Of a DNA stretch of 64,000 bases, positions 1-64,000 are shown piece by piece. A model generated the notes under the pieces. It searched no databases. It was not told the origin of the DNA and saw only the letters and a program-made list of their open reading frames with translations. Within the stretch, counting starts at the first letter, position 1; each line of letters begins with the position of its first letter. The position numbers and the translations under genes are program-made. The DNA is from Pleomorphomonas carboxyditropha (GTDB lineage Bacteria > Pseudomonadota > Alphaproteobacteria > Rhizobiales > Pleomorphomonadaceae): contig NZ_NQVN01000001.1 of NCBI RefSeq assembly GCF_002770725.1, positions 868,001 through 932,000 of the forward strand, read 5' to 3'.

Positions 1-588
1 GCCACGCTGGGGACGCTGACCATTGTCCGGGGATTGGTGATGATCATGTCGGGTGCCCGTATGGTCGCCAACCTGCCCAAAGAATTCGGGCAGATCGCCT
101 CCGGCGACATCTTCGGCATCCCCAGCATGTTCATCATCTGGATGGCGCTGTTCCTGGTGACGGTATTCCTGCTCAACTACACCCAACTCGGTCGCAACTT
201 CTTCATCATCGGCTCGAGCAAGGAAGTGGCCCGCCTGTCGGGCATCCGCCTGCGCATCAACATGTACACGGTCTACGGCCTTTCCAGCCTCTATGCGGCG
301 CTGGCCGGCATCCTGCTCAGCTCGCGCCTCAGCATGGGCGTGCCGACGGCGGGCATTTCCTACGAGCTCGACGCCATCGCGGCGGTGGTGATCGGCGGCG
401 GCAGCCTGTTCGGCGCGGCCGGCAGCGCCATCGGCGCGGTGCTGGGGGCGATCATCATGCAGACCATCCGCAACGGCGGCAACCTGCTCGGCATCGATCC
501 GTTCGCGCTGCAGGTGATCATTGGCGCCCTGATCCTGATCGCTGTCGGTATCGACCAGTTTCGAATGCGGAGGGCGGAAAAGGGATAA
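1..588 (+). CDS. RbsC-like sugar ABC transporter permease (5' end outside window)
   Basis: This is the C-terminal part of an inner-membrane permease of the ribose/galactose (RbsC, BPD_transp_2) family, which forms the sugar channel of an RbsABC-type importer. The frame is open to the left window edge, so the true start lies outside. About 195 residues are visible, with several hydrophobic helices and the family block around ELDAIAAVVIGGGSLFGAAG. The sequence ends in a short basic tail (RMRRAEKG), typical of these permeases. The gene converges on the GntR regulator at 774-1460. The ATPase and binding protein are presumably upstream. The substrate cannot be told from this fragment. Confidence 0.93.
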   Translation, partial: ATLGTLTIVRGLVMIMSGARMVANLPKEFGQIASGDIFGIPSMFIIWMALFLVTVFLLNYTQLGRNFFIIGSSKEVARLSGIRLRINMYTVYGLSSLYAALAGILLSSRLSMGVPTAGISYELDAIAAVVIGGGSLFGAAGSAIGAVLGAIIMQTIRNGGNLLGIDPFALQVIIGALILIAVGIDQFRMRRAEKG

Positions 589-773
589 TCCCGGAGATCG
601 CGGGGAAAATATCCGGATGCGAGAAGAGGTAAATGCGACCGACGCCGGAGACGGAGCCTGCCTTTCGGGTCGCACGGTCCGACTTCACATGGACTGACCT
701 TCTGGTGCAGGAGCATTCAGCCAATGCCTCCTGTCACCAGAGGACTAGCAGTTAGAGTCGGCGGCGATCGATG

Positions 774-1460
774 TCAGGATCTGTTCATTCCGGAATCGGC
801 GGCAGCTATGTCCTTGACGTGCTCGGCATACGTCGAGCTCACTCGGTCGATATGTTGCCTTAGCACTGCGAGACAGGCTGGAAGGTCACGCGCCCGGATA
901 AGGTCGAGCATCTGGTGATGCTCTTGGTCCGAGCGACGTGTGTGGTCCGGTTTATGGGAAAGATGAGTTCTGAGTGCCGCCAGCTTGCCAACGTAAAGCG
1001 TGTAGGTGCTTTCAAGGTAGCTGTTGTCGCAGCACTCGAAGAAGACCTGATGATAGTCGGTATCGGCGGCGAGATACGCGCGTTCGTCGCCTGCCGCATG
1101 CGCCTTTTCCATGCGCCCCACCACAGCGGAAAGCCGCTCGGCGAGTTGCTCGGGGTTGCGCCCGAGCGCATAGCGGAGCGCCGCTTCCTCAAGAGCAAAA
1201 CGCAGCTCACAGATATCGCGAATCTCCCGCGCCGATAGCGTAAAGACCGTAACGCCACGCTGCGGGTAAATATTGACCAACCCCTCTAGCCGCAGTTGCG
1301 CCAGCGCTTCCCGCACCGGCGTTTTGGACACGTTGAGCTTTTCGGCGAGTTGGCGCTCCGACAACACCTCACCCAACCGAAAGTCACCCTCGACGATGGC
1401 GTGGCGAAGCCGGCTGGCGACTTCCTCGGCAATTGAGCGTGGGCGCTCGATGGGGTGCAT
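774..1460 (-). CDS. GntR family transcriptional regulator, FCD (FadR-type) domain
   Basis: A 228-residue regulator. Residues about 8-75 form a GntR winged helix (SIAEEVASRLRHAIVEGDF, then SERQLAEKLNVSKTPVREAL). The rest is an all-helical FCD ligand domain with acidic and histidine residues (DTDYHQVFFE, DQEHHQML, LRQHIDRV) placed like the metal-binding residues of that family. FCD regulators usually respond to small organic acids or sugar acids and repress nearby catabolic or transport genes. It lies 172 bp downstream of the leftward ABC operon and converges with the RbsC-like gene, so either transporter could be its target. An ATG start at 1460 gives a full-length family protein. Confidence 0.92.
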   Translation of the reverse strand: MHPIERPRSIAEEVASRLRHAIVEGDFRLGEVLSERQLAEKLNVSKTPVREALAQLRLEGLVNIYPQRGVTVFTLSAREIRDICELRFALEEAALRYALGRNPEQLAERLSAVVGRMEKAHAAGDERAYLAADTDYHQVFFECCDNSYLESTYTLYVGKLAALRTHLSHKPDHTRRSDQEHHQMLDLIRARDLPACLAVLRQHIDRVSSTYAEHVKDIAAADSGMNRS

Positions 1461-1632
1461 CCTGTCTCCTGGATTTCGCCGTCGACTGGCTCTTGATGAA
1501 ACAGCTTTTTGGAGCCCGTCAATAGAAATCTCCGGGGCGAAGGTTCACGCTCGAAATGCCCATCGGGCGATCGCTAGATCTCCATCCGTTTGCACAACAC
1601 TAAAGCTCTGATTGTGATGGGGCTTCCGTTCT

Positions 1633-2721
1633 TCAGACGTCCATCGGTTCGAGAGCGAGTCTCTGGCCGTTTCCGGCGTCGAAAAGATGTCCCTGGCCTT
1701 CCTCGAAGGCGATTGAGAGCCGGTCGCCGACGGCAATCGGAAGCCGGCGGCGGATGAGGGCGACCAGTTTTTCGCCGGCGGCATCGACCACGACGTGGGT
1801 TTCCGAGCCGGTCGGTTCGACCACGTCGACGCGGGCGTCGAGGCCCTCGGCATCGGACACCAGAATGTGCTCCGGCCGGATACCGAACTCCACCTGCCGT
1901 CCGACAAGTTCCGCCGGGTAGGGGCCGACGGCGATGACCGCGCCGGAGGCGACCTTCAGGCCGGCCTGGCCGGCTTCGAGGGTGCCGGCGATGAAGTTCA
2001 TGGCCGGCGAGCCGATGAAGCCGGCGACGAAGCGGTTGACGGGCCGATCGTAGAGCTCGAGCGGCGTGCCGATCTGCTCGACGCGGCCGGCGTTGAGCAC
2101 GACGATCCTGTCGGCCATGGTCATGGCCTCGATCTGGTCGTGGGTGACGTAGACGACGGTCGTGCCGAGCCGCTGGTGCAGGCTCTTGATCTCGGCGCGC
2201 ATGGCGACGCGCAGCTTGGCGTCGAGGTTGGAAAGCGGCTCGTCGAACAGGAACACCTTGGGATTGCGGACGATCGCCCGGCCCATGGCGACGCGCTGGC
2301 GCTGGCCGCCGGAAAGCTGGGCCGGCTTGCGGTCGAGAAGCGGCTCCAGGCCGAGGATGGCGGCGGCCGCGTCGACCTTCTGCCGGATCGTCGCCTTGTC
2401 GACCCTGGCAAGCTCCAGCGCAAAGCTCATGTTCTGGGCGACGGTCATCTGCGGATAGAGCGCGTAGTTCTGGAACACCATGGCGATGTCCCGGTCCTTC
2501 GGCTCCAGATGATTGACCACCCGGTCGTCGATGGCGATGGTGCCGGCGGATATGTTCTCCAAGCCGGCGATCATGCGCAGGAGCGTCGACTTGCCGCAGC
2601 CCGATGGGCCGACGAGCACGACGAACTCGCCGTGACGGATGTCGATGTCGACGCCGTGGATAACCGCAACGGCGCCGTAGGTCTTGCGAACCTCGCTGAT
2701 CGTGACGCTGGCCACTTGCAT
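1633..2721 (-). CDS. MalK/UgpC-type sugar ABC transporter ATP-binding protein
   Basis: A 362-residue ATPase that would energise the importer encoded upstream in the same operon. Walker A (GPSGCGKST, about residue 39), Q-loop, signature LSGGQRQRVAMGRA, Walker B (VFLFDEPLSNLDAK) and the switch histidine (YVTHDQ) are all present. They are followed by a C-terminal TOBE/OB extension of about 120 residues, as in MalK and UgpC. It is the last gene of the operon running from 7365 to 1633, and only 12 bp separate it from the glycosidase gene. The cognate permeases are those at 4272-5144 and 5141-6040. Substrate specificity is not readable from an ATPase. Confidence 0.95.
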   Translation of the reverse strand: MQVASVTISEVRKTYGAVAVIHGVDIDIRHGEFVVLVGPSGCGKSTLLRMIAGLENISAGTIAIDDRVVNHLEPKDRDIAMVFQNYALYPQMTVAQNMSFALELARVDKATIRQKVDAAAAILGLEPLLDRKPAQLSGGQRQRVAMGRAIVRNPKVFLFDEPLSNLDAKLRVAMRAEIKSLHQRLGTTVVYVTHDQIEAMTMADRIVVLNAGRVEQIGTPLELYDRPVNRFVAGFIGSPAMNFIAGTLEAGQAGLKVASGAVIAVGPYPAELVGRQVEFGIRPEHILVSDAEGLDARVDVVEPTGSETHVVVDAAGEKLVALIRRRLPIAVGDRLSIAFEEGQGHLFDAGNGQRLALEPMDV

Positions 2722-2733
2722 CCTCCCCGATTG

Positions 2734-4248
2734 TCAATGGCGCCGGCGAACGCGGATGGCGAGATGCGGCTTGCCGGGCAGTTCGACGGCGAATACCGCA
2801 TCCGGACGCCGCGACCGCACCTGCGCGCCATGCCGGGTCGGATGGTTGGCGGGTGCGTCGACGATCCTGGCCGGGGTGACCGTCATGTTCCAGGTGTCGA
2901 TCAGGTCGACGTCGTAGTCGCCGGGTTCGGTCGGCAGGCCGGGCGCCCAGATCACCGGCTGGTGCTCGCCGAGATAGATGTAGACGACGTCGCCGTCGCC
3001 GGCGCCCGAGACGCGGCTCCACGGCCAGTTGTCGGAGGGAGCGAGCGGCGTGAGGCCCGTCTTCACGTCCTGTTCGAGGAGGTCGCGCAGGAAGCCGATC
3101 CGCTTCCAGGCCTCGCCGTGCAGCGCGCCGCCCTTGGCCCACCATAGAATATCATCGGGGTGCATGAAGGTCTCGCCGTGGCCGGCGTAGCCGCCGCGCA
3201 GCAGCGTGATCCAGAAGCGATGGACGAGCTCCTCGGCCGAGATGTTGCCCCAGCTCAGCAGGATGTTGCCCTCGTATTCCGGCTCGTCGTTGACCACCGG
3301 CTTGCCGTAGGCGTCGCGCCACTCCTGGGTGCGCTTGACGTCCCAGTTCTGGATGCAGACATGGCTGACCCAGGGCTTGCGATGGTCGTAGTTGGCCTTG
3401 ACGTCGCCGTTGTGGATCGATTTCAGGTGCCGGTAGGGGTCGTTTTCCTCGATGATCTGGAAATAGCGGTCCCACTGGGCCATCGGCTTGGAATTGAGCA
3501 GGAAGTCGTATTCGTTGGCCAGCGACCACCAGACGTTCCGGAAGGCGGCGAGGCGCGCCGTCAGATAGGCGACGTAGCGATAGTCCTGCGCCGCCGACAT
3601 GTCGCAATAGCCCCAGCGGTCGTAGGGGTGGAAAATGATGATGTCCGCCTCGATACCGAGATCGCGGAGCGCCGCGACCTGCGTCTCCAGATGCCGGAAA
3701 GCGACGGGGTTGGGGCGGTCGAAGTCGAGCTCGCCCTCGTCGTCGCGCTCGAAGATGTCGAAGAGCGGCTCGTTGACGTTGAAGGGGTAGTCCTTCGGAA
3801 ACACGGCCATGCGGATCTTGTTGAAGCGCGCGGTCGACAGCGTTTTCAGCGTCTCGGCCTGCAATTCCAACGGCTGGTGCGTCCAGGCATAGCTCGTCGT
3901 GCCGAAGGGCAGGTAGGGCGTGCCGTCGGCGTAGGCGAAGTGGAACTGGTTGGCGACGTGCACCGGACCATGGCTGGCCCTGGCCGGCGCCTTGACGACA
4001 AAGGCGCCGGTCTGCCCATCGAGCTCGGCGATATTGGAAATGGTCGTGTAGGTCCATTCGCCTTCGTTGTCGGGCATGAAGCGGATCCTGTAGGCGCCTG
4101 CGCCGTCGTAGAAACCGGGCACCCGGACGACGCGGCTGTTCTGCTTGAAGAACGCCTCGAAGCCGACGTCGAGATAGGGGTTGCCGGTGTCGGGACCGAT
4201 AAAGCTGGCCTCGAAGAGATCCCACTTGGATACGCTCTGCTTGGACAT
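2734..4248 (-). CDS. DUF5060/DUF4038 glycoside-hydrolase-like protein, cytoplasmic
   Basis: A 504-residue protein. I place the start at ATG 4248 (MSKQSVSKWDLFEASF); upstream codons in the frame read as shadow of the permease. An N-terminal beta-sandwich resembling DUF5060 (about 1-90) precedes a TIM-barrel resembling DUF4038 (about 95-400) and a C-terminal beta domain. Candidate catalytic acids are Glu246 in SLANEYDF and Glu322 or Glu324 in NDEPEYEG, fitting a retaining glycosidase with one Asn-Glu and one Glu. No signal peptide is present, so the substrate should be hydrolysed after import. Its position between permease and ATPase genes suggests it acts on the imported oligosaccharide. The exact glycan is unknown; related DUF4038 proteins include apiosidases. 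Confidence 0.85.
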   Translation of the reverse strand: MSKQSVSKWDLFEASFIGPDTGNPYLDVGFEAFFKQNSRVVRVPGFYDGAGAYRIRFMPDNEGEWTYTTISNIAELDGQTGAFVVKAPARASHGPVHVANQFHFAYADGTPYLPFGTTSYAWTHQPLELQAETLKTLSTARFNKIRMAVFPKDYPFNVNEPLFDIFERDDEGELDFDRPNPVAFRHLETQVAALRDLGIEADIIIFHPYDRWGYCDMSAAQDYRYVAYLTARLAAFRNVWWSLANEYDFLLNSKPMAQWDRYFQIIEENDPYRHLKSIHNGDVKANYDHRKPWVSHVCIQNWDVKRTQEWRDAYGKPVVNDEPEYEGNILLSWGNISAEELVHRFWITLLRGGYAGHGETFMHPDDILWWAKGGALHGEAWKRIGFLRDLLEQDVKTGLTPLAPSDNWPWSRVSGAGDGDVVYIYLGEHQPVIWAPGLPTEPGDYDVDLIDTWNMTVTPARIVDAPANHPTRHGAQVRSRRPDAVFAVELPGKPHLAIRVRRRH

Positions 4249-4271
4249 GTTCTGGTTATCCTGTTGAGGCT

Positions 4272-5144
4272 TCAGCCCTTGACGGCGCCGGAGGTCAGGC
4301 CGGACACGAAGTAGCGCTGGAAGATCAGGTAGACGAGGGTGGCCGGCAGCACGGTCATGACGATCGCCGCGTTGAGCTGGCCGTAGTCGCGCGAGAACTG
4401 GCCCTGGAAGGCGGAGAGGCCGAGCGGCAGCGTCCACATCTCCCGATCCTGCAGCAGCACCAGCGCCATGGCGAACTCGTTCCAGGTGGCGACGAAGTCG
4501 AGGATGAACAGCGCCGCCAAGACCGGCAGCGACACCGGCAGGAACACCCGCCGGAAGGTGGTGAAATGGGAGGCGCCGTCGATGCGCGCCGCCTCGCTGA
4601 GCTCGTGCGGAATGGCGCGGAAGAAGCCGTGCAGGATGAACACCTGGTAGGGAATGCCGAAGGCGAGGTAGGGCAGGATGACGCCGGGATAGGTGTCGAT
4701 CAGCCCGAAGCCGTTCACCAGCGTGAAGATCGGCGCCAGCATCACCTGGAAGGGTATCATGGTCCCGAACAGGATCAGCACCAGGGTCAGCCGGCCGAAG
4801 CGCATCGGGATCTTGGCCAGCGCGTAGGCGGCCATCGCCGAGATCATCAGCCCGAGCGGCACCTTGATCGCCGTGATGACGACCGAATTGACGAAAGTCG
4901 TGTCGAAACGGCCGCGTGCCCAGGCGGAGGCATAATTGCTGAATTGCGGGTCGGCCGGCGGCGCGAACGCGCTGGTCGTCATCACCTGGCCCGTCGACTT
5001 CAGCGACGTGAAGACGATGAAGACGAACGGGGCGATCCAGATCGCGGCGACGACGATCAGCGACAGCCAGAGGCCGATCAGCACCCAGTCGCGCGGCGGC
5101 CGGCCGGCATCCGCCTGGACGGCGGCCAGATTGGCGGAGGTCAT
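4272..5144 (-). CDS. MalG-type carbohydrate ABC transporter permease
   Basis: A 290-residue inner-membrane permease with six predicted helices and the cytoplasmic EAA loop (EAARIDGASHFTTFRRVFLP) that contacts the ATPase. I chose ATG 5144 because it overlaps the stop of the preceding permease gene as ATGA, indicating translational coupling. The longer open frame upstream is shadow. It pairs with the permease at 5141-6040 and the binding protein at 6121-7365. The family moves oligosaccharides, polyols or glycerol phosphate; the cytoplasmic glycosidase downstream favours a glycoside. Confidence 0.95.
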   Translation of the reverse strand: MTSANLAAVQADAGRPPRDWVLIGLWLSLIVVAAIWIAPFVFIVFTSLKSTGQVMTTSAFAPPADPQFSNYASAWARGRFDTTFVNSVVITAIKVPLGLMISAMAAYALAKIPMRFGRLTLVLILFGTMIPFQVMLAPIFTLVNGFGLIDTYPGVILPYLAFGIPYQVFILHGFFRAIPHELSEAARIDGASHFTTFRRVFLPVSLPVLAALFILDFVATWNEFAMALVLLQDREMWTLPLGLSAFQGQFSRDYGQLNAAIVMTVLPATLVYLIFQRYFVSGLTSGAVKG

Positions 5145-6040
5145 TCCGTGGTCTCCTCGCGCTTCTGCGTCCAGCGCATGTAGGGGATGACGACGGCCAG
5201 CGTGACGCCGAGCAGCACGACCGAGATGGCGCTGCCGCGGCCGAAGTCGAAGATCTGCATCGACTGGGTGAAGGCCCAGAGCGCCAGCATCTGGGTGGAC
5301 TGGGCGGGGCCGCCGCCGGTCAGGCCGTAGACGATGTCGAAGGCCTTGAGCGAGTTGATGATGGCGAGGACGAGCACGATGGTCAGCGTGGTGCGCAGGG
5401 CCGGCAACGTCACGTAACGGAAGATGGACCATCGGCCGGCGCCATCGATGCGCGCCGCCTCGACGAGCGACCTGTTGACGCCCTGAAGGCCGGCGAGAAA
5501 CAGCACCATCGAGAAGCCGACCGATTGCCAGACATAGGCGCCGAAGGCGGAATAGAGCGCGATATCGCGGTTGCCGAGCCAGTCCATCACCCAGGACTGC
5601 AATCCGAGCGAGGTCAGGATCTGGCCGAACAGGCCGAAGAACGGATCGTACATCCAGCGCCACATGGTAGCGACGGCGATCGGCGCGATGATGACCGGCA
5701 GATAGTAGATGGCGCGCAACGTATTGCGGCCGAAGATCGGCTGGTTGAGGCCGAGCGCCAGCCCGAGGCCGATCATCGGCGGAATGACGACGGAAAGTGC
5801 CGTCCAGATCATCGTATTGCGGAAAGCCACCCAGAACACCGGGTCCTTGGTGAACACGTCGACGTAGTTGGACGCGCCGACGTAGACCTTGACCGGATCG
5901 AGGCCGTTCCACTTGAAGAAGCTCAGCCAGATCACGTCGAGCATCGGGAAGACGGCGAAGACGACGTAGATGACCAGCGCCGGGCCGAGCAGCAGCAGGG
6001 CCTGGATGCGCATGTTGGAGCCAATGGCGCGTGCGGCCAT
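5141..6040 (-). CDS. MalF/UgpA-type carbohydrate ABC transporter permease
   Basis: A 299-residue permease with six helices and the EAA motif EAARIDGAGRWSIFRYVTLP. Translation most likely starts at ATG 6040, preceded at a good distance by GGGAGG on the minus strand. The long N-terminal extension of the open frame is not typical of the family. Its stop overlaps the next permease start (ATGA). A hairpin with a T-run lies between this gene and the binding-protein gene (6071-6102), so the membrane genes may be expressed at a lower level than the binding protein. Confidence 0.95.
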   Translation of the reverse strand: MAARAIGSNMRIQALLLLGPALVIYVVFAVFPMLDVIWLSFFKWNGLDPVKVYVGASNYVDVFTKDPVFWVAFRNTMIWTALSVVIPPMIGLGLALGLNQPIFGRNTLRAIYYLPVIIAPIAVATMWRWMYDPFFGLFGQILTSLGLQSWVMDWLGNRDIALYSAFGAYVWQSVGFSMVLFLAGLQGVNRSLVEAARIDGAGRWSIFRYVTLPALRTTLTIVLVLAIINSLKAFDIVYGLTGGGPAQSTQMLALWAFTQSMQIFDFGRGSAISVVLLGVTLAVVIPYMRWTQKREETTE

Positions 6041-6070
6041 GAGGCGCCTCCCTGTGTCGGCGGCGACGGA

Positions 6071-6102
6071 AAAAGGCGGCCGGTGCCGGAGCAACCGGCC
6101 GC
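6071..6102 (-). terminator. Hairpin with T-tract between binding-protein and permease genes
   Basis: On the minus strand, nine-base arms (GCGGCCGGT / ACCGGCCGC, plus-strand positions 6076-6084 and 6094-6102) enclose a nine-base loop and are followed by a short T run (complement of 6071-6074). It starts 19 bp after the binding-protein stop. In this position it probably acts as a partial terminator or a 3'-end stabiliser, raising binding-protein mRNA over permease mRNA. Confidence 0.6.
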
Positions 6103-6120
6103 GTCGGGCTTCAGGAGAGA

Positions 6121-7365
6121 TCAGCTCTTGTTGCCGATGAAGGTCTGCATGGCGGCGGCGGCGTCGACGGGCGTCATGTTGCCGCTGGCCACTTCGTTGA
6201 TGACGCGGAAATATTCCGTCGTCACGTCGAGCGGGAAGGCCTGATCGCCGTTCATGTACACCTTGTCGTAGGTGTTGAAGATGTCGAGCCACTTTTTCTC
6301 CAGCGGGCGCTGGTTGTCATAGGCTACGTGCTTGTTAATCGACGTGGTGCTGAACGCCCCGAGCACACTCTGCTGGACGTCCGTCGAATTGAAGTAATCG
6401 AGGAATTTCGCAGCGAGATCGGGGTTTTTGCTCTTCGTGCTCACATAGTTATATTCGGCGAAGCCGTAGAGCCTGTTGGTTCCTGTCGGGAACAGGAACA
6501 AGTCGTAGCCATTGAGGTCGACGACCTCGGCCAACTGCTGCACCAGCCAATCACCTTCCAGCATCATCGCCGCCCGGCCGGCCACGAACAGGTTGAACGA
6601 CTGGGCCTGATCGATGCCCATGAAGGGCGACAGAATGTAGTTCTTCGCCCACTTGTCGAGTTCGGCAAATGAGTCTGCGGCGCAGGCTTCCTTGGTCCAG
6701 TCGACCTTCATGTTCATCAGTGCGTCGTGCGTGTCGGCGCCGCACTTGGCTTCGAGGATCACATCCATCAGGCGCATGACGTGCCAGTTGACGGTACCGC
6801 CGAAGGTGATCGCCGGAATACCGGCCGCCTTCAGCTTTTCCGCGTCGGCGACGAGTTCATCATAGTTGGCGGGCGTGCCGGCAATGCCGGCCTTCTCGAA
6901 CAGCGCCTTGTTGTAGTAGAGCGCCTCGCCCTTGAAGGTGAAGGGCACGCCGTGCCGGCCGCCTTCGTAGATGCGCGAGAACGAGGCGGCCGCCGGGACC
7001 AGCTCGTCGTCCCACTTGTATTCCGCATAATACTTGTCGAGCGGCAGGCTGAGACCCGCCTTGACGTATTCGCCGCCGAGACCGAGGCCCGCCCACATGA
7101 AGTAGATATCCGGGCCCTTGTCCGTGCCTGCGGCGACGCGAATGGCGGTCTTGTGGTCGTCGACGCCACGGGTAACGACGTTGACCTTAACTCCGGGGTT
7201 CGCAGCTTCAAAGTCCGCGGCGATCTTCGTAAAGGCGTCATTCGAGGCCTCCGAGCTGAAGTTCAGCGTCCAGATCGTCAGATCCTCGGCAGCGGACAGG
7301 CAGGTCCCGGCCAGCAGCAGACCGCCGGCGAAGGCGGCGCGCGAGGCAACAGAAATCAATGTCAT
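6121..7365 (-). CDS. Extracellular sugar-binding protein (MalE-like, ABC transporter)
   Basis: A 414-residue periplasmic binding protein. I place the start at ATG 7365, which has GGGAGGAAAG just upstream; the extra N-terminal codons of the open frame lack these features. Residues 1-24 are a Sec signal peptide ending near SAA, followed by the mature start EDLTIWTLNF typical of solute-binding family 1. The body carries the expected patterns (ADFEAANPGVKVNVV, ALYYNKALFEKAGI, AMMLEGDW). It is the first gene of the leftward operon and is divergent from the ROK regulator at 7663, which probably controls it. The substrate is unknown. Confidence 0.95.
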   Translation of the reverse strand: MTLISVASRAAFAGGLLLAGTCLSAAEDLTIWTLNFSSEASNDAFTKIAADFEAANPGVKVNVVTRGVDDHKTAIRVAAGTDKGPDIYFMWAGLGLGGEYVKAGLSLPLDKYYAEYKWDDELVPAAASFSRIYEGGRHGVPFTFKGEALYYNKALFEKAGIAGTPANYDELVADAEKLKAAGIPAITFGGTVNWHVMRLMDVILEAKCGADTHDALMNMKVDWTKEACAADSFAELDKWAKNYILSPFMGIDQAQSFNLFVAGRAAMMLEGDWLVQQLAEVVDLNGYDLFLFPTGTNRLYGFAEYNYVSTKSKNPDLAAKFLDYFNSTDVQQSVLGAFSTTSINKHVAYDNQRPLEKKWLDIFNTYDKVYMNGDQAFPLDVTTEYFRVINEVASGNMTPVDAAAAMQTFIGNKS

Positions 7366-7662
7366 GGCTTTCCTCCCAGTCGGTTCCAACGCGACTGAGC
7401 ATGGAGTATGGCCGCCTTTACCCTCTGTCAAGGATCATTATGTCGTAATCGTCGTAATTATGCCTGTCTTTTCTGGGAATTTATGCCGATATCGGGGGTT
7501 AAATATCTGAATCTGGCCGATTTCCGGCGATAAATTAGATTCTTTGGGCGTTGTTTGCCTCCATAATGTCGTTGACGGCGGAAAGGCGCGCCACTACCGT
7601 TTTGTCGCCGGGGACGGTAAAGCGTCGAGGGGCAGTATCCATTAAGTTCGTCGGAGACGAAA
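7366..7662. promoter_or_regulatory. Divergent promoter region between binding protein and ROK regulator
   Basis: This 297-bp gap is more AT-rich than its surroundings and must hold promoters for both directions. I see a direct repeat TCGTAAT at 7443-7449 and 7452-7458, inside a partly symmetrical stretch (7437-7461), 78-98 bp upstream of the binding-protein start. This is a candidate regulator site only; I do not recognise a family consensus and name no promoter. Confidence 0.35.
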
Positions 7663-8859
7663 TTGGCCAACATGATCACCAGCGAACTCGAAGGGCTGCT
7701 TTACGGCCGCGAGCTGGACTCGCCGGTCGTCAAGGTCGTGAGGGCACTGAGTGGGCATGGGGCGGTGAGCACGTCGCAAATCGCCCGCAACACCGGCCTT
7801 GCGCGATCGACCGTGTCCACCATTCTCGCCGACCTGAAGCGGTCGAACCTGGTGGTCGAGATGGAGGCGCGCAACCCGGGGCCTGGCCGTCCCGCCGTTG
7901 CCCACTCGCTCAATCCGGAGGCGGGCACCTGCGTCGGCGCGCTGCTGGACGTCGACGAGATCCGGGTGATCGTCGCCGACGTGGCGCACAACGTGGTGGC
8001 GGATCTGGCGATGCCGGTCGAGCGGGAATATTCGCCCACCAAGGCGGCCCGCGTCGTCAAGCACGCCGTCGACACGCTCTACAAGGAGCACAGCCTTGCC
8101 TATGCCAGCCTGATCGGCATCGGCTTTGCCGTTTCCGCGCCGATCGCCCCCGATGGACGCGTCATGCGGTCTTCGGCATTGCCGGGCTGGCAGGGCACCG
8201 ATTTCCGCGAGGCGCTCGAGCCGGTGCTGCAAAAGCCGATCTTCGCCGACAGTGAAAGCAACTGCGCGGCGCTGGCCGAGATGATGTGGGGCGCGGCCAG
8301 CGGCAGCGACAATTTCGTGCTGCTGAAGCTCAATCAGGCGGTCAGCGGCGCCGTGGTGGTCGACGGAAAGGCGCTGGTCGGCGCCTCCGGGTCGGCCGGC
8401 GAGGTGGGGCATATCGTCGTCGATCCGCACGGGCCGCTCTGCCGATGCGGCAATCGCGGCTGTCTCGAACTTTATTGCGGCGCCGGCTTCGTGGCGAAGA
8501 TGGCCGCCGACTGGCTCGGCCGCTCCATTCCCGTGGACGAGATCGTCGCACGGGCGGTGCAGGGCGAGACGGGCTTCCGGCGCCTCCTGGCCGACGCCGG
8601 CGAGGCGGCCGGCCGTGGCCTCAGCATGGTCGGCGCCATGATCAACCCGCCGCTGTTCATCATTTCCGGCATCCTGGCCGGCGCCGGCGAACTGCTGCTC
8701 GCGCCGTTGCGCGCCAGCTACGAGAAGCATTCCTTCGTCAAGCGCGACGACGTCGACGAGGCGCACTATCCGGTCTTCCGGGTGGGGAAGTTCCTCGACA
8801 ACGACAATTGCCTCGGCGCGGCGGGCCTTGTGCTGCGCCATAGCAGCCGCCTCAAATGA
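7663..8859 (+). CDS. ROK family transcriptional regulator
   Basis: A 398-residue repressor-like protein. An N-terminal winged helix (STSQIARNTGLARSTVSTILADL, about residues 36-58) precedes a ROK sugar-binding domain containing the zinc motif CRCGNRGCLE. ROK regulators of this type bind a sugar and release DNA. The start is a choice: TTG 7663 has GGAG seven bases upstream, while ATG 7672 is about fifteen bases from it, so TTG fits better (giving MANMITSELE). The gene is divergent from the sugar-importer operon, its most likely target. Confidence 0.93.
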   Translation: MANMITSELEGLLYGRELDSPVVKVVRALSGHGAVSTSQIARNTGLARSTVSTILADLKRSNLVVEMEARNPGPGRPAVAHSLNPEAGTCVGALLDVDEIRVIVADVAHNVVADLAMPVEREYSPTKAARVVKHAVDTLYKEHSLAYASLIGIGFAVSAPIAPDGRVMRSSALPGWQGTDFREALEPVLQKPIFADSESNCAALAEMMWGAASGSDNFVLLKLNQAVSGAVVVDGKALVGASGSAGEVGHIVVDPHGPLCRCGNRGCLELYCGAGFVAKMAADWLGRSIPVDEIVARAVQGETGFRRLLADAGEAAGRGLSMVGAMINPPLFIISGILAGAGELLLAPLRASYEKHSFVKRDDVDEAHYPVFRVGKFLDNDNCLGAAGLVLRHSSRLK

Positions 8860-8867
8860 CGCGGATG

Positions 8868-8924
8868 CCTAGAGCATCGGATTTTCCGAAAATCGGATTC
8901 CACTTTTCGGTCCGATGCTCTAGG
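8868..8924. repeat. Perfect palindromic intergenic repeat
   Basis: Fourteen-base arms CCTAGAGCATCGGA (8868-8881) and TCCGATGCTCTAGG (8911-8924) are perfect inverted repeats around an interior that again contains CCGAAAA and TTTTCGG-type symmetry. Elements with AGAGCATCGGA...TCCGATGCTCT are, to my knowledge, dispersed in many rhizobial genomes. It sits nine bases after the ROK gene stop and could also act as a terminator. Confidence 0.75.
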
Positions 8925-9032
8925 TGAGCCTGATCGGCCCCTTGCACAACCCTGTCCGTTGCCCGACGGTGGTGGCGATCCTTGCCGTTGGCTGATAGGC
9001 CATGAAGCATAGTCCCGTCCATCGATCCCGAA

Positions 9033-9890
<858 letters not shown>

Positions 9891-9911
9891 TCGGCGACGC
9901 AGTGCCGGCGC

Positions 9912-10649
9912 TCAGGCGGTCATCCTGAGGCTGATGCGGTCGGCGGAGAAGCGCGTCCGCGAACATTGCACAGGCCGGCCGTCGAGGTCGGTATCGATGG
10001 CGCGCGTTTCGAGCACGATGGCACCGGGCGACAGCTTCATCAGCTCGCGCTCGCGGGCGTCGGCGTGACGGGCCGATACTTCGGTGCTGTGCCGGAGATA
10101 GTCGGGCAGGCCACAGGCCGCGAAGGCGCGGGTGATCGAGCCGGTGGCGGCGATATGGCGGGCGATGTCGGGGAAGCGATCGGCCGGAAAGAAATGCTGC
10201 GAACAGGAGACGGGACGGCCGTCGACGTAGCCGGCTTCCTCCACTTCGATCACCGGCCGCTCGGGTGCGATCTGCAGCAAGCTTGCCACCTCGGCCGGAG
10301 CCGGCAGTTCGCTCGAATTCAGCAGGCGCGTTGCCACCGACGACGCCTGATCGCCGAGGCCGGCCGAGAAACGCGTGCGTTTCGAGATGGGTAGCGTCAG
10401 CTGGCGGCCGCCGACGATGACGGTGCCATGGCCCTGAATGCTCTCGACGAGCCCTTCCTCCGCCAGGAAGGCGAGGGCGGCCCGCACCGTGTGCCGGTTG
10501 ACGCCGAAGCGGTCGGCGAGATCGAAGGCCGGCGGTAGCCGGCCGGTTTCCCGGAATTCGCCGTCGGCGATCGACACGCGAATGCGGTCGGCGATCTGCC
10601 GCCAGAGTGAGACGCCGGAATGTCGCTCGACCGGTTTCTGCTGGGCCAT
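9912..10649 (-). CDS. phnF: PhnF-type GntR/HutC regulator of phosphonate metabolism
   Basis: A 245-residue regulator with an N-terminal GntR winged helix (LWRQIADRIRVSIADGEF, then LADRFGVNRHTVRAALAFL) and a C-terminal UTRA (chorismate-lyase-like) ligand domain, the arrangement of PhnF. It is divergent from phnG with 127 bp between them, and a symmetrical operator candidate lies in that gap (10698-10717). It probably represses the phn operon and possibly itself. The start ATG 10649 gives the MAQQKPVERHSGVSLW opening expected for the family. Confidence 0.93.
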   Translation of the reverse strand: MAQQKPVERHSGVSLWRQIADRIRVSIADGEFRETGRLPPAFDLADRFGVNRHTVRAALAFLAEEGLVESIQGHGTVIVGGRQLTLPISKRTRFSAGLGDQASSVATRLLNSSELPAPAEVASLLQIAPERPVIEVEEAGYVDGRPVSCSQHFFPADRFPDIARHIAATGSITRAFAACGLPDYLRHSTEVSARHADARERELMKLSPGAIVLETRAIDTDLDGRPVQCSRTRFSADRISLRMTA

Positions 10650-10697
10650 GTCACCTCGCTGTCACGGAGTTCGGTTAAGACTCTCGTTATTGTGTAG

Positions 10698-10717
10698 TTG
10701 TCTAGATTAATAGACAA
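10698..10717. promoter_or_regulatory. Candidate PhnF operator
   Basis: TTGTCTA-GATTAA-TAGACAA is a perfect inverted repeat with seven-base arms and a six-base centre. HutC-type regulators commonly bind GT...AC half-sites of this kind. It lies 48 bp upstream of the phnF start and 59 bp upstream of the phnG start, where it could control both directions. Assignment to PhnF is inference from position and symmetry. Confidence 0.6.
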
Positions 10718-10776
10718 TTTGACGCGATGCAAGCCCGCCATGCAGCATAGCGTGCGGGCGGAACCGGAGCGAGCCA

Positions 10777-11238
10777 ATGGACGCCGCCCTTGCCGATCCA
10801 GAGACCGGGCGCCGCCGCCAGCGCATGGGGCTTCTCGCCCGCGCCAGCGCCGCCGAGCTCGAAGCCGCCTGGGCGGCGCTCGACGTGCCCCCCGAAGTGA
10901 CCGACCTGCGCGGTCCGGAGACCGGCCTCGTCATGCTGACCGGCCGTATCGGCGGCGACGGCGCCCGTTTCAACCTCGGCGAGGCAACGGTGAGCCGGTC
11001 GACGGTGCGGCTGGCATCCGGCCGCATCGGTTTCGGCCAACTGCTCGGCAGCGATCGCGATCGCGCCCGACGGGCCGCCGTCTTCGATGCGCTCGCGGGT
11101 ACGGAGGAGGGCGGTTCGGTGGTCGAGCGGCTTTGTGCGGCCGTGGAGGCGCGCCTTATCGACGAACGCCGGCGGCAAGAATCCGAGACGGCGTCGACCC
11201 GCGTCGATTTCTTCACGCTGGTCCGGGGAGAGGATTGA
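10777..11238 (+). CDS. phnG: C-P lyase core subunit PhnG
   Basis: A 153-residue protein. PhnG is part of the PhnGHIJ core complex and, with PhnH, PhnI and PhnL, transfers the phosphonate to the ribose C1 of ATP. Length matches E. coli PhnG (about 150). Recognisable blocks are RQRMGLLARAS, GPETGLVMLTGRIGGDGARFNLGEATVSR, and G.GQLLGSDRDRARRAAVFDAL. It opens the phn operon and its stop overlaps the phnH start by one base (TGATG). Confidence 0.96.
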   Translation: MDAALADPETGRRRQRMGLLARASAAELEAAWAALDVPPEVTDLRGPETGLVMLTGRIGGDGARFNLGEATVSRSTVRLASGRIGFGQLLGSDRDRARRAAVFDALAGTEEGGSVVERLCAAVEARLIDERRRQESETASTRVDFFTLVRGED

Positions 11239-11846
11239 TGCCGCAAACCATGTCTCTCCTCGACGCTTCCCTCGATGGCGGCTTCGGTCAGCCGGTGTTC
11301 GAGGCGCAGGCGGCTTTCCGTTTGCTGATGGATGCCATGGCGCGGCCGGGCAGCCGTCATCGTGTCGACGCCGACGTGGCTGCTCCCGGCCTGTCCGGAC
11401 CGGCGCAGGCGACCCTGGCGCTGACGCTTTGCGATGCCGACACGCCGGTCTGGTGCGACGATGCGCCGCCGGCGCTCGGAGCCTGGCTCGCCTTTCATAC
11501 CGGCGCCTCCCTGACGGCTGCGCCGGGTGAAGCGGCCTTTGCCTTTGTCGGGCTGGGCGGCGCCGTGCCCGATGACTTACCGCTCGGCAGCCAGGATTAC
11601 CCCGACCGCTCGGCGACGCTCGTCATCGAGGTGCGAGGCTTCGGCGAGGGCGAGCGTTTCCGGCTAGCCGGCCCCGGCATCGACGGTTCTTGCGATCTTG
11701 CCGTCGATGGTCTGCCCGAAGATTTCGCCGCCTTTCGCGCCGCCAACCGGGCGCTGTTCCCGCGCGGTCTCGACGTGGTGCTGACGGCGGGGCGCGAGAT
11801 TGTCGCCTTGCCGCGCTCCACCCATTTCATCCCTTCGGAAGGCTGA
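11238..11846 (+). CDS. phnH: C-P lyase core subunit PhnH
   Basis: A 202-residue homologue of PhnH, a PLP-transferase-like fold without cofactor that dimerises in the PhnGHIJ complex. Family blocks FEAQAAFRLLMDAMARPG and the terminal PRSTHF are present. The ATG at 11238 overlaps the phnG stop, giving tight coupling; the longer open frame upstream reads through phnG and is shadow. The next gene, phnI, begins three bases after its stop. Confidence 0.96.
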   Translation: MPQTMSLLDASLDGGFGQPVFEAQAAFRLLMDAMARPGSRHRVDADVAAPGLSGPAQATLALTLCDADTPVWCDDAPPALGAWLAFHTGASLTAAPGEAAFAFVGLGGAVPDDLPLGSQDYPDRSATLVIEVRGFGEGERFRLAGPGIDGSCDLAVDGLPEDFAAFRAANRALFPRGLDVVLTAGREIVALPRSTHFIPSEG

Positions 11847-11849
11847 GCC

Positions 11850-12968
11850 ATGTATGTCGCCGTCAAGGGTGGCGAGGCCGCCATCGACAACGCCCATCGC
11901 CTGCTCGCCGATCGCCGCCGCGGCGACCGTAGCCTGCCGGCCATCAGCGAGGCGCAGATCGCCGAGCAACTGTCGCTCGCCGTCGACCGGGTGATGGCGG
12001 AAGCCTCGCTCTACGATCCGGGGCTCGCGGCGCTGGCCATCCGGCAGGCGCGCGGCGATATGATCGAGGCGATCTTCATCCTGCGCGCCTATCGCACCAC
12101 GCTGCCGCGCTTCGGCATCAGCCGGCCGCTCGACAGCCGCGCCATGCGCATCGAACGGCGCGTTTCCGCCACCTACAAGGATCTGCCGGGCGGCCAGCTT
12201 CTCGGCCCCACTTTCGACTATACCCACCGCCTGCTCGACCCCACGCTTTCCGGCGATCCCGAAGTGCCGGAGCCAAGCCGTCGCGATGGCGGGGTCGGCG
12301 GCCTGGCGCGCGTATCCGACATCCTAGATGGCGAGAGCCTGATCGAAATGGAGGCCGACGAGGGCGCCGAACCGGGCGATATCACCCGCATGCCGCAGGA
12401 ATTTCCGCTGTCGCGCGCCGAGCGGCTGCAGTCGCTTGCCCGCGGCGACGAAGGCTTTCTGCTGGCGCTCGCCTATTCCACCCAGCGCGGCTACGGCCGA
12501 ACCCATCCCTTCGTCGGCGAGATCCGCATCGGCCTTGCGACGGTGGAGATCGATATTCCCGAATTGGGCTTCTCGGTGGCGATCGGCGAGGTGCGCGTCA
12601 CCGAATGCCAGATGGTCAACCAGTTCAAGGGATCGGCCGAGCGGCCGCCGCAATTCACGCGCGGCTACGGCCTGGTGTTCGGCCAGAGCGAACGCAAGGC
12701 CATGGCCATGTCGCTATGCGACCGGGCGCTCCGGGCGGCCGAATATGGCGAGGAGATCACCGCTCCGGCCCAGGACGAGGAATTCGTCATCTCCCATTGC
12801 GACAACGTCGAGGCGACCGGCTTCGTCGAGCACCTGAAACTGCCGCACTACGTCGATTTCCAAGCCGAGCTCGGTCTCGTCCGCCGGCTGCGCGCCGCCT
12901 GGCAGGAGCGCGGCGTGGTGTCGGAGGCCGAAGAGGGCGACGCGCCGATCGGGGAGGCCGCCCAATGA
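11850..12968 (+). CDS. phnI: C-P lyase core subunit PhnI
   Basis: A 372-residue PhnI, the nucleosidase-like subunit that acts with PhnG, PhnH and PhnL to displace adenine from ATP by phosphonate. The start MYVAVKGGEAAI and the blocks RTTLPRFG, TYKDLPGGQLLGPTFDYTHRLLD and KLPHYVDFQAELGL are characteristic. It is slightly longer than E. coli PhnI (354). Its stop lies inside ATGA at 12965-12968, where phnJ would normally be expected to begin; here phnJ begins only at 13183. Confidence 0.96.
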   Translation: MYVAVKGGEAAIDNAHRLLADRRRGDRSLPAISEAQIAEQLSLAVDRVMAEASLYDPGLAALAIRQARGDMIEAIFILRAYRTTLPRFGISRPLDSRAMRIERRVSATYKDLPGGQLLGPTFDYTHRLLDPTLSGDPEVPEPSRRDGGVGGLARVSDILDGESLIEMEADEGAEPGDITRMPQEFPLSRAERLQSLARGDEGFLLALAYSTQRGYGRTHPFVGEIRIGLATVEIDIPELGFSVAIGEVRVTECQMVNQFKGSAERPPQFTRGYGLVFGQSERKAMAMSLCDRALRAAEYGEEITAPAQDEEFVISHCDNVEATGFVEHLKLPHYVDFQAELGLVRRLRAAWQERGVVSEAEEGDAPIGEAAQ

Positions 12969-13186
12969 GCAACCCCCCAAAGCAATCACTGACACCTGTT
13001 GTCGCTATCGCCCCTGTTGCAATCGTCGCCGCCAGACGGACCATTAGACCAGATCGAGGAGTCGTCGTTGGAAGCGCTGCGACGAATGGCAACAACGCCG
13101 ACAACGATTACGACGATGGCAAGCAGGATGTCCTTAAGGAGTTGCATGTCCACCATCCTGTCATTGGAAGTGGCAAAAAATCATGA
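12965..13186 (+). CDS. 73-residue ORF linking phnI to phnJ, unknown function
   Basis: I do not recognise this product. The ORF starts at ATG 12965, inside the phnI stop (ATGA), with a very good Shine-Dalgarno GGGGAGG seven bases upstream. It ends at TGA 13184-13186, which overlaps the phnJ start, again as ATGA. It should therefore be translated and should pass ribosomes on to phnJ, whose own upstream sequence is a poor ribosome site. The peptide has a mildly hydrophobic segment (LTPVVAIAPVAIVAA) and a polar Asn/Asp-rich middle. By hand count about half of third positions are G or C, far below the neighbouring phn genes, so the segment looks foreign. It may serve only as a coupling leader. Confidence 0.4.
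   Translation: MSNPPKQSLTPVVAIAPVAIVAARRTIRPDRGVVVGSAATNGNNADNDYDDGKQDVLKELHVHHPVIGSGKKS
12986..13147 (-). CDS. Possible 53-residue single-pass membrane microprotein, antisense within phn operon
   Basis: On the strand opposite phn, an ORF starting at ATG 13147 (AGGA eight bases upstream; an in-frame ATG at 13156 would add three residues) encodes one clear membrane helix (LLKDILLAIVVIVVGVVAI), two arginines, and a polar Gly/Asp/Asn-rich tail with two cysteines. By hand count its third-position GC is about 70 percent, higher than the frame on the plus strand. The pattern resembles small bacterial membrane proteins, but I do not recognise a family. It overlaps the plus-strand ORF at 12965-13186; both cannot easily be conserved coding frames. 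Confidence 0.35.
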   Translation of the reverse strand: MQLLKDILLAIVVIVVGVVAIRRSASNDDSSIWSNGPSGGDDCNRGDSDNRCQ

Positions 13187-14031
13187 ACGCCGCCACCTAT
13201 AACTTCGCCTATCTCGACGAACAGACCAAGCGGATGATCCGCCGGGCCATTCTGAAGGCGCTCGCCATCCCCGGCTATCAGGTGCCGTTCGCCGCCCGCG
13301 AGATGCCGATGCCCTACGGCTGGGGCACCGGCGGCGTGCAGGTCACCGCCGCCGTCATCGGCCCCGGCGACGTGTTGAAGGTGATCGACCAAGGGGCCGA
13401 CGACACCACCAATGCCGTGTCCATCCGCGCTTTCTTCCGCAAAGTGGCCGGCGTCGCCACCACCACGCACACCGCCGAGGCGACGGTCATCCAGACGCGC
13501 CACCGCATTCCCGAATATCCGCTCAAGGAAGGCCAGATCCTCGTCTATCAGGTGCCGATCCCCGAGCCCTTGCGCTTCCTCGAACCACGGGAAACCGAGA
13601 CACGGGTGATGCACGGCCTCGAGGATTACGGCCTGATGCATGTTAAGCTCTACGAGGACATCGCCCATCACGGCCGGATCGCCACCGCCTACGCCTATCC
13701 GGTGAAGGTGGCCGGCCGCTACGTGATGGACCCATCGCCCATCCCGAAATTCGACAATCCGAAGATGACGATGAGCCCGGCCTTGCAGTTGTTCGGCGCC
13801 GGCCGCGAAAAGCGCATCTACGCCGTGCCGCCCTATACTGAGGTGAAGAGCCTCGACTTCGAGGATCATCCCTTCGAAGTGCAGACCTTCAACGAGCCGT
13901 GCGCTCTCTGCGGTGCCCGCAACGTCTACCTCGACGAGGTAGTGCTCGACGATCGCGGCGGCCGCATGTTCGTCTGCTCCGATACCGACAATTGCGAAAG
14001 CCGACGCACCGGGACGGGGGCGCAATCATGA
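13183..14031 (+). CDS. phnJ: C-P lyase catalytic subunit PhnJ (radical SAM)
   Basis: A 282-residue PhnJ, which cleaves the carbon-phosphorus bond of ribosyl phosphonate using a [4Fe-4S] cluster and S-adenosylmethionine. The four conserved cysteines are present at 240, 243, 265 and 271 (CALC, then FVCSDTDNC), each offset by one from E. coli. The start NFAYLDEQTKRMIRRAILKALAIPGYQVPF and GWGTGGVQVTAA are typical. Its ribosome site is weak (GGAAG about twelve bases upstream) and its ATG overlaps the stop of the preceding 73-residue ORF, so it probably depends on coupling. It overlaps phnK by ATGA. Confidence 0.97.
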   Translation: MNAATYNFAYLDEQTKRMIRRAILKALAIPGYQVPFAAREMPMPYGWGTGGVQVTAAVIGPGDVLKVIDQGADDTTNAVSIRAFFRKVAGVATTTHTAEATVIQTRHRIPEYPLKEGQILVYQVPIPEPLRFLEPRETETRVMHGLEDYGLMHVKLYEDIAHHGRIATAYAYPVKVAGRYVMDPSPIPKFDNPKMTMSPALQLFGAGREKRIYAVPPYTEVKSLDFEDHPFEVQTFNEPCALCGARNVYLDEVVLDDRGGRMFVCSDTDNCESRRTGTGAQS

Positions 14032-14804
14032 CGGACGCCCCCATCCTCGAAGTGCGCGATCTCGCCAAGACTTATGGCGCCCGTCTCGGCTGCGCCGACA
14101 TCTCCTTCGACCTCTGGCCGGGGGAGGTGCTGGCGGTGGTTGGCGAGAGCGGCTCGGGCAAGACGACCCTGCTCAATTGCCTGTCGACGCGGCTTGCCGC
14201 CGACGGCGGCTCGATCGTCTACGCCATGCGCGACGGCAGCCGGCGCGATCTCGCGACCATGCCGGAAGCCGAACGCCGCTTCCTGATGCGCACCGACTGG
14301 GGCTTCGTCCACCAGAATCCGGCCGATGGCCTCAGGATGGGCGTCTCGGCCGGCGCCAACGTCGGCGAACGGCTGATGGCCATCGGCGACCGCCACTACG
14401 GCCGCATCCGCGGCACGGCGCTCGACTGGCTTTCCCGCGTCGAGATCGCCGCCGATCGCATCGACGACGGCCCGCGCGCCTTTTCCGGCGGTATGCGCCA
14501 GCGCTTGCAGATCGCCCGCAACCTGGTGACCGCGCCGCGTCTCGTCTTCATGGACGAGCCGACTGGCGGCCTCGACGTCTCGGTGCAGGCGCGCCTTCTC
14601 GACCTGATGCGCGGTCTCGTGCGCGATCTCGGCCTGTCGGTGATCATCGTGACGCATGATCTCGCCGTCGCGCGGCTGCTCAGCCATCGCATCATGGTGA
14701 TGAAGGATGGCCGCGTCATCGAGGAAGGGTTGACCGACCGCGTGCTCGACGATCCGCGCCAGCCGTACACCCAGCTTCTCGTTTCCTCCATCCCGCAAGC
14801 CTGA
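14028..14804 (+). CDS. phnK: C-P lyase ATPase subunit PhnK
   Basis: A 258-residue ABC-type ATPase that docks on the PhnGHIJ core; it is not a transporter component. Walker A GESGSGKTT, signature FSGGMRQRLQIARNL, Walker B LVFMDEPTGGLDVS and the switch HD are intact. ATG 14028 overlaps the phnJ stop (ATGA). PhnL follows 12 bp after its stop. Sequence resembles the nickel/peptide ABC ATPases, as PhnK normally does, but operon position settles the identity. Confidence 0.95.
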   Translation: MTDAPILEVRDLAKTYGARLGCADISFDLWPGEVLAVVGESGSGKTTLLNCLSTRLAADGGSIVYAMRDGSRRDLATMPEAERRFLMRTDWGFVHQNPADGLRMGVSAGANVGERLMAIGDRHYGRIRGTALDWLSRVEIAADRIDDGPRAFSGGMRQRLQIARNLVTAPRLVFMDEPTGGLDVSVQARLLDLMRGLVRDLGLSVIIVTHDLAVARLLSHRIMVMKDGRVIEEGLTDRVLDDPRQPYTQLLVSSIPQA

Positions 14805-14816
14805 TCGGACCCCGCC

Positions 14817-15521
14817 ATGCTGCCGCTCCGCGTGCGCGACATCGCCAAGACCTTCGTCATGCATCTGCGCGGCGGCCTCCGCCTGCCGGTGTTCTCCAAC
14901 GTCTCCTTCGAGGTGGCGGCCGGCGAATGCCTGGTGCTCGGCGGCCCGTCCGGCGTCGGCAAGAGCTCGATCCTGAAGATGCTCTACGGCAACTACGGCG
15001 TCGACGCCGGCGAGATCCTGGTCGCCCATGCCTGCCGGCCGGTCGACCTGGCGAAAGCGCTGCCGCGCGAGGTTCTCGATGTCCGCCGCCTCACCCTCGG
15101 CTACGTCAGCCAGTTCCTGCGCGCCATTCCGCGCGTGCCGGCGCTCGAAGTGGTGGCCGATCCGCTTATCGCCCTCGGCAGCGACCGGGCCGAGGCGCTG
15201 GAGCGCGCCGAGGCGGCGCTCGCCCGCCTCAACCTGCCGCGCGAGCTCTGGAGCCTGCCGCCGGCCACCTTCTCGGGCGGCGAACAGCAGCGCGTCAACA
15301 TCGCCCGTGGCTTCATCTCCGATCACCCCATCCTGCTGCTCGACGAGCCGACGGCGTCGCTGGACGCCGCCAACCGTGCCGTCGTCGTCGACATGATCGA
15401 GGAGAAGAAGGCGGCCGGCACGGCGCTGGTCGGCATCTTCCATGACGAGGACGTCCGCGATCGGGTGGCGAGCCGCGTCGTCGACGTATCCCGCTACTCG
15501 CAACGGAGGGCCGGCCAATGA
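14817..15521 (+). CDS. phnL: C-P lyase ATPase subunit PhnL
   Basis: A 234-residue ABC-type ATPase required with PhnGHI for making the ribosyl-triphosphate phosphonate intermediate. Walker [10 protein letters not shown], the long insertion typical of PhnL ([31 protein letters not shown]), signature [15 protein letters not shown] and Walker [13 protein letters not shown] are present. Its stop overlaps the start of the hexapeptide transferase gene as ATGA. Confidence 0.95.
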
Positions 15522-16132
15522 CCCGCCTGTCGGAAACGCCGCTGATCCATCCGGCCGCCAGCGTCGAGGCGAGCCAGCTTGGCCGCTACACCGAGATTGC
15601 CGAGGGCTGCCGCATCAGCGAGCTCGATCTCGGCGACTATTCCTATATCGAACGCGACGGCATGGTCTGGTGCGCCACGATCGGCAAGTTCGCCAACATC
15701 GCCGCCGCCGTCCGCATCAATGCAACGCGCCATCCGATGGATCGGGCGAGCCTCCACCACTTCACCTACCGGGCCGGCGACTACTGGGGCGATGCCGACC
15801 ACGAGCAGGACTTCTTCGCCTGGCGGCGCGACAACCGCGTTCGCATCGGCCACGACGTCTGGATCGGTCACGGCGCCACGGTCCTGCCGGGGGTGTCCAT
15901 CGGCAACGGCGCCGTCGTCGGCGCTGGCGCTGTGGTGAGCCGTGATGTGCCCGCCTATACCATCGTGGCGGGCGTGCCGGCGCGACCGCTCAAGCGACGC
16001 TTTCCCGAAGACATCGCCGATCGGCTGGAGGCGCTTGCCTGGTGGGATTGGGATCACGAACGACTTCGGCTGGCGCTCGAAGATTTTCGTGAACTCGATG
16101 TCGAGTCTTTCTTGAATAAGTATGAAAATTAG
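15518..16132 (+). CDS. Phosphonate-operon hexapeptide-repeat acetyltransferase
   Basis: A 204-residue left-handed beta-helix transferase of the type found in phn operons of alphaproteobacteria. Hexapeptide-type repeats run through residues about 10-60 and again around [33 protein letters not shown]; the terminal [19 protein letters not shown] is characteristic of xenobiotic-acetyltransferase relatives. It probably acetylates an aminophosphonate, a role taken in E. coli by the unrelated GNAT enzyme PhnO; the substrate is inference. It closes the phnG-L transcription block and is translationally coupled to phnL. Confidence 0.9.
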
Positions 16133-16224
16133 CTGGTTTACCTGTCGGTTGTACACGAAAGTGACATCCGGCCGGCGTAAACTCAAGTCCATCCAAAACA
16201 TAAGCTTGCAGGACTGCTAGAAGA

Positions 16225-17061
16225 ATGTTCGAAATCCGCAACCTGTCGCGTCACTTCGGGACCAAGGTCGCCGTCGATGACGTCAGCTTCTCGATCCCCG
16301 AGGGGCAGATGGTCGGTGTCATCGGTCGTTCCGGCGCCGGCAAGTCGACGCTGCTGCGGATGATCAACCGGCTGGCCGATCCGACCGCTGGTTCGATCCG
16401 CTATGGCGACGTCGAGATCGTTTCGCTGAAGGGCGAGGCGCTGCGCCGCTGGCGGCGCGACTGCGCCATGATCTTCCAGCAGTTCAATCTGGTGCCGCGC
16501 CTCGACGTGCTGACCAACGTGCTGCTCGGCCGCCTCAATCACCGTTCGACGGCGCTGTCGGTGATGAATCTCTTCAGCCGCGACGAGCGCATCATGGCCA
16601 TCGCAGCGCTGGAACGGCTCGGCATCGAGCAGACGGTGCTGCAAGCGGCCGGCACGCTCAGCGGCGGCCAGCAGCAGCGCGTCGCCATCGCCCGCGCCCT
16701 GATGCAGGAGCCGCGCGTCATCCTCGCCGACGAGCCGATCGCCTCGCTCGACCCGCTCAACGCCAAGGTGGTGATGGACGCGCTCGCCGACATCAACCGC
16801 CGTGACGGCATCACGGTCATCACCAATCTTCACACCCTCGACACGGCGCGCGCCTACTGTCAGCGCATCCTCGGCATGGCCGAGGGGAGGGTGGTGTTCG
16901 ACGGCCCACCGGCCGAGCTGACGGCCGAGGTGGTCCGCCGCATCTACGGCGCCGAGGACGATTTCGACGAGCGCATGACTTCGACCTCGATCACCCCTCA
17001 ATGGGTGCCGGCGCCGGAGACCGTTCCGGGCCTCGCCATGCAGGCCGCCGCCGCCATGTAA
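16225..17061 (+). CDS. phnC: Phosphonate ABC transporter ATP-binding protein PhnC
   Basis: A 278-residue ATPase of the PhnCDE importer. Walker [11 protein letters not shown]-loop IFQQFNL, signature [15 protein letters not shown], Walker [14 protein letters not shown] and the switch residue in TNLHTLD are intact; the last matches PhnC, which has NLH. It begins 93 bp after the transferase gene, so a second promoter is possible here; I see no convincing Pho box. A short C-terminal extension ends in a Met/Ala tail. Confidence 0.95.
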
Positions 17062-17150
17062 GGCGGCCAGCATCACGAACCAAGTTTCGAGCACGCGAGG
17101 CCGGCTGCCGGTTTCGTGGGTAGCGATCCCGCGCGCTCGTCTATCCGCGC

Positions 17151-17200
17151 CTAGAGCCTTTTCCCGATCGGGCGGAATCGCCCGGCCGACAAGAAAAGTC
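17151..17200. repeat. Degenerate palindromic repeat upstream of phnD
   Basis: CTAGAGCCTTTTCCCGATC opens a decayed palindromic element whose inner arms CGGGCG (17169-17174) and CGCCCG (17179-17184) still pair around GAAT. The opening resembles the CTAGAGC ends of the element at 8868-8924 and of rhizobial intergenic repeats in general, but the right arm is lost (only AAGAAAAG remains). It lies in the 256-bp gap between phnC and phnD, which holds nothing else I can name. Confidence 0.4.
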
Positions 17201-17317
17201 CACAGATTCAAAAGCTTGGGAATATTCGGTCGGATCGTTTCGATCCGGGCCGGATATGCCCCGAGGCGCAACATGACCATCCGACCGGCGGGGCCGGCGG
17301 AACCAGGAGTGAGACGG

Positions 17318-18223
17318 ATGTTGAAGAAGATTCTATTTGCCGCAACCGCCCTCGTCGCGCTCGCCGGCGCCGCCGCCGCCGAGGAGATCAAGGATTTCCG
17401 CATCGGCATTCTGGGCGGCGAGAACGAGGCCGACCGCCTGCGCAACTTCAAGTGCCTGCAGGACAAGCTGCCGGCCGTCCTCGGCGTCGAGAAGGTATCG
17501 CTGTTCCCGGCCGCCGACTATGACGGCGTCATTCAAGGCCTTTTGGGCGGCACGCTCGACGAGGCCGAGCTCGGTGCTTCCGGCTACGCCAAGATCGCCT
17601 TGGCCAATCCGGATGCCGTCTCTCCGGTGCTGACCACCGTCCAGACCGACGGCTCGACCGGTTACTATTCGATCATGGTCGCCGCCAAGGACAGCGGCAT
17701 CAAGACGCTGGCCGATCTCAAGGGCAAGAAGCTCGGCTTTGCCGATCCGGACTCGACGTCCGGCTACCTCGTTCCGGTCGTCTCCCTGCCGGACGATATC
17801 GGCGCGCCGGTCAAGGACTATTTCGCCTCGACGGGTTTCGGCGGCGGCCACGAGAACCTGGTGCTCGAAGTGCTGAAGGGCACCTTCGACGCCGGCACCA
17901 CCTTCGGTTCGGGCGTCGGCGAGTTCAAGGACGGCTACACCTCCGGCAATCTCAGGAAGATGGTCGAGAAGGGCATGCTCAACATGGACGACCTCGTCGA
18001 GGTCTGGAAGTCGCCGCTCATCCCCAACGGTCCGATCGTCGTCCGCAACGCCCTGCCGGATGACATCAAGACCAAGTTCGTCGCCTTCATGAAGGATCTG
18101 CCGAAGTCGGATGCCGCCTGCTTCTCGGCCATCGAGGGTGGCGATTTCAAGGACTTCACCGACGTGACGCCGGACTTCTACAAGACCATCGTCGCTGCCC
18201 GCAAGGCGCAGATCGGCGGCTGA
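17318..18223 (+). CDS. phnD: Phosphonate-binding periplasmic protein PhnD
   Basis: A 301-residue binding protein for phosphonates in the PhnCDE importer. I place the start at ATG 17318 (MLKKILFAATALVALAGAAAAEE), preceded by AGGAG; it gives a clean Sec signal peptide cleaved near AAA. The mature protein has the PhnD pattern FRIGILGGENEADRLRNF and the ligand loop KKLGFADPDSTSGYLVP. It is somewhat shorter than E. coli PhnD (338). A strong hairpin follows 18 bp after the stop. Confidence 0.96.
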   Translation: MLKKILFAATALVALAGAAAAEEIKDFRIGILGGENEADRLRNFKCLQDKLPAVLGVEKVSLFPAADYDGVIQGLLGGTLDEAELGASGYAKIALANPDAVSPVLTTVQTDGSTGYYSIMVAAKDSGIKTLADLKGKKLGFADPDSTSGYLVPVVSLPDDIGAPVKDYFASTGFGGGHENLVLEVLKGTFDAGTTFGSGVGEFKDGYTSGNLRKMVEKGMLNMDDLVEVWKSPLIPNGPIVVRNALPDDIKTKFVAFMKDLPKSDAACFSAIEGGDFKDFTDVTPDFYKTIVAARKAQIGG

Positions 18224-18241
18224 GCGCGGTTCGTGTCTTTC

Positions 18242-18269
18242 GGACCGGCCGGAACTCTCCGGCCGGTCC
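18242..18269 (+). other. Perfect 12-bp-stem hairpin between phnD and phnE1
   Basis: Arms GGACCGGCCGGA (18242-18253) and TCCGGCCGGTCC (18258-18269) are perfectly complementary around a four-base loop ACTC. No T-run follows, so it is more likely an mRNA-stabilising or processing structure protecting the phnD message than a full terminator. Confidence 0.7.
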
Positions 18270-18289
18270 CGCTCCAATTCGGGTCCGAC

Positions 18290-19237
18290 ATGCCGACGAG
18301 ACTTTCCGACCGCGCAGCGCTTATCGAACGCCACTGGCAGGCCCAGGCGCGCGTGCGGCGCCTTTACACCGTTCTCGGCGTCGGCGGCCTGATCGTCGCG
18401 GTGGCGCTGTCGCTATGGTTCGCCAACGAGGCCAACGCCGGCAAGTTTTTCGACCGGCTGCCACATTTTCTCGATTTCACCGGCGATCTGGTGCCGCGCG
18501 ACTGGCTCGAAGTGGGGCGCGCCATGTTCGACCTGCCCTCACCCTACGACGACGGCAGTCTCAGGTACAACTACCCGGAGGGTCGCGCCTACTTGATGGC
18601 CGGCCTCTATATTCCCGAATACATCGACCAGATGGCCATCACCCTCAACATAGCGCTGCTGTCGACGGTGCTCGGCACGCTCATCGGCGGCCTGCTGTCG
18701 TTTCTCGCCGCCCGCAACATGATGCCCAACCGGCTGGTGCGCTGGCCGGCCCGCCGGTTCATGGAAATCCTGCGCGCCTTTCCCGACGTGGTGGTGGCCG
18801 GCTTCTTCCTGTCTTTCCTCACGGTCGGACCGATACCGGCCATTGCGGCGGTGACGATCCATACCATCGGCGCGCTCGGCAAGCTGTTCTTCGAGGTGAT
18901 CGAGAACGCCGACATGAAACCCGAGGAGGGGCTCAGGGCCGTCGGCGGCAACTGGATCGAGCGTGTCCGCTTCGCCATGCTGCCGCAGGTGCTGCCCAAC
19001 TTCGCCAGCTATTTCCTCCTGCGCCTCGAGATCAACGTGCGCGCCTCTACCATCATCGGCGCCGTCGGCGGCGGCGGCATCGGTGAGCTTCTGCGCCTGT
19101 CGATCAGCCAGAACCACGGCGCCAAGACCATCGCCATCGTCATCCTGCTGTTTGGCACCATCGTCGCCGTCGACCAGTTTTCCGCCTGGCTGCGCCGGGG
19201 CCTGGTCGGCCGCGACGCCTTCCTGCCGGCCGCCTGA
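18290..19237 (+). CDS. phnE: Phosphonate ABC transporter permease PhnE1
   Basis: A 315-residue permease of the PhnCDE importer. ATG 18290 (MPTRLSDRAALIERHW) is preferred to a GTG 57 bp upstream that lies within the hairpin region. One N-terminal helix (VLGVGGLIVAVALSLWF) is followed by a periplasmic stretch and about five helices. The cytoplasmic loop GLRAVGGNWIERVRFAMLPQVLP is the EAA-type ATPase contact, and the C-terminal helix block RASTIIGAVGGGGIGE is diagnostic of PhnE. It pairs with the longer PhnE2 13 bp downstream. Confidence 0.95.
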   Translation: MPTRLSDRAALIERHWQAQARVRRLYTVLGVGGLIVAVALSLWFANEANAGKFFDRLPHFLDFTGDLVPRDWLEVGRAMFDLPSPYDDGSLRYNYPEGRAYLMAGLYIPEYIDQMAITLNIALLSTVLGTLIGGLLSFLAARNMMPNRLVRWPARRFMEILRAFPDVVVAGFFLSFLTVGPIPAIAAVTIHTIGALGKLFFEVIENADMKPEEGLRAVGGNWIERVRFAMLPQVLPNFASYFLLRLEINVRASTIIGAVGGGGIGELLRLSISQNHGAKTIAIVILLFGTIVAVDQFSAWLRRGLVGRDAFLPAA

Positions 19238-19249
19238 GGAGGCTCCGCG

Positions 19250-20740
19250 ATGCTTGCCCTCACCGCCGACCAATATGCCGACATCGCCGCCCGCCACCCG
19301 GATGTGGTGCGGTCGCAATTCTGGACGGTGTGGCGCGTGCCGGCGCTGGCCGCCGCCACGGTTGTCTATCTGATGTTCTGCTGGTGGGTGTTCGGCATCG
19401 GCCAGGTGCTCGCCAACACCAACTGGCAGATCGCCGGCTCCTATCTCGTACAATGGGTGACCTACGAATACCGGCCGACCATCTCGATCGACCGCGATGG
19501 CGCCATGGCCGTGACCTTTCCGCGCTTCGATCCGATCGGCCCCAACCCGAAGCCCGACTGGATGACCGTCGAGCGGGCGCCCATGGAGCGGCGCATCGCG
19601 GCGCCGAAGCCCACTGGTGCGACCGCTGGCGGATTCATGGCCGGCGGCGGCTTCATGGCACCCGATGCGGCGCCCGCTGTTTCCGCCACCCCGCCGACCG
19701 TCCGCATCGAGGAGGTGGTGAAGCGCGCCGAGGTGCGTTTCTCCGCCGGTGCCCGCCTTGTCGCCACACCCGACCGCATCGTCGTCGAGAAGGGCGGCGA
19801 GACGCTGGTCGTGCCGCTCGGCACCGGTGCCGACGTGCAGGCGACCGGGCCGCTGCCGGCCTGGGCGGCGCAGAAGCGGGCCGGCGATCGCATCATCGTC
19901 ACCTTCGGCCTTTCGGGCTGGGCCCAGATCGACGGCGGGTCGGTGGCGGTGCACCGGCGCTTCCCCGGCTGGGTCAACTTCGTCTTCGATACCAACTCGG
20001 CCTTCTTCGGCAAGTCGGCCGGCGAGATCCTGCACCTGATCGCCGCCGAGCCGCGCCTCGACCTGGCCCGCAGCAACCTTGCCGTCGCCGTCGACGATTT
20101 TCTTTACAACCCGTCCTGGCAGCACCTCGACGTCTGGACCAAGCTGCTCGAAACCGTGGTGATGGCCTTCATCGGCACGCTGTTCGCAGCGATCGTCGCC
20201 TTCCCGCTCAGCTTCATTGCCGCCCGCAACATCACGGTCAACTGGCTGGCCAACCAGACGGCCAAGCGCTTCTTCGACTTCCTGCGTTCGGTCGACATGC
20301 TGATCTGGGCGCTGTTCTTCACCCGCGCCTTCGGCCCGGGACCGATCTCCGGCATGGCGGCGATCTTCTTCACCGACACCGGTTCGCTCGGCAAGCTGTT
20401 CTCGGAGGCGCTGGAGAACATCGACGGCAAGCCGCGCGACGGGCTGACCTCGGTGGGCGCCGCGCCGATCGCCGTGCAACGCTTCGGCGTGCTGCCGCAG
20501 GTGTTGCCCGTCTTCGTCAGCCAGACGCTGTATTTCTGGGAATCCAATACCCGTTCGGCCACCATCATCGGCGCCATGGGCGCCGGCGGCATCGGCCTCA
20601 AGCTGTGGGAGGCGATGCGCACCCACACCAACTGGCCGAACATTTTCTACATGGTGATCCTGATCATCGGCACCGTGTTCATCTTCGACACCATTTCCAA
20701 TGCCCTGCGCAGCCGGCTGACCGGCCGCGCGCAGTCTTGA
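19250..20740 (+). CDS. phnE: Phosphonate ABC transporter permease PhnE2 with large periplasmic insertion
   Basis: A 496-residue permease, far longer than an ordinary PhnE (about 260-320). One N-terminal helix (about 31-53) is followed by roughly 240 residues that look soluble, including a Met/Gly/Ala/Pro-rich linker (GGFMAGGGFMAPDAAPA) and beta-rich sequence (RFSAGARLVATPDRIVVEKGGETLVVP). The usual permease core then starts near residue 300, with EAA-type loop GLTSVGAAPIAVQRFGVLPQVLP and terminal RSATIIGAMGAGGIG. The insert presumably faces the periplasm and could contact PhnD; that is inference. Long PhnE2 proteins occur in other rhizobial phn loci. Confidence 0.93.
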   Translation: MLALTADQYADIAARHPDVVRSQFWTVWRVPALAAATVVYLMFCWWVFGIGQVLANTNWQIAGSYLVQWVTYEYRPTISIDRDGAMAVTFPRFDPIGPNPKPDWMTVERAPMERRIAAPKPTGATAGGFMAGGGFMAPDAAPAVSATPPTVRIEEVVKRAEVRFSAGARLVATPDRIVVEKGGETLVVPLGTGADVQATGPLPAWAAQKRAGDRIIVTFGLSGWAQIDGGSVAVHRRFPGWVNFVFDTNSAFFGKSAGEILHLIAAEPRLDLARSNLAVAVDDFLYNPSWQHLDVWTKLLETVVMAFIGTLFAAIVAFPLSFIAARNITVNWLANQTAKRFFDFLRSVDMLIWALFFTRAFGPGPISGMAAIFFTDTGSLGKLFSEALENIDGKPRDGLTSVGAAPIAVQRFGVLPQVLPVFVSQTLYFWESNTRSATIIGAMGAGGIGLKLWEAMRTHTNWPNIFYMVILIIGTVFIFDTISNALRSRLTGRAQS

Positions 20741-20757
20741 CGAAAAGAAGACCTGAG

Positions 20758-21903
20758 ATGACCGATGCGCGCGATTTCGAGATTTGCAACGCCAACCTCG
20801 TGCTGGAGGACCGCGTCGTCGCCGGCGGCGTGGTCGTGCGCGACGGCCGCATCGCCGAGGTGACGGAAGGGTCGGCGCGGAGCGGCCTCGATCTCGAAGG
20901 AGATTATCTCATTCCCGGCCTCGTCGAGCTGCACACCGATCATCTCGAGGTGCATTATGCGCCGAGGCCCGGCGTGCGCTGGGACACTATCGCCGCCATC
21001 CAGGCGCACGACGGCCAGGTGGCGACGGCCGGCATTACCACGGTGTTCGACTGCCTGCGCATGGGGTCGGACGAGGATGGCGGCTTCGCACCGGGCGAGA
21101 TGCGGGCGCTGGCCGATGCGCTGCACGAGGGGCGCGAGCAGGGCCGTTTCCGCGCCGACCATCTCATCCACTTGCGCTGCGAGGTATCGGCGCCCGACAT
21201 GCTCGCCGACTACGAGGCCTTCCGCGACGATCCCTTGGTGCACCTCGCCTCGGTGATGGACCATGCGCCGGGCCAGCGGCAGTTCCAGACGATGGACCAG
21301 TACACGCTCTACTACAAGACCAAGCGCGGCCTTTCCGACGCAGCCTTCGCCGCCTTCATTGCCCGTCGGCAAGAGGCATCGGCCCGCCATTCCGGCCCCA
21401 ATCGTCAGGCTGTGGCTGCCGATTGCCGGGCGCGCGGCATCGCGCTGGCCAGCCATGACGACGCCACCATCGACCATGTCGCCGAGTCGGCCGGCCATGG
21501 CGTCCGCATCGCCGAGTTCCCGACGACGCTCGACGCGGCGCGCGCCTCGCATGCCGCCGGCATCGCCGTGCTGATGGGCGCGCCCAACATCGTGCGCGGC
21601 CGGTCGCATTCCGGCAACATTGCGGCCGGCGACCTGGCGGCTGCCGGCGTGCTCGACGTGCTCTCCTCCGATTACGTGCCGATCAGCCTGATCCACGCCC
21701 CGTTCATCCTGGCCGACCGGGTGGCTGGCATCGATCTGCCGCAGGCGATCGCCATGGTCACCGCCACGCCGGCCCGGAGCGTCGGCCTTGCCGACCGCGG
21801 CCGCCTCGCCGAGGGGCTCCGCGCCGACCTGGTTCGCGTGCATCGCGACGCGGGCGTTCCGGTAGTGCGGGCCGTCTGGCGCGAAGGGCGGCGGGTGGCG
21901 TGA
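20758..21903 (+). CDS. phnM: PhnM, ribosyl-triphosphate phosphonate diphosphatase
   Basis: A 381-residue amidohydrolase-fold enzyme that removes pyrophosphate from the alpha-D-ribose 1-methylphosphonate 5-triphosphate made by PhnGHIL. The metal motif is visible in ELHTDHLEVHY (HxxH in the PhnM style), with further ligands in LRCEVS and ASHDDAT. Length matches E. coli PhnM (378). ATG 20758 is the start; the much longer open frame is shadow of phnE2. Its stop overlaps the phnN start by one base (TGATG). Confidence 0.95.
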   Translation: MTDARDFEICNANLVLEDRVVAGGVVVRDGRIAEVTEGSARSGLDLEGDYLIPGLVELHTDHLEVHYAPRPGVRWDTIAAIQAHDGQVATAGITTVFDCLRMGSDEDGGFAPGEMRALADALHEGREQGRFRADHLIHLRCEVSAPDMLADYEAFRDDPLVHLASVMDHAPGQRQFQTMDQYTLYYKTKRGLSDAAFAAFIARRQEASARHSGPNRQAVAADCRARGIALASHDDATIDHVAESAGHGVRIAEFPTTLDAARASHAAGIAVLMGAPNIVRGRSHSGNIAAGDLAAAGVLDVLSSDYVPISLIHAPFILADRVAGIDLPQAIAMVTATPARSVGLADRGRLAEGLRADLVRVHRDAGVPVVRAVWREGRRVA

Positions 21904-22484
21904 TGAGCGGGCTTCGGGCAGCGCCGGCCGGCTGCATGATCGTCGTGGTCGGGCCATCCGGTGCCGGCAAGGACAGCCTGATGGCTCTGGCAGCCAACCG
22001 CCTCGCCGAACGGTCCGATATCGCCTTCGTGCGGCGGATGGTGACAAGGGCCGGCGACGCCGGTGGCGAGGCGCATTGGCCGGTGAGCCCCGACGAATTC
22101 GAGGCGGCGGCGGTGGCCGGCGGCTTTGCCGTTTTCTGGCGGGCACACGGCCATGGTTACGGCATCCCGGCCGCGACGCTCGAGGCAGTCCGGTCCGGCC
22201 GCTGCCTGGTCGCCAACGGCAGCCGCGCCGCCCTTGCCGATTTCGCCGCCGCTTATCCGTCGCTTGCGGTGATCCGCGTCACCGCCGACCGCGACTGCCT
22301 GATGGCCAGGCTCACGGCGCGTGGCCGCGAGACGGCGGCGGAAGTCAGCGCCCGCCTCGACCGGCCGGAACCGGCGTTGCCGGCCGGGCTGGCCGTTTAC
22401 ACCGTCGACAACAGCGGCGATCTTGCCGAGGCCGGACGGCGCTTTGCCGCGCTGGTCGAGGAAATTGCCGACCGTCAGGCCTGA
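21903..22484 (+). CDS. phnN: PhnN, ribose 1,5-bisphosphate phosphokinase
   Basis: A 193-residue guanylate-kinase-like protein that phosphorylates ribose 1,5-bisphosphate to PRPP, linking C-P lyase products to nucleotide metabolism. The P-loop GPSGAGKDSL lies near residue 20, and the blocks FVRRMVTRAGDAGGEAH and FWRAHGHGYGIP are typical. ATG 21903 overlaps the phnM stop. DUF1045 follows after nine bases. Confidence 0.93.
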   Translation: MSGLRAAPAGCMIVVVGPSGAGKDSLMALAANRLAERSDIAFVRRMVTRAGDAGGEAHWPVSPDEFEAAAVAGGFAVFWRAHGHGYGIPAATLEAVRSGRCLVANGSRAALADFAAAYPSLAVIRVTADRDCLMARLTARGRETAAEVSARLDRPEPALPAGLAVYTVDNSGDLAEAGRRFAALVEEIADRQA

Positions 22485-22493
22485 AGGACGATC

Positions 22494-23183
22494 ATGCCGC
22501 ACCGTGCCCGCTACGCGCTCTACTACGCCCCATCGATCGACCATCCGCTCAGGCGCACCGCGGTGCGATGGCTTGGCCGCGATGCCTTCGGTGGCCGGGT
22601 GCCGGCGCGAACGCTGCCGCCGGCCTGGGAGCCGCTGGTGACCGATCCGCGCCGCTACGGCTTCCACGCCACGCTGAAGCCGCCGATGCGCCTCAAGCCG
22701 GAGTTTCATTCCTGGGACTTGCAGGCCGCCGCCGGCGATTTTGCCCGGAGGCAAGCGCCGCTGGATATCGGCTGCCTCAAGGTGGCGCGCATCGGCCATT
22801 TTTTCGCGCTGGTTCCAGAGGATGCCCCCGCCGCGCTGCGAACGCTCGCCGACGCGGTGGTAACCGAGTTCGACCGATTCCGGGCTCCCATGGGCGCCGA
22901 GGAGTTCGCCCGCCGCAACGGGTCCAACCTCGATGCGGTCGAGGTGGAGAACCTCAAGACCTGGGGCTATCCTTATGTCTTCGGACGGTTCCGTTTCCAT
23001 ATGTCGCTGACCGGCCCGGTGCCGGAAGAGCTGCGCGCGGCGGTGGGCGGCCATCTTGCCGAACTGTTCGCCGACAGCCTGCGACAGCCCGTCGTCCTCG
23101 ACGCGCTGACCATATTCATGGAGGAGGTGCCAGAGGCCGACTTCGTCGCCCTGTCGCGCGCCGAGTTCGGCGGGCAGGCCTGA
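22494..23183 (+). CDS. DUF1045 phosphonate-operon protein (2H phosphoesterase-like)
   Basis: A 229-residue protein found in phosphonate operons of alphaproteobacteria. It starts RYALYYAPSIDHPL and has the motif RYGFHATLKPPMRL (an HxT-type motif) and a second one near RFRFHMSLTGPV (HxS), the paired His motifs of the 2H phosphoesterase superfamily. This suggests it opens a cyclic phosphate. In E. coli the cyclic phosphodiesterase is the unrelated PhnP, which I do not see here, so this protein may do that job; that is inference. It ends the phn operon, 20 bp from the convergent LacI gene. Confidence 0.88.
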   Translation: MPHRARYALYYAPSIDHPLRRTAVRWLGRDAFGGRVPARTLPPAWEPLVTDPRRYGFHATLKPPMRLKPEFHSWDLQAAAGDFARRQAPLDIGCLKVARIGHFFALVPEDAPAALRTLADAVVTEFDRFRAPMGAEEFARRNGSNLDAVEVENLKTWGYPYVFGRFRFHMSLTGPVPEELRAAVGGHLAELFADSLRQPVVLDALTIFMEEVPEADFVALSRAEFGGQA

Positions 23184-23203
23184 CCGCCGAGCCTTCCGGC
23201 CCG

Positions 23204-24214
23204 TTATCCATCCGTCGCCGGCGCACAGCTGTCGCCGAGCACCAGGCTTGGCGTGAACACCACGTTGCCCGGCGGCCGGGAATTGCCGTGCTGGATGCGG
23301 TCGACCAGCAGGCGGAGCGCCTCGTAGGTCATTTCCTCCAGGGGGTGCTCGGTGCGGGTCAACTGCGGCCGCAGGCCGCCCGGCCCGGAGACGGTGTCGG
23401 TCGAGACGATCGAGATGTCCTCCGGGCACCGGAGGCCGAGATCGGACAGCGCCCGCATCACGCCGAGGGCCATCAGCCCGTTGGCGACATAGAGCGCCGA
23501 AGGTCTGTCCGGCTGCTTCAGCATCTCGCGGGCCACCGAATAGGCCATCTGCTCGCGGAAGTCGCCGCTGCGGATGTGTTCGGGGCGCGGCGTCACGCCC
23601 CGGGCGGCCATGGCGTCGATCATGCCGGCGAGGCGGTCGCGTCCGGTGTTGAGATGGGTGGGCGCGGCGATCGAGCCAATGCGGCGATGGCCGAGGTCGA
23701 GCAGATAGTTGGTGGCGAGCCGCGCCGCCTCGTGGTTGTCGAGCGTGACGGTGTCCATGTTGTCGCGGTTGAACGACCGGCCATAAAGAACGGTCGGCGG
23801 CCAGCGGCGGGTGTCGCGGACCGGATAGTGATCCTCGTCGCCGACCGGAACCAGCAGCACGCCGTCGCAGCCGAGCATGCGGACGCGGCTGAGGATTCGC
23901 TTTTCGTTGTCCGGCTTCTCGTCGCTGTTGAAGACGACCAGCGAATAGCCCCAGGCCGACACATCGGCTTCCGCCGCCCAGACGAGGCGGGAATAGAAGG
24001 GGTTGGCGAGGTCGGCCACCACCAGCGCGATGAGCTGACTTCGCCCGTGCTTGAAATTGCGCGCCACCTGCGACGGCGCATAGCCCAGGGCGTCGATCGC
24101 CGAGAGCACTCTCGCCCTGAGCGCCGGGCTCACATAGGCGCTGTCGTTGATCACCGCCGACACGGTCGCGGTGGATACTTCCGCCTCTCGGGCGACATCC
24201 TTGATCGTAGCCAT
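23204..24214 (-). CDS. LacI family transcriptional regulator
   Basis: A 336-residue repressor. The N-terminal helix-turn-helix and hinge (MATIKDVAREAEVSTATVSAVINDSAYVSPALRARV) are followed by a periplasmic-binding-protein-like sensor domain. ATG 24214 is clear because it starts the HTH exactly; the longer frame upstream is spurious. It is divergent from an RbsABC-type transporter, and two near-identical palindromes with a central CG lie in the shared intergenic region (24224 and 24321), one near each gene, so it probably represses both. The inducer is unknown. Confidence 0.95.
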   Translation of the reverse strand: MATIKDVAREAEVSTATVSAVINDSAYVSPALRARVLSAIDALGYAPSQVARNFKHGRSQLIALVVADLANPFYSRLVWAAEADVSAWGYSLVVFNSDEKPDNEKRILSRVRMLGCDGVLLVPVGDEDHYPVRDTRRWPPTVLYGRSFNRDNMDTVTLDNHEAARLATNYLLDLGHRRIGSIAAPTHLNTGRDRLAGMIDAMAARGVTPRPEHIRSGDFREQMAYSVAREMLKQPDRPSALYVANGLMALGVMRALSDLGLRCPEDISIVSTDTVSGPGGLRPQLTRTEHPLEEMTYEALRLLVDRIQHGNSRPPGNVVFTPSLVLGDSCAPATDG

Positions 24215-24223
24215 CGTATACCA

Positions 24224-24238
24224 GCTAAACGTTTCGCT
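24224..24238. promoter_or_regulatory. Candidate LacI-family operator 1 (near regulator start)
   Basis: GCTAAACGTTTCGCT is a near-palindrome around AACGTT, the usual form of LacI-family operators with a central CG. It lies 10 bp upstream of the regulator's start codon, where binding would repress the regulator itself. Its reverse complement differs by one base from site 2. Confidence 0.7.
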
Positions 24239-24291
24239 GAGTATGGCAAGCGGCGCATGGCGTTGTCTAGCAGTTTTTAGCGTAAATCCCC

Positions 24292-24335
24292 TTGACCTCT
24301 CCAAATGTTTGCGCGACGCTAGCGAAACGGTTAGC
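24292..24335 (+). promoter_or_regulatory. Candidate promoter -35 and LacI-family operator 2
   Basis: CTTGACC at 24291-24297 resembles the alphaproteobacterial -35 element; I see no good -10. AGCGAAACGGTTAGC (24321-24335) is the inverted form of operator 1 with one change and would overlap the start of transcription of the binding-protein gene at 24393. The matched pair strongly suggests repression by the adjacent LacI protein. Confidence 0.65.
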
Positions 24336-24392
24336 CAAGTTCGCCAGACACCATAACGAAGCGATCGGCACCGCCTAAGGGAGAGGAACCCC

Positions 24393-25334
24393 ATGAAAGA
24401 ACTCGCATGCGGCCTGATGGCCGCGCTGGCGCTGACGACCACTCTGGCCTTGGCCCAGGAAGACAAGCTCATCGGCGTCGTTTCGATCTCGGCCACCGAG
24501 GCGAACAACGCCCGCTACATCAAGGGGGCGGAAGACGCGGCCAAGGAGATCGGCTGGACGATCTCGGTCATCGACGCGGCCGGCAGCGCCGATCAGGCGA
24601 ACGCGGCGATCCAGAACTTCGTCCAGCGCGGCGCCAAGGCCGTCGTCGACATGGTCTTTCCCTACAGCTCCATCGGAGCCGGCCTCGATTCGGCCAAGGC
24701 CGCCGGCGTGCCGGTGGTGACGTGGGGCGGCGGCATCGGCGGCACAGTGGCGGCGACCAACGGTTCGGGCGCGCCGATGGCCGAGCCGGTGATCAAGCTG
24801 ATGCTCGATCAGATGGCCGGCAAGGGCGCCATCCTGGCGCTGACCTACCGCACCGGCGAGGTCTGCCGGAACCGCGAGGTGGTGTTCGACCAGATGATCG
24901 AGGCTTTCCCGGACATTACCGTCACCAAGAACCAGGTGCGCATCCCCGGCTACTTCGAGGACGGCGCCCAGTATGCCAACGCCTGGCTGGCCTCGCATCC
25001 GGCCGGCGAGGGCAACCTGGCCATCTGGGGCTGCTGGGACGATCCGGCCATCGGCGCCATCGGCGCCTTGCGCCAGCAGGCCCGCGACGACGTCAAGGTC
25101 TACGGCGTCAACGGCAACGCGCAGGCGCTGGAGAACATCCGCAACGGCCACATGCACGGCACCGCCTGGCAGGACAGCTACACCGAAGGCGCCAACATGG
25201 TGAAGCTGATCCCCAAGATCATCGAGGCCGGCGCCGACTGGCAGCCGCATGCGGAAGAAGTTCCGGCCGTGCTCGTCACGCCCGAGACGGTCAACGCCTT
25301 CATCGAGGCCCATCCCGAGGCGATCGGCAACTAA
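24393..25334 (+). CDS. RbsB-type sugar-binding periplasmic protein
   Basis: A 313-residue periplasmic binding protein of the Peripla_BP_4 type. Residues 1-21 are a signal peptide (MKELACGLMAALALTTTLALA), followed by EDKLIGVVSISATEANNARYIKGAEDAAKEIGW and the typical RGAKAVVDMVFP block. It starts the operon with the ATPase at 25341, the permease at 26909 and an MBL-fold hydrolase at 27928. A GGGAGAGG Shine-Dalgarno precedes the ATG. The ligand is unknown; the family takes monosaccharides and small signals such as AI-2. Confidence 0.94.
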   Translation: MKELACGLMAALALTTTLALAQEDKLIGVVSISATEANNARYIKGAEDAAKEIGWTISVIDAAGSADQANAAIQNFVQRGAKAVVDMVFPYSSIGAGLDSAKAAGVPVVTWGGGIGGTVAATNGSGAPMAEPVIKLMLDQMAGKGAILALTYRTGEVCRNREVVFDQMIEAFPDITVTKNQVRIPGYFEDGAQYANAWLASHPAGEGNLAIWGCWDDPAIGAIGALRQQARDDVKVYGVNGNAQALENIRNGHMHGTAWQDSYTEGANMVKLIPKIIEAGADWQPHAEEVPAVLVTPETVNAFIEAHPEAIGN

Positions 25335-25340
25335 GGCCGC

Positions 25341-26909
25341 GTGACAACGATGCTGACGCACAGCGATACGCGCTCCGAAGCGGAGGCGGCGGCCCTGCCG
25401 CTCGTCTCCGTGAGGGGACTTAGCAAGAGCTTCGGTGGCGTTCAGGCGCTCAAGGGCGTCTCGATCGACATCGCCCCCGGCGAAGTCCACGGCCTGGTCG
25501 GCGCCAACGGCGCCGGCAAGTCCACCCTGATCCGCACCCTCGCCGGGCTTGTCCTGCCGGATGCCGGCGAGATCAGGGTCGACGGCCGGCCGGTGTCGCT
25601 TCCCGGCCCGTCGGCGGCGACCGACCTCGGGATGAACTTCATCCACCAGGAGCTCGCCTTCGTGCCGGGCATGACAGTGCTCGAAAACATCACGCTCGGC
25701 ATTCCGAAGCCGACACGCTTCGGAATGGTCGACTGGAAGGCGACGGCGCGTGAAATCGCGCCGATCGCCGCCCGCGTCGGCATCACCGCGCCGCTGTCGG
25801 CCAACGTCAGCGGCCTGTCCACGGCCGAGAACTGGCTCGTCAACATCTGCCGCGCCCTGGTGCGCAAGGCCCGGCTGATCGTGATGGACGAGCCGACCGC
25901 CTCGCTGTCGGCCGGCGAGGTGGAAAAGCTGTTCACGATCGTCGAGGATCTCTCGGCCTCCGGCGTCGCGGTCCTCTACGTGTCGCATCGGCTCGACGAA
26001 ATCCTCCGGCTGTGCGACCGGGTCACCGTGTTCCGCGACGGCCGGTCGGTCGCCGGTTTCGAGCGGGTCGATCTCGCCCATGGCCGCCTCGTCGAGGCGA
26101 TCGTCGGCGGAAAGGTCGAGCGGCTCGAAAGCCGCCACGAACAGGCGAGTGCGACGGAGGTCGTGCTGTCCGTCCGCAACGTCGCTTCGCTGCCGATGGT
26201 CCGCGACGTCAGCCTCGACCTGCATCGCGGCGAGGTTCTGGGAATCGGCGGCCTGGTCGGCGCCGGACGCAGCGAACTCGCCCGGCTGATCTTCGGCGCC
26301 GACCGGCTCGATGCCGGCAGCATGACGCTCGACGGCCGGCCCTACGCTCCTCGGTCGCCGTCGGCGGCGGTCAAGGCGGGCGTCGGCCTCGTGCCGGAGG
26401 AACGGCGCACCGAAGCGCTGATCCTCAGCAAGAGCATCGCCTTCAACGCGCTGCTCGCCAATCTCGAGAAGGCCGTGAAAAGTCCGTTGCTGCCGCTGAT
26501 CGACGGGCAGAAGCGCAAGACGCATGCCGAAGTGATCATTCGGGATCTGGCCATCAAGACGGATAGTGTCGACAAGGCGGTCGGCAAGCTCAGCGGCGGC
26601 AACCAGCAGAAGGTGGTGATCGGCCGCTGGCTTCTGAAGAAGCCCCGCGTCCTCATCCTCGACGAGCCGACGCGCGGCGTCGACATCGGCGCCCGCGCCG
26701 AGATCCACCGCCTGATCCGCAAGCTCGCCGACGACGGCATGGCGGTGATCGTCGTCTCCTCCGATCCCGAGGAACTGCCGGATCTCTCCGACCGCGTGTT
26801 GGTGATGGCGGAGGGACGCATCGTCCGGGAACTCAGTGGCGGTGCCATCTCGCGAACCGCCATCATCGAGGCCAGCTATCAGGCCAAGGAACAGTCAGGA
26901 AAACGCTGA
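25341..26909 (+). CDS. RbsA-type double ABC ATPase
   Basis: A 522-residue ATPase with two nucleotide-binding domains. The first has Walker A GANGAGKST and Walker B IVMDEPTASLS but a degenerate signature (GLSTAENWLVN in place of LSGGQ). The second has a degenerate Walker A (GLVGAGRSEL) and intact signature LSGGNQQKVV and Walker B LILDEPTRGVD. This asymmetry is usual for RbsA/MglA relatives. Starts at GTG 25341 or ATG 25350 are both possible; AAGG lies close to the GTG. Six bases follow the binding-protein stop, and its own stop overlaps the permease ATG. Confidence 0.95.
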   Translation: MTTMLTHSDTRSEAEAAALPLVSVRGLSKSFGGVQALKGVSIDIAPGEVHGLVGANGAGKSTLIRTLAGLVLPDAGEIRVDGRPVSLPGPSAATDLGMNFIHQELAFVPGMTVLENITLGIPKPTRFGMVDWKATAREIAPIAARVGITAPLSANVSGLSTAENWLVNICRALVRKARLIVMDEPTASLSAGEVEKLFTIVEDLSASGVAVLYVSHRLDEILRLCDRVTVFRDGRSVAGFERVDLAHGRLVEAIVGGKVERLESRHEQASATEVVLSVRNVASLPMVRDVSLDLHRGEVLGIGGLVGAGRSELARLIFGADRLDAGSMTLDGRPYAPRSPSAAVKAGVGLVPEERRTEALILSKSIAFNALLANLEKAVKSPLLPLIDGQKRKTHAEVIIRDLAIKTDSVDKAVGKLSGGNQQKVVIGRWLLKKPRVLILDEPTRGVDIGARAEIHRLIRKLADDGMAVIVVSSDPEELPDLSDRVLVMAEGRIVRELSGGAISRTAIIEASYQAKEQSGKR

Positions 26910-27904
26910 TGTCAGACGCCACCTTCGCATCCCGACGCCTGAGCCCGCGCACCCGGCTCGCCCTCGGCGTCTTCGCCCGCTATGCCACCATCATCGGCCT
27001 CATCGGCATGATCGCCGCCTTCTCGGCGCTGTCGCCGCGCGCCTTCCCGACGCTGATCAACTTCACCAACGTTCTCAACCAGGCCTCGCTCGCCGTCATC
27101 ATCTCCGGCGGACTGACGCTGGCGGTGATCGTCGGCGAGCTCGACCTGTCGGTCGGATTTGCCGCCAGCCTGCACGGCGTGCTGGTGATGGGCCTCATCG
27201 TCTCGAATCAGTTGCCGGTGCCGGTCGCCATCCTCATCGTGCTGCTGCTCGGCGCGCTGATCGGCTATGTCAACGGCCTGATCGTGACGCGCCTCAAGGT
27301 CAACTCGGTGATCGCCACGCTGGGCGTCGGCACCATCCTGACCGGTCTCGCCTTCGCCTATGCCTCTGGCGTGCCGATCGTCGCCGGCGTGCCGGAGGCC
27401 TTCCTGCAGATCTCGCTCGGCCGCTGGTTCTTCGGCATCCCGAACAACATCCTGATCATGGCGGTGGTGCTCGGCGCCCTCTGGGTACTGGTCGAGCGGA
27501 CGTCGATCGGCCAGGAGATCCAGGCCGTCGGCGGCAACCCGGCCGCCGCCCGCCTCGCCGGCATCGACGTCGCCCGCATCAAGACGCTCGGCTTCGTCAT
27601 CTCCGGCGTCTGCGCGGCGCTGACCGGCGTGCTCCTGTCGTCCCGCCTCGGCAGCGGCACCACCAACGCCGCCGACAGCTATCTGATGACCGCTTTCGCA
27701 GCGGTGTTCCTGGGATCGGCGACGCTGCGCGACGGCGAGTTCCACATCGTCGGCACGCTGATCGGGGCGCTGATCATCGCCTTCGGCTTCAACGGCCTCA
27801 ACATCTTCGGGGCGCCAACCTTCTCCCAATACATCTTCCAGGGCGCGATCCTGATCGTCGCCGTCGGGCTTTCGAGCCTTGGCCGCATCATCGCCGAAAG
27901 CTGA
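26909..27904 (+). CDS. RbsC-type sugar ABC transporter permease
   Basis: A 331-residue permease with about eight to ten helices. Family blocks are ISGGLTLAVIVGELDLSVG, VNSVIATLGVGTILTGLAFAYASG, and GGNPAAARLAGIDVARIKTLGF. The ATG overlaps the ATPase stop (TGATG). With the genes at 24393 and 25341 it completes the importer. The late block FAAVFLGSATLRDGEFHIVGTLIGA differs from the ribose-type AVVIGGTSLFGG version, so it belongs to another substrate subgroup. Confidence 0.95.
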   Translation: MSDATFASRRLSPRTRLALGVFARYATIIGLIGMIAAFSALSPRAFPTLINFTNVLNQASLAVIISGGLTLAVIVGELDLSVGFAASLHGVLVMGLIVSNQLPVPVAILIVLLLGALIGYVNGLIVTRLKVNSVIATLGVGTILTGLAFAYASGVPIVAGVPEAFLQISLGRWFFGIPNNILIMAVVLGALWVLVERTSIGQEIQAVGGNPAAARLAGIDVARIKTLGFVISGVCAALTGVLLSSRLGSGTTNAADSYLMTAFAAVFLGSATLRDGEFHIVGTLIGALIIAFGFNGLNIFGAPTFSQYIFQGAILIVAVGLSSLGRIIAES

Positions 27905-27927
27905 TGCCAGTCTTGAAGGGAAACGAC

Positions 27928-28770
27928 ATGTCGCAGCAATCCGCATCCCATTGGGACGTGTTCGTGCTGGAATATGCGCGGGCCAAGGACCAGCCGATCG
28001 CCTCGCTGATCAACGGAACCCACGATCAGGGCGTGATGGACACGCCTTTCTCCTTCGTCTTCGCGCGCAGCGGCGACCGCAACGTGCTGGTCGACACCGG
28101 CTTCATGCGCGAAGGCCTCGGCGAGGAGATGAGCGTCCGCTTCGGCGTGCCGGACTGGATCTCGCCGCTACGCTTGCTTGAAGAACTCGGCGTAAAGCCC
28201 GAGGACATCACCGACATCTTCCTCAGTCACGCCCATTTCGACCACATGGGCTCGGTGCACAAGTTCCCCAGCGCCCGCCTCTACATCCAGAAGAGAGAGC
28301 TCCTGTCCTGGCACGAGATGCTGACGCTTCCCAAGCAGTTCGACTACCTGACGGCGATCATCAACCCCGACGACATGCGGGCGATGTTCACCGCCTCGAT
28401 CGACCATCGGGTGACGCTTCTCGACGGCGACCGGGAGAACGCCCTGCCGGGCCTGCATGCCCGGCTCGGACCCGGCCACACCATGGGCCAGCAGTTCATC
28501 GTGCTCGAGACGGCTCGCGGCCCGATGGTGGTGGCCGGCGACTGCATCTATTCGCGCGTCAATCTCACCGGGCACAATCACGATGGTTGCTATGTGCCCC
28601 TCAACAACACGGTGGGCAGCGTCTACGATCAGTTGATGACCATGGACCGCATCAAGACGGCCGTCGACGGCGACCTCGACCGGGTGATCATCCTGCACGA
28701 TATCGACCGCTGGAAGAATTTCGAGCTCGTGAAGGAGATCGACGGCTTCAGGATCGTCCGCGCAGCCTGA
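27928..28770 (+). CDS. Metallo-beta-lactamase-fold hydrolase, lactonase-like
   Basis: A 280-residue MBL-fold enzyme. The zinc motif HAHFDH (His101, His103, Asp105, His106) is complete, with further ligands in GPGHTMG, VAGDCIY and near the C-terminal ILHDIDRW. This arrangement is that of the N-acyl-homoserine lactonase (AttM/AiiB-like) subgroup. ATG 27928 has AAGGG seven bases upstream; an alternative ATG at 27904 overlaps the permease stop. As the last gene of a sugar-type importer operon it may open a lactone ring or another ester of the imported compound. The substrate is not proven, and it does not look like PhnP. Confidence 0.87.
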   Translation: MSQQSASHWDVFVLEYARAKDQPIASLINGTHDQGVMDTPFSFVFARSGDRNVLVDTGFMREGLGEEMSVRFGVPDWISPLRLLEELGVKPEDITDIFLSHAHFDHMGSVHKFPSARLYIQKRELLSWHEMLTLPKQFDYLTAIINPDDMRAMFTASIDHRVTLLDGDRENALPGLHARLGPGHTMGQQFIVLETARGPMVVAGDCIYSRVNLTGHNHDGCYVPLNNTVGSVYDQLMTMDRIKTAVDGDLDRVIILHDIDRWKNFELVKEIDGFRIVRAA

Positions 28771-28920
28771 CAGCCAGTGGCGCCGGCTTCCCGCCCGCTG
28801 ACTTGAAGCCACCGGCATAGGTCGGCGGCAAGGCTATGAAAACGTCGACTGGCGTTTTGGGCCGCGGGCGAGCACAGTTGCTGACCGACGTCGGGATGGC
28901 ACGGAGGCACCAGAAGCATC

Positions 28921-29280
28921 ATGGCCCGCTTTCCTCTCATCGTGGCAAGGGTCTACGACCCTCCGGAATCGATGGCCGGGGCGCATCTGCTGGTGGATAG
29001 GCTTTGGCCCAGGGGGATATCGAAGGCGCGCCTTCGCCCCGACGACTGGCCCAAGGAGGTGACGCCCAGCACCGCCTTGCGCCAATGGTTCCACGCCGAT
29101 GCCGGGAGCTGGCCGGAATTCCGCGAACGGTACGAGGCCGAGCTTGCCGCCAATCCCGCCGCGGTCGAGCGCTGTCTCGACTGGTGTCGCAAGGGGCCGG
29201 TCACCCTGCTGACGTCAGCCCATGACCGCGAACACAATCACGCGGTTATTCTGCGCGACTGGCTGGAGGCACGGCTCTAA
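28921..29280 (+). CDS. DUF488 family protein
   Basis: A 119-residue protein of the DUF488 (YeaO-like) family. Recognisable blocks are ARVYDPPE, HLLVDRLWPRGISKARL, DDWPKEVTPSTALRQWFHAD, RYEAEL and the C-terminal VTLLTSAHDREHNHAVILRDWL. The biochemical role of the family is not established. A 150-bp gap precedes it, in which I see no promoter I would name. It faces the AHSA1 gene, with 58 bp between the two stops. Confidence 0.9.
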   Translation: MARFPLIVARVYDPPESMAGAHLLVDRLWPRGISKARLRPDDWPKEVTPSTALRQWFHADAGSWPEFRERYEAELAANPAAVERCLDWCRKGPVTLLTSAHDREHNHAVILRDWLEARL

Positions 29281-29338
29281 TAAGTGGTCGTTCCGAGAAC
29301 TGACTTGTCTGGCCAAAATGGCGGGCCATGCGAGCCTG

Positions 29339-30277
29339 CTAAGCCGTAGCATCCCGTCGGGATTTGACGCAGCGTTCCAGCTTGGCCAGCGTTTGCAAGC
29401 CCAGCTCGACCGCGCCGAAACCTTTCGCCTCCTGAAACTCGGCCTCTGTGCTGAACACCATGCCCAGCGTCACTTTGGTTGCCCCGTCCTGCTCCTCGAA
29501 CGAGGCCCAGGCGTCGGCATGTTTCGGCCCGTTCTCGCCCCATAGCAGCGTATAACCGATCCTCTCCTCGGGTCGGACCTTGGTATAGAGGTGATGGTTC
29601 GGAAAGACCGTGCCATCCGGGGCGATCATGTCGAACACCCATTCGCCGCCCGTTCGCAGATCGATCCTCTTCGTCCGGCAGGAAAACCCTTCCGGCCCCC
29701 ACCATTGCGGCAGCGTCTCCGGGTTCATCCAGGTATTCCAGACGACGGTTCGTGGTGCTTGTATCATTCGTTGCAGCACCATGGTTCGCTCGGCCGCCCC
29801 GGCGAGATTGCGCAGTCCCGCGTCGAAGCCCTGTCGGTAGCCGGCCTCCATATCCCCGGCCAGCGAGGAAAGCTGCACCGTCACGACCAGCCGGCTGCTT
29901 TCGCCCGTGCCCGAGAAATCAGCCGTCACCAGCGCCGCCGATTGCCTCACGCCACCGGAGGAGACCACTTCGTAGTTCACGCTGCGCTCTGCCGGCTGCA
30001 ACTCAAGCCAGCCGCATTCGCAGCGAATGTCCGGCTGGCCCTCAACCTTGCAGAGCGAGACTTCACGCCCACCCACGCTGGTGTCAGCCTCCAAAAACTC
30101 CACGGCGACCGAGGGAGTGGGGGCTGCCCAGACCGCTCGCGCGGCAGGGGCCGTCCAGGCCTGCCACAGCACCGGCAATGGCGCGGCTACATCCCGCTCG
30201 AAGGTCAGCGTCGCAAAGCGGCCTGCCGCAGGATCGGGCGCGGCAGGCATACGCTCGGGGTTGCGTTTCGATGTCAT
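29339..30277 (-). CDS. Tandem AHSA1/SRPBCC domain protein
   Basis: A 312-residue cytoplasmic protein made of two AHSA1-like START-fold domains. The first (about 22-155) has FERDVAAPLPVLWQAWTAPAARAVWAAP; the second (about 168-310) has MIQAPRTVVWNTWMNPETLPQWWGPEGF. The domains form a hydrophobic pocket and are commonly encoded with an ArsR regulator, as here: its ATG 30277 overlaps the stop of that gene (ATGA). Substrate and function are unknown. The fusion of two domains in one chain is less usual than single-domain relatives. Confidence 0.9.
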   Translation of the reverse strand: MTSKRNPERMPAAPDPAAGRFATLTFERDVAAPLPVLWQAWTAPAARAVWAAPTPSVAVEFLEADTSVGGREVSLCKVEGQPDIRCECGWLELQPAERSVNYEVVSSGGVRQSAALVTADFSGTGESSRLVVTVQLSSLAGDMEAGYRQGFDAGLRNLAGAAERTMVLQRMIQAPRTVVWNTWMNPETLPQWWGPEGFSCRTKRIDLRTGGEWVFDMIAPDGTVFPNHHLYTKVRPEERIGYTLLWGENGPKHADAWASFEEQDGATKVTLGMVFSTEAEFQEAKGFGAVELGLQTLAKLERCVKSRRDATA

Positions 30278-30615
30278 TCCGTGCGCTCCTTCATTGCCCT
30301 CATCGCGAATGCATCCAACCGGCCGAGCCGGCTTTCCCAGATGGCCCGCTGTTCGTCGAGCCACGTCCGGACCGGCTCCAAGGCCTCCGGCACGATGGCG
30401 CAGGTGCGCACCCGCCCATCCTTGGACGTGGCGATCAGCCCTGCTTCCTCCAGCACCGAAAGGTGCCGCATCACCGTGGGCAGGCGCAGACCTGTGGGTT
30501 CGGACAAATCGGTGACTCGCGCGGGCCTTTCAGCGAGCCGGGTCAGGATCGATCGACGGGTCGGATCGGCCAGAGCATGGAAGATCAGCGAAAGTTCCGG
30601 ATGATGCTTAGTCAT
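30274..30615 (-). CDS. ArsR family winged-helix regulator
   Basis: A 113-residue regulator. The sequence SLIFHALADPTRRSILTRLAERPARVTDLSEPTGLRLPTVMRHLSVLEEAGLIATSKDGRVR is a complete ArsR winged helix. The C-terminal WLDEQRAIWESRLGRLDAF is the segment typical of regulators paired with AHSA1 proteins. ATG 30615 starts the domain properly; ATG 30630 in the same frame would add five residues and neither has a strong ribosome site. No metal-binding cysteines are visible. It probably autoregulates its two-gene operon. Confidence 0.9.
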   Translation of the reverse strand: MTKHHPELSLIFHALADPTRRSILTRLAERPARVTDLSEPTGLRLPTVMRHLSVLEEAGLIATSKDGRVRTCAIVPEALEPVRTWLDEQRAIWESRLGRLDAFAMRAMKERTE

Positions 30616-30872
30616 GCTGCTAACTATCATCCGCGCACCTATCGCGCAAGGGAAACTTCGCCAATTTGCTAAGTGTTCCTGCATTGGCGGGCGGTTGGGA
30701 CAGGCGAGAGAGGGTGCTTTTTTGCGAGGGGAGTGGCGAAAATAGTTCTTAAGTACCAACTAAGATGATTGCATATCAGAATAGCAACTATAACGTGTAA
30801 AAACGCCCAACATCGAAATGGCTCTTGGCCTAACCATTGAGATTATTAGGTTCATTAGCAATCACTTGAAAG
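30616..30872. other. AT-rich intergenic stretch between arsR-like gene and tRNA-Ser
   Basis: No gene found. The part from about 30730 to 30870 is strikingly AT-rich against the high-GC window (for example AAAATAGTTCTTAAGTACC and CATTGAGATTATTAGG). It should contain the ArsR promoter at its left end. Lying next to a tRNA 3' end, it could be an old integration scar, but no integrase or tRNA fragment is visible. Confidence 0.5.
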
Positions 30873-30966
30873 TGGCGGAGCCGGAGGGATTCGAACCCTC
30901 GGTACGGGTTTACGCCCGTACGCCGGTTTAGCAAACCAGTGCCTTCAGCCTCTCGGCCACAGCTCC
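30873..30966 (-). tRNA. tRNA-Ser (GCT anticodon)
   Basis: The minus strand folds into a class II tRNA: acceptor stem GGAGCTG/CGGCTCC with discriminator G and encoded CCA, anticodon stem-loop CTGGT-TTGCTAA-ACCGG giving anticodon GCT, a long variable arm (paired GTACGGG/CCCGTAC), and T-arm GAGGGTTCGAATCCCTC. It reads Ser codons AGC/AGT. Length including CCA is 94 nt. Confidence 0.97.
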
Positions 30967-31082
30967 GTTGCGAAGTTGTCTAGAGATTCTGGGGCACTGG
31001 GTCAAGCCCCGGCGCCACGGAACCCGCATATGGCGCGGCCAGGCCGATCTTGCGGCGGCACGAAACCCGGCGTAGCGGGCAA

Positions 31083-31111
31083 GCGGCGGAAATCGTGAGG
31101 ATTTCCGCCGC
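31083..31111 (-). terminator. Hairpin downstream of aldo/keto reductase gene
   Basis: Arms GCGGCGGAAATC (31083-31094) and GATTTCCGCCGC (31100-31111) are perfectly complementary with a five-base loop, 23 bp after the reductase stop on the minus strand. There is no clear T-run, so termination is likely but not certain. Confidence 0.55.
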
Positions 31112-31134
31112 GAGGAACAGGGATGCCGCTTGGC

Positions 31135-32121
31135 TTACCAGCGCTGGTGGACGTGCGGCGCGACCAGCCGGGCGTAGATCTCGCGCGTCGCGGCCATCAC
31201 GTCGGCCGGAATGGCCGGAAGGTCGGAGGCGGCGGCGTTGCCGCGGGCCTGTTCGGCGTTGCGGGCGCCCGGGATGACGACGCTGACGGCGTCGGCCATC
31301 AGGATCCAGCGCAGCGCAAAGGCGGCCATGCTCTGGCCGACCGGCACCAGCCGGCGGATCTCCTCGACCGCTTGCAGGCCGACCTCGAAGGGCACGCCGC
31401 CGAAGGTCTCGCCGACGTCGAAGGCCTCGCCGTGGCGATTGAACAGGCGGTGATCGTCGTCGGCGAACTTGGTCTGCGCCGTGATCTTGCCGGAGAGCAG
31501 GCCCGAGGCGAGCGGCACGCGCACGATGACGGCGACGCCGCGCTTCTTCGCCTCCTCGAAGAACAGCCGGTCCGGCCGCTGGCGGAAGATGTTGTAGATG
31601 ATCTGGATGGAGACGACGCCGGGATATTCGATCGCCTTCAGCGCTTCCTCGACCTTTTCGACCGAGACGCCGTAGTTGCGGATCTTGCCCTTGGCCTTGA
31701 TCGCCTCGAGCCCCTGGAACAGGGCAGGGGTGTACAGCACCTCGGTCGGCGGGCAGTGGAGCTGCACGAGGTCGAGCGTGTCGACGTCGAGGTTCTTCAG
31801 GCTGCGGTCGATGAAGGCCTCGATGTTGTCCGGCGTGTAGCCGGCGGCGACATGCGGATCGAGGCGGCGGCCGGCCTTGGTGGCGACGAAGGGCCGCTTG
31901 CCTTTCCATTCCTTCAGCACCGAGGCGATGATCCGCTCGGAACGGCCGTCGCCGTAGACGTCGGCGGTGTCGATGAAGGTGACGCCCGCCTCCAGCGCCG
32001 CCTCGAGGGCGGCCCTGCCGTCGGCCTCGGTCACCTCGCCCCAGGCGCCGCCGATCTGCCAGGCGCCGAAGCCGATATCGGACACCTCGACCGGCAGGCG
32101 GCCGAATTTGCGATACTGCAT
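31135..32121 (-). CDS. Aldo/keto reductase
   Basis: A 328-residue NADPH-type aldo/keto reductase. The catalytic tetrad is visible: Asp and Tyr in DTADVYGDGRSE, Lys in VATKAG, His in LDLVQLHCPP. The start ATG 32121 (MQYRKFGRLPVEVSDIGFG) has GGGGAGAAAAG upstream; the longer frame is shadow. The N-terminal GFGAWQIGGAWG and the VYGDGRSE block place it with YajO/Tas-like enzymes that reduce sugars or aldehydes. A terminator-like hairpin follows it. It lies downstream of the araA-like gene in the same direction, separated by that gene's own terminator, so it is probably a separate unit. Confidence 0.93.
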   Translation of the reverse strand: MQYRKFGRLPVEVSDIGFGAWQIGGAWGEVTEADGRAALEAALEAGVTFIDTADVYGDGRSERIIASVLKEWKGKRPFVATKAGRRLDPHVAAGYTPDNIEAFIDRSLKNLDVDTLDLVQLHCPPTEVLYTPALFQGLEAIKAKGKIRNYGVSVEKVEEALKAIEYPGVVSIQIIYNIFRQRPDRLFFEEAKKRGVAVIVRVPLASGLLSGKITAQTKFADDDHRLFNRHGEAFDVGETFGGVPFEVGLQAVEEIRRLVPVGQSMAAFALRWILMADAVSVVIPGARNAEQARGNAAASDLPAIPADVMAATREIYARLVAPHVHQRW

Positions 32122-32261
32122 GACTTTTCTCCCCGAATAATTGGCTCTTGGACTTTGATTTCGAGGGGAGATTAATGCCGTTCGGGCGGGCCGGCGCAAA
32201 TGGTTTCTGGCGATGGCCGGCATCGCCAATGGAGATCACCGGCCGGCCTCTCCGGCCAAAC

Positions 32262-32285
32262 AAAAGGGCCGGCTTTCGCCGGCCC
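32262..32285 (-). terminator. Intrinsic terminator of the araD-araA-like operon
   Basis: On the minus strand GGGCCGGC-GAAA-GCCGGCCC (plus positions 32266-32285) is followed directly by TTTTG (complement of 32261-32265). It lies 28 bp after the isomerase stop at 32314 and has all parts of a rho-independent terminator. Confidence 0.85.
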
Positions 32286-32313
32286 AGTTCCGCTTGCTTG
32301 GGAGGAGCGGGTA

Positions 32314-33720
32314 TCAGACCTCGACGTACTCTATGCCGACGAGATCGCAATAGGCCTTCCACTTGGCGCGGGTGTCGCCGAGGTGCAGGACCTGATGGTG
32401 CGTGCCGCCGTTCTTCAGCCAGCCGTTGAGGCATTCCCTGACGCCGGTGGCCGGCTTGAAGAAGAAATAGGGCATCTCGACGGTGGGCAGCTCCTCGGTG
32501 TCGAGGATCTCGCCCTGCGACACGACGAGGCGGTACTTGTCGGCGCCGAGCGACACCAGGCTGACCAGCGTCGCCGGGCCGGGCTCGCCCTGGAACAGCA
32601 CGGTCGGCGGGTTGTCGAGGCCGCCGATGCCGAGCGGACGGTCGATGAGGCGCGGCTTCTTGTCCTTGCGGGCGACCTTCCAGTTGCCTTCGCCCATGTG
32701 GCTCTGCAGAGCCGCATCGAGCTCGAAGTCCATGGCGTACATTTCGGTGAACTGCGGATCGGCCTGCAGCGCGCGGGCGGCGACCATCAGCGAGGCGCAG
32801 TTGGTGTCGCCCTCGGCGGCGTAGCCGTAGCCGTCGGCCATCAGGTTGGAGGCGGCCATCATGTGGGTCTGCTTGAAGCGACCGTCGAGGCCGATCTCGT
32901 TGAAGTAGAGCGAGAAGGCGTCGTAGCCGCCGGCCTCCAGCACCTTGGTGATGGCCACCTGGATCTTGGCGGCCTCATCGAGCTGCGGCTCGGTCAGCTT
33001 CGGGTCGAGGTCGAAGTTGGCCTTGCAATAGGCGATGACGGCCTGGATCTCCTGGGTGTTGACCTTGTCCATCTCGGCGGCCACCGAGCCCATGCCGATA
33101 TGGTCGACCTGCGGGCCAAGGACGCGCATGAAGGTGTGCGGGTCGGTCAGGATGTCGCCCATGCCGGGCATGCGGCCGAACACGGCCACCTTGGTCTTCT
33201 TCATGACGGCGACGGCGTGGGCGGCCGAGGCGAACACGTCGAAGGCCTTGACGAACTCTTCGTCCTTCCAGTCGCCCGACCAGACCGAGAACTGCTTGCC
33301 GAGGTGGATCAGCGAGTTGGCCGTGTCCTGAACGCCGTGGACGCCCTGGTTGTAGGTGAGGTCGTCCATGTTCCACGCCTTGGTGACGCGCGGCTCCGGC
33401 TGGATGTTGGCCAGGAACAGCGGCGCCGACACGTCGCGGAAGGCGTTGACGAGGCGCAGGCCCGGACCGTAGGTCAGGTTGACGATCATGATGCCGTCGA
33501 CGTTTTCGGCGGCGAAGATCCTCAGCACGTCCTCGATGTCTTCACGGCAGCGGGCGGCCTTGGGGAAAAGCACGTCGGCGACGCTGGTCAGGCGGGCCGA
33601 AACCTCGCGGGCATAGCCTTCCTGCCGCTTGGTGATGTTCGGCAGCGTGTTGTCGTAGAGTTCCTGCATGATGCCGAGGAAACCGATCTTCGGCTTCCTC
33701 GTGATGTCCTTGAGCGACAT
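32314..33720 (-). CDS. L-arabinose isomerase-like protein
   Basis: A 468-residue member of the arabinose/fucose isomerase superfamily, shorter than E. coli AraA (500) and clearly divergent. Candidate metal or catalytic residues correspond in position: Glu in AAEGDTNCASLM, a Glu/His region in QSHMGEGN, and His in GGTHHQVLH near the C-terminus. The gene follows araD in one operon, which supports a ketose product such as L-ribulose, but no kinase gene lies between them. The substrate may be L-arabinose or another aldose. A terminator follows. Confidence 0.85.
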   Translation of the reverse strand: MSLKDITRKPKIGFLGIMQELYDNTLPNITKRQEGYAREVSARLTSVADVLFPKAARCREDIEDVLRIFAAENVDGIMIVNLTYGPGLRLVNAFRDVSAPLFLANIQPEPRVTKAWNMDDLTYNQGVHGVQDTANSLIHLGKQFSVWSGDWKDEEFVKAFDVFASAAHAVAVMKKTKVAVFGRMPGMGDILTDPHTFMRVLGPQVDHIGMGSVAAEMDKVNTQEIQAVIAYCKANFDLDPKLTEPQLDEAAKIQVAITKVLEAGGYDAFSLYFNEIGLDGRFKQTHMMAASNLMADGYGYAAEGDTNCASLMVAARALQADPQFTEMYAMDFELDAALQSHMGEGNWKVARKDKKPRLIDRPLGIGGLDNPPTVLFQGEPGPATLVSLVSLGADKYRLVVSQGEILDTEELPTVEMPYFFFKPATGVRECLNGWLKNGGTHHQVLHLGDTRAKWKAYCDLVGIEYVEV

Positions 33721-33786
33721 TGCCTTGCCTCCTGGAAAATTGTTGTCCTTGACTTGTCTTCGATGCCCGAGATCCGGAAGGGACGA

Positions 33787-34488
33787 TCAGGCCTTCTTCT
33801 GGCCGTACCACGCACCGGGGCCGTGCTTGCGCTGGTAGTGGTATTCGGAGACGTATTCCTCGACCGGCGCCGCATTGGGGGCCAGCGTCACGGTGGTGGT
33901 GGCGATGCGGGCGATTTCTTCGAGGAACACGGCGTTGAGCACCGAGTCCGGGGCGTTCTTGCCCCAGGTGAACGGGCCGTGACCGGCCACCAGCACCATC
34001 GGCTTGGCGAGCGGATTCTCGTTGCCGAGGCGGCGGACGATGGCCTCGCCGGTGTTGGCCTCGTAGTCGGCTGCCACTTCCTCGGCGGTCAGCGGCGCCG
34101 TCAGCGGCACGGCGCCATGGCAGTAGTCGGCGTGCGTGGTGCCGAAGCAGGGAATTTCCTTGCGCGCCTGCGCCCATGCGACGGCATAGGGCGAATGCGT
34201 GTGGGTGACGCCGCCGATGGTCGGGAAGGCGCGGTAGAGCACCAGATGCGTCTTGGTGTCGGTGGAGGGGTTGAGATCACCCTCGATCACCTTGCCGTCG
34301 GCGAGGCCCACCACCACCAGCTTGTCGGGGGTCAGCTTGTCGTAGGAGACGCCCGACGGCTTGATGACGATATAGCCCTTCTCGCGGTCGACGCCCGAGA
34401 CGTTGCCCCAGGTGTGAACGACGATCTTGCGGCGGTCGAGTTCGAGATTGGCCTCGCAGACCTGTTCGCGGAGTTCCTTGAGTTTCAT
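33787..34488 (-). CDS. araD: L-ribulose-5-phosphate 4-epimerase
   Basis: A 233-residue class II aldolase-fold enzyme that interconverts L-ribulose 5-phosphate and D-xylulose 5-phosphate, feeding arabinose-type sugars to the pentose phosphate pathway. The zinc histidines are in THTHSPYAVAWAQ and AGHGPFTWG. N-terminal VHTWGNVSGVDREKGYIVIKPSGV and C-terminal YHYQRKHGPGAWYGQ match E. coli AraD closely. It starts the leftward operon, divergent from the AraC regulator at 34994. Confidence 0.96.
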   Translation of the reverse strand: MKLKELREQVCEANLELDRRKIVVHTWGNVSGVDREKGYIVIKPSGVSYDKLTPDKLVVVGLADGKVIEGDLNPSTDTKTHLVLYRAFPTIGGVTHTHSPYAVAWAQARKEIPCFGTTHADYCHGAVPLTAPLTAEEVAADYEANTGEAIVRRLGNENPLAKPMVLVAGHGPFTWGKNAPDSVLNAVFLEEIARIATTTVTLAPNAAPVEEYVSEYHYQRKHGPGAWYGQKKA

Positions 34489-34993
34489 TGTCGGCTGCCT
34501 TCAGCATGAATCGGAACGCTGGCCGCGAGTCGAGCCGCGGCCAACAGCGCTAGATAACGCAACGACGGGCGCCGGTCTCGCATAAGCGGCGAGTCGCAGG
34601 CGACTTCGTAGGTTTCCAGATGAATGCGGCTGTCTCGGGATCGAGACCGATCGCATGCGTGTCGCCTTGGCCATCCGCCCCCTCCCAGGGACCACCGTCT
34701 CATTGGACGTATCCGTCAAGGCGCGCCGCCGTCCGGATCGTTGTTTTGTTTGCGTTCGGTCTCGTCGCATCGCCCGAAATTCGGGAAACACGCCCCTCGG
34801 CGCGTCACGAAGAAGTCACGTGGTTTCGCTTAAGCGTTAGCCGCGATGCGGACGAATTTCGCACATCGTGCGAAACCTCCAGCCTCTTCCTCCTTATCGG
34901 CGACCGAATTCAAGCCGCTGTTATTGCTCATTTTGATTGGGAGGATTATAGTACGCCCTATCCACTTCCCAAAGGGCTAATCCAGCTTTTTAC
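34489..34993. promoter_or_regulatory. araD / AraC-regulator divergent control region with palindrome
   Basis: A 505-bp gap without a credible gene. It carries a perfect palindrome TTTCGCAC-ATC-GTGCGAAA (34857-34875), with another TTTCGC at 34823-34828. A good rightward promoter for the AraC-family gene follows: -35 TTGCTC (34924-34929), 17-bp spacer, -10 TATAGT (34947-34952). The palindrome lies about 50 bp upstream of that -35. Its binding protein is unknown; AraC proteins usually bind direct repeats instead. Confidence 0.55.
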
Positions 34994-35950
34994 ATGGACG
35001 ATACTGCCGCTCCCCTTTCCGCTCCGGCCCAAGTCGAAAGCGTCATCCGCCGTTTGTCTCTGTTGCAGACCGAAGGTGAGACGACGGCCGATCCGTTTGT
35101 CGCGCCGCTGTTCCCCGGGTTTCATTTCGATACGCGGCTGGTCGCCGGCATCACGCCGATCGAACGCGGCGGACCGCTCGATTTCCGCATCGAGCGGCCG
35201 GACGGCATGCGCGGCTGGATCATCAATCTGACCGTCAAGGGAAGCGGCGAGGTTTTCGACGGCGAGAACCGTTTCACGGTGGAGCCGGGTGATCTTGTGC
35301 TGTTCCCGCCGGGGGCGATCCACGACTACGGACGCGCGCCGGGAGCATCGGAGTGGTGGCACCGCTGGATCTACTTCCAGCCGCGCGCCTTCTGGAGCGG
35401 CTGGTTGTCCTGGCGCGGCGCGCGCGGCGCGTTCTTCGTGCAGCGGGTCGAGGACAAGTCGCTGGTGGCGACGCTGGAGACGCTGTTCGGCGAGGTGGCG
35501 AGCTGGTCGGCCAACACCGATCTCTTGTCCATGGAACTGGCGATGAATCTCCTCGAGCGGGTCATCCTGCTCTGCGCCAAGAACGACCGGGCGACGGCGC
35601 CGCCGGGGCACTTCGACCAGCGTCTGCTGATGGCCTGCAAGTTCGTCACCGACAACCTGCACCGGCCGCTTTCCGTGGCGGAAATCGCCCAGGCGGTGTG
35701 CCTGTCGCCGTCGCGTCTCGCCCACCTGTTCACCCAGACGCTGGGACGGTCGATCCTGAAGTGGCGCGAGGAGCAGGTGATCCAGTTCGCCTGCCATCTG
35801 CTCTTGGTGACGCCGAGCCCGGTGAAGCAGATCGCCGCCCAGGTCGGCTATGAAGACCCGCTCTATTTCAGCCGGGTGTTCCGCCGCTATACCGGTTGCA
35901 GCCCGAAGGCCTTCCGGGCCGAGCACGGCCGCACGCAAGGGCTGTCGTAA
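34994..35950 (+). CDS. AraC family transcriptional regulator (arabinose-type)
   Basis: A 318-residue regulator. The N-terminal cupin domain (about 60-150, with VEPGDLVLFPPGAIHDYG and an HRWIYF block) resembles the sugar-binding arm domain of AraC. The C-terminal part carries the double helix-turn-helix (LSVAEIAQAVCLSPSRLAHLF and VKQIAAQVGYEDPLYFSRVFRRYTGCSPKAFR). It is divergent from araD and the araA-like gene and upstream of galK/galT, so it probably controls arabinose and possibly galactose use. ATG 34994 lies 41 bp after a good promoter -10. Confidence 0.94.
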   Translation: MDDTAAPLSAPAQVESVIRRLSLLQTEGETTADPFVAPLFPGFHFDTRLVAGITPIERGGPLDFRIERPDGMRGWIINLTVKGSGEVFDGENRFTVEPGDLVLFPPGAIHDYGRAPGASEWWHRWIYFQPRAFWSGWLSWRGARGAFFVQRVEDKSLVATLETLFGEVASWSANTDLLSMELAMNLLERVILLCAKNDRATAPPGHFDQRLLMACKFVTDNLHRPLSVAEIAQAVCLSPSRLAHLFTQTLGRSILKWREEQVIQFACHLLLVTPSPVKQIAAQVGYEDPLYFSRVFRRYTGCSPKAFRAEHGRTQGLS

Positions 35951-36041
35951 GCGAATTTCGCTCTGCCGTGGGGCCGTCTCCGCTCTCGCCACGGAAGCGG
36001 AATTCCGCCTTCATACGCAAAGGCGCGCAAGCATCCGGTGC

Positions 36042-36070
36042 TTGCCGGGTTGTTTTATGCTGTCTATAAG
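36042..36070 (+). promoter_or_regulatory. Candidate promoter of galK
   Basis: CTTGCCG gives a -35 hexamer TTGCCG (36042-36047), then a 17-bp spacer, and a -10 TATAAG (36065-36070), 117 bp before the galK start. Upstream are two palindromes, AGCGAATTTCGCT (35950-35962) and GCGGAATTCCGC (35997-36008), which could be operators or part of the terminator of the AraC-family gene. Confidence 0.55.
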
Positions 36071-36187
36071 AGGGTGTCGCCTCGTTGCATGAGCCCGAAG
36101 CGGCGCGATCGTACCAGCGCATTCATCCATGCCGGCAACCGTTTCGGAGGGGGTGCTGGCCACGACCCTCGGGAGGCGGAAGCCAAC

Positions 36188-37345
36188 ATGTTCAGCGTCG
36201 ACGAGCTCAAGGCGGGATTCAAGGATATCTACGGCAGCGAGCCGTTTCTCATCAGGGCGCCGGGGCGCGTCAACCTGATCGGCGAACACACCGACTACAA
36301 CGACGGCTTCATCATGCCGGCGGCGCTCGAATACGAAACCCGGGCCGCCGTGGCGCCGCGCGCAGACAGAATCCTCCGTGTCCACTCGGCCAAGATCGGC
36401 GAGACGCGCGAGTTCGATCTGGACAATCCTGCTCCCCAGCCGAAGCGCGACTGGACCGATTACGTGTTCGGCGTGGCGGTGGCGCTGGCCGGCGCCGGCA
36501 AGCGGCTGAAGGGCGCCGACATCCTGATCGCCTCGTCGGTGCCCGTCGGCTCCGGCCTGTCGTCGTCGGCGGCGCTCGAGGTGTCGATCGGCTACAGCCT
36601 GCTCACCGTCGCCGGGTTGCCGATCGACAAGGTCGAACTGGCCAAGCTCTGCCAGAAGGCCGAGAACGAATTCGTCGGCATGCGCTGCGGCATCATGGAC
36701 CAGTTCATTTCCTGCAACGGCCAGCACGACCACGCGCTGATGATCGATTGCCGCAGCCTCGAAAAGCGGCCGGTGCCGATCGACCCGCGCGCCCGCATCG
36801 TCGTCGCCAACTCGATGGTGCATCACGAACTGGCGTCCGGCGAATACAACAAGCGGCGCGCCTCCTGCGAAGAGGCGGTTCGCCTGCTCTCGCCGGTGCT
36901 CGGCCCGATCAAGGCGCTGCGCGACGTGACGCCCGCCGCCCTCGAAGCCAACAAGGCGTTGCTTTCCGACGTCACCTATCGCCGCGCCCGCCACATCGTC
37001 AGCGAGAACGAGCGGGTGGTCGAGGCGGCCGACGCGCTGGCGGCCGGCGATCTTGGCCGCTTCGGCGCGCTGATGAACCAGTCGCACACCTCGATGCGCG
37101 ACGACTACGAGATCTCCTGCGAAGAGGTCGACGTGCTGGTGGACATCGCCCAGAAGCAGCCGGGCGTGTTCGGCTCGCGGATGACCGGCGGCGGCTTCGG
37201 CGGCTGCACGGTCAGCCTGGTCGAGGCCGGCGCGGCGGATATCTTCATGGAAAACGTGAAGGCGGCCTACGAGAAGGCCACCGGTCTCAAGTCGACTATT
37301 TTCGCCTGTTCGCCGCAGCAGGGCGTCGGTCCGCTCACGGACTGA
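36188..37345 (+). CDS. galK: Galactokinase
   Basis: A 385-residue GHMP kinase that phosphorylates alpha-D-galactose at C1, the first committed step of the Leloir pathway. The galactokinase signature GRVNLIGEHTDYNDG, the ATP-binding loop PVGSGLSSSAALEVS, the catalytic Asp in MRCGIMDQF and the third motif TGGGFGGCTVSLV are intact. ATG 36188 (MFSVDELKAGFKDIYG) has GGGAGG upstream; the longer frame is not needed. galT follows after 111 bp that include a wobble-containing hairpin (37354-37388). No galE or galM is seen in the window. Confidence 0.97.
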   Translation: MFSVDELKAGFKDIYGSEPFLIRAPGRVNLIGEHTDYNDGFIMPAALEYETRAAVAPRADRILRVHSAKIGETREFDLDNPAPQPKRDWTDYVFGVAVALAGAGKRLKGADILIASSVPVGSGLSSSAALEVSIGYSLLTVAGLPIDKVELAKLCQKAENEFVGMRCGIMDQFISCNGQHDHALMIDCRSLEKRPVPIDPRARIVVANSMVHHELASGEYNKRRASCEEAVRLLSPVLGPIKALRDVTPAALEANKALLSDVTYRRARHIVSENERVVEAADALAAGDLGRFGALMNQSHTSMRDDYEISCEEVDVLVDIAQKQPGVFGSRMTGGGFGGCTVSLVEAGAADIFMENVKAAYEKATGLKSTIFACSPQQGVGPLTD

Positions 37346-37353
37346 GTGAACAA

Positions 37354-37388
37354 GGGCGGGGCGGATATCCGGCATGGCCGCTCCGCCC
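37354..37388 (+). other. Hairpin between galK and galT
   Basis: GGGCGGGGCGG (37354-37364) pairs with CCGCTCCGCCC (37378-37388) with one G-T wobble. No T-run follows. It starts nine bases after the galK stop and may lower read-through into galT or stabilise the galK message. Confidence 0.45.
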
Positions 37389-37456
37389 CCAATTCCCGGA
37401 ACGCCCCGGCGTTCCGACCGGTCGCCGACCGGCCCATCGGCCAGGACGGAACAGTC

Positions 37457-38497
37457 ATGAACACATTCGCCGATCATCCCCACCGCCGGTTCAACCCGCT
37501 TACGGGCGAATGGGTGCTGGTGTCGCCGCACCGGGCCAAGCGCCCCTGGCAGGGGCAGGTGGAGAAGCTGCCGCCCGTCGCCGGCGTCGCCCACGATCCC
37601 AAGTGCAACCTCTGTACCGGCAACCTGCGCATGAACGGCGAGCGCAACCCGGACTACAAGCACACCTTCGTCTTCGACAACGACTTCGCGGCGCTGACGC
37701 CCGACGCGCCTTCCGATTATCGCGACGACGACGGGCTGATGATCGCCGAGGGCGAGTCCGGCCTCTGCCGGGTGCTGTGCTTCTCGCCGCGCCACGACCA
37801 GACGCTGTCGCGCATGTCGGTCGAGGAGATCACCTACGTCGTCGACGCCTGGATCGAGCAGTTCATCGACCTCGGCTCGAAGCCGGATATCGGTTCGGTG
37901 CTGATCTTCGAGAACCGCGGCGAGGTGATGGGCTGCTCGCAGCCGCATCCGCACGGCCAGATCTGGTCGAGCCGGCACATGCCGAACGAGACCGCCAAGG
38001 AGACCGACCGCCAGCTCGCCTATTTCAAGGAAAAGGGCAGGGCGATGCTGCTCGACTACGTCGGGAAGGAGCTGAAGCTCGGCGAGCGCATCATCCATCA
38101 GAATGATCACTTCGTGGTGCTGGTGCCCTATTGGGCGATCTGGCCGTTCGAGACCATGGTGCTGCCCAAGCGGCGCATCGGCGGCTTCGACGAGTTCACC
38201 GACGACGAGCGCGGCTCGCTGGCCGATGCGCTGTCCAATATCGCCATCCGCTACGACAACCTGTTCGAGACGTCCTTCCCCTATTCGATGGGCTTCCACC
38301 AGAAGCCGACCGACGGCGAGGCGCACGAGGAGTGGATGTTCCACGCCCACTTCTATCCGCCGCTGCTGCGCTCGGCGACGGTGAAGAAATTCATGGTCGG
38401 CTTCGAGATGCTCGGCTCGCCGCAGCGCGACCTGACGCCGGAGACGGCCGCCCAGCGGCTGCGCGACCTGCCGACCGTGCATTATCTCGACCGCTGA
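37457..38497 (+). CDS. galT: Galactose-1-phosphate uridylyltransferase
   Basis: A 346-residue GalT that exchanges UDP-glucose and galactose 1-phosphate for UDP-galactose and glucose 1-phosphate. The active-site motif is QPHPHGQIW (nucleophile His in HPH), with a second conserved block around HAHFYPP. A zinc-type CNLCTGN is present near residue 52. ATG 37457 ([31 protein letters not shown]) matches family starts; upstream codons are non-family. It ends at a bidirectional terminator at 38516. Confidence 0.97.
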
Positions 38498-38515
38498 GCG
38501 GTCTTGATTGCAAAT

Positions 38516-38556
38516 GAAACCGCCGCCGGAGCGATCCGGCGGCGGTTTCGCTTTTC
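38516..38556. terminator. Bidirectional terminator between galT and yjfF-like gene
   Basis: Fifteen-base perfect arms (38516-38530 and 38535-38549, ends GAAAC...GTTTC) enclose the loop GCGA, with CTTTTC following on the plus strand. It lies between two convergent transcription units and should end both. Confidence 0.85.
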
Positions 38557-38574
38557 AGGCGGGAGCAACGACGG

Positions 38575-39579
38575 TCAGGCGTTGCTCGGCTGGGCGGCCG
38601 AAGCGTGGCGCATGTTGCGGGCGCTGCGCTCGGACATCCACATCAGGCCGCGCTGCAAGGCGATGAAGCCGAACAGCAGAAGGCCGATGACGATCTTCGT
38701 CCACCAGCTCGACAGCGTGCCGTCGAACACGATGTAGGTCTGGATCAGGCCCTGGATGCAGATGCCGAGGAAGGTGCCGGCGACGAAGCCGTAGCCGCCG
38801 GTGAGCAGCGTGCCGCCAATCACCACGGCGGCGATGGCGTCGAGCTCGACGCCGACGGCCGCCAGCGAGTAGCCGGCCGAGGTGTAGAGCGAGAAGACGA
38901 TGCCGGAAAGGCCGGCCAGGAAGCCCGACAGGGCATAGATGCCGATCGTCGTCTTGGCCACCGGCACGCCCATCAGCTGCGCCGAGGTGAGGTTGCCGCC
39001 GAGAGCGTAGACGTAGGTGCCGAAGCGGGTGCGCTGGGCAAGGATGATGCCGACGGCGAACACCACCAGCATGACGATGGCGATCAGCGTCAGCCGGCCG
39101 CCGCCGGGCATCACGAAGTAGATGTCCTGCAGCGTCGAGTAGAACGGATGGGTGATCGGCACCGAATCCGTGGTCAAGAGGTAGGAGATGCCGCGGGCGA
39201 GGAACATGCCGGCCAGCGTGACGATGAAGGGCGGCATGTCCAGGAAGAAGATGACGCCGCCCATCGCCGCACCGAAGGCCGTCGTCAGCGCCAGCACCAT
39301 GACGAAGGCGACCAGCGGATGGATGGAGGTATCCCTCAGGATCACCGACAGGAACACGCCGGTGAAGGCGATGACCGAGCCGACCGACAGGTCGATGCCG
39401 CCCGACAGGATGACGAAGGTCATGCCGACCGCCGTGATGCCGAGGAAGGCGTTGTCGGTGAGCAGGTTGCCGGCGACGCGCGTCGACAGCATGTTCGGGA
39501 ACACCGAGATGCAGATGATGTAGGCCAGCACGAAGACCACGAAGGTGGCCATCAGCGGCAGGTACTTGGAGTTTTTCAT
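38575..39579 (-). CDS. yjfF: Galactofuranose-type ABC permease (YjfF-like)
   Basis: A 334-residue permease of the RbsC family. Start ATG 39579 overlaps the stop of the ytfT-like gene (ATGA). Helical blocks include TDNAFLGITAVGMTFVILSGGIDLSVG, FIVTLAGMFLARGISYLLTTDSVPI and YSLAAVGVELDAIAAVVIGGTLLTGGYG. The last, and the order ytfQ-ytfR-ytfT-yjfF, match the E. coli galactofuranose importer. Adjacent galK/galT make galactofuranose or a related furanose a likely substrate. The symbol is assigned by operon synteny. Confidence 0.9.
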   Translation of the reverse strand: MKNSKYLPLMATFVVFVLAYIICISVFPNMLSTRVAGNLLTDNAFLGITAVGMTFVILSGGIDLSVGSVIAFTGVFLSVILRDTSIHPLVAFVMVLALTTAFGAAMGGVIFFLDMPPFIVTLAGMFLARGISYLLTTDSVPITHPFYSTLQDIYFVMPGGGRLTLIAIVMLVVFAVGIILAQRTRFGTYVYALGGNLTSAQLMGVPVAKTTIGIYALSGFLAGLSGIVFSLYTSAGYSLAAVGVELDAIAAVVIGGTLLTGGYGFVAGTFLGICIQGLIQTYIVFDGTLSSWWTKIVIGLLLFGFIALQRGLMWMSERSARNMRHASAAQPSNA

Positions 39580-40610
39580 CGCGCCGCGTGCTCCCTGCTT
39601 TCGGTCTTGACGGCCACGGTCTGCCGGTTGGCCCGGAAGTTGGCCATGGCTGTCTGGCTGGCCGGCGACTGGACGATCAGGATGATCAGGATGATCGCCG
39701 CCTTGATGATGAGGTTGAATTCCGGCGGGAAGCCCGCGAGAAGAATGCCCGTATTGAGCGACTGGATGATCATGGCGCCCATCAGCGAGCCGACGAGCGA
39801 GAAGCGGCCGCCGAGCAGCGACGTGCCGCCGATGACCACCGCCAGGATGGCGTCCATTTCCAGCCAGAGGCCGGCGTTGTTGGCGTCGGCGCCCTTGATG
39901 TCGGCGGCGGCGATGACGCCGGCGACGGCCGCGCAGAGCCCCGACACCGCGTAGACGGCGAGCAGGATGACGCGGGAGTTGACGCCCGACAGCGTGGAGG
40001 CGCGCCGGTTGATGCCGATCGCCTCGATCAGCAGGCCGAGCGCCGAGCGCCGCACCACCAGGATGGCCAGGATGGCGATGACGATCCAGATGATCACCGG
40101 CATCGGCAGGCTGAGGAACGAGCCGGAGCCGACGAAGATCAGCTCGGGCTTGTCGTTGAACGTCAGGATGACGCCCTCGGTGATGAGCTGGGCGATGCCG
40201 CGGCCGGCCACCATCAGGATCAGCGTGGCGATGATCGGCTGGATGTCGAGCAGGGCGACCAGGGCGCCGTTCCACAGGCCGCAGACGAGGCCGACGAACA
40301 GCGCGCCGGCCAGCGTCGCGGGCAACGAGTAGCCGGAGGTGATCAGCGAGGCGGCGACGGCGCCGACGATGGCCATCACGGCGCCGACGGAGAGGTCGAT
40401 GCCCTTGGTGGCGATCACCAGCGTCATGCCGATGGCCAGCAAGGTCACCGGCGCGCCGCGGTTGAGCACGTCGATCAACGAACCGTAGAGACGGTCGTTC
40501 TGGATCTCGATCGAGAAGAAGCCCGGCGAAATGACCGCGTTGAGCGCCAGGATGACCGCCAGGACGATCAATTGGGGCGTCCGCTCACGGACGATGGTTG
40601 GAACGGCCAT
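39576..40610 (-). CDS. ytfT: Galactofuranose-type ABC permease (YtfT-like)
   Basis: A 344-residue RbsC-family permease, first of the two in this operon. Blocks GAPVTLLAIGMTLVIATKGIDLSVGAVMAIVG, TLILMVAGRGIAQLITEG and AIGINRRASTLSGVNSRVI fit the YtfT group. Its ATG at 40610 shares its A with the stop codon of the ATPase gene, so the two overlap by one base. Together with YjfF it would form a heterodimeric channel, unlike the homodimeric RbsC. It has about ten helices and no signal peptide. Confidence 0.9.
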   Translation of the reverse strand: MAVPTIVRERTPQLIVLAVILALNAVISPGFFSIEIQNDRLYGSLIDVLNRGAPVTLLAIGMTLVIATKGIDLSVGAVMAIVGAVAASLITSGYSLPATLAGALFVGLVCGLWNGALVALLDIQPIIATLILMVAGRGIAQLITEGVILTFNDKPELIFVGSGSFLSLPMPVIIWIVIAILAILVVRRSALGLLIEAIGINRRASTLSGVNSRVILLAVYAVSGLCAAVAGVIAAADIKGADANNAGLWLEMDAILAVVIGGTSLLGGRFSLVGSLMGAMIIQSLNTGILLAGFPPEFNLIIKAAIILIILIVQSPASQTAMANFRANRQTVAVKTESREHAAR

Positions 40611-42130
40611 TACGCTGCCTCCCCGGTCGCGCCATGCGAAGCGATGGCCTTCATGATGTGGTCGGTGGAAATCTCGTCACCGGTCAGCTCGCTGACCATC
40701 TTGCGGTCCCTCAGCACGATGATGCGCGAGGAATAGCCGACGAGTTCGCCGAGCTCGGAGGAGATGACCAGCAGCGCCATGCCGCGCTCGCAGAGATCGA
40801 TGATCAGGCGGATGATTTCGGCGTGGGCGCCGACGTCGATGCCGCGGGTCGGCTCGTCGAGGATCAGGAAGCGCGGGTTGGTGGCGAGCCAGCGGGCGAG
40901 CAGCACTTTCTGCTGGTTGCCGCCCGACAGGAACTTGATCGGCTTTTCCCGGTCGGACGTGCGGATGTCCAGGGCGGAGATATAGCGGTCGGCGAGCGCC
41001 TCCTGCTCGGAGCGCGACAAGGGGCGCATCCAGCCGCGCTGGGCCTGCAGCGCGAAGATGATGTTCTCGCGCACGGAGAGGTCGCCGACGATGCCGTCGG
41101 TCTTGCGGTCCTCGGGGCAGAAGGCGAAGCCCTGGGCAATCGCCTTGCGCGGCGAGGTCATGGCGACCGGCGTGCCGGCGACGCTGATGGTGCCGCTGTC
41201 GGCGCGCTCGATGCCGAACACCAGTTGCGCCGTCTCGGTGCGGCCGGAGCCGAGCAGGCCGGCGATGCCCACCACCTCGCCCTGGCGGATGTCGAGGTCG
41301 AGCGGGTCGACGTTGCCGCGCTTGCCGAGCCCGCGCAGCGACACCAGCGGCTCGGATTTCGGGGTGTCGGGGTCGATGGTGCGCTTGATGTCGGATTCGA
41401 GCTGGCGGCCCAGCATCATCGAGACGAGCTTCAGGCGATCGAGGCCGGCCACCGGCACGGTGTCGATCAGGCGGCCGTTGCGCAGCACCGTGATGGTATC
41501 GGCGATCTCGTAGACCTGGTCGAGGAAATGGCTGATGAAGATGATGCCCATGCCGCGGGCGCGCAGTTGCCGGACCACGGCGAACAGCATCTCCACCTCG
41601 TGGGCGTCGAGGCTGGCCGTCGGCTCGTCGAGCACCAGCACCTTGCCGGAGATGTCGACGGCGCGGGCGATCGCGACGACCTGCTGGATGGCGACCGAGA
41701 AATTGGCCAGCGGCGCGGTGACGTCGATATGCAGGCCGTAGGTGTCGAGGATGGCCCGCGAGCGGCGGTTCATCTCGCGCACGTCGGTGAGGCCGAAGCG
41801 CTTGGGCTGGCGCCCGAGGAACAGGTTCTCGGCAACCGTGAGGTTGGTCAGGAGGTTGACCTCCTGATAGACGGTGCCGATGCCGAGCTTCTGGGCGTCG
41901 ACGACGTCGCGCGGGTAGATGGGCGTCCCTTCGAGCAGGACCTCGCCCTCGTCGCGGCGGTAGGCGCCGGTGATGATCTTGATGAGCGTCGATTTGCCGG
42001 CGCCATTCTCGCCGAGCAGGGCATGCACCTCGCCGGCCTGCAGGGTGAAATCGACGTTCTCGAGCGCGGAAACGCCGAGGAAGGCCTTGCTGACTCCGCG
42101 TACGGATAGCAGCGGCTGAGCGTTCGCCAT
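40610..42130 (-). CDS. ytfR: Galactofuranose-type double ABC ATPase (YtfR-like)
   Basis: A 506-residue RbsA-type ATPase with two domains. The first has Walker A GENGAGKST, Walker [12 protein letters not shown] and a degenerate signature (NFSVAIQQVVAIARAV). The second has degenerate Walker A (GLLGSGRTET), signature LSGGNQQKVLLARWL and Walker B LILDEPTRGID. The sequence follows ytfQ after a hairpin-containing gap of 155 bp and is coupled to ytfT. It would energise uptake of the sugar bound by YtfQ. Confidence 0.93.
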   Translation of the reverse strand: MANAQPLLSVRGVSKAFLGVSALENVDFTLQAGEVHALLGENGAGKSTLIKIITGAYRRDEGEVLLEGTPIYPRDVVDAQKLGIGTVYQEVNLLTNLTVAENLFLGRQPKRFGLTDVREMNRRSRAILDTYGLHIDVTAPLANFSVAIQQVVAIARAVDISGKVLVLDEPTASLDAHEVEMLFAVVRQLRARGMGIIFISHFLDQVYEIADTITVLRNGRLIDTVPVAGLDRLKLVSMMLGRQLESDIKRTIDPDTPKSEPLVSLRGLGKRGNVDPLDLDIRQGEVVGIAGLLGSGRTETAQLVFGIERADSGTISVAGTPVAMTSPRKAIAQGFAFCPEDRKTDGIVGDLSVRENIIFALQAQRGWMRPLSRSEQEALADRYISALDIRTSDREKPIKFLSGGNQQKVLLARWLATNPRFLILDEPTRGIDVGAHAEIIRLIIDLCERGMALLVISSELGELVGYSSRIIVLRDRKMVSELTGDEISTDHIMKAIASHGATGEAA

Positions 42131-42242
42131 GATAGCTGGTCCAACAATTGCCGTTCAAAGAAACGGGCCGCCCTCCGATGCGGCGGCCTCACCCCGAGGG
42201 ACAAGCCCGCCGACAGCCGGAAAAGCGGCCCGGCAATGAAGA

Positions 42243-42276
42243 GGAGCGCCGCCCTTTCTGGACGGGGCGGCGCTCC
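42243..42276 (-). other. Strong hairpin between ytfQ and ytfR
   Basis: Arms GGAGCGCCGCCC (42243-42254) and GGGCGGCGCTCC (42265-42276) are perfectly complementary with a ten-base loop, nine bases after the ytfQ stop. A weaker hairpin follows at 42166-42188. It has no T-run. As with phnD, it is placed to raise binding-protein mRNA relative to the downstream genes. Confidence 0.65.
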
Positions 42277-42285
42277 GGGTCGGTA

Positions 42286-43242
42286 TCAGTAACCGAGGCC
42301 CTTCTTCTCGTCGTAGACCTTCTGCGGGTCGTCAGCCGGCGTGTAGAGCTTGGACTCGGTCTGGATCCACTTGGCGGGCTCCTTCTTGTCCTTGAGATAG
42401 GCGTCAAGGGCGTCGAAGGCCGGGCCGGCCATGTTGGGGGTCAGCTCGACGGTGGCGTTGGCTTCGCCGGCGATGAACGCCTGGAAGATGTCCGGCACGG
42501 CGTCGATGGAGACGACCAGGATGTCCTTGCCCGGCTGCAGGCCGGCTTCCTTGATCGCCTGGATGGCGCCGACGGCCATGTCGTCATTGTGGGCGTAGAG
42601 CGCGCAGATGTTCTTGCCGCCGTTCTCGGCCTTCAGGAAGGATTCCGCCACTTCCTTGCCCTTGGTGCGGGTGAAGTCGCCGGTCTGGCTGCGGATGATC
42701 TTCAGGTTGTCGTGGCCGGCAATGGCTTCCTCGAAGCCCTTCTTGCGGTTGATGGCCGGCGAGGAGCCGGTCGTGCCCTGCAGCTCGACGATGTTGCACG
42801 GCTTGTCGCCGACCGTCTTCACCAGCCACTCGCCGGCGACCTTGCCCTCGTGGACCTGGTCGGAGGTGACGGCGGTGAGGTAGAGGTCTTCCGGCGCGTC
42901 GATCTGGCGGTCGAGCAGGATCACCGGAATGTTGGCTTCCTTGGCTTCCTTGAGGACGGCATCCCAGCCGGTGGCGACCACCGGGGCGATCAGGATCGCG
43001 TCGACGCCTTGGGCGATGAACGACCGGACGGCCTTGATCTGGTTCTCCTGCTTCTGCTGGGCGTCGGCGAACTTCAGGTCGATGCCGCGCTTCTGCGCTT
43101 CCAGCTTGGTGACGCTCGTCTCGGCGGCGCGCCAACCGGATTCGGAACCGATTTGCGAGAAGCCGACGGTCAGCGCAAAGGCGGACGAAACGGAAAGAGC
43201 CGTCGCAAAGGCGGTCGCGGCGAGCAAATTAAGCGTGCGCAT
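42286..43242 (-). CDS. ytfQ: Galactofuranose-binding periplasmic protein (YtfQ-like)
   Basis: A 318-residue binding protein. The start is ATG 43242 with GGAGGAAAG just upstream; a GTG 12 bp earlier belongs to that ribosome site. Residues 1-27 are a signal peptide ending in AFA. The mature protein matches E. coli YtfQ at length, including TVGFSQIGSESGWRAAET, DAQQKQENQIKAVRSFIAQGVDAI, NIVELQGTTGSSPAI and the galactofuranose-type C-terminus. It should bind galactofuranose; an L-arabinofuranose-like sugar is a reasonable alternative given the neighbouring araD. First gene of the leftward operon. Confidence 0.94.
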   Translation of the reverse strand: MRTLNLLAATAFATALSVSSAFALTVGFSQIGSESGWRAAETSVTKLEAQKRGIDLKFADAQQKQENQIKAVRSFIAQGVDAILIAPVVATGWDAVLKEAKEANIPVILLDRQIDAPEDLYLTAVTSDQVHEGKVAGEWLVKTVGDKPCNIVELQGTTGSSPAINRKKGFEEAIAGHDNLKIIRSQTGDFTRTKGKEVAESFLKAENGGKNICALYAHNDDMAVGAIQAIKEAGLQPGKDILVVSIDAVPDIFQAFIAGEANATVELTPNMAGPAFDALDAYLKDKKEPAKWIQTESKLYTPADDPQKVYDEKKGLGY

Positions 43243-43767
43243 TCTTTCCTCCACAAAAAGTTATCGGAAATGACTTGGCCTGACAGGCCTTTTTCTCCGC
43301 AGCCGGCCTCCACACCGGCGAGGGGAAACTTAGCTCACACGACTTTTGAGAGAAAGAGACAAATCAGCCTTCTTCATAGAAAATTCTGCTGAATGGATGG
43401 GGTAGCCGGCATATACTAAGGTATAATATCCCTATGGATAGGGAAATTTGTGCGATTTACTCTTGCCAGACGCGGCGGGAAACGCCGGGTTGCATTGTTG
43501 AGCGCTCGACTCTTGTTCGGAACGATCCGCCATCGCAAAAACCTTGGAATGTATAGTTCATTCCGGGAATGCGCGATGTGTTTCCAAAATTCGGGCCGGA
43601 AAATTTCCGACGCCGCAGGGCAGGAATCCGTGCCGGTACCATCCTCTACACCGCACGGGAATCCTATAAGTTTTTCGATGGAATAGTTTACAGCCGGCGC
43701 GCTCGCGCGCCCTTTGGGCAAGGCTTCCGTCCATATTCGCAGCAGGATGTTCCGTCGCCGCCGGATG
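43243..43767. promoter_or_regulatory. AT-rich region upstream of ytfQ with two tandem palindromes
   Basis: A 525-bp gap between ytfQ and the 3' end of lipB. Two inverted repeats lie side by side: TATAC-TAAG-GTATA (43412-43425) and TCCCTAT-GG-ATAGGGA (43429-43444), about 170-200 bp upstream of the ytfQ start. They could be operators for a sugar regulator or an upstream promoter. The rest has no gene I can support; short open frames at 43450-43808 look random. Confidence 0.45.
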
Positions 43768-44478
43768 TCAGCCCTGCGAGGCCACGCAAGGCCCGAAGAC
43801 CGCGATGAAACTCGCCTTCAGGGCGGCATCGGCATCCGCCATGGCGACCGGCAACCCCAGATCGACGAGGCTGGTGACGCCGTGTCCCCGGATGCCGCAC
43901 GGCACGATGCCGGCGAAATGCCGAAGGTCCGGCTCGACGTTGAGGCTGATGCCGTGGAAGGTGACCCAGCGGCGGACGCGAATGCCGATGGCGGCGATCT
44001 TGTCCTCGGCGCCGTCTCCCTTGTCGGGCCGCCGAACCCAGACGCCGACGCGGTCCTCGCGCCGCTCGCCGCGAACGTTGAACGAAGCCAGCGCGCCGAT
44101 GATCCAGCGCTCCAGCGCCGCCACGAAGGCCCGGATGTCCTTGCTGCGCCGTTCGAGATCGAGCATCACGTAGGCCACCCGCTGGCCGGGGCCGTGATAG
44201 GTATATTGTCCGCCGCGCCCGGTCCGGTGGACGGGAAAGCGGCCGGGCTCGACGAGGTCGGCGGGGTCGGCGCTGGTGCCGGCGGTATAAAGGGGAGGGT
44301 GCTCGACCAGCCAGACGAGCTCCGCGGCCCGTCCCTCGGCAATGGCGGCGACGCGCTCCTCCATGAAGGCGACGGCGGGTTCGTAGTCGACAAGCCCCGG
44401 CTCGATCCGCCACTCGACCGGCGGCGAACCGGGGATGGCGTGCATGTCCGTCTCGATTTCGGATCGATCGTTAACCAT
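43768..44478 (-). CDS. lipB: Octanoyltransferase LipB
   Basis: A 236-residue enzyme that moves octanoyl from acyl carrier protein to lipoyl domains, the first step of lipoate synthesis. Catalytic Lys160 (DKIAAIG) and Cys194 ([10 protein letters not shown]) and the blocks [22 protein letters not shown] and [12 protein letters not shown] match the family. The start may be ATG 44478 or ATG 44445 (MHAIPG); the first has AAGG upstream. It is divergent from the FliN-like gene. Confidence 0.96.
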
Positions 44479-44597
44479 TCGGTAACCTTATGCCGTAAAC
44501 ACTCGGCGGACGACGATGCGCGGCTCGCCGCTTCGTGTTCCGGGTGGCGCCGGCGGTCGTCGGGGGTATGGTGCCGGCGATACGGAAGATAGGACCG

Positions 44598-44864
44598 ATG
44601 GCCACTTTGGAGAAGATCAAAGTCGAGATCTCTGTCGTGCTCGGCGGGCAGACCATGCCCATCCACCAGCTCTTGCGGATGGGCCGGGGCGCGGTGATCG
44701 AGCTCGACCATTCGGCCGACGACGACGTGGATATCCTTGCCAACAATCTGCCGGTGGCGAAGGGGCAGGTGGTGCTGAAGGGCGATCGCGTCACGGTGTC
44801 GATCACCGAGGTTCTGGCCCGTCCGGCCTCCTACCGCCGCCTCGACGACGTCGTGAAGATCTGA
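44598..44864 (+). CDS. Orphan FliN-like SpoA-domain protein
   Basis: An 88-residue protein that is almost entirely one SpoA (FliN/FliM C-terminal) domain: KVEISVVLGGQTMPIHQLLRMGRGAVIELDH, then ILANNLPVAKGQVVLKGDRVTVSITEVL. This matches the flagellar motor switch protein FliN, but there are no other flagellar genes in the window and FliN itself is usually longer. ATG 44598 has AGGA upstream. It may be a true motor component encoded away from the flagellar cluster or a specialised relative. It lies divergent from lipB. Confidence 0.85.
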   Translation: MATLEKIKVEISVVLGGQTMPIHQLLRMGRGAVIELDHSADDDVDILANNLPVAKGQVVLKGDRVTVSITEVLARPASYRRLDDVVKI

Positions 44865-44992
44865 GGGATTTTTCCCGGATTCCAGCGGTTTTTCCGCTGC
44901 TGGCAAAATTCTTCTTGCCTCCCTCTTGTGCCTCGGGGAATCTCTTGCTAGATACCCGGCGCCGGCCCGGAAGGGGCGGCATCTACCACGAT

Positions 44993-45077
44993 GCGGTCGT
45001 GGCGGAATTGGTAGACGCGCAGCGTTGAGGTCGCTGTGTCGCAAGACGTGGAAGTTCGAGTCTTCTCGACCGCACCA
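44993..45077 (+). tRNA. tRNA-Leu (GAG anticodon)
   Basis: Acceptor stem GCGGTCG/CGACCGC with discriminator A and encoded CCA. Anticodon stem-loop CAGCG-TTGAGGT-CGCTG gives GAG, which reads Leu codons CTC/CTT. A variable arm typical of tRNA-Leu (TGTCGCAAGACGT) and T-arm GAAGTTCGAGTCTTC follow. Length with CCA is 85 nt. Confidence 0.97.
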
Positions 45078-45291
45078 TTCAAGACCGGTCCCCAGGGGCC
45101 GGTTTTTGATTCCGAGGGGTCGGATTCGCGTTGCGGCACGGGTCTGCCCGGACCGTCGGGCGCCATGCCGTCCAACCGGAATTTCTCCCTTGCGCCATCC
45201 GGTTTGTCGGCTTTAACTCCGGCCCTGCGGTGCCGACCGTCGCCGTCGATTCAACCTGTTCGCCACCTCAAGCCCCGCAGGGAGACGCGCC

Positions 45292-46704
45292 ATGGCCGGA
45301 GCCGAGCCCAACGCGCCTGAAACGCTCAACGTCGACGGCTTGCCGCCGCTTCGGACGGACGAGGGCGAACTGGATCCGCTTTTCCTCGACGCCATTCGCG
45401 CGGCAATCGAGGCGGCCGATGCCCGCACCGTCGAGGCGCTGGCCGCCGATCTGCACGAGGCCGACGTCGGCGACATCATCGAGGCGTTGTCGGCCGACGA
45501 GCGGGCGCCCTTCATCCAGTTGCTCGGCGAGCATTTCGACTTCACGGCGCTGACCGAGGTCGACGAGACGGTTCGCGTCCAGCTCATCGAGGAACTGCCG
45601 CCCGACGCGGTGGCCGAGGGCGTGCGCGACCTCGATTCCGACGATGCCGTCTACATCCTCGAGGACCTCGACGACGAGGACCAGGAGGAAATCCTCGCCA
45701 AGCTGCCGGCGCTCGACCGCATGGCTCTGCGGCGCAGCCTCGATTTTCCCGAGGAGACGGCCGGTCGGCGCATGCAGACCGATTTCATCGCCGTGCCGCC
45801 GTTCTGGACCGCCGGGCAGACCATCGACTACCTGAGGGAGCAGAAGGACCTGCCCGACGAGTTCTACGAGGTGTTCGTCATCGATCCCGGCTTCCGCTTT
45901 CTCGGCGCCGTGGCGCTCAATCGGCTGCTGCGGGCGCCGCGCGTCGTCAAGATGGCCGACATCATGAACGACGAGCGGCAGCGGGTGCTCGCCACCGACG
46001 ACCAGGAGGACGTGGCGCGCATGTTCGAGCGCTACAACCTCGTCTCGGCGGCCGTGGTCGACGAGGCGGAGCGGCTGGTCGGCGTCATCACCGTCGACGA
46101 CGTGGTCGACGTCATCCAGGCCGAGGCGGAGGAGGATATCCGCGCGCTGGCCGGCGTCGGCGACGAGGAGATTTCCGACTCCGTATTCTACGCGCTGAGG
46201 ACGCGCTGGGTCTGGCTGCTGGTCAACATGGCGACCGCCTTCCTCGCCTCGTCGGTGATCGGCATGTTCTCCGATTCCATCTCGAAGATGGTGGCGCTCG
46301 CCGTGCTGATGCCGATCGTCGCCTCGATGGGCGGCAACGCGGCGACGCAGACCATGACGGTGACGGTGCGGGCGCTCGCCACCCGCGATCTCGATACCCA
46401 CAATGTTTGGCGGATTTTCGGTCGGGAATTAAGCGTTGGTTTACTCAACGGCGGCAGTTTTGCAGTGATCGTCGGGTCGGCGGCCGCGCTTTGGTTCCAG
46501 GATCCGCTCCTTGGAGGCGTGATCGGCGCTGCGACGATCGTCAACCTGTTGTCCGCGGCGACGGCCGGCATCCTGATACCCCTGGCATTCGAACGGTTCG
46601 ACATCGATCCGGCGGTCGCCTCGGGGGTGTTCGTGACGATGATAACCGACGTCGTGGGGTTTCTGGCGTTCCTCGGGCTCGCGTCATGGATTTTGCTTGG
46701 GTGA
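45292..46704 (+). CDS. mgtE: Magnesium transporter MgtE
   Basis: A 470-residue Mg2+ channel. The N-terminal superhelical MgtE_N domain (about 30-130), rich in acidic residues, is followed by a CBS pair (about 150-270, with VFVIDPGFRFLGAVALNRLL and AAVVDEAERLVGVITVDDVVDVI) and five helices containing the pore motif MPIVASMGGNAATQTMTV. Mg2+ binding to the cytosolic domains closes the pore. The GH25 gene begins inside its last 19 bases, so the two are probably co-translated. Confidence 0.95.
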   Translation: MAGAEPNAPETLNVDGLPPLRTDEGELDPLFLDAIRAAIEAADARTVEALAADLHEADVGDIIEALSADERAPFIQLLGEHFDFTALTEVDETVRVQLIEELPPDAVAEGVRDLDSDDAVYILEDLDDEDQEEILAKLPALDRMALRRSLDFPEETAGRRMQTDFIAVPPFWTAGQTIDYLREQKDLPDEFYEVFVIDPGFRFLGAVALNRLLRAPRVVKMADIMNDERQRVLATDDQEDVARMFERYNLVSAAVVDEAERLVGVITVDDVVDVIQAEAEEDIRALAGVGDEEISDSVFYALRTRWVWLLVNMATAFLASSVIGMFSDSISKMVALAVLMPIVASMGGNAATQTMTVTVRALATRDLDTHNVWRIFGRELSVGLLNGGSFAVIVGSAAALWFQDPLLGGVIGAATIVNLLSAATAGILIPLAFERFDIDPAVASGVFVTMITDVVGFLAFLGLASWILLG

Positions 46705-47513
46705 AGAAGGCGTTTCGGACGAAGCGGCGACGCGGCGGCAAGCCGCCGGCGCCGACCGGCATGGGCCGCTGGACCGGCCTCGCAGCCCGCCTCGTCAATC
46801 CGCTCGCCCTCGGTTCGCTGGCCTTCGGCCTCTCGGCCTGCGCGCTGTTCGATTTCGGCCCGCCGGGCCCCGACGACTACCCGGTGAAGGGCATCGACGT
46901 CTCCTATTATCAGGAGGACATCAACTGGCGCTCGGTGGTGGCCGACAACACCGCCTTCGCCTGGCTGAAGGCCACCGAGGGCGGCGACTGGTACGATCCG
47001 AAATTCGACGCCAACTGGTATGGCGCCGCCATGGCGGGCCTGCCGCGCGGCGCCTATCATTTCTGGTATTTCTGCCGGCCGGCGATGGAGCAGGTGAGCT
47101 GGTTCCTGCAACACGTGCCTTACGATCCTTACGCGCTGCCGCCGGTGCTGGATATCGAGTGGGTCAATTCCAAGACCTGTCCGGGTCATCCGCCGCGCGA
47201 GGTGATCATTTCCGAAGTCCGAATCTGGCTCGACGCCATCGAGCGCTACTACGGCAAGCGGCCGATCATCTATACGTCGATCAGCTTCTACAACGACCGC
47301 CTCCGGGGGGCTTTCCCGGGCTATTTCATCTGGATCGCCTCCTACAAGGGGCATCCCATCGTGCGCGATCCCAGCCTGCGCTGGAACTTCTGGCAGCATA
47401 CCGAGGCCGGCCGGGTCTCCGGTATCCGGGGGCGGGTCGACCGCAACGTCTTCAACGGCTCGGTGCGCGAATGGCAGGCTTTCCTGCAAGGACGGCTCCG
47501 TCCGGAGAGCTAG
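46686..47513 (+). CDS. GH25 lysozyme-like lipoprotein
   Basis: A 275-residue protein with a glycoside hydrolase family 25 (muramidase) domain. Candidate catalytic acids are Asp71 in VKGIDVSYYQ, Glu98 in LKATEGG, and Asp156/Glu158 in PPVLDIEW. The N-terminus is basic (KKAFRTKRRRGGK) and then hydrophobic with a lipobox ending in Cys52 (FGLSAC), so it is probably an exported lipoprotein acting on peptidoglycan. ATG 46686 overlaps the mgtE end; ATG 46761 would remove the long basic n-region. Family GH25 is more often viral or secreted by Gram-positives. Confidence 0.88.
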   Translation: MDFAWVKKAFRTKRRRGGKPPAPTGMGRWTGLAARLVNPLALGSLAFGLSACALFDFGPPGPDDYPVKGIDVSYYQEDINWRSVVADNTAFAWLKATEGGDWYDPKFDANWYGAAMAGLPRGAYHFWYFCRPAMEQVSWFLQHVPYDPYALPPVLDIEWVNSKTCPGHPPREVIISEVRIWLDAIERYYGKRPIIYTSISFYNDRLRGAFPGYFIWIASYKGHPIVRDPSLRWNFWQHTEAGRVSGIRGRVDRNVFNGSVREWQAFLQGRLRPES

Positions 47514-47771
47514 GACGCGGCAAGACGGGAATCCGTCTTCCCTAAAAAGCAGTGCGATATCGACCGGCTGTAACCTGCCGAGAGAAACCGCCTGCGGCAT
47601 CTGTCGCTCGTCGCCCGGCGTGCTTATCTCGAGCGATGAGCGCGCCGTTCACCCTGTCCGTCCGGTCGGGTTGCCGTCTGCTCCCCTGATGGGATACGAA
47701 TGGATCCATCAGGATTTGCGAGTCCCGAGGCCCGACCCTTCGTCGCGGCCGCCACCCACGAGAAGGTCCAC

Positions 47772-48395
47772 ATGATTTCCAAGGATCAGGAATACGTCCG
47801 CTTCGACGACGAGGAAGAGGAGCAGGACGAGAAGGCCAAGGACGCGGCCCCCGCCCCGCAGGTCGACAAGTATCTCTTCAAGTCGCGCACGGTTCTGATC
47901 ACCGGCCAGGTGACCCAGGACATGGCCAAGGACGTGACGTCGCGCCTGCTGGCGCTGGCCGAGGCGAGCGCCACCGATCCGATCACCGTCATCGTGTCGT
48001 CGCCCGGCGGCCACGTCGAATCCGGCGACATGATCCACGACATGATCGGCTTCGTGGCGGCCCCGGTGAACATCATCGGCACGGGCTGGGTGGCGAGCGC
48101 CGGCGCGCTGATCTACGTGTCGGTGCCCAAGGAGCGCCGCTTCTGCACGCCCAACACCCGCTTCCTTCTGCACCAGCCGTCCGGCGGTACCGGCGGCATG
48201 GCCACCGACATCGAGATCCAGGCGCGCGAGATCATCAAGATGCGCGATCGCCTCAACCGGATCTTCGCCGAAGCCACCGGCCAGCCTGTCGAGCGCATCG
48301 AGAAGGATACCGATCGCGACTACTGGATGAGTGCCGAGGAGGGCATCGCCTATGGTCTCGTCGGCCGGGTGGTGCGGACCGCTTCGGACATCTGA
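47772..48395 (+). CDS. clpP: ClpP-type serine protease
   Basis: A 207-residue ClpP homologue. The catalytic triad is Ser109 (GWVASAGA), His134 ([10 protein letters not shown]) and Asp183 (DTDRDYW), in the usual order. A highly acidic N-terminal segment ([13 protein letters not shown], about residues 12-24) replaces the normal propeptide, and the sequence in the body is only moderately close to canonical ClpP, so it is one of the additional rhizobial ClpP paralogues. ATG 47772 has GAAGG upstream. No clpX or clpA adjoins it, so the partner ATPase is unknown. A terminator follows at 48405. Confidence 0.9.
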
Positions 48396-48404
48396 GACAA
48401 CCAT

Positions 48405-48430
48405 GGGGCGGCCGGATGCGCCGCCCCTTT
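48405..48430 (+). terminator. Terminator after clpP
   Basis: GGGGCGGC (48405-48412) and GCCGCCCC (48420-48427) form a perfect eight-base stem with a seven-base loop, followed by TTTC, nine bases after the clpP stop. Confidence 0.7.
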
Positions 48431-48524
48431 CATCAGGCATTGCCGACCCCGGCGGGTGGCCCCGTTCCGCGGGTCACGCCCATGCCGGGAACATACAGGC
48501 CGCGTGTCGACCGGGAGGACGAGA

Positions 48525-48866
48525 TTGTCCGGCTTTGGAAAGATTGCCCTTTCGATCGGCTTCTGCCTTTCGGCCGGGGTAGCGCTGGCTCAGTCGGCCA
48601 GTCCGTATGACATGACCTATGCGCTCCGCGAAGGCAAGCCGACGCCGCTTTACGCCGACATGAGCGAGAAGGCGGCAAGGAAGAGTACCATCCCCGGCGA
48701 TGCCAAGGGCATCGTGCTGCGGTGGTGCCGCGACGAGATCCCCTTCGGGTCCTGGCAGTTCGGCAGCCGGAAGGCTCAGCTTGCCCTGCTCGATGCACGG
48801 TGGTGCGAAATCTCCTACAATGGCGCCGTCGGCAACGTGCCCGGCAAGGTTCTGACTCCGCAGTAG
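48525..48866 (+). CDS. Small exported protein of unknown function, TTG start
   Basis: A 113-residue protein that I do not recognise with certainty. I place the start at TTG 48525 because GGGAGGA lies five bases upstream and the product then begins with a clean Sec signal peptide (SGFGKIALSIGFCLSAGVALAQ). The mature part is small (about 90 residues) with RWCRDEIPFGSWQFGSRKAQLALLDARWCEIS, which looks like an SH3-like beta fold with two cysteines. The ATG-containing longer frame lacks a ribosome site. It precedes the YdcF gene by 38 bp. Confidence 0.75.
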   Translation: MSGFGKIALSIGFCLSAGVALAQSASPYDMTYALREGKPTPLYADMSEKAARKSTIPGDAKGIVLRWCRDEIPFGSWQFGSRKAQLALLDARWCEISYNGAVGNVPGKVLTPQ

Positions 48867-48904
48867 TCCGAGCCCGGTATGCCTGGAGAAGGAGGGCCGG
48901 CGAG

Positions 48905-49705
48905 GTGTTCTATGTGCTCTCCAAGCTCGGCTTCCTGTTCCTGCGCCCGTCCAACGCGCTTATCTTGGCGCTGTTGCTCGGCGCGGCGTTGCGGCTGTTC
49001 GGTTGGCGGCGGCGTGGCGCCGAACTGATCGGCATCGCGCTCGGCGTTCTTGTGGTCTGCGCCTGGACCGGCGTCCCGACGCTGCTGCTGCGGCCGCTCG
49101 AACAGCGATTCCAGATGCCGGCCGATCCCGGTCACCTCAATCCCGCCGGCATTCTGGTGCTGGGCGGCGTGATCGACACCGGACTGACGACCGAGCGGCG
49201 TTCGACCGAGCTGATCGACGGCGCCGAACGGGTGATCGTTGCCGCCGAGCTTGCCCGGCGATATCCGCAGGCCCGCATCCTGCTGTCGGGCGGCTCGAAC
49301 GGTGTTTTTGCCAATGACGAAATCGCCGAATCCGTCCTTGCCCGCGACCTGCTGATCGAGTTCGGCGTGCCGGCCGGCCGAATCACCATCGAGGACCGCT
49401 CGCGCAACACGCACGAGAACGCCGTCTTCAGCTTTGCCGCCGTCGAGCCGACGCCGCGCGATCAGTGGCTGCTGGTGACTTCGGCCTTCCACATGCCGCG
49501 CGCCATCGGCACGTTCCGCGCCGCCGGCTGGAATGGCGTGGTGGCGTGGCCGGTCGACTACCGCAATGGCGCCGATACCAGTTGGTTCGGCGGCCGTACC
49601 GCCGCCGAGGGCCTGACCATGACCGACATGGCGGTCCGCGAATGGATCGGCCTCATCGCCTACCGCTTCGCCGGCTACACGGACGCCTTGCTGCCGCGGC
49701 CCTGA
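48905..49705 (+). CDS. YdcF family membrane protein (DUF218)
   Basis: A 266-residue protein with two N-terminal helices (about 3-50) and a periplasmic-facing DUF218 domain (AGILVLGGVIDTG..., ILLSGGSNGVFANDEIAESVLARDLLIEFGVPAGRI and SRNTHENAVFS). GTG 48905 with AAGGAGG nine bases upstream is the best start (MFYVLSKLGFLFLRPSNALIL). The family includes YdcF and SanA-like proteins linked to envelope or vancomycin sensitivity; enzymatic activity is not established. It converges on the DUF3253 gene across a palindromic element. Confidence 0.88.
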   Translation: MFYVLSKLGFLFLRPSNALILALLLGAALRLFGWRRRGAELIGIALGVLVVCAWTGVPTLLLRPLEQRFQMPADPGHLNPAGILVLGGVIDTGLTTERRSTELIDGAERVIVAAELARRYPQARILLSGGSNGVFANDEIAESVLARDLLIEFGVPAGRITIEDRSRNTHENAVFSFAAVEPTPRDQWLLVTSAFHMPRAIGTFRAAGWNGVVAWPVDYRNGADTSWFGGRTAAEGLTMTDMAVREWIGLIAYRFAGYTDALLPRP

Positions 49706-49759
49706 GGCGATGCTTTATGCCAATTCGCAAGGATGCTGACGCATCCGCTCATTGAGATC

Positions 49760-49842
49760 CTTGCCGATTTCTCATGTGCATCATGGGCATGAGAAATCGG
49801 CAAGCGGAATACCAAGATTCATTTTCAATGCATCTTGGTATT
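49760..49842. repeat. Double palindrome in convergent intergenic region
   Basis: Two inverted repeats in tandem. The first has seventeen-base perfect arms (CTTGCCGATTTCTCATG at 49760-49776, complement at 49788-49804) around an eleven-base loop. The second has eleven-base arms (AATACCAAGAT at 49808-49818, complement at 49832-49842) around a thirteen-base loop. The right end overlaps the stop of the DUF3253 gene. It probably ends transcription from both sides and may be a dispersed element. Confidence 0.75.
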
Positions 49843-50209
49843 ATGCCTCGTCGTCCTCGTCCGGCAGAAAATCGTCATCCAGCGGGTCGTCGTCCGGCTT
49901 CGGCGCCTCGTAGACGGGTATCGGCTCTCCCTCGGCCCGGAGACGGATGCGATAAAGGCCGCGGACGCGATCGGGATCGACCGGCTTGCCTTTCCTCACC
50001 AGAATCACCTTGCCGTCCCTGGCGAGGCGCGCCGCTTCGTCCTTGATCGGCTTCATCAGGCGGCGCCATACCTTTTCGTCCTTGCCGGCGATGGCGCGGG
50101 CGACGGCGTCCGGGCCGATCGGCGTGCCGGAAGGCGATTCGGCGGCCATCAGCAGCAGGACGTCGCGGATCTGGCCGGCCTTGACGCGGTGCGGGTCGAC
50201 GTCGGTCAC
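49841..50209 (-). CDS. DUF3253 domain protein
   Basis: A 122-residue soluble protein. Residues about 8-95 match the DUF3253 winged-helix-like fold (QIRDVLLLMAAESPSGTPIGPDAVARAI, WRRLMKPIKDEAARLARDGKVILVRKGKPVDPDRVRG). An acidic tail follows (PDDDPLDDDFLPDEDDEA). Function is unknown. The ATG overlaps the DUF599 gene stop (ATGA). The stop lies inside the palindrome at 49832-49842, so its transcript must end there. Confidence 0.87.
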   Translation of the reverse strand: MTDVDPHRVKAGQIRDVLLLMAAESPSGTPIGPDAVARAIAGKDEKVWRRLMKPIKDEAARLARDGKVILVRKGKPVDPDRVRGLYRIRLRAEGEPIPVYEAPKPDDDPLDDDFLPDEDDEA

Positions 50210-50895
50210 TCGTATCTCCTCATGGCCTTGACGGCGTTGGAGGTGAACTGGCGGCGGGCGAGAACCACCGCGATGAAGGTGGAGCTGGCGATCAGCGGCA
50301 GAGGTCCGAGGAAGCAGCCGAGATAGCCGATCGACATGAAGAAGGCGCGGAGCCCGCGATTGAAGTTGGTGCCGGCCACCACGATGATCGACGAGGCTCG
50401 CGCCACCGCCTTGTCCATGTCGGTGGTCTCGGCCTCGGCCGGCGGCGGCAGCGCGCCGAGCAGGATCGAGCCGAAGTTGAACATGCGGTAGGCCCAGCCG
50501 AACTTGAAAAAGGCGTAGGCATAGATGCCGAGCAGGCCCACCACCTTGAATTCAAAGGCGGTGCGGTCGGCGGCGGTGATTTCCGACAGCGCCGAGACGA
50601 CGCCGACGGCGTGATCGATCGAGTTCAACAAGGTGAACCCGCCGCCGATCGCCAGGAGCGACGTCGAGGCGAAGAAGGCGGTGCCGTTCTGCAGGCCGGC
50701 AACGATGGCCGTATCGACCATGCGCAAGTCGCGTGTCGCCGCCTGCCGTACCCAGCCGTGCCGGCCGATGTTGATGAAATGCGTGAGCGAGTACTTTGCC
50801 CATCGGCTCTTCTCGGTCAGCCAGGCCTGCCCGAACCACATGGCCAGGAACCAGACGAACGAAGCGATATCGAAAGGCGTGAAGGCGGTCGTCAT
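50206..50895 (-). CDS. DUF599 family membrane protein
   Basis: A 229-residue protein with about four membrane helices (near 9-25, 70-95, 115-150, 195-222). Family blocks are MAWFGQAW-like (FLAMWFGQAWLTEK), GLQNGTAFFASTSLLAIGG and FKFGWAYRMFNFGSILLGALP. ATG 50895 (MTTAFTPFDIASFVWFLAMW) is preferred to the longer frame. The role is unknown. It is coupled to the DUF3253 gene. Confidence 0.87.
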   Translation of the reverse strand: MTTAFTPFDIASFVWFLAMWFGQAWLTEKSRWAKYSLTHFINIGRHGWVRQAATRDLRMVDTAIVAGLQNGTAFFASTSLLAIGGGFTLLNSIDHAVGVVSALSEITAADRTAFEFKVVGLLGIYAYAFFKFGWAYRMFNFGSILLGALPPPAEAETTDMDKAVARASSIIVVAGTNFNRGLRAFFMSIGYLGCFLGPLPLIASSTFIAVVLARRQFTSNAVKAMRRYE

Positions 50896-51076
50896 GGCGG
50901 GCGTCCGGAGGATCGAGTCGCGCTGACGATACAGGCTCGGATCGCGCTCTAAAAGGCGGCCGATCGCCAACCGACCGCCGGAATCCAGTCAATATGCACA
51001 GGCCGGTACAGCGTCGCGTTATTGTTACGTTATACCGTTACATGTCGGCCGTTGCATTTGGCAGGGGAGCCCGACC

Positions 51077-52510
51077 ATGCGCTTGACCAAGACACTTCTG
51101 ATTGCCTTCGCTGTTTGCACGGCCGTCGTTCCGGTGGCCCAGGCCGCCGAAGGCGCCGCCAAAAACGTTATCGTCATGATTTCCGATGGTGCCGGCATCA
51201 ACACCTGGCACGCCGCCAGTTACTACCGCCATGGCGGCCTCGGGCACGAAGCCTACGACGCCTTCGACGTCAAGCTGTTTGCCTCGACCCATCCGCTCAA
51301 CACCAGCAAGGAGCCGACCGGCACCGACGAGGGGGCGGTGACGTTCGATTCGAAGGCGATCTGGAACGCCAGCCCGGTCGACACCGTCTTCGAGGGGGCG
51401 ATCGGCAACTATCCCGGCTATTTCGCCGGCTACGATTACATCCGAGCCGATATTACCGACAGCGCCGCCGCCGCGACGGCGCTCGCCACCGGCCACAAGA
51501 CCTACAACAACGCCATCAACTGGTCGAACACCGACGCCCGCCTCAAGCATATCGGCGAATACGCGGTGGAGAGCGGCCGGGCGCTCGGCGTCATCACGTC
51601 GGTGCAGTGGAGCCACGCCACCCCGGCCGGCTTCCTCGCCCACAACCGCAGCCGCAACGACTATGTCGGCATCGGCAAGGAGATCGTCGACAGCGGGCTC
51701 GCCAGCGTCGTCATGGGCTCGGGTCATCCCTATTTCGACAAGAACGGCGGGGCGATCGAGCCGGCGGACGACAAGGCCTTCCAGTATGTCGGCGGCCGCG
51801 ACACCTGGGACAGGCTGAAGTCCGGTGCCACCGACTACAAGCTGATCGAGACCAAGGCCGATTTCGAGGCGCTGGCCGACGGTTCGCTCGACCTTTCCGG
51901 CAAGACCAAGGTGCTCGGCACCGTCGAGAACAATGCGACGCTGCAGTTCAACCGCAGCGGCGTCGCTGCCGGCAACCTGCTCGCCAACCAGCCGGACCTG
52001 CCGACCATGACGCGCGGTGCGCTGAACGTGGTGTCGCAGGATCCCGACGGTTTCTTCCTGATGGTCGAGGGTGGCGCGGTCGACTGGGCGGCCCACGCCA
52101 ACAACCTGCCGCGCCTCATCGAGGAGCAGATCGACTTCAACCTCGCGGTGGAAGCGGTGGTCGAGTGGGTCGAGAAGAACTCGTCCTGGGACGAGACGCT
52201 GGTGATCGTCACCACCGACCACGGCAACGGCCTGCTGCAGGGCCCGGACTCCGACAAGGTGGCCTATTCGGATATCGTCAGCCAGGGTGCCGGCGCGCTG
52301 CCGCTTGTCCGCTGGCACAACGACAACCACACCCGCGAACTGGTGCCGGTCTACGCCAAGGGCAATGGCGCCGACTACTTCACCTCGGCTGCCAAGGCGG
52401 AGCCCGGCCTCGCCGCCTATCACGTGCCGGCCGAAAGCCAGGTCTATATCGACAATACCGACGTCTTCCGGGCCAGCGCCAGGGCCTTCGGCCTCGAAGT
52501 CGAGGGCTGA
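51077..52510 (+). CDS. Alkaline phosphatase
   Basis: A 477-residue exported phosphatase of the PhoA family. A signal peptide (1-23, ending AQAAE) is followed by ISDGAG (first metal Asp, residue 37), the nucleophile Ser129 in DSAAAATALATGHKT, and metal ligands in MVEGGAVDWAAHAN, TTDHGNG and WHNDNHT. It releases phosphate from organic phosphates in the periplasm. I see no clear Pho box upstream, only a GTTAC direct repeat (51018-51044 area). It stands alone, ending at a terminator. Confidence 0.93.
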   Translation: MRLTKTLLIAFAVCTAVVPVAQAAEGAAKNVIVMISDGAGINTWHAASYYRHGGLGHEAYDAFDVKLFASTHPLNTSKEPTGTDEGAVTFDSKAIWNASPVDTVFEGAIGNYPGYFAGYDYIRADITDSAAAATALATGHKTYNNAINWSNTDARLKHIGEYAVESGRALGVITSVQWSHATPAGFLAHNRSRNDYVGIGKEIVDSGLASVVMGSGHPYFDKNGGAIEPADDKAFQYVGGRDTWDRLKSGATDYKLIETKADFEALADGSLDLSGKTKVLGTVENNATLQFNRSGVAAGNLLANQPDLPTMTRGALNVVSQDPDGFFLMVEGGAVDWAAHANNLPRLIEEQIDFNLAVEAVVEWVEKNSSWDETLVIVTTDHGNGLLQGPDSDKVAYSDIVSQGAGALPLVRWHNDNHTRELVPVYAKGNGADYFTSAAKAEPGLAAYHVPAESQVYIDNTDVFRASARAFGLEVEG

Positions 52511-52593
52511 TCGCCGGCGTCCCGTCCGCAACAGGCGTGCCGATCCTGCCCTTTTTGGCACGCCTCAGGAGGCCGGGCGACCGGCCTTCGGAA

Positions 52594-52635
52594 ACGCCCC
52601 CGCCGAAGAGAAGAGCGGCGGGGGCGTCGCCTTTC
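52594..52635. terminator. Terminator between alkaline phosphatase and ABC-F genes
   Basis: ACGCCCCCGCCG (52594-52605) and CGGCGGGGGCGT (52616-52627) form a perfect twelve-base stem with a ten-base loop, followed by CGCCTTTCC. It lies between convergent genes. Confidence 0.75.
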
Positions 52636-52695
52636 CCTGGAGCATTCAAGGAATGCATGTCAGGTGAACCGGCATCCACGTCGCTCGAAAAGACT

Positions 52696-54585
52696 TTACC
52701 CCTCGGCCGCCTCGGCTTCCTCGTATTCGGCCGACAGCGTCAGCCATTCCTCCTCGAATGTATCGAGGCTGCGGACGGCGTCGGCCCGCTCCTTGGAGAG
52801 CCTGGCGCCCTTGGCCGGATCGCTCGTGAACAGGGCAGGGTCGGCAAGCGCGGCGTCGATGCGGGCGATGAGCTTTCTCGCCTTGTCCATCTCCGCCTCG
52901 ATGCCCTGGATGCGTTTCCTGAGCGGGGCGAGCTGGGCGCGCCGCTCGGCGGCGAGGCGGCGACGGTCGGCGTTGGTGAGCTTCTGATCGTCGCTTTTCG
53001 TTGCCCGGTCGGCATCGCCGGGGCCCGAGAGTATGAAGCGCTTGTAGTCGTCCATATCGCCGTCGAAGGGCGTAATGGTGCCTTTGTCCACCAGCCAGAG
53101 ACGATCCATGGTCGCCTCGATCAGATGGCGGTCGTGGCTGACCAGGATGACGGCGCCCTCGAAATCGTTGAGCGCCTGGATCAGGCTCTCGCGGCTGTCG
53201 ATGTCGAGGTGGTTGGTCGGCTCGTCGAGAATCAGCAGGTTCGGCCCGTGGAAGGTGGCGAGGCCGAGAAGGAGGCGCGCCTTCTCGCCACCGGAAAGCT
53301 CGCGGGCCGGCGTATCCATCTTGTTGGTGTCGAGGCCCATCTGGGCGACGCGCGACCGCACGCGGGCGTCGGGGGCGTCCGGCATCAGGCGGCGAACGTG
53401 GGCGACGGCACTCTCGTCGGGATGCAGTTCGTCGAGCTGATGCTGGGCGAAGAAGGCGATCTCCAGCTTGCCGGCCTTGACGATATTGCCCGAGAATGGC
53501 GTTAGCCGGTCGGCCAGCGCCTTGGCGAAGGTCGACTTGCCGTTGCCGTTCTTGCCGAGCAGCGCGATGCGGTCGTCGTCGTCGATCCTGAGCGTCAGGC
53601 GCTTCAGCACCGGCTTTTCCGGATCGTAGCCGAGATCGACCTTGTCGTAGGTGACGATGGGTGGCGCCAGCTTGGCCTTCGGATTGGGAAAGCTGATCTG
53701 CTGGACGTGCTCTTCCACCACGGCGTCGACGATATCGAGCTTTTCCAGCATCTTGATGCGCGACTGGGCCTGGGTCGCCTTGCTGGCCTTGTAGCGGAAA
53801 CGGTCGACGAAGGCCTGCAGGTGCTTGCGCCGCGCCTCGATCTTCTCGCGCGCCTTCTCCTGCAGCAGCATCTTTTCCTGCCGCTGGCGGGCGAACGAGG
53901 TGTAGCCGCCCTTCCAGAGCGTCAGCTTGCCCTCGGAGAGGTGGCAGATGTGGTCGACGGCGCTGTCGAGCAGGTCGCGGTCGTGGCTGATCAGTACGAC
54001 CGTGTAGGGATAGCGCTGGACGTAGTTGGTAAGCCAGAGCGTGCCTTCGAGGTCGAGATAGTTGGTCGGCTCGTCGAGCAGCAGGAGGTCGGGCTCGGTG
54101 AACAGCACGGCGGCGAGCGCCACGCGCATCCGCCAGCCGCCGGAGAAGTCGGCGCAGGGCCGGCGCTGGTCGGCGGCGTCGAAGCCGAGGCCGGACAGGA
54201 TGGTGGCGGCGCGCGCCTCGGCCGAATGGGCCTCGATATCGGCGAGCCGCACCTGGATCTCGGCGATGCGGTGCGGATCGGAGGCCGTCTCGGCCTCGGC
54301 CAGCAGCGCCGTGCGCTCGGTATCGGCGGCCAGCACGAAATCGATCAGCGAGGTTTCCGAGCCCGGCGCCTCCTGGGCGACGCGGCCGATGCGGGCGCCG
54401 CGCTTGAGGTCGATCGAGCCGCTTTCGGCCGACAGGTCACCGGCGACGATATTGAACAGCGTCGTCTTGCCGGTGCCGTTGCGGCCGACGAGGCCGACCT
54501 TGGCGCCGTCGTGAATGGTGACGGAGGCGCCTTCGATGAGCGTGCGGCCGGCGATGCGGTAGGTGAGATCGGAGATGATCAACAT
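52696..54585 (-). CDS. ABC-F family ATPase (Uup/YheS-like)
   Basis: A 629-residue soluble protein with two ABC domains. Walker A motifs are GRNGTGKTT and GKNGNGKST, signatures FSGGWRMRVALA and LSGGEKARLLLG, and Walker B LLLLDEPTNYLDL and LILDEPTNHLDI. A charged P-site linker (about 235-290) separates them, and a coiled-coil C-terminal segment (about 545-625) follows. ABC-F proteins of this type act on the ribosome rather than in membranes. The gene ends near the terminator at 52594 and is divergent from the deacetylase-like gene. Confidence 0.94.
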   Translation of the reverse strand: MLIISDLTYRIAGRTLIEGASVTIHDGAKVGLVGRNGTGKTTLFNIVAGDLSAESGSIDLKRGARIGRVAQEAPGSETSLIDFVLAADTERTALLAEAETASDPHRIAEIQVRLADIEAHSAEARAATILSGLGFDAADQRRPCADFSGGWRMRVALAAVLFTEPDLLLLDEPTNYLDLEGTLWLTNYVQRYPYTVVLISHDRDLLDSAVDHICHLSEGKLTLWKGGYTSFARQRQEKMLLQEKAREKIEARRKHLQAFVDRFRYKASKATQAQSRIKMLEKLDIVDAVVEEHVQQISFPNPKAKLAPPIVTYDKVDLGYDPEKPVLKRLTLRIDDDDRIALLGKNGNGKSTFAKALADRLTPFSGNIVKAGKLEIAFFAQHQLDELHPDESAVAHVRRLMPDAPDARVRSRVAQMGLDTNKMDTPARELSGGEKARLLLGLATFHGPNLLILDEPTNHLDIDSRESLIQALNDFEGAVILVSHDRHLIEATMDRLWLVDKGTITPFDGDMDDYKRFILSGPGDADRATKSDDQKLTNADRRRLAAERRAQLAPLRKRIQGIEAEMDKARKLIARIDAALADPALFTSDPAKGARLSKERADAVRSLDTFEEEWLTLSAEYEEAEAAEG

Positions 54586-54728
54586 GGCCCGGCGATTTCG
54601 CCCGAACGGCCGGGAAAGGCAAGACGGCCGGCGCGAATTTCAGCCTCCCTGTCGCCTTTTCGCCCTTGCCGGCGCGAGCGACCGGTGTAGCGTCCAATGC
54701 CTCGATCGCCATTCGACCGGAATCGCTC

Positions 54729-55760
<1,032 letters not shown>

Positions 55761-55841
55761 CGGCGTATGCCGGGAGGCACTCCTGACAGGGGCTGGCAGG
55801 CCGATCTGCTACGCCGTCCGTCATCAACACGGGAGGCAGAA

Positions 55842-56234
55842 ATGCTGGATCACATGGGCTTTCCGGCCGTCGATTTCGAAAAGTCGAAGGCCTTCTACGA
55901 CAAGGCGCTGGCGCCGCTCGACGTCTCGGTGGTGATGGCCGTCTCGGCCGAGGAGACGGGTGGCGACGCCTTCGCCGGCTACGGCAGCGACGGCAAGCCG
56001 GACTTCTGGGTGTCGACCGGCCGTCCGGCCGGCGAGATCATGCATTTCCATGTCGCCTTCGTGGCCAAGGACCGCGCCACCGTCGATGCCTTTCATGCCG
56101 CGGCCATGGCTGCCGGCGGCCGTGACAACGGCGGGCCGGGGCTCCGGCCGCACTATCACCCCAACTACTACGCCGCCTTTGTTCTCGACCCCGATGGCAA
56201 CAACATCGAGGCGGTCTGCCACAAGCCGGAATGA
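55842..56234 (+). CDS. VOC (glyoxalase-like) family protein 1
   Basis: A 130-residue single-domain VOC protein. The HMGFPAVDFEKSKAFYDKALAPL opening, the HFHVAF strand and the terminal DPDGNNIEAVCHKPE with a metal-type Glu are visible. VOC proteins include glyoxalases and resistance or isomerase enzymes; the substrate cannot be inferred. A second, related VOC gene begins 49 bp after its stop. ATG 55842 is preceded by GGGAGG. Confidence 0.9.
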   Translation: MLDHMGFPAVDFEKSKAFYDKALAPLDVSVVMAVSAEETGGDAFAGYGSDGKPDFWVSTGRPAGEIMHFHVAFVAKDRATVDAFHAAAMAAGGRDNGGPGLRPHYHPNYYAAFVLDPDGNNIEAVCHKPE

Positions 56235-56283
56235 AAGGGTGGACGGGCCACGGCGGATCCGTCGCGGCCGGTCCTGAGCCACC

Positions 56284-56664
56284 ATGTTCGACCATGTCGA
56301 CTGTCCGGTGACGGACATCCGCCGTTCCGTCGCCTTCTATGACCTGTTGCTGGCGCCGCTCGGGATAGCGCGATTGATAACCCGTTTGGCCTCAAGCCCG
56401 ACCGGTGCGTCGAATGCCGGCTATGGCCGCGACGGCCATGCCGGGTTCTGGCTGTCGGATGCCAGCCGCAAGGGGCATCTCCATGTCGGCTTCTCCGCCG
56501 CGACGCGCGAGGCCGTCGCCGCCTTCCACGCGGCCGGGCTGGCGGCCGGCGGCAAGGACAATGGCGGGCCGGGGCTTCGGCCCTACGCGGCCAACTATTT
56601 TGCCGCCTATATCATCGATCCCGACGGTCACAACATCGAGGCGGTGTGCCGGGCGGATCGCTGA
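56284..56664 (+). CDS. VOC (glyoxalase-like) family protein 2
   Basis: A 126-residue paralogue of the preceding protein. FDHVDCPVTDIRRSVAFYDLLLAPLGIAR, the LHVGFSAATREAVAAFHAAGLAAGGKDNGGPGLRPY block and DPDGHNIEAVC are shared. Adjacent similarity suggests tandem duplication. It converges with btaB, two bases apart. Function is unknown. Confidence 0.9.
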   Translation: MFDHVDCPVTDIRRSVAFYDLLLAPLGIARLITRLASSPTGASNAGYGRDGHAGFWLSDASRKGHLHVGFSAATREAVAAFHAAGLAAGGKDNGGPGLRPYAANYFAAYIIDPDGHNIEAVCRADR

Positions 56665-56666
56665 GA

Positions 56667-57329
56667 TCAGGAGATGATGCCGAGCTGGGCATAGCCGCGG
56701 GCCGGCCGCTCGAAGCGGAGCGTCCGGCCCGAGGCTTTCGCGAGGCGGACCATCTCGGCCTCCAGGCCGGCGCGCGGCGCGACGTGGAACCAGGAAAGCC
56801 AGCCGTGCAGCAGCGCGCGGGCCGGCGCCCCCAGCCCTTCGCAGAAGCCGAAATCGACCACCGACAGGCTGCCGCCGTCCTTGACCTGCGCGAGGCCATG
56901 GGCGAGCGCCGTCGTCCAGTCGGGAATCATCGACAGCGTGTAGGAGAAATAAACCCGGTCGAAACGGGCGACGCCGAAGGCGGCCTCGGGATCGAAGAGG
57001 CAGGCATCGCCCTCGGCGAGACGGATATCGAGGCCGGAGCGTTCGATATTGGTGCGCGCCGTCTTCAGCATTTCGCCGGAAATGTCGAAGCCGTAGAGGC
57101 GGGCGCGCGGGTGGCGGCGACCGACGGCGATCAGGTTGCGGCCGGTGCCGCAGCCCATCTCCAGCACGCTGCCGTCCGGCGGAACGTCGAGGGCCTCGAT
57201 CATGCGGTCGCGGCCGAGGAGATAGGGTTTGCGCGTCGCGTCGTAGACGTGCCGGGTCAGCCGGTACATGCGGTCCATGGCCGCCTTCTGGCCGGCCGAC
57301 GACCGGGGCGCCGAGGTGGGGGCGCTCAC
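56667..57329 (-). CDS. btaB: Diacylglyceryl-homoserine N-methyltransferase BtaB-like
   Basis: A 220-residue class I SAM methyltransferase. Motif I is VLEMGCGTGRNL, followed by LYGFDISGEMLKTAR and FDRVYFSYTLSMIPDW. BtaB trimethylates diacylglyceryl-homoserine to the betaine lipid DGTS. Identification rests on its coupling (ATGA at 57326-57329) to the BtaA gene and on family resemblance; alone it would be called only a methyltransferase. It acts at the inner membrane. Confidence 0.88.
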   Translation of the reverse strand: MSAPTSAPRSSAGQKAAMDRMYRLTRHVYDATRKPYLLGRDRMIEALDVPPDGSVLEMGCGTGRNLIAVGRRHPRARLYGFDISGEMLKTARTNIERSGLDIRLAEGDACLFDPEAAFGVARFDRVYFSYTLSMIPDWTTALAHGLAQVKDGGSLSVVDFGFCEGLGAPARALLHGWLSWFHVAPRAGLEAEMVRLAKASGRTLRFERPARGYAQLGIIS

Positions 57330-58555
57330 GCCGCCGCCTTCACGTAGAGATGGAAGCCGCCGTAGATCGACGAGCGGTCGCGGGCGACATAATCCGGCAC
57401 CGTCGACGGGTCATAGGACCAGCGCGAGCGAATGTCGGCCGGCAGCACCGCCTCGAGCGGGCTGTCGAGGCCGGCGGTGCGGAAGATGACGCGGGCGCCG
57501 GGGCGGGCGGTCCGGGTGATCTCGGTCCAGAGGGCGATCATCTGGGCCGGCGTCATCCAGTCCTGGGCGTCCAGCAGCACGTAGCCGTCGAAACTGCCGG
57601 CCGGCATGCCGGCGAGCTGATCGGTCATCGACGCCTGCACGGCGGTGACGCGGCCGGCGTTAGCGCGGATGGCCTCGTAGGCGTCACGGGTGAGGTAGGG
57701 CGGCACGGCGCGCCGGCTCTCGCGGTCGTAGCGGCGGCCGAAGGCCTGCCAGGCGAAATAGTTGTCTTCCAGCGGGAAGTCGCAGGCGAGGCGGGCGAGG
57801 CGTTGGCGCAAAAGGCCGGCGAGGTCGCCGCCGGCATCGGCGGAAAGATAGGCGAACTGGGCCGGCGGGATGCCGAGGCCGTAAAGCGACACCGGCATGC
57901 GGCACAGCCAGCGAATGAGCCAGGACTCGAACACCGGAGCCAGGTTCTCCTCGAACAGGCGCCGCTGGTCGTCGAGCCCCTGGGCGGTCAGCATGAGGCG
58001 CGGGTTCTTGCCGTAGGCGCGGGCGAGCAGATGCATCACGCCGATGAAGCGGCCGAGCAGGCCGTAGCGGTAGATGTCGCGGGTGAAGATGGCGATCTGC
58101 CGGCGGCCGGTCACCCCCCGCTTTTCCCAATAGGCGCGGGCATCCTCCGGCAGGTGATCGCGCAGGAAACGGTCGTAGCGGGCTGTATTCTCGCGCTCGT
58201 CGGCGTGGCCGAAGAAGCGGAAGAAGCTTTCGTGGTTCGGCAGGTGGCAGGCGGCGGTCAGCTTCAGCTTGAGCAGCGCGATATGGGCCGGGTTGAGATC
58301 GACGGCGATGATCCCGGCCGGCGACGCCGTCAGGTAGTTCATGACGTTGCAGCCGCCCGAGGCGATGGTGATGATGCGCTTGTCCGGGCCGAGTTCGAGC
58401 GCGGCCATGTCGACGGCCGGATCCTCCCAGATCTGCGGATAGACCAGGCCGGAGAAGGCGAGGGTAAACAGGCGTTCGAGAATGCCCTCCCGGCTGGCCA
58501 GCTTGTTGGCGTGCACCGCGCTCGCCAGGAGGTCCTTGGTCTTCTGCTTGCTCAT
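57326..58555 (-). CDS. btaA: S-adenosylmethionine:diacylglycerol 3-amino-3-carboxypropyltransferase BtaA (DUF3419)
   Basis: A 409-residue DUF3419 protein. The blocks LFTLAFSGLVYPQIWEDP, ITIASGGCNVMNYLTASPAGIIAVDLNPAHIALLKLKLTA and ESFFRFFGHADERENTARYDRFLR match BtaA, which transfers the aminocarboxypropyl group of SAM to diacylglycerol. ATG 58555 (MSKQKTKDLLASAV) is preferred; a TTG 24 bp upstream has no better ribosome site. The product lipid replaces phospholipid during phosphate limitation in rhizobia. Only one half of a Pho-box-like site (ATGACAC, 58645-58651) is seen upstream. Confidence 0.92.
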   Translation of the reverse strand: MSKQKTKDLLASAVHANKLASREGILERLFTLAFSGLVYPQIWEDPAVDMAALELGPDKRIITIASGGCNVMNYLTASPAGIIAVDLNPAHIALLKLKLTAACHLPNHESFFRFFGHADERENTARYDRFLRDHLPEDARAYWEKRGVTGRRQIAIFTRDIYRYGLLGRFIGVMHLLARAYGKNPRLMLTAQGLDDQRRLFEENLAPVFESWLIRWLCRMPVSLYGLGIPPAQFAYLSADAGGDLAGLLRQRLARLACDFPLEDNYFAWQAFGRRYDRESRRAVPPYLTRDAYEAIRANAGRVTAVQASMTDQLAGMPAGSFDGYVLLDAQDWMTPAQMIALWTEITRTARPGARVIFRTAGLDSPLEAVLPADIRSRWSYDPSTVPDYVARDRSSIYGGFHLYVKAAA

Positions 58556-58903
58556 GGAAGCGTCCCCATCAGCCGGCAAACGGGACTAGCCCCGCGAGTC
58601 GCCTTGCGGCCTGCCGCCTGAGCGAAGGCTTCTCCCACATTCCAATGACACTATTCCGACGAAGCCGGCAAAGCCGGAAGCGCTCACCGTCAAAAACGCC
58701 GGCAACGGAAAATTCTTCCACGGATGTTGATCTTGGTGCCTGCCACAGGAGGGCTGCCCGCCAGCCGGCGAAGCACGCAATCGGGCGTCAGAATTCTTGA
58801 CAAACCTGCCTCGCCGTGCGCTTGTCGCGCCCACAGATCCGGCCGCCTCAAGGTGGGAATCCGGAGCCGTTCCCGACGGAATCAACGAGACAGGACGATC
58901 ACC
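58556..58903. promoter_or_regulatory. Divergent control region of btaA and aspS
   Basis: A 348-bp gap. For aspS there is a -35-like TTGACA at 58797-58802, about 100 bp upstream of the start, but I find no good -10. Toward btaA there is a single ATGACAC half-site (58645-58651) that could belong to a Pho box, without a convincing partner. No gene is visible here. Confidence 0.4.
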
Positions 58904-60685
58904 ATGCACGCCTATCGTACCCACACCTGCGGCCAGCTTCGAGCCAGCGACGTCGGGCAGAATGCGCGGCTGTCCGGCTGGGTGCACCGTGTGCGCGATC
59001 ATGGCGGTCTGCTGTTCATCGACCTCCGCGACCACTACGGCATGACGCAGGTGGTGGTCGATCCCGACAGCGGCGCGTTCAAGCTGGCCGAGACGCTGCG
59101 CGCCGAGTGGGTGATCCGCGTCGACTGTCTCGTGCGTGCCCGCACGCCCGAGACCGTCAACCCCAACCTTCCCACCGGCGAGATCGAGGTGTTCGCCAAC
59201 GAGATCACCGTGCTGGCCCAGGCGAAGGACCTGCCGCTGCCGGTGTTCGGCGAGCCGGATTATCCGGAGGACGTGCGCCTCAAGTACCGTTTCCTCGACC
59301 TGCGCCGCGAGACGCTGCACGGCAATATCGTCAAGCGGACGAAGATCATCCGCTCCATGCGCCGCCGCATGGAGGACGCCGGCTTCACCGAGTATTCGAC
59401 GCCGATCCTGACGGCCTCCTCGCCGGAAGGCGCACGCGACTTCCTGGTGCCGAGCCGCATTCACGCCGGCAAGTTCTATGCGCTGCCGCAGGCGCCGCAG
59501 CAGTACAAGCAGCTGTTGATGGTGGCCGGTTTCGACCGCTATTTCCAGATCGCGCCCTGCTTCCGCGACGAGGACCCGCGCGCCGATCGCCTGCCGGGCG
59601 AATTCTACCAGCTCGACCTCGAAATGAGCTTCGTGACGCAGGACGACGTCTTCAACACCATGGAGCCGGTGATCCGCGGCGTCTTCGAGGAGTTCGCCGA
59701 AGGCAAGCCGGTCACCCAACAGTTCCTCCGCATCAGGTATGACGATGCCATCCGCCTCTACGGCTCGGACAAGCCGGACCTCCGCAACCCGATCGAGATG
59801 CAGGCGGTGACCGAGCATTTCGCCGGCTCCGGCTTCAAGGTGTTCGCCCGGATGATCGAGGCCGATCCCAAGACCGAGGTCTGGGCGATCCCGGCCAAGA
59901 CCGGCGGCAGCCGCGCCTTCTGCGACCGCATGAATTCCTGGGCGCAGGGCCAGGGCCAGCCCGGCCTCGGCTATATCTTCTGGCGGTCGGAGAACGGCGC
60001 GCTGGAAGGCGCCGGGCCGCTTGCCAAGAACATCGGGCCGGAGCGCACCGAGGCGATCCGCGCGCAGCTCGGCCTTGCCGAGGGCGACGCGGTGTTCTTC
60101 GTCGCCGGTGACCCGGCGAAGTTCTACAAGTTCGCCGGCGAAGCGCGCAACCGCGTCGGCTTCGACCTCAACCTCGTCGACACCGAGCGTTTCGAGCTCT
60201 GCTGGATCGTCGACTTCCCCTTCTACGAGTGGAACGACGAGGAGAAGAAGCTCGACTTCGCGCACAACCCCTTCTCGATGCCGCAGGGCGGTCTCGAAGC
60301 GCTCAACGGCCAGGACCCGCTGACCATCAAGGCCTTCCAGTACGACATGGTCTGCAACGGCTACGAGATGGCCTCGGGCTCGATCCGCAACCAGTCGCCG
60401 GAGACCATGGTCAAGGCGTTCGAACTCACCGGCACCTCCAAGGCCGAGGTCGAGGAGCGCTTCGGCGGCATGTACCGCGCCTTCCAGTATGGCGCGCCGC
60501 CGCACGGCGGCATGGCGGCCGGTGTCGATCGCGTGGTGATGCTGCTGTGCGGGGCGCAGAATCTCCGCGAGATCACGCTGTTCCCGATGAACCAGCGGGC
60601 GGAAGATCCGCTGATGGGGGCGCCGTCGGAGGCTTCGACCAAGCAGCTCCGCGAGCTGCATCTGAAGCTCAACCTGCCGAACTGA
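58904..60685 (+). CDS. aspS: Aspartyl-tRNA synthetase
   Basis: A 593-residue class II synthetase of bacterial length. The N-terminal anticodon-binding OB fold (about 1-105) contains [25 protein letters not shown]. Motif 2 is [10 protein letters not shown], motif 3 [11 protein letters not shown], and the bacterial GAD insertion lies between about 290 and 425. It charges tRNA-Asp, and in many alphaproteobacteria it also misacylates tRNA-Asn for GatCAB. ATG 58904 is the first family-like start. It ends at a strong terminator. Confidence 0.97.
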
Positions 60686-60700
60686 TCGGCGCGTACGGCA

Positions 60701-60749
60701 AAAAAAGATCGAGGCCGGGGAGGGCGCTTCCCCGGCCTCGATCTTTTTT
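60701..60749. terminator. Strong bidirectional terminator after aspS
   Basis: Twenty-one-base perfect arms (60701-60721 and 60729-60749) enclose a seven-base loop, with A-runs on the left and T-runs on the right, so it can end transcription from both directions (aspS and the leftward gene at 60768). Confidence 0.93.
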
Positions 60750-60767
60750 GTTATGTGACCGTCCATC

Positions 60768-62945
60768 TCACTCGTTGGCAGTCACGCCAACGTTCAGCAG
60801 CCGGATCAGGTCGTTCGGCTTCTCGGTATCGACCTTTTCGAGGTCGGCGAGAGGAACGGGCTTTTCCGGCGCGATCGTGAAGGTGATGGACTTCGGATCC
60901 TTGATGAAGTCGGAGATCGGCCCCTCGAACCGCGCCTGCAACTCCGGGTCCTTGAGGGCGTTCAACATCAGCGGCAGGGCGCCGGCGGTGTTCTGGCGGA
61001 ACTTGTCGCCGTCCTGATCGAGCTTCTTGGCCTGCGCCTCGAACGCCTTCTCGACGATGCCGTCATTGCCATAGGTGACCGAGGCGGAAACGAGCGTCGC
61101 GTCGTTCATGCGGGCTTCGATCTCGTCGGGCTTTTCGACCAGCGACAGCGGCAGGCCGCCGAGATGGAAATCGCCGGACACGACGCCCATGTCGTCCGCC
61201 TTGAGGGTCAGGTCCTCGAGCCGGAGATCGCCCTTGTCGGCGTCGTAGGTCAGCGTCATGCCGCCGGACAGATCGACGGTCTCGTAGCCCATGGCCGTGA
61301 GCTCGGAGACCAGCGTCTCGTCGAGCAGCAGCGAAACCGGCAGCGACAGCGAGGTGAAGGTGAAATCGCCCCGCTGGGGCAGGGTGCCGAAATAGTCGCC
61401 GCTGGTCAGGGCGAGCGAGTCGAGCCCCACCGAACCGAGCGGCGATTCGACCGACAGGGCGCTGAGCTCGACAAATCCGAGCGACGTGCCGCCGTTGACG
61501 ACAGCGTCGTACATGACCTTGCCGGAGGGCTGCTTGCCCTCGGAGGCGCTCTTGCCGAGCTCCAGAAGGGCGGCGAGCGACCCGAAGCGAATGTCCTGGA
61601 AGGTCAGCAGCGACAGGCTGATCTTTGTCGACGTTTCCTTGGCGGCGGCGGTAATGTCGCGCAGCGTAAAGGCGCCGATGCCGTTGCCGTCGATGCCGTT
61701 GCCGTCGAAGCGGTTGATGGCAAAATCGAAGTTGTCGCCCGCCTTGATCTGCAGCTTGTTGGCCTGGACGAAATCGACTCCCATGAGCTGGGTATAGTTG
61801 GGCAGAATACTGGAAATGAAGGAGAAGGGGTCGGCTTCTATTCGCTTGGGATCGCTGAACGCCTCGATGAGCTGCTTGAGCACAGGCTGCGCCGTCTGGC
61901 GCAGGAAGACGTTGTTGGCTTCGATGTTGCCGATACTGGCCGTCGCGCCGTCGAACGACACGGTGATGTCGTTGTAGCCATATTGCGAATAAAGAATGCG
62001 CCTCTTTCCGTCGCCGACACCCCCGACATATCTGGAAGGATCGAGCGCCTCCAGCAAAGCCCCCGTGTTCGTGCCAACGACGTAAGCGCTATCAATGGTA
62101 ACCGACTTCAGCGGGGACGTCTCGCTCTTGGACTTCTGCTCCATCGAGTTGAAGCCGGATCGCTCGACGCGATGCTCGTGCATGCCGGATAGATAGACAA
62201 GCGAATAGGTGGTGATGAAATCTTCTTCGTTGAGCCCATTGCTCTCGACGCTGACCTCGTTCGCCTCCACCCAGTCGGCCCGGATGCTGCTCGACCAATC
62301 CATGAATCTGAAGAACGTTTCATAGAGAGGGCGGTCGAGGGGCAGCCTGTTGGGCGCGGGCGGAACGACCAGCCGCTCGACGAGCAGCGTGTCGGCGGAG
62401 ATGGAATAGGTGACAACGGACGGCTGCGCTTTCTCGGCACCGACCTTCGGCTCTTCGGAGGGAGGCGAGGCGGCGCTGTCCTCTTGCTTGTCGCCGCCGC
62501 TTTCCTGCGCCCTGTTGACGGGCTTTTGCCGCGTCGTCGGCGGCGTCACCTTGTCGAGCTCCTTGCTGGCGCCGGCTTCCAGCTCGGCCAGGCCGGGGAA
62601 CCAGTTGCCAACGTCGAAATGAATTTCGAGACGCCAGTTGGAGCCACGAATGGCGTGGGCGGCAAAGGCGCCTCCCGGCGCGGTTCGCGGGTCTTCCACC
62701 GACAATTCGTCGAAATGGACGGTAAAGAGATTGTCATCGACGCTGCCGATGCTGACGTCGGACAGCGTGACTGTCTGGGTGGCCGGATCGAAGCTGCTGG
62801 TTCCGATGTCCGTCGTCAGTCCCAACGCAGCCGAGGTGAGCCATTGCCGGACCAGGGATTCCTGTGGCGTCTCGGCGTAGGCGAGCGAGGGGCAGGCAAA
62901 TGCGGCAAACGCGGCGACCACGCCAAGCGAAGCGCTGGTCCTCAT
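60768..62945 (-). CDS. Large exported protein of unknown function, paralogue of the next gene
   Basis: A 725-residue protein that I do not recognise. ATG 62945 has GGGAGGA upstream and begins a Sec signal peptide (MRTSASLGVVAAFAAFACPSLAYA). The mature chain is beta-rich with many alternating strands such as TVTLSDVSIGSVDDNL and NDITVSFDGATASIGNIEANNVFL, a low-complexity Lys/Glu/Ser linker (about 135-170), and no clear catalytic motif. The C-terminal ~120 residues (ASVTYGN..., ALPLMLNALKDPELQARF, KSITFTIAPEKPVPLADL) are repeated in the protein at 63078. Such patterns resemble AsmA/YdbH-type envelope proteins, but this is only a visual likeness. Confidence 0.85.
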   Translation of the reverse strand: MRTSASLGVVAAFAAFACPSLAYAETPQESLVRQWLTSAALGLTTDIGTSSFDPATQTVTLSDVSIGSVDDNLFTVHFDELSVEDPRTAPGGAFAAHAIRGSNWRLEIHFDVGNWFPGLAELEAGASKELDKVTPPTTRQKPVNRAQESGGDKQEDSAASPPSEEPKVGAEKAQPSVVTYSISADTLLVERLVVPPAPNRLPLDRPLYETFFRFMDWSSSIRADWVEANEVSVESNGLNEEDFITTYSLVYLSGMHEHRVERSGFNSMEQKSKSETSPLKSVTIDSAYVVGTNTGALLEALDPSRYVGGVGDGKRRILYSQYGYNDITVSFDGATASIGNIEANNVFLRQTAQPVLKQLIEAFSDPKRIEADPFSFISSILPNYTQLMGVDFVQANKLQIKAGDNFDFAINRFDGNGIDGNGIGAFTLRDITAAAKETSTKISLSLLTFQDIRFGSLAALLELGKSASEGKQPSGKVMYDAVVNGGTSLGFVELSALSVESPLGSVGLDSLALTSGDYFGTLPQRGDFTFTSLSLPVSLLLDETLVSELTAMGYETVDLSGGMTLTYDADKGDLRLEDLTLKADDMGVVSGDFHLGGLPLSLVEKPDEIEARMNDATLVSASVTYGNDGIVEKAFEAQAKKLDQDGDKFRQNTAGALPLMLNALKDPELQARFEGPISDFIKDPKSITFTIAPEKPVPLADLEKVDTEKPNDLIRLLNVGVTANE

Positions 62946-63077
62946 CGACGATCCTCCCGGATGTGCGGTTTCGGAGCCGGCGGACCGGCCCCTCATATTC
63001 GCGGACCTTGCGGGCAGTTCGTCCCCGCCGGCGTTTGGCCTCGACCGAATTGGCCGGCCCGTTCGCTCGAAAATGCT

Positions 63078-64000
63078 TTAGTTCGTGTCGGTGCCTTCGC
63101 CCGCTTCGCCGTCTTCGCTTTCCGGCTGGTTGGCGATCACGTCGGCCTTGAGAAGATCCGGAAGCGTCTGCGGAGCGGTCTGGGAGGTGGAGAGAAGCTC
63201 CATCAGCGGGACGGGCGTCGCCGGCTTGGCGGTAATCGTCAGGTTCTTGGGGTCCTTCAGGAAGGTCGTCAGACCGTCGGCCAGCTTGTCCTGGAACGGC
63301 TGGTTGCCGATCGTCGACAGGAGCAGCGGCAGGGCGCCGGTGATCTGGCCGATGAAGGTGGCCGGCTCCTGGCCCATCTGCTTGGCCTGCTGGGCGATAA
63401 GACGACCGGCCAACGAGGCATCGCCGTAAAAGACCGAAGCCTCCTTCAGGGTGACCTTGCCAAGCGCATCCTGCGGCGGATTGGGCTGTTTCAGCTCCTT
63501 GACGACATCGGTGGTGAGGCCGCCGAAGGTGCCGGCCAGCGTCACGGTGCCGAGATCGGTGCCGTCGACGGTGATCTCGTTGACCACCAGGTCGCCGGTC
63601 GCCTCGTCGAGCGAGCCGGAGCCGTAGAAGCCGAGCGTCAGCTTGTCGTAGCCCATGGCCTTCAACTGACTGGCGAACTGGCCGCTGGTGTCCACCGCCG
63701 CCGGGTCGACGTCGATACCTTCGACGGAAAGGTCGATAGCGTGCGGCACGTCGTCGGCGTAGTCGGAAAGATCGAGCCCGGCGCTATCGATGACGATCGG
63801 CGCCTTGCCGGGCTGGGCAAGCGAAATGCCCTCGGCGGACAGGGCATCGATGCGGTTGCCGGTTTCCTTGCCGGTGAACACCGGGGCGGTCAGCTCGAGG
63901 GATGTGATGGTGATGCTGTCGCCCTTGTCGGTGCCGGTGAGGTTCTCGGCCACGATGGTATCGGCGCTCAGCGTGTCGCCCTCGACCGTCGGGTTGCCGA
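63078..64000 (-). CDS. Exported-type protein of unknown function, C-terminal part (cut by window edge)
   Basis: The frame is open to the right edge; about 307 residues are visible and the N-terminus lies outside. The strand pattern (SITITSLELTAPVF, GDLVVNEITVDGTDLGTVTLAGTFGG) and the C-terminal block (ASVFYGDASLAGRL, GALPLLLSTIGNQPFQDKL, KNLTITAKPATPVPLMELL) correspond to the preceding gene, so the two are tandem paralogues in one direction, 132 bp apart. It ends in an acidic tail (ESEDGEAGEGTDTN). The function is unknown. A GTG at 63953 is not the true start because homologous codons continue upstream. Confidence 0.82.
   Translation of the reverse strand, partial: GNPTVEGDTLSADTIVAENLTGTDKGDSITITSLELTAPVFTGKETGNRIDALSAEGISLAQPGKAPIVIDSAGLDLSDYADDVPHAIDLSVEGIDVDPAAVDTSGQFASQLKAMGYDKLTLGFYGSGSLDEATGDLVVNEITVDGTDLGTVTLAGTFGGLTTDVVKELKQPNPPQDALGKVTLKEASVFYGDASLAGRLIAQQAKQMGQEPATFIGQITGALPLLLSTIGNQPFQDKLADGLTTFLKDPKNLTITAKPATPVPLMELLSTSQTAPQTLPDLLKADVIANQPESEDGEAGEGTDTN

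Follow-up and report, generated by a model that had tools for sequence, protein, structure and literature searches.

A gene on the minus strand, between phnI and phnJ of a C-P lyase (phn) operon, is well supported by the pattern of substitutions among related genomes. We consider it likely that a small protein is encoded here, by a gene set into the phnI/phnJ junction and head-to-head with phnJ. In the same reading, the product would be a single-helix membrane protein and expression of the gene and of phn would tend towards mutual exclusion. Note that C-P lyase cleaves carbon-phosphorus bonds and frees methane from methylphosphonate. The DNA analysed, referred to as the window, is 64,000 nucleotides in length and comes from genome G000. 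A preliminary description of the window had remarked on a foreign-looking segment between phnI and phnJ, and had overlooked the minus-strand gene within it. Coordinates are in Table 1.

Table 1. Positions, in the window, of the features discussed
Feature	Position	Strand	Remarks
phnI	11850..12968	+	last codons contain the strong Shine-Dalgarno sequence that phnJ uses in empty alleles
Sense ORF, 73 aa	12965..13186	+	shares the codon register of the antisense gene; not conserved
Segment between phnI and phnJ, 214 nt	12969..13182		aligned counterpart in 4, absent in 4, of 8 genus members with phnJ
Antisense small gene	12986..13147	-	start codon ATG at 13147; 53 codons, the last reaching 12989; stop 12986-12988
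Spacer, antisense start to phnJ start, 35 nt	13148..13182		antisense ribosome site and weaker phnJ site
phnJ (C-P lyase subunit)	13183..14031	+	head-to-head with the antisense gene

The junction and its two reading frames

The sequence CAATGA closes phnI (TGA at 12966-12968) and phnJ opens with ATGA at 13183. As first described, the junction is genuinely split, with 214 bp here compared to a 4-nt ATGA overlap in close relatives. The other sequence features in that description also held. A strong Shine-Dalgarno sequence (GGGGAGG) is found seven bases upstream of the left ATG, and the calculated duplex with the anti-Shine-Dalgarno sequence agrees (-10.8 kcal/mol). The phnJ ribosome site is weaker, at -7.8 kcal/mol. 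For reference, 1,000 random 20-mers from the window had a median of -5.0, a 25% quantile of -7.0 and a 5% quantile of -10.5. An open reading frame of 73 codons does run, in the sense direction, from the left ATG to the phnJ ATGA. The segment is 53% GC, with about 60-72% for the flanking phn genes in 200-nt windows. Third-position GC, put at about half by hand count, was computed as 0.53 in the sense frame; the value for phn genes is 0.87.

Among 14 genomes of the genus, eight have phnJ with a readable junction. Four are occupied (214 nt in G000, 238 in G001, 217 in G011, and 138 in G010) and these segments can all be aligned with each other. The remaining four are empty. Three of them, G012, G009, and G007, have the 4-nt ATGA overlap, and G006 encodes a PhnJ with a slightly longer N-terminus. 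The preliminary description had read the region as an insertion that produced a linking sense leader ORF, and had proposed comparing the junction in relatives. With four occupied and four empty sites, the insertion is supported. The leader, as the main product, is not, and the sense frame is broken in two of the four carriers.

The antisense ORF begins with MQL[LFI]K[DN]IL in all four occupied genomes. By hydropathy, the protein is predicted to have a single N-terminal hydrophobic helix, followed by a tail rich in D, S, G, N, and C. The ORF is complete in G000 (53 codons), G001 (61), and G011 (54). In G010 it has decayed; the tail and stop are gone, and the frame continues into the antisense of phnI. 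For the first 22 codons, in four genomes, the antisense frame has the lowest pN/pS of all six (0.32, the next being 0.50), and column permutation of this ratio gave P=0.0006. Minimum changes at codon positions 1, 2, and 3 number 13, 6, and 21 (P=0.002). Extending the count to 51 codons, in three sequences, gives 34, 21, and 39 changes. This is a weaker codon structure, and the tail is poorly aligned. Openness of the antisense frame in all four genomes is not significant alone, occurring in 13% of column permutations. Net codon-sized length differences were dropped as coding evidence, being trivial for any ORF.

Between the same pairs of genomes, antisense pN is 0.16-0.25, compared to 0.02-0.08 for phnI and phnJ; phnH, at 0.10-0.22, comes close to it. 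At synonymous sites the antisense frame diverges about as much as phnI and phnJ, or more. Judged by these substitutions, constraint on the antisense frame is genuine and loose. The gene is dispensable, since it is decayed in G010 and absent from four relatives. G000 alone has a strong ribosome site for it (-12.8 kcal/mol); the values are -7.4 in both G001 and G011, and -5.8 in G010. A scan of positions 12800-13400 identified neither a sigma-70-type promoter nor a terminator. No Pfam or NCBIfam family scored over its curated cut-off; TadE was nearest, at 19.5 of 22.9 bits, for the protein of locus L054 from the wider survey below. PHROGs, for which no cut-off exists, gave a best E of 0.066 with the window-genus proteins, the only ones compared.

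The sense frame behaves differently. It is interrupted by a TAG in G001, and by a frameshift in G010, and on these grounds a leader read from this frame was rejected as the principal product. Pairwise pN/pS is 0.61, against 0.32 for the antisense frame. Over the 53 codons that the two frames share, a sense stop would require an antisense TTA, CTA, or TCA. Only 8 of 3,109 phn-gene codons in the window are of this kind (P=0.87 for none). Because these codons are so rare, and the frames are in register, an open sense frame is expected across this interval. Openness of the remaining 20 sense codons is left unaccounted for by the antisense gene. In G001, the single antisense CTA coincides exactly with the sense TAG. 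Furthermore, sense third positions are half GC because they are antisense first codon positions. We conclude that the 73-aa sense ORF is probably a shadow of the antisense gene.

Alternatively, the inserted sense ORF might be translated from the Shine-Dalgarno sequence embedded in phnI, and pass ribosomes to phnJ by termination-reinitiation. That sequence is strong in all four occupied genomes, and the sense ORF ends within the phnJ ATGA in G000 and G011. Whatever the reading, ribosomes could plausibly start at the left ATG, and in these two genomes this may help them to reach phnJ. As an account of the segment, however, we regard this as unlikely. The gap between the sense-frame break and phnJ is 41 nt in G001 and 19 nt in G010, and in the reporter constructs of one study a gap of about 20 nt nearly abolished coupling (PMC10666635). 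The higher sense pN/pS, and the extent to which the antisense gene explains sense-frame openness, also argue against it. Retained coupling to phnJ had been part of the preliminary description. Since stop and start overlap in just two of the four occupied genomes, coupling is not a constant feature.

Probable gain and loss of the segment within the genus

The tree of phn genes is ((G000,((G012,G010),(G009,G001))),(G011,G007)),G006. Support is 71% for G009 with G001 and at least 96% elsewhere. On this tree, the simplest account would be that the segment was gained once and lost three or more times, with a plain ATGA overlap remaining after each loss. A single gain is favoured because the occupied segments align with each other. 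The apparent losses may be true losses, or replacements by recombination with empty alleles. The best quartet tree for the insert matches the phn tree, with slight support. The account rests on the phn tree because the rpoB tree is poorly resolved, and no rpoB was obtained from G010 or G011. Spacing also varies elsewhere in the operon. Between phnC and phnD (17062-17317 in the window) there are 246-256 nt in G000 and G009, and 145-161 nt in G012, G010, G001, and G011.

The segment could instead be a small mobile element that duplicated a 4-bp ATGA target and was excised precisely in relatives. ATGA is indeed present at both ends, as the preliminary description stated, and three relatives have plain ATGA junctions, which the phn tree would place as losses. 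However, the direct repeat by itself is no evidence of transposition because phnI cannot do without the TGA, nor phnJ without the ATG; both copies are under selection. There are no terminal inverted repeats, only internal ones, and all four carriers have the segment at an identical site and in the same direction. It is single copy in its own genome. The search for copies elsewhere, also proposed at the outset, returned no convincing example in the genus or in 397 genomes of the order. The remaining matches were weak, among them profile matches in eight genomes (E 1.8e-4 to 0.039). Neither segment nor protein had copies on plasmids, phages, or viral contigs. On this evidence a mobile element is very improbable. 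A donor was not found, so the description of the segment as foreign stays unproven.

Antisense ORFs at the junction in other genera

We compared 210 junction loci from Hyphomicrobiales (28 + 80 + 102), of which 200 are distinct. The set of 102 comprises 22 new loci and 80 stretches, taken best-scoring first, from 230 genomes with PhnJ matches. Junctions were considered long if more than 60 nt lie between the phnI stop and the codon that matches PhnJ residue 7 in the alignment; there are 45. These were scanned for ORFs of 34-110 aa with a 17-residue hydropathy of at least 1.9 near the N-terminus, and at least 62% D, S, G, N, C, or H in the last 16 residues. Note that this rule was fixed only after examples had been seen. 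An antisense ORF that fits is present in 12 of the 45 long junctions, three in the window genus and nine outside it. No sense ORF fits in any of the 45. Neither did any of 900 one-strand shuffles, nor any of 1,000 antisense 300-nt upstream stretches, which are mostly phnI. On both strands of the window, the antisense ORF at the phnI/phnJ junction is the only one that fits the rule. Across 676,532 bases of 91 phn-centred loci, rather than whole genomes, there were 11 finds, every one of them antisense and located at the junction.

By eye, further antisense candidates that do not fit the rule, and lie outside the 12, are found at L201, L079, and L232; L014, the decayed copy of G010, also does not fit. 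The ORFs of L079 and L232 are 29 and 56 aa long, with a hydrophobic helix and a different or missing tail. Other contents were also seen. In 12 of the 45 long junctions there is a sense-strand gene, of about 139 aa, resembling FosX (L055, L060, L061, L071, L072, L117, L122, L124, L189, L190, L199, and L289). Four of the 12 also have the antisense ORF. The L061 protein scores 218 bits with the NCBIfam FosX model, for which the cut-off is 170. L223 and L230 have another small sense-strand ORF between phnI and phnJ, with a hydrophobic N-terminal stretch. Nine of the 45 contain exact inverted repeats of 15-29 nt (L023, L024, L064, L096, L202, L212, L229, L234, and L269), and these nine have neither FosX nor the antisense ORF. 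The phnI/phnJ junction seems to gather several kinds of insertion.

A profile made from six antisense proteins gave two strong matches (E <1e-24) in 397 genomes of the order, both at the junction, and weak matches (E 4.7e-4 to 0.0099) in 20 further genomes. In Mesorhizobium, the genus of G121, 60 of 146 genomes match, and in all 60 the match is antisense and just upstream of phnJ. The other 86 are counted irrespective of phnJ presence. Assignment to Mesorhizobium relies on identity between proteins of the named loci L061, L122, and L124 and those of L313, L314, and L323. L061, a carrier of the antisense gene, comes from Mesorhizobium ciceri WSM1271. FosX is located between phnI and the antisense gene in 22 of the 60 loci. 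Tandem antisense copies occur at the junctions of L124, L323, and L339; L354 and L370 have multiple matches that may be broken or duplicated genes. L371 has an additional partial copy with no adjoining phnJ.

Codon structure was assessed for 55 of the Mesorhizobium ORFs, leaving out L354 and L370 (matches in pieces, with possible decay) and L357, L358, and L364 (missed only by a GW pattern). Over 33 codons, antisense pN/pS is 0.40, the lowest of the six frames, and the next is 0.55; 0 of 300 permutations did as well. Mean column entropy at the three codon positions is 0.56, 0.45, and 0.98. None of the 55 sequences has an antisense stop, and two sense frames are likewise stop-free in all 55. 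By these measures, the Mesorhizobium antisense ORFs show purifying selection.

Non-coding regulatory DNA, such as a phnJ promoter or leader with chance ORFs on both strands, would also be consistent with one property of the region. The distance from the antisense start to the phnJ start is conserved, being 35 nt in all four occupied genomes of the window genus; of the 55 Mesorhizobium sequences, 53 have either 59 or 65 nt. Even so, we find this explanation highly improbable, given codon-structured substitutions in the antisense frame of two separate groups. Rfam returned nothing near a gathering score. A consensus fold of -9.6 kcal/mol, with a covariation term of -0.12 and two-sided changes in 7 of 32 pairs, is weak. 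By eye, an inverted repeat resembling TTGG...CCAA recurs, together with an ATAGCAC block, in many spacers among L313-L369, in the stretch that separates the divergent starts; this may be an operator or an antisense promoter.

Rhizobium-type proteins were compared with 394 genomes of Rhizobiaceae, the family of G201. There were six matches, five at the junction and a sixth that is weak and has no phnJ nearby. Most of the carriers found belong to database families f1 and f23. The same build was recognised by eye on plasmids recorded for Allorhizobium pseudoryzae and Ensifer adhaerens E-60. In three PLSDB records consulted for annotation, no genes are listed at that place. Comparison of profiles for the Pleomorphomonad, Mesorhizobium, and Rhizobium proteins detected no homology outside the low-complexity tail, with only 7-9 columns aligned from small alignments. 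A common origin of the groups would be argued from place, direction, and build, there being no detectable sequence homology.

Proposed role and comparison with known systems

We propose that the antisense product is a membrane protein made up of one helix and a low-complexity tail, and that it acts at the membrane on phosphonate uptake or metabolism. Since an operon transcript must run through the small gene, the two RNAs would be complementary. Expression of the small gene would then tend to exclude that of phn, and the reverse, so that the small gene would be active chiefly while phn is off. The insertion would also shift phnJ from the strong ribosome site within phnI to a weaker one, lowering PhnJ relative to PhnI. 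Duplex energies of the phnJ site in the four occupied genomes are -7.8, -8.0, -4.9, and -4.3 kcal/mol, compared to -10.8 to -11.4 for the strong site.

More tentatively, these genes may encode a class of small membrane proteins not yet described, their place being within the C-P lyase operon, antisense and head-to-head with phnJ, in many Hyphomicrobiales. Place would be constant, and sequence would turn over, because it is the antisense position that is selected, through exclusion of phn and a reset PhnI:PhnJ ratio. While the operon is off, the proteins might serve in the handling of phosphonate or phosphate. In the part of the phn operon and C-P lyase literature covered, titles and abstract openings contained no description of this antisense gene.

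Complementarity to the operon mRNA could also suit a type I toxin-like hydrophobic protein, silenced by phn mRNA acting as the antisense RNA. Most finds are about 41-72 aa, with one hydrophobic helix by hydropathy, and a complementary operon transcript is expected. This is very unlikely, however. The long tail of G, D, S, and H is not a known feature of type I toxins, there is one locus only, and relatives without the gene retain no remnant of it.

A membrane protein gene excluded by phn, which we prefer, would matter in several respects. In one genus, place and direction bind it to the C-P lyase operon in all 60 carriers, making it a candidate for a missing component or regulator. Being short and antisense, such a gene can be skipped by annotation. 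The junction is also a natural experiment on the effect of an opposite-strand gene inside an operon, and on a tightly overlapped gene pair split and then rejoined.

Shadow ORFs arise opposite GC-rich genes, and this phenomenon explains most of the 73-aa sense ORF. Unlike the usual case, the minus strand here appears to carry the constrained frame, and the operon strand its shadow. Antisense ORFs of some genes have been proposed as possible genes for membrane-binding proteins (PMC10400600). The FosX-like gene shares the phnI/phnJ junction with the antisense gene; it differs in being on the sense strand in all 12 cases. Overlapping gene pairs coupled by termination-reinitiation are a known system (PMC10666635; PMC6728339). 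The empty alleles of G012, G009, and G007, with an ATGA overlap and a strong Shine-Dalgarno sequence inside phnI, resemble such pairs. Occupied alleles instead break the overlap, and two of the four have a stop/start overlap between the sense ORF and phnJ.

The best-fitting known arrangement, by analogy, would be the noncontiguous operon. An example of this type of operon, or excludon, is menE-menC-MW1733-ytkD-MW1731 of S. aureus, and reciprocal control through polymerase collision and RNase III is described for this layout (PMC7154746). Similarly, the phn locus has an opposite-strand gene between genes of what, from gene order and spacing, would be one operon. The genes from phnG to phnL are closely spaced, which is compatible with co-transcription through the antisense gene. 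Unlike the S. aureus example, the phn antisense gene is known here from sequence, has about 40-80 codons, evolves fast, and is often absent. A further difference is that the junction is a 4-nt overlap in close relatives with empty alleles, and that genes of the same build recur there in other genera.
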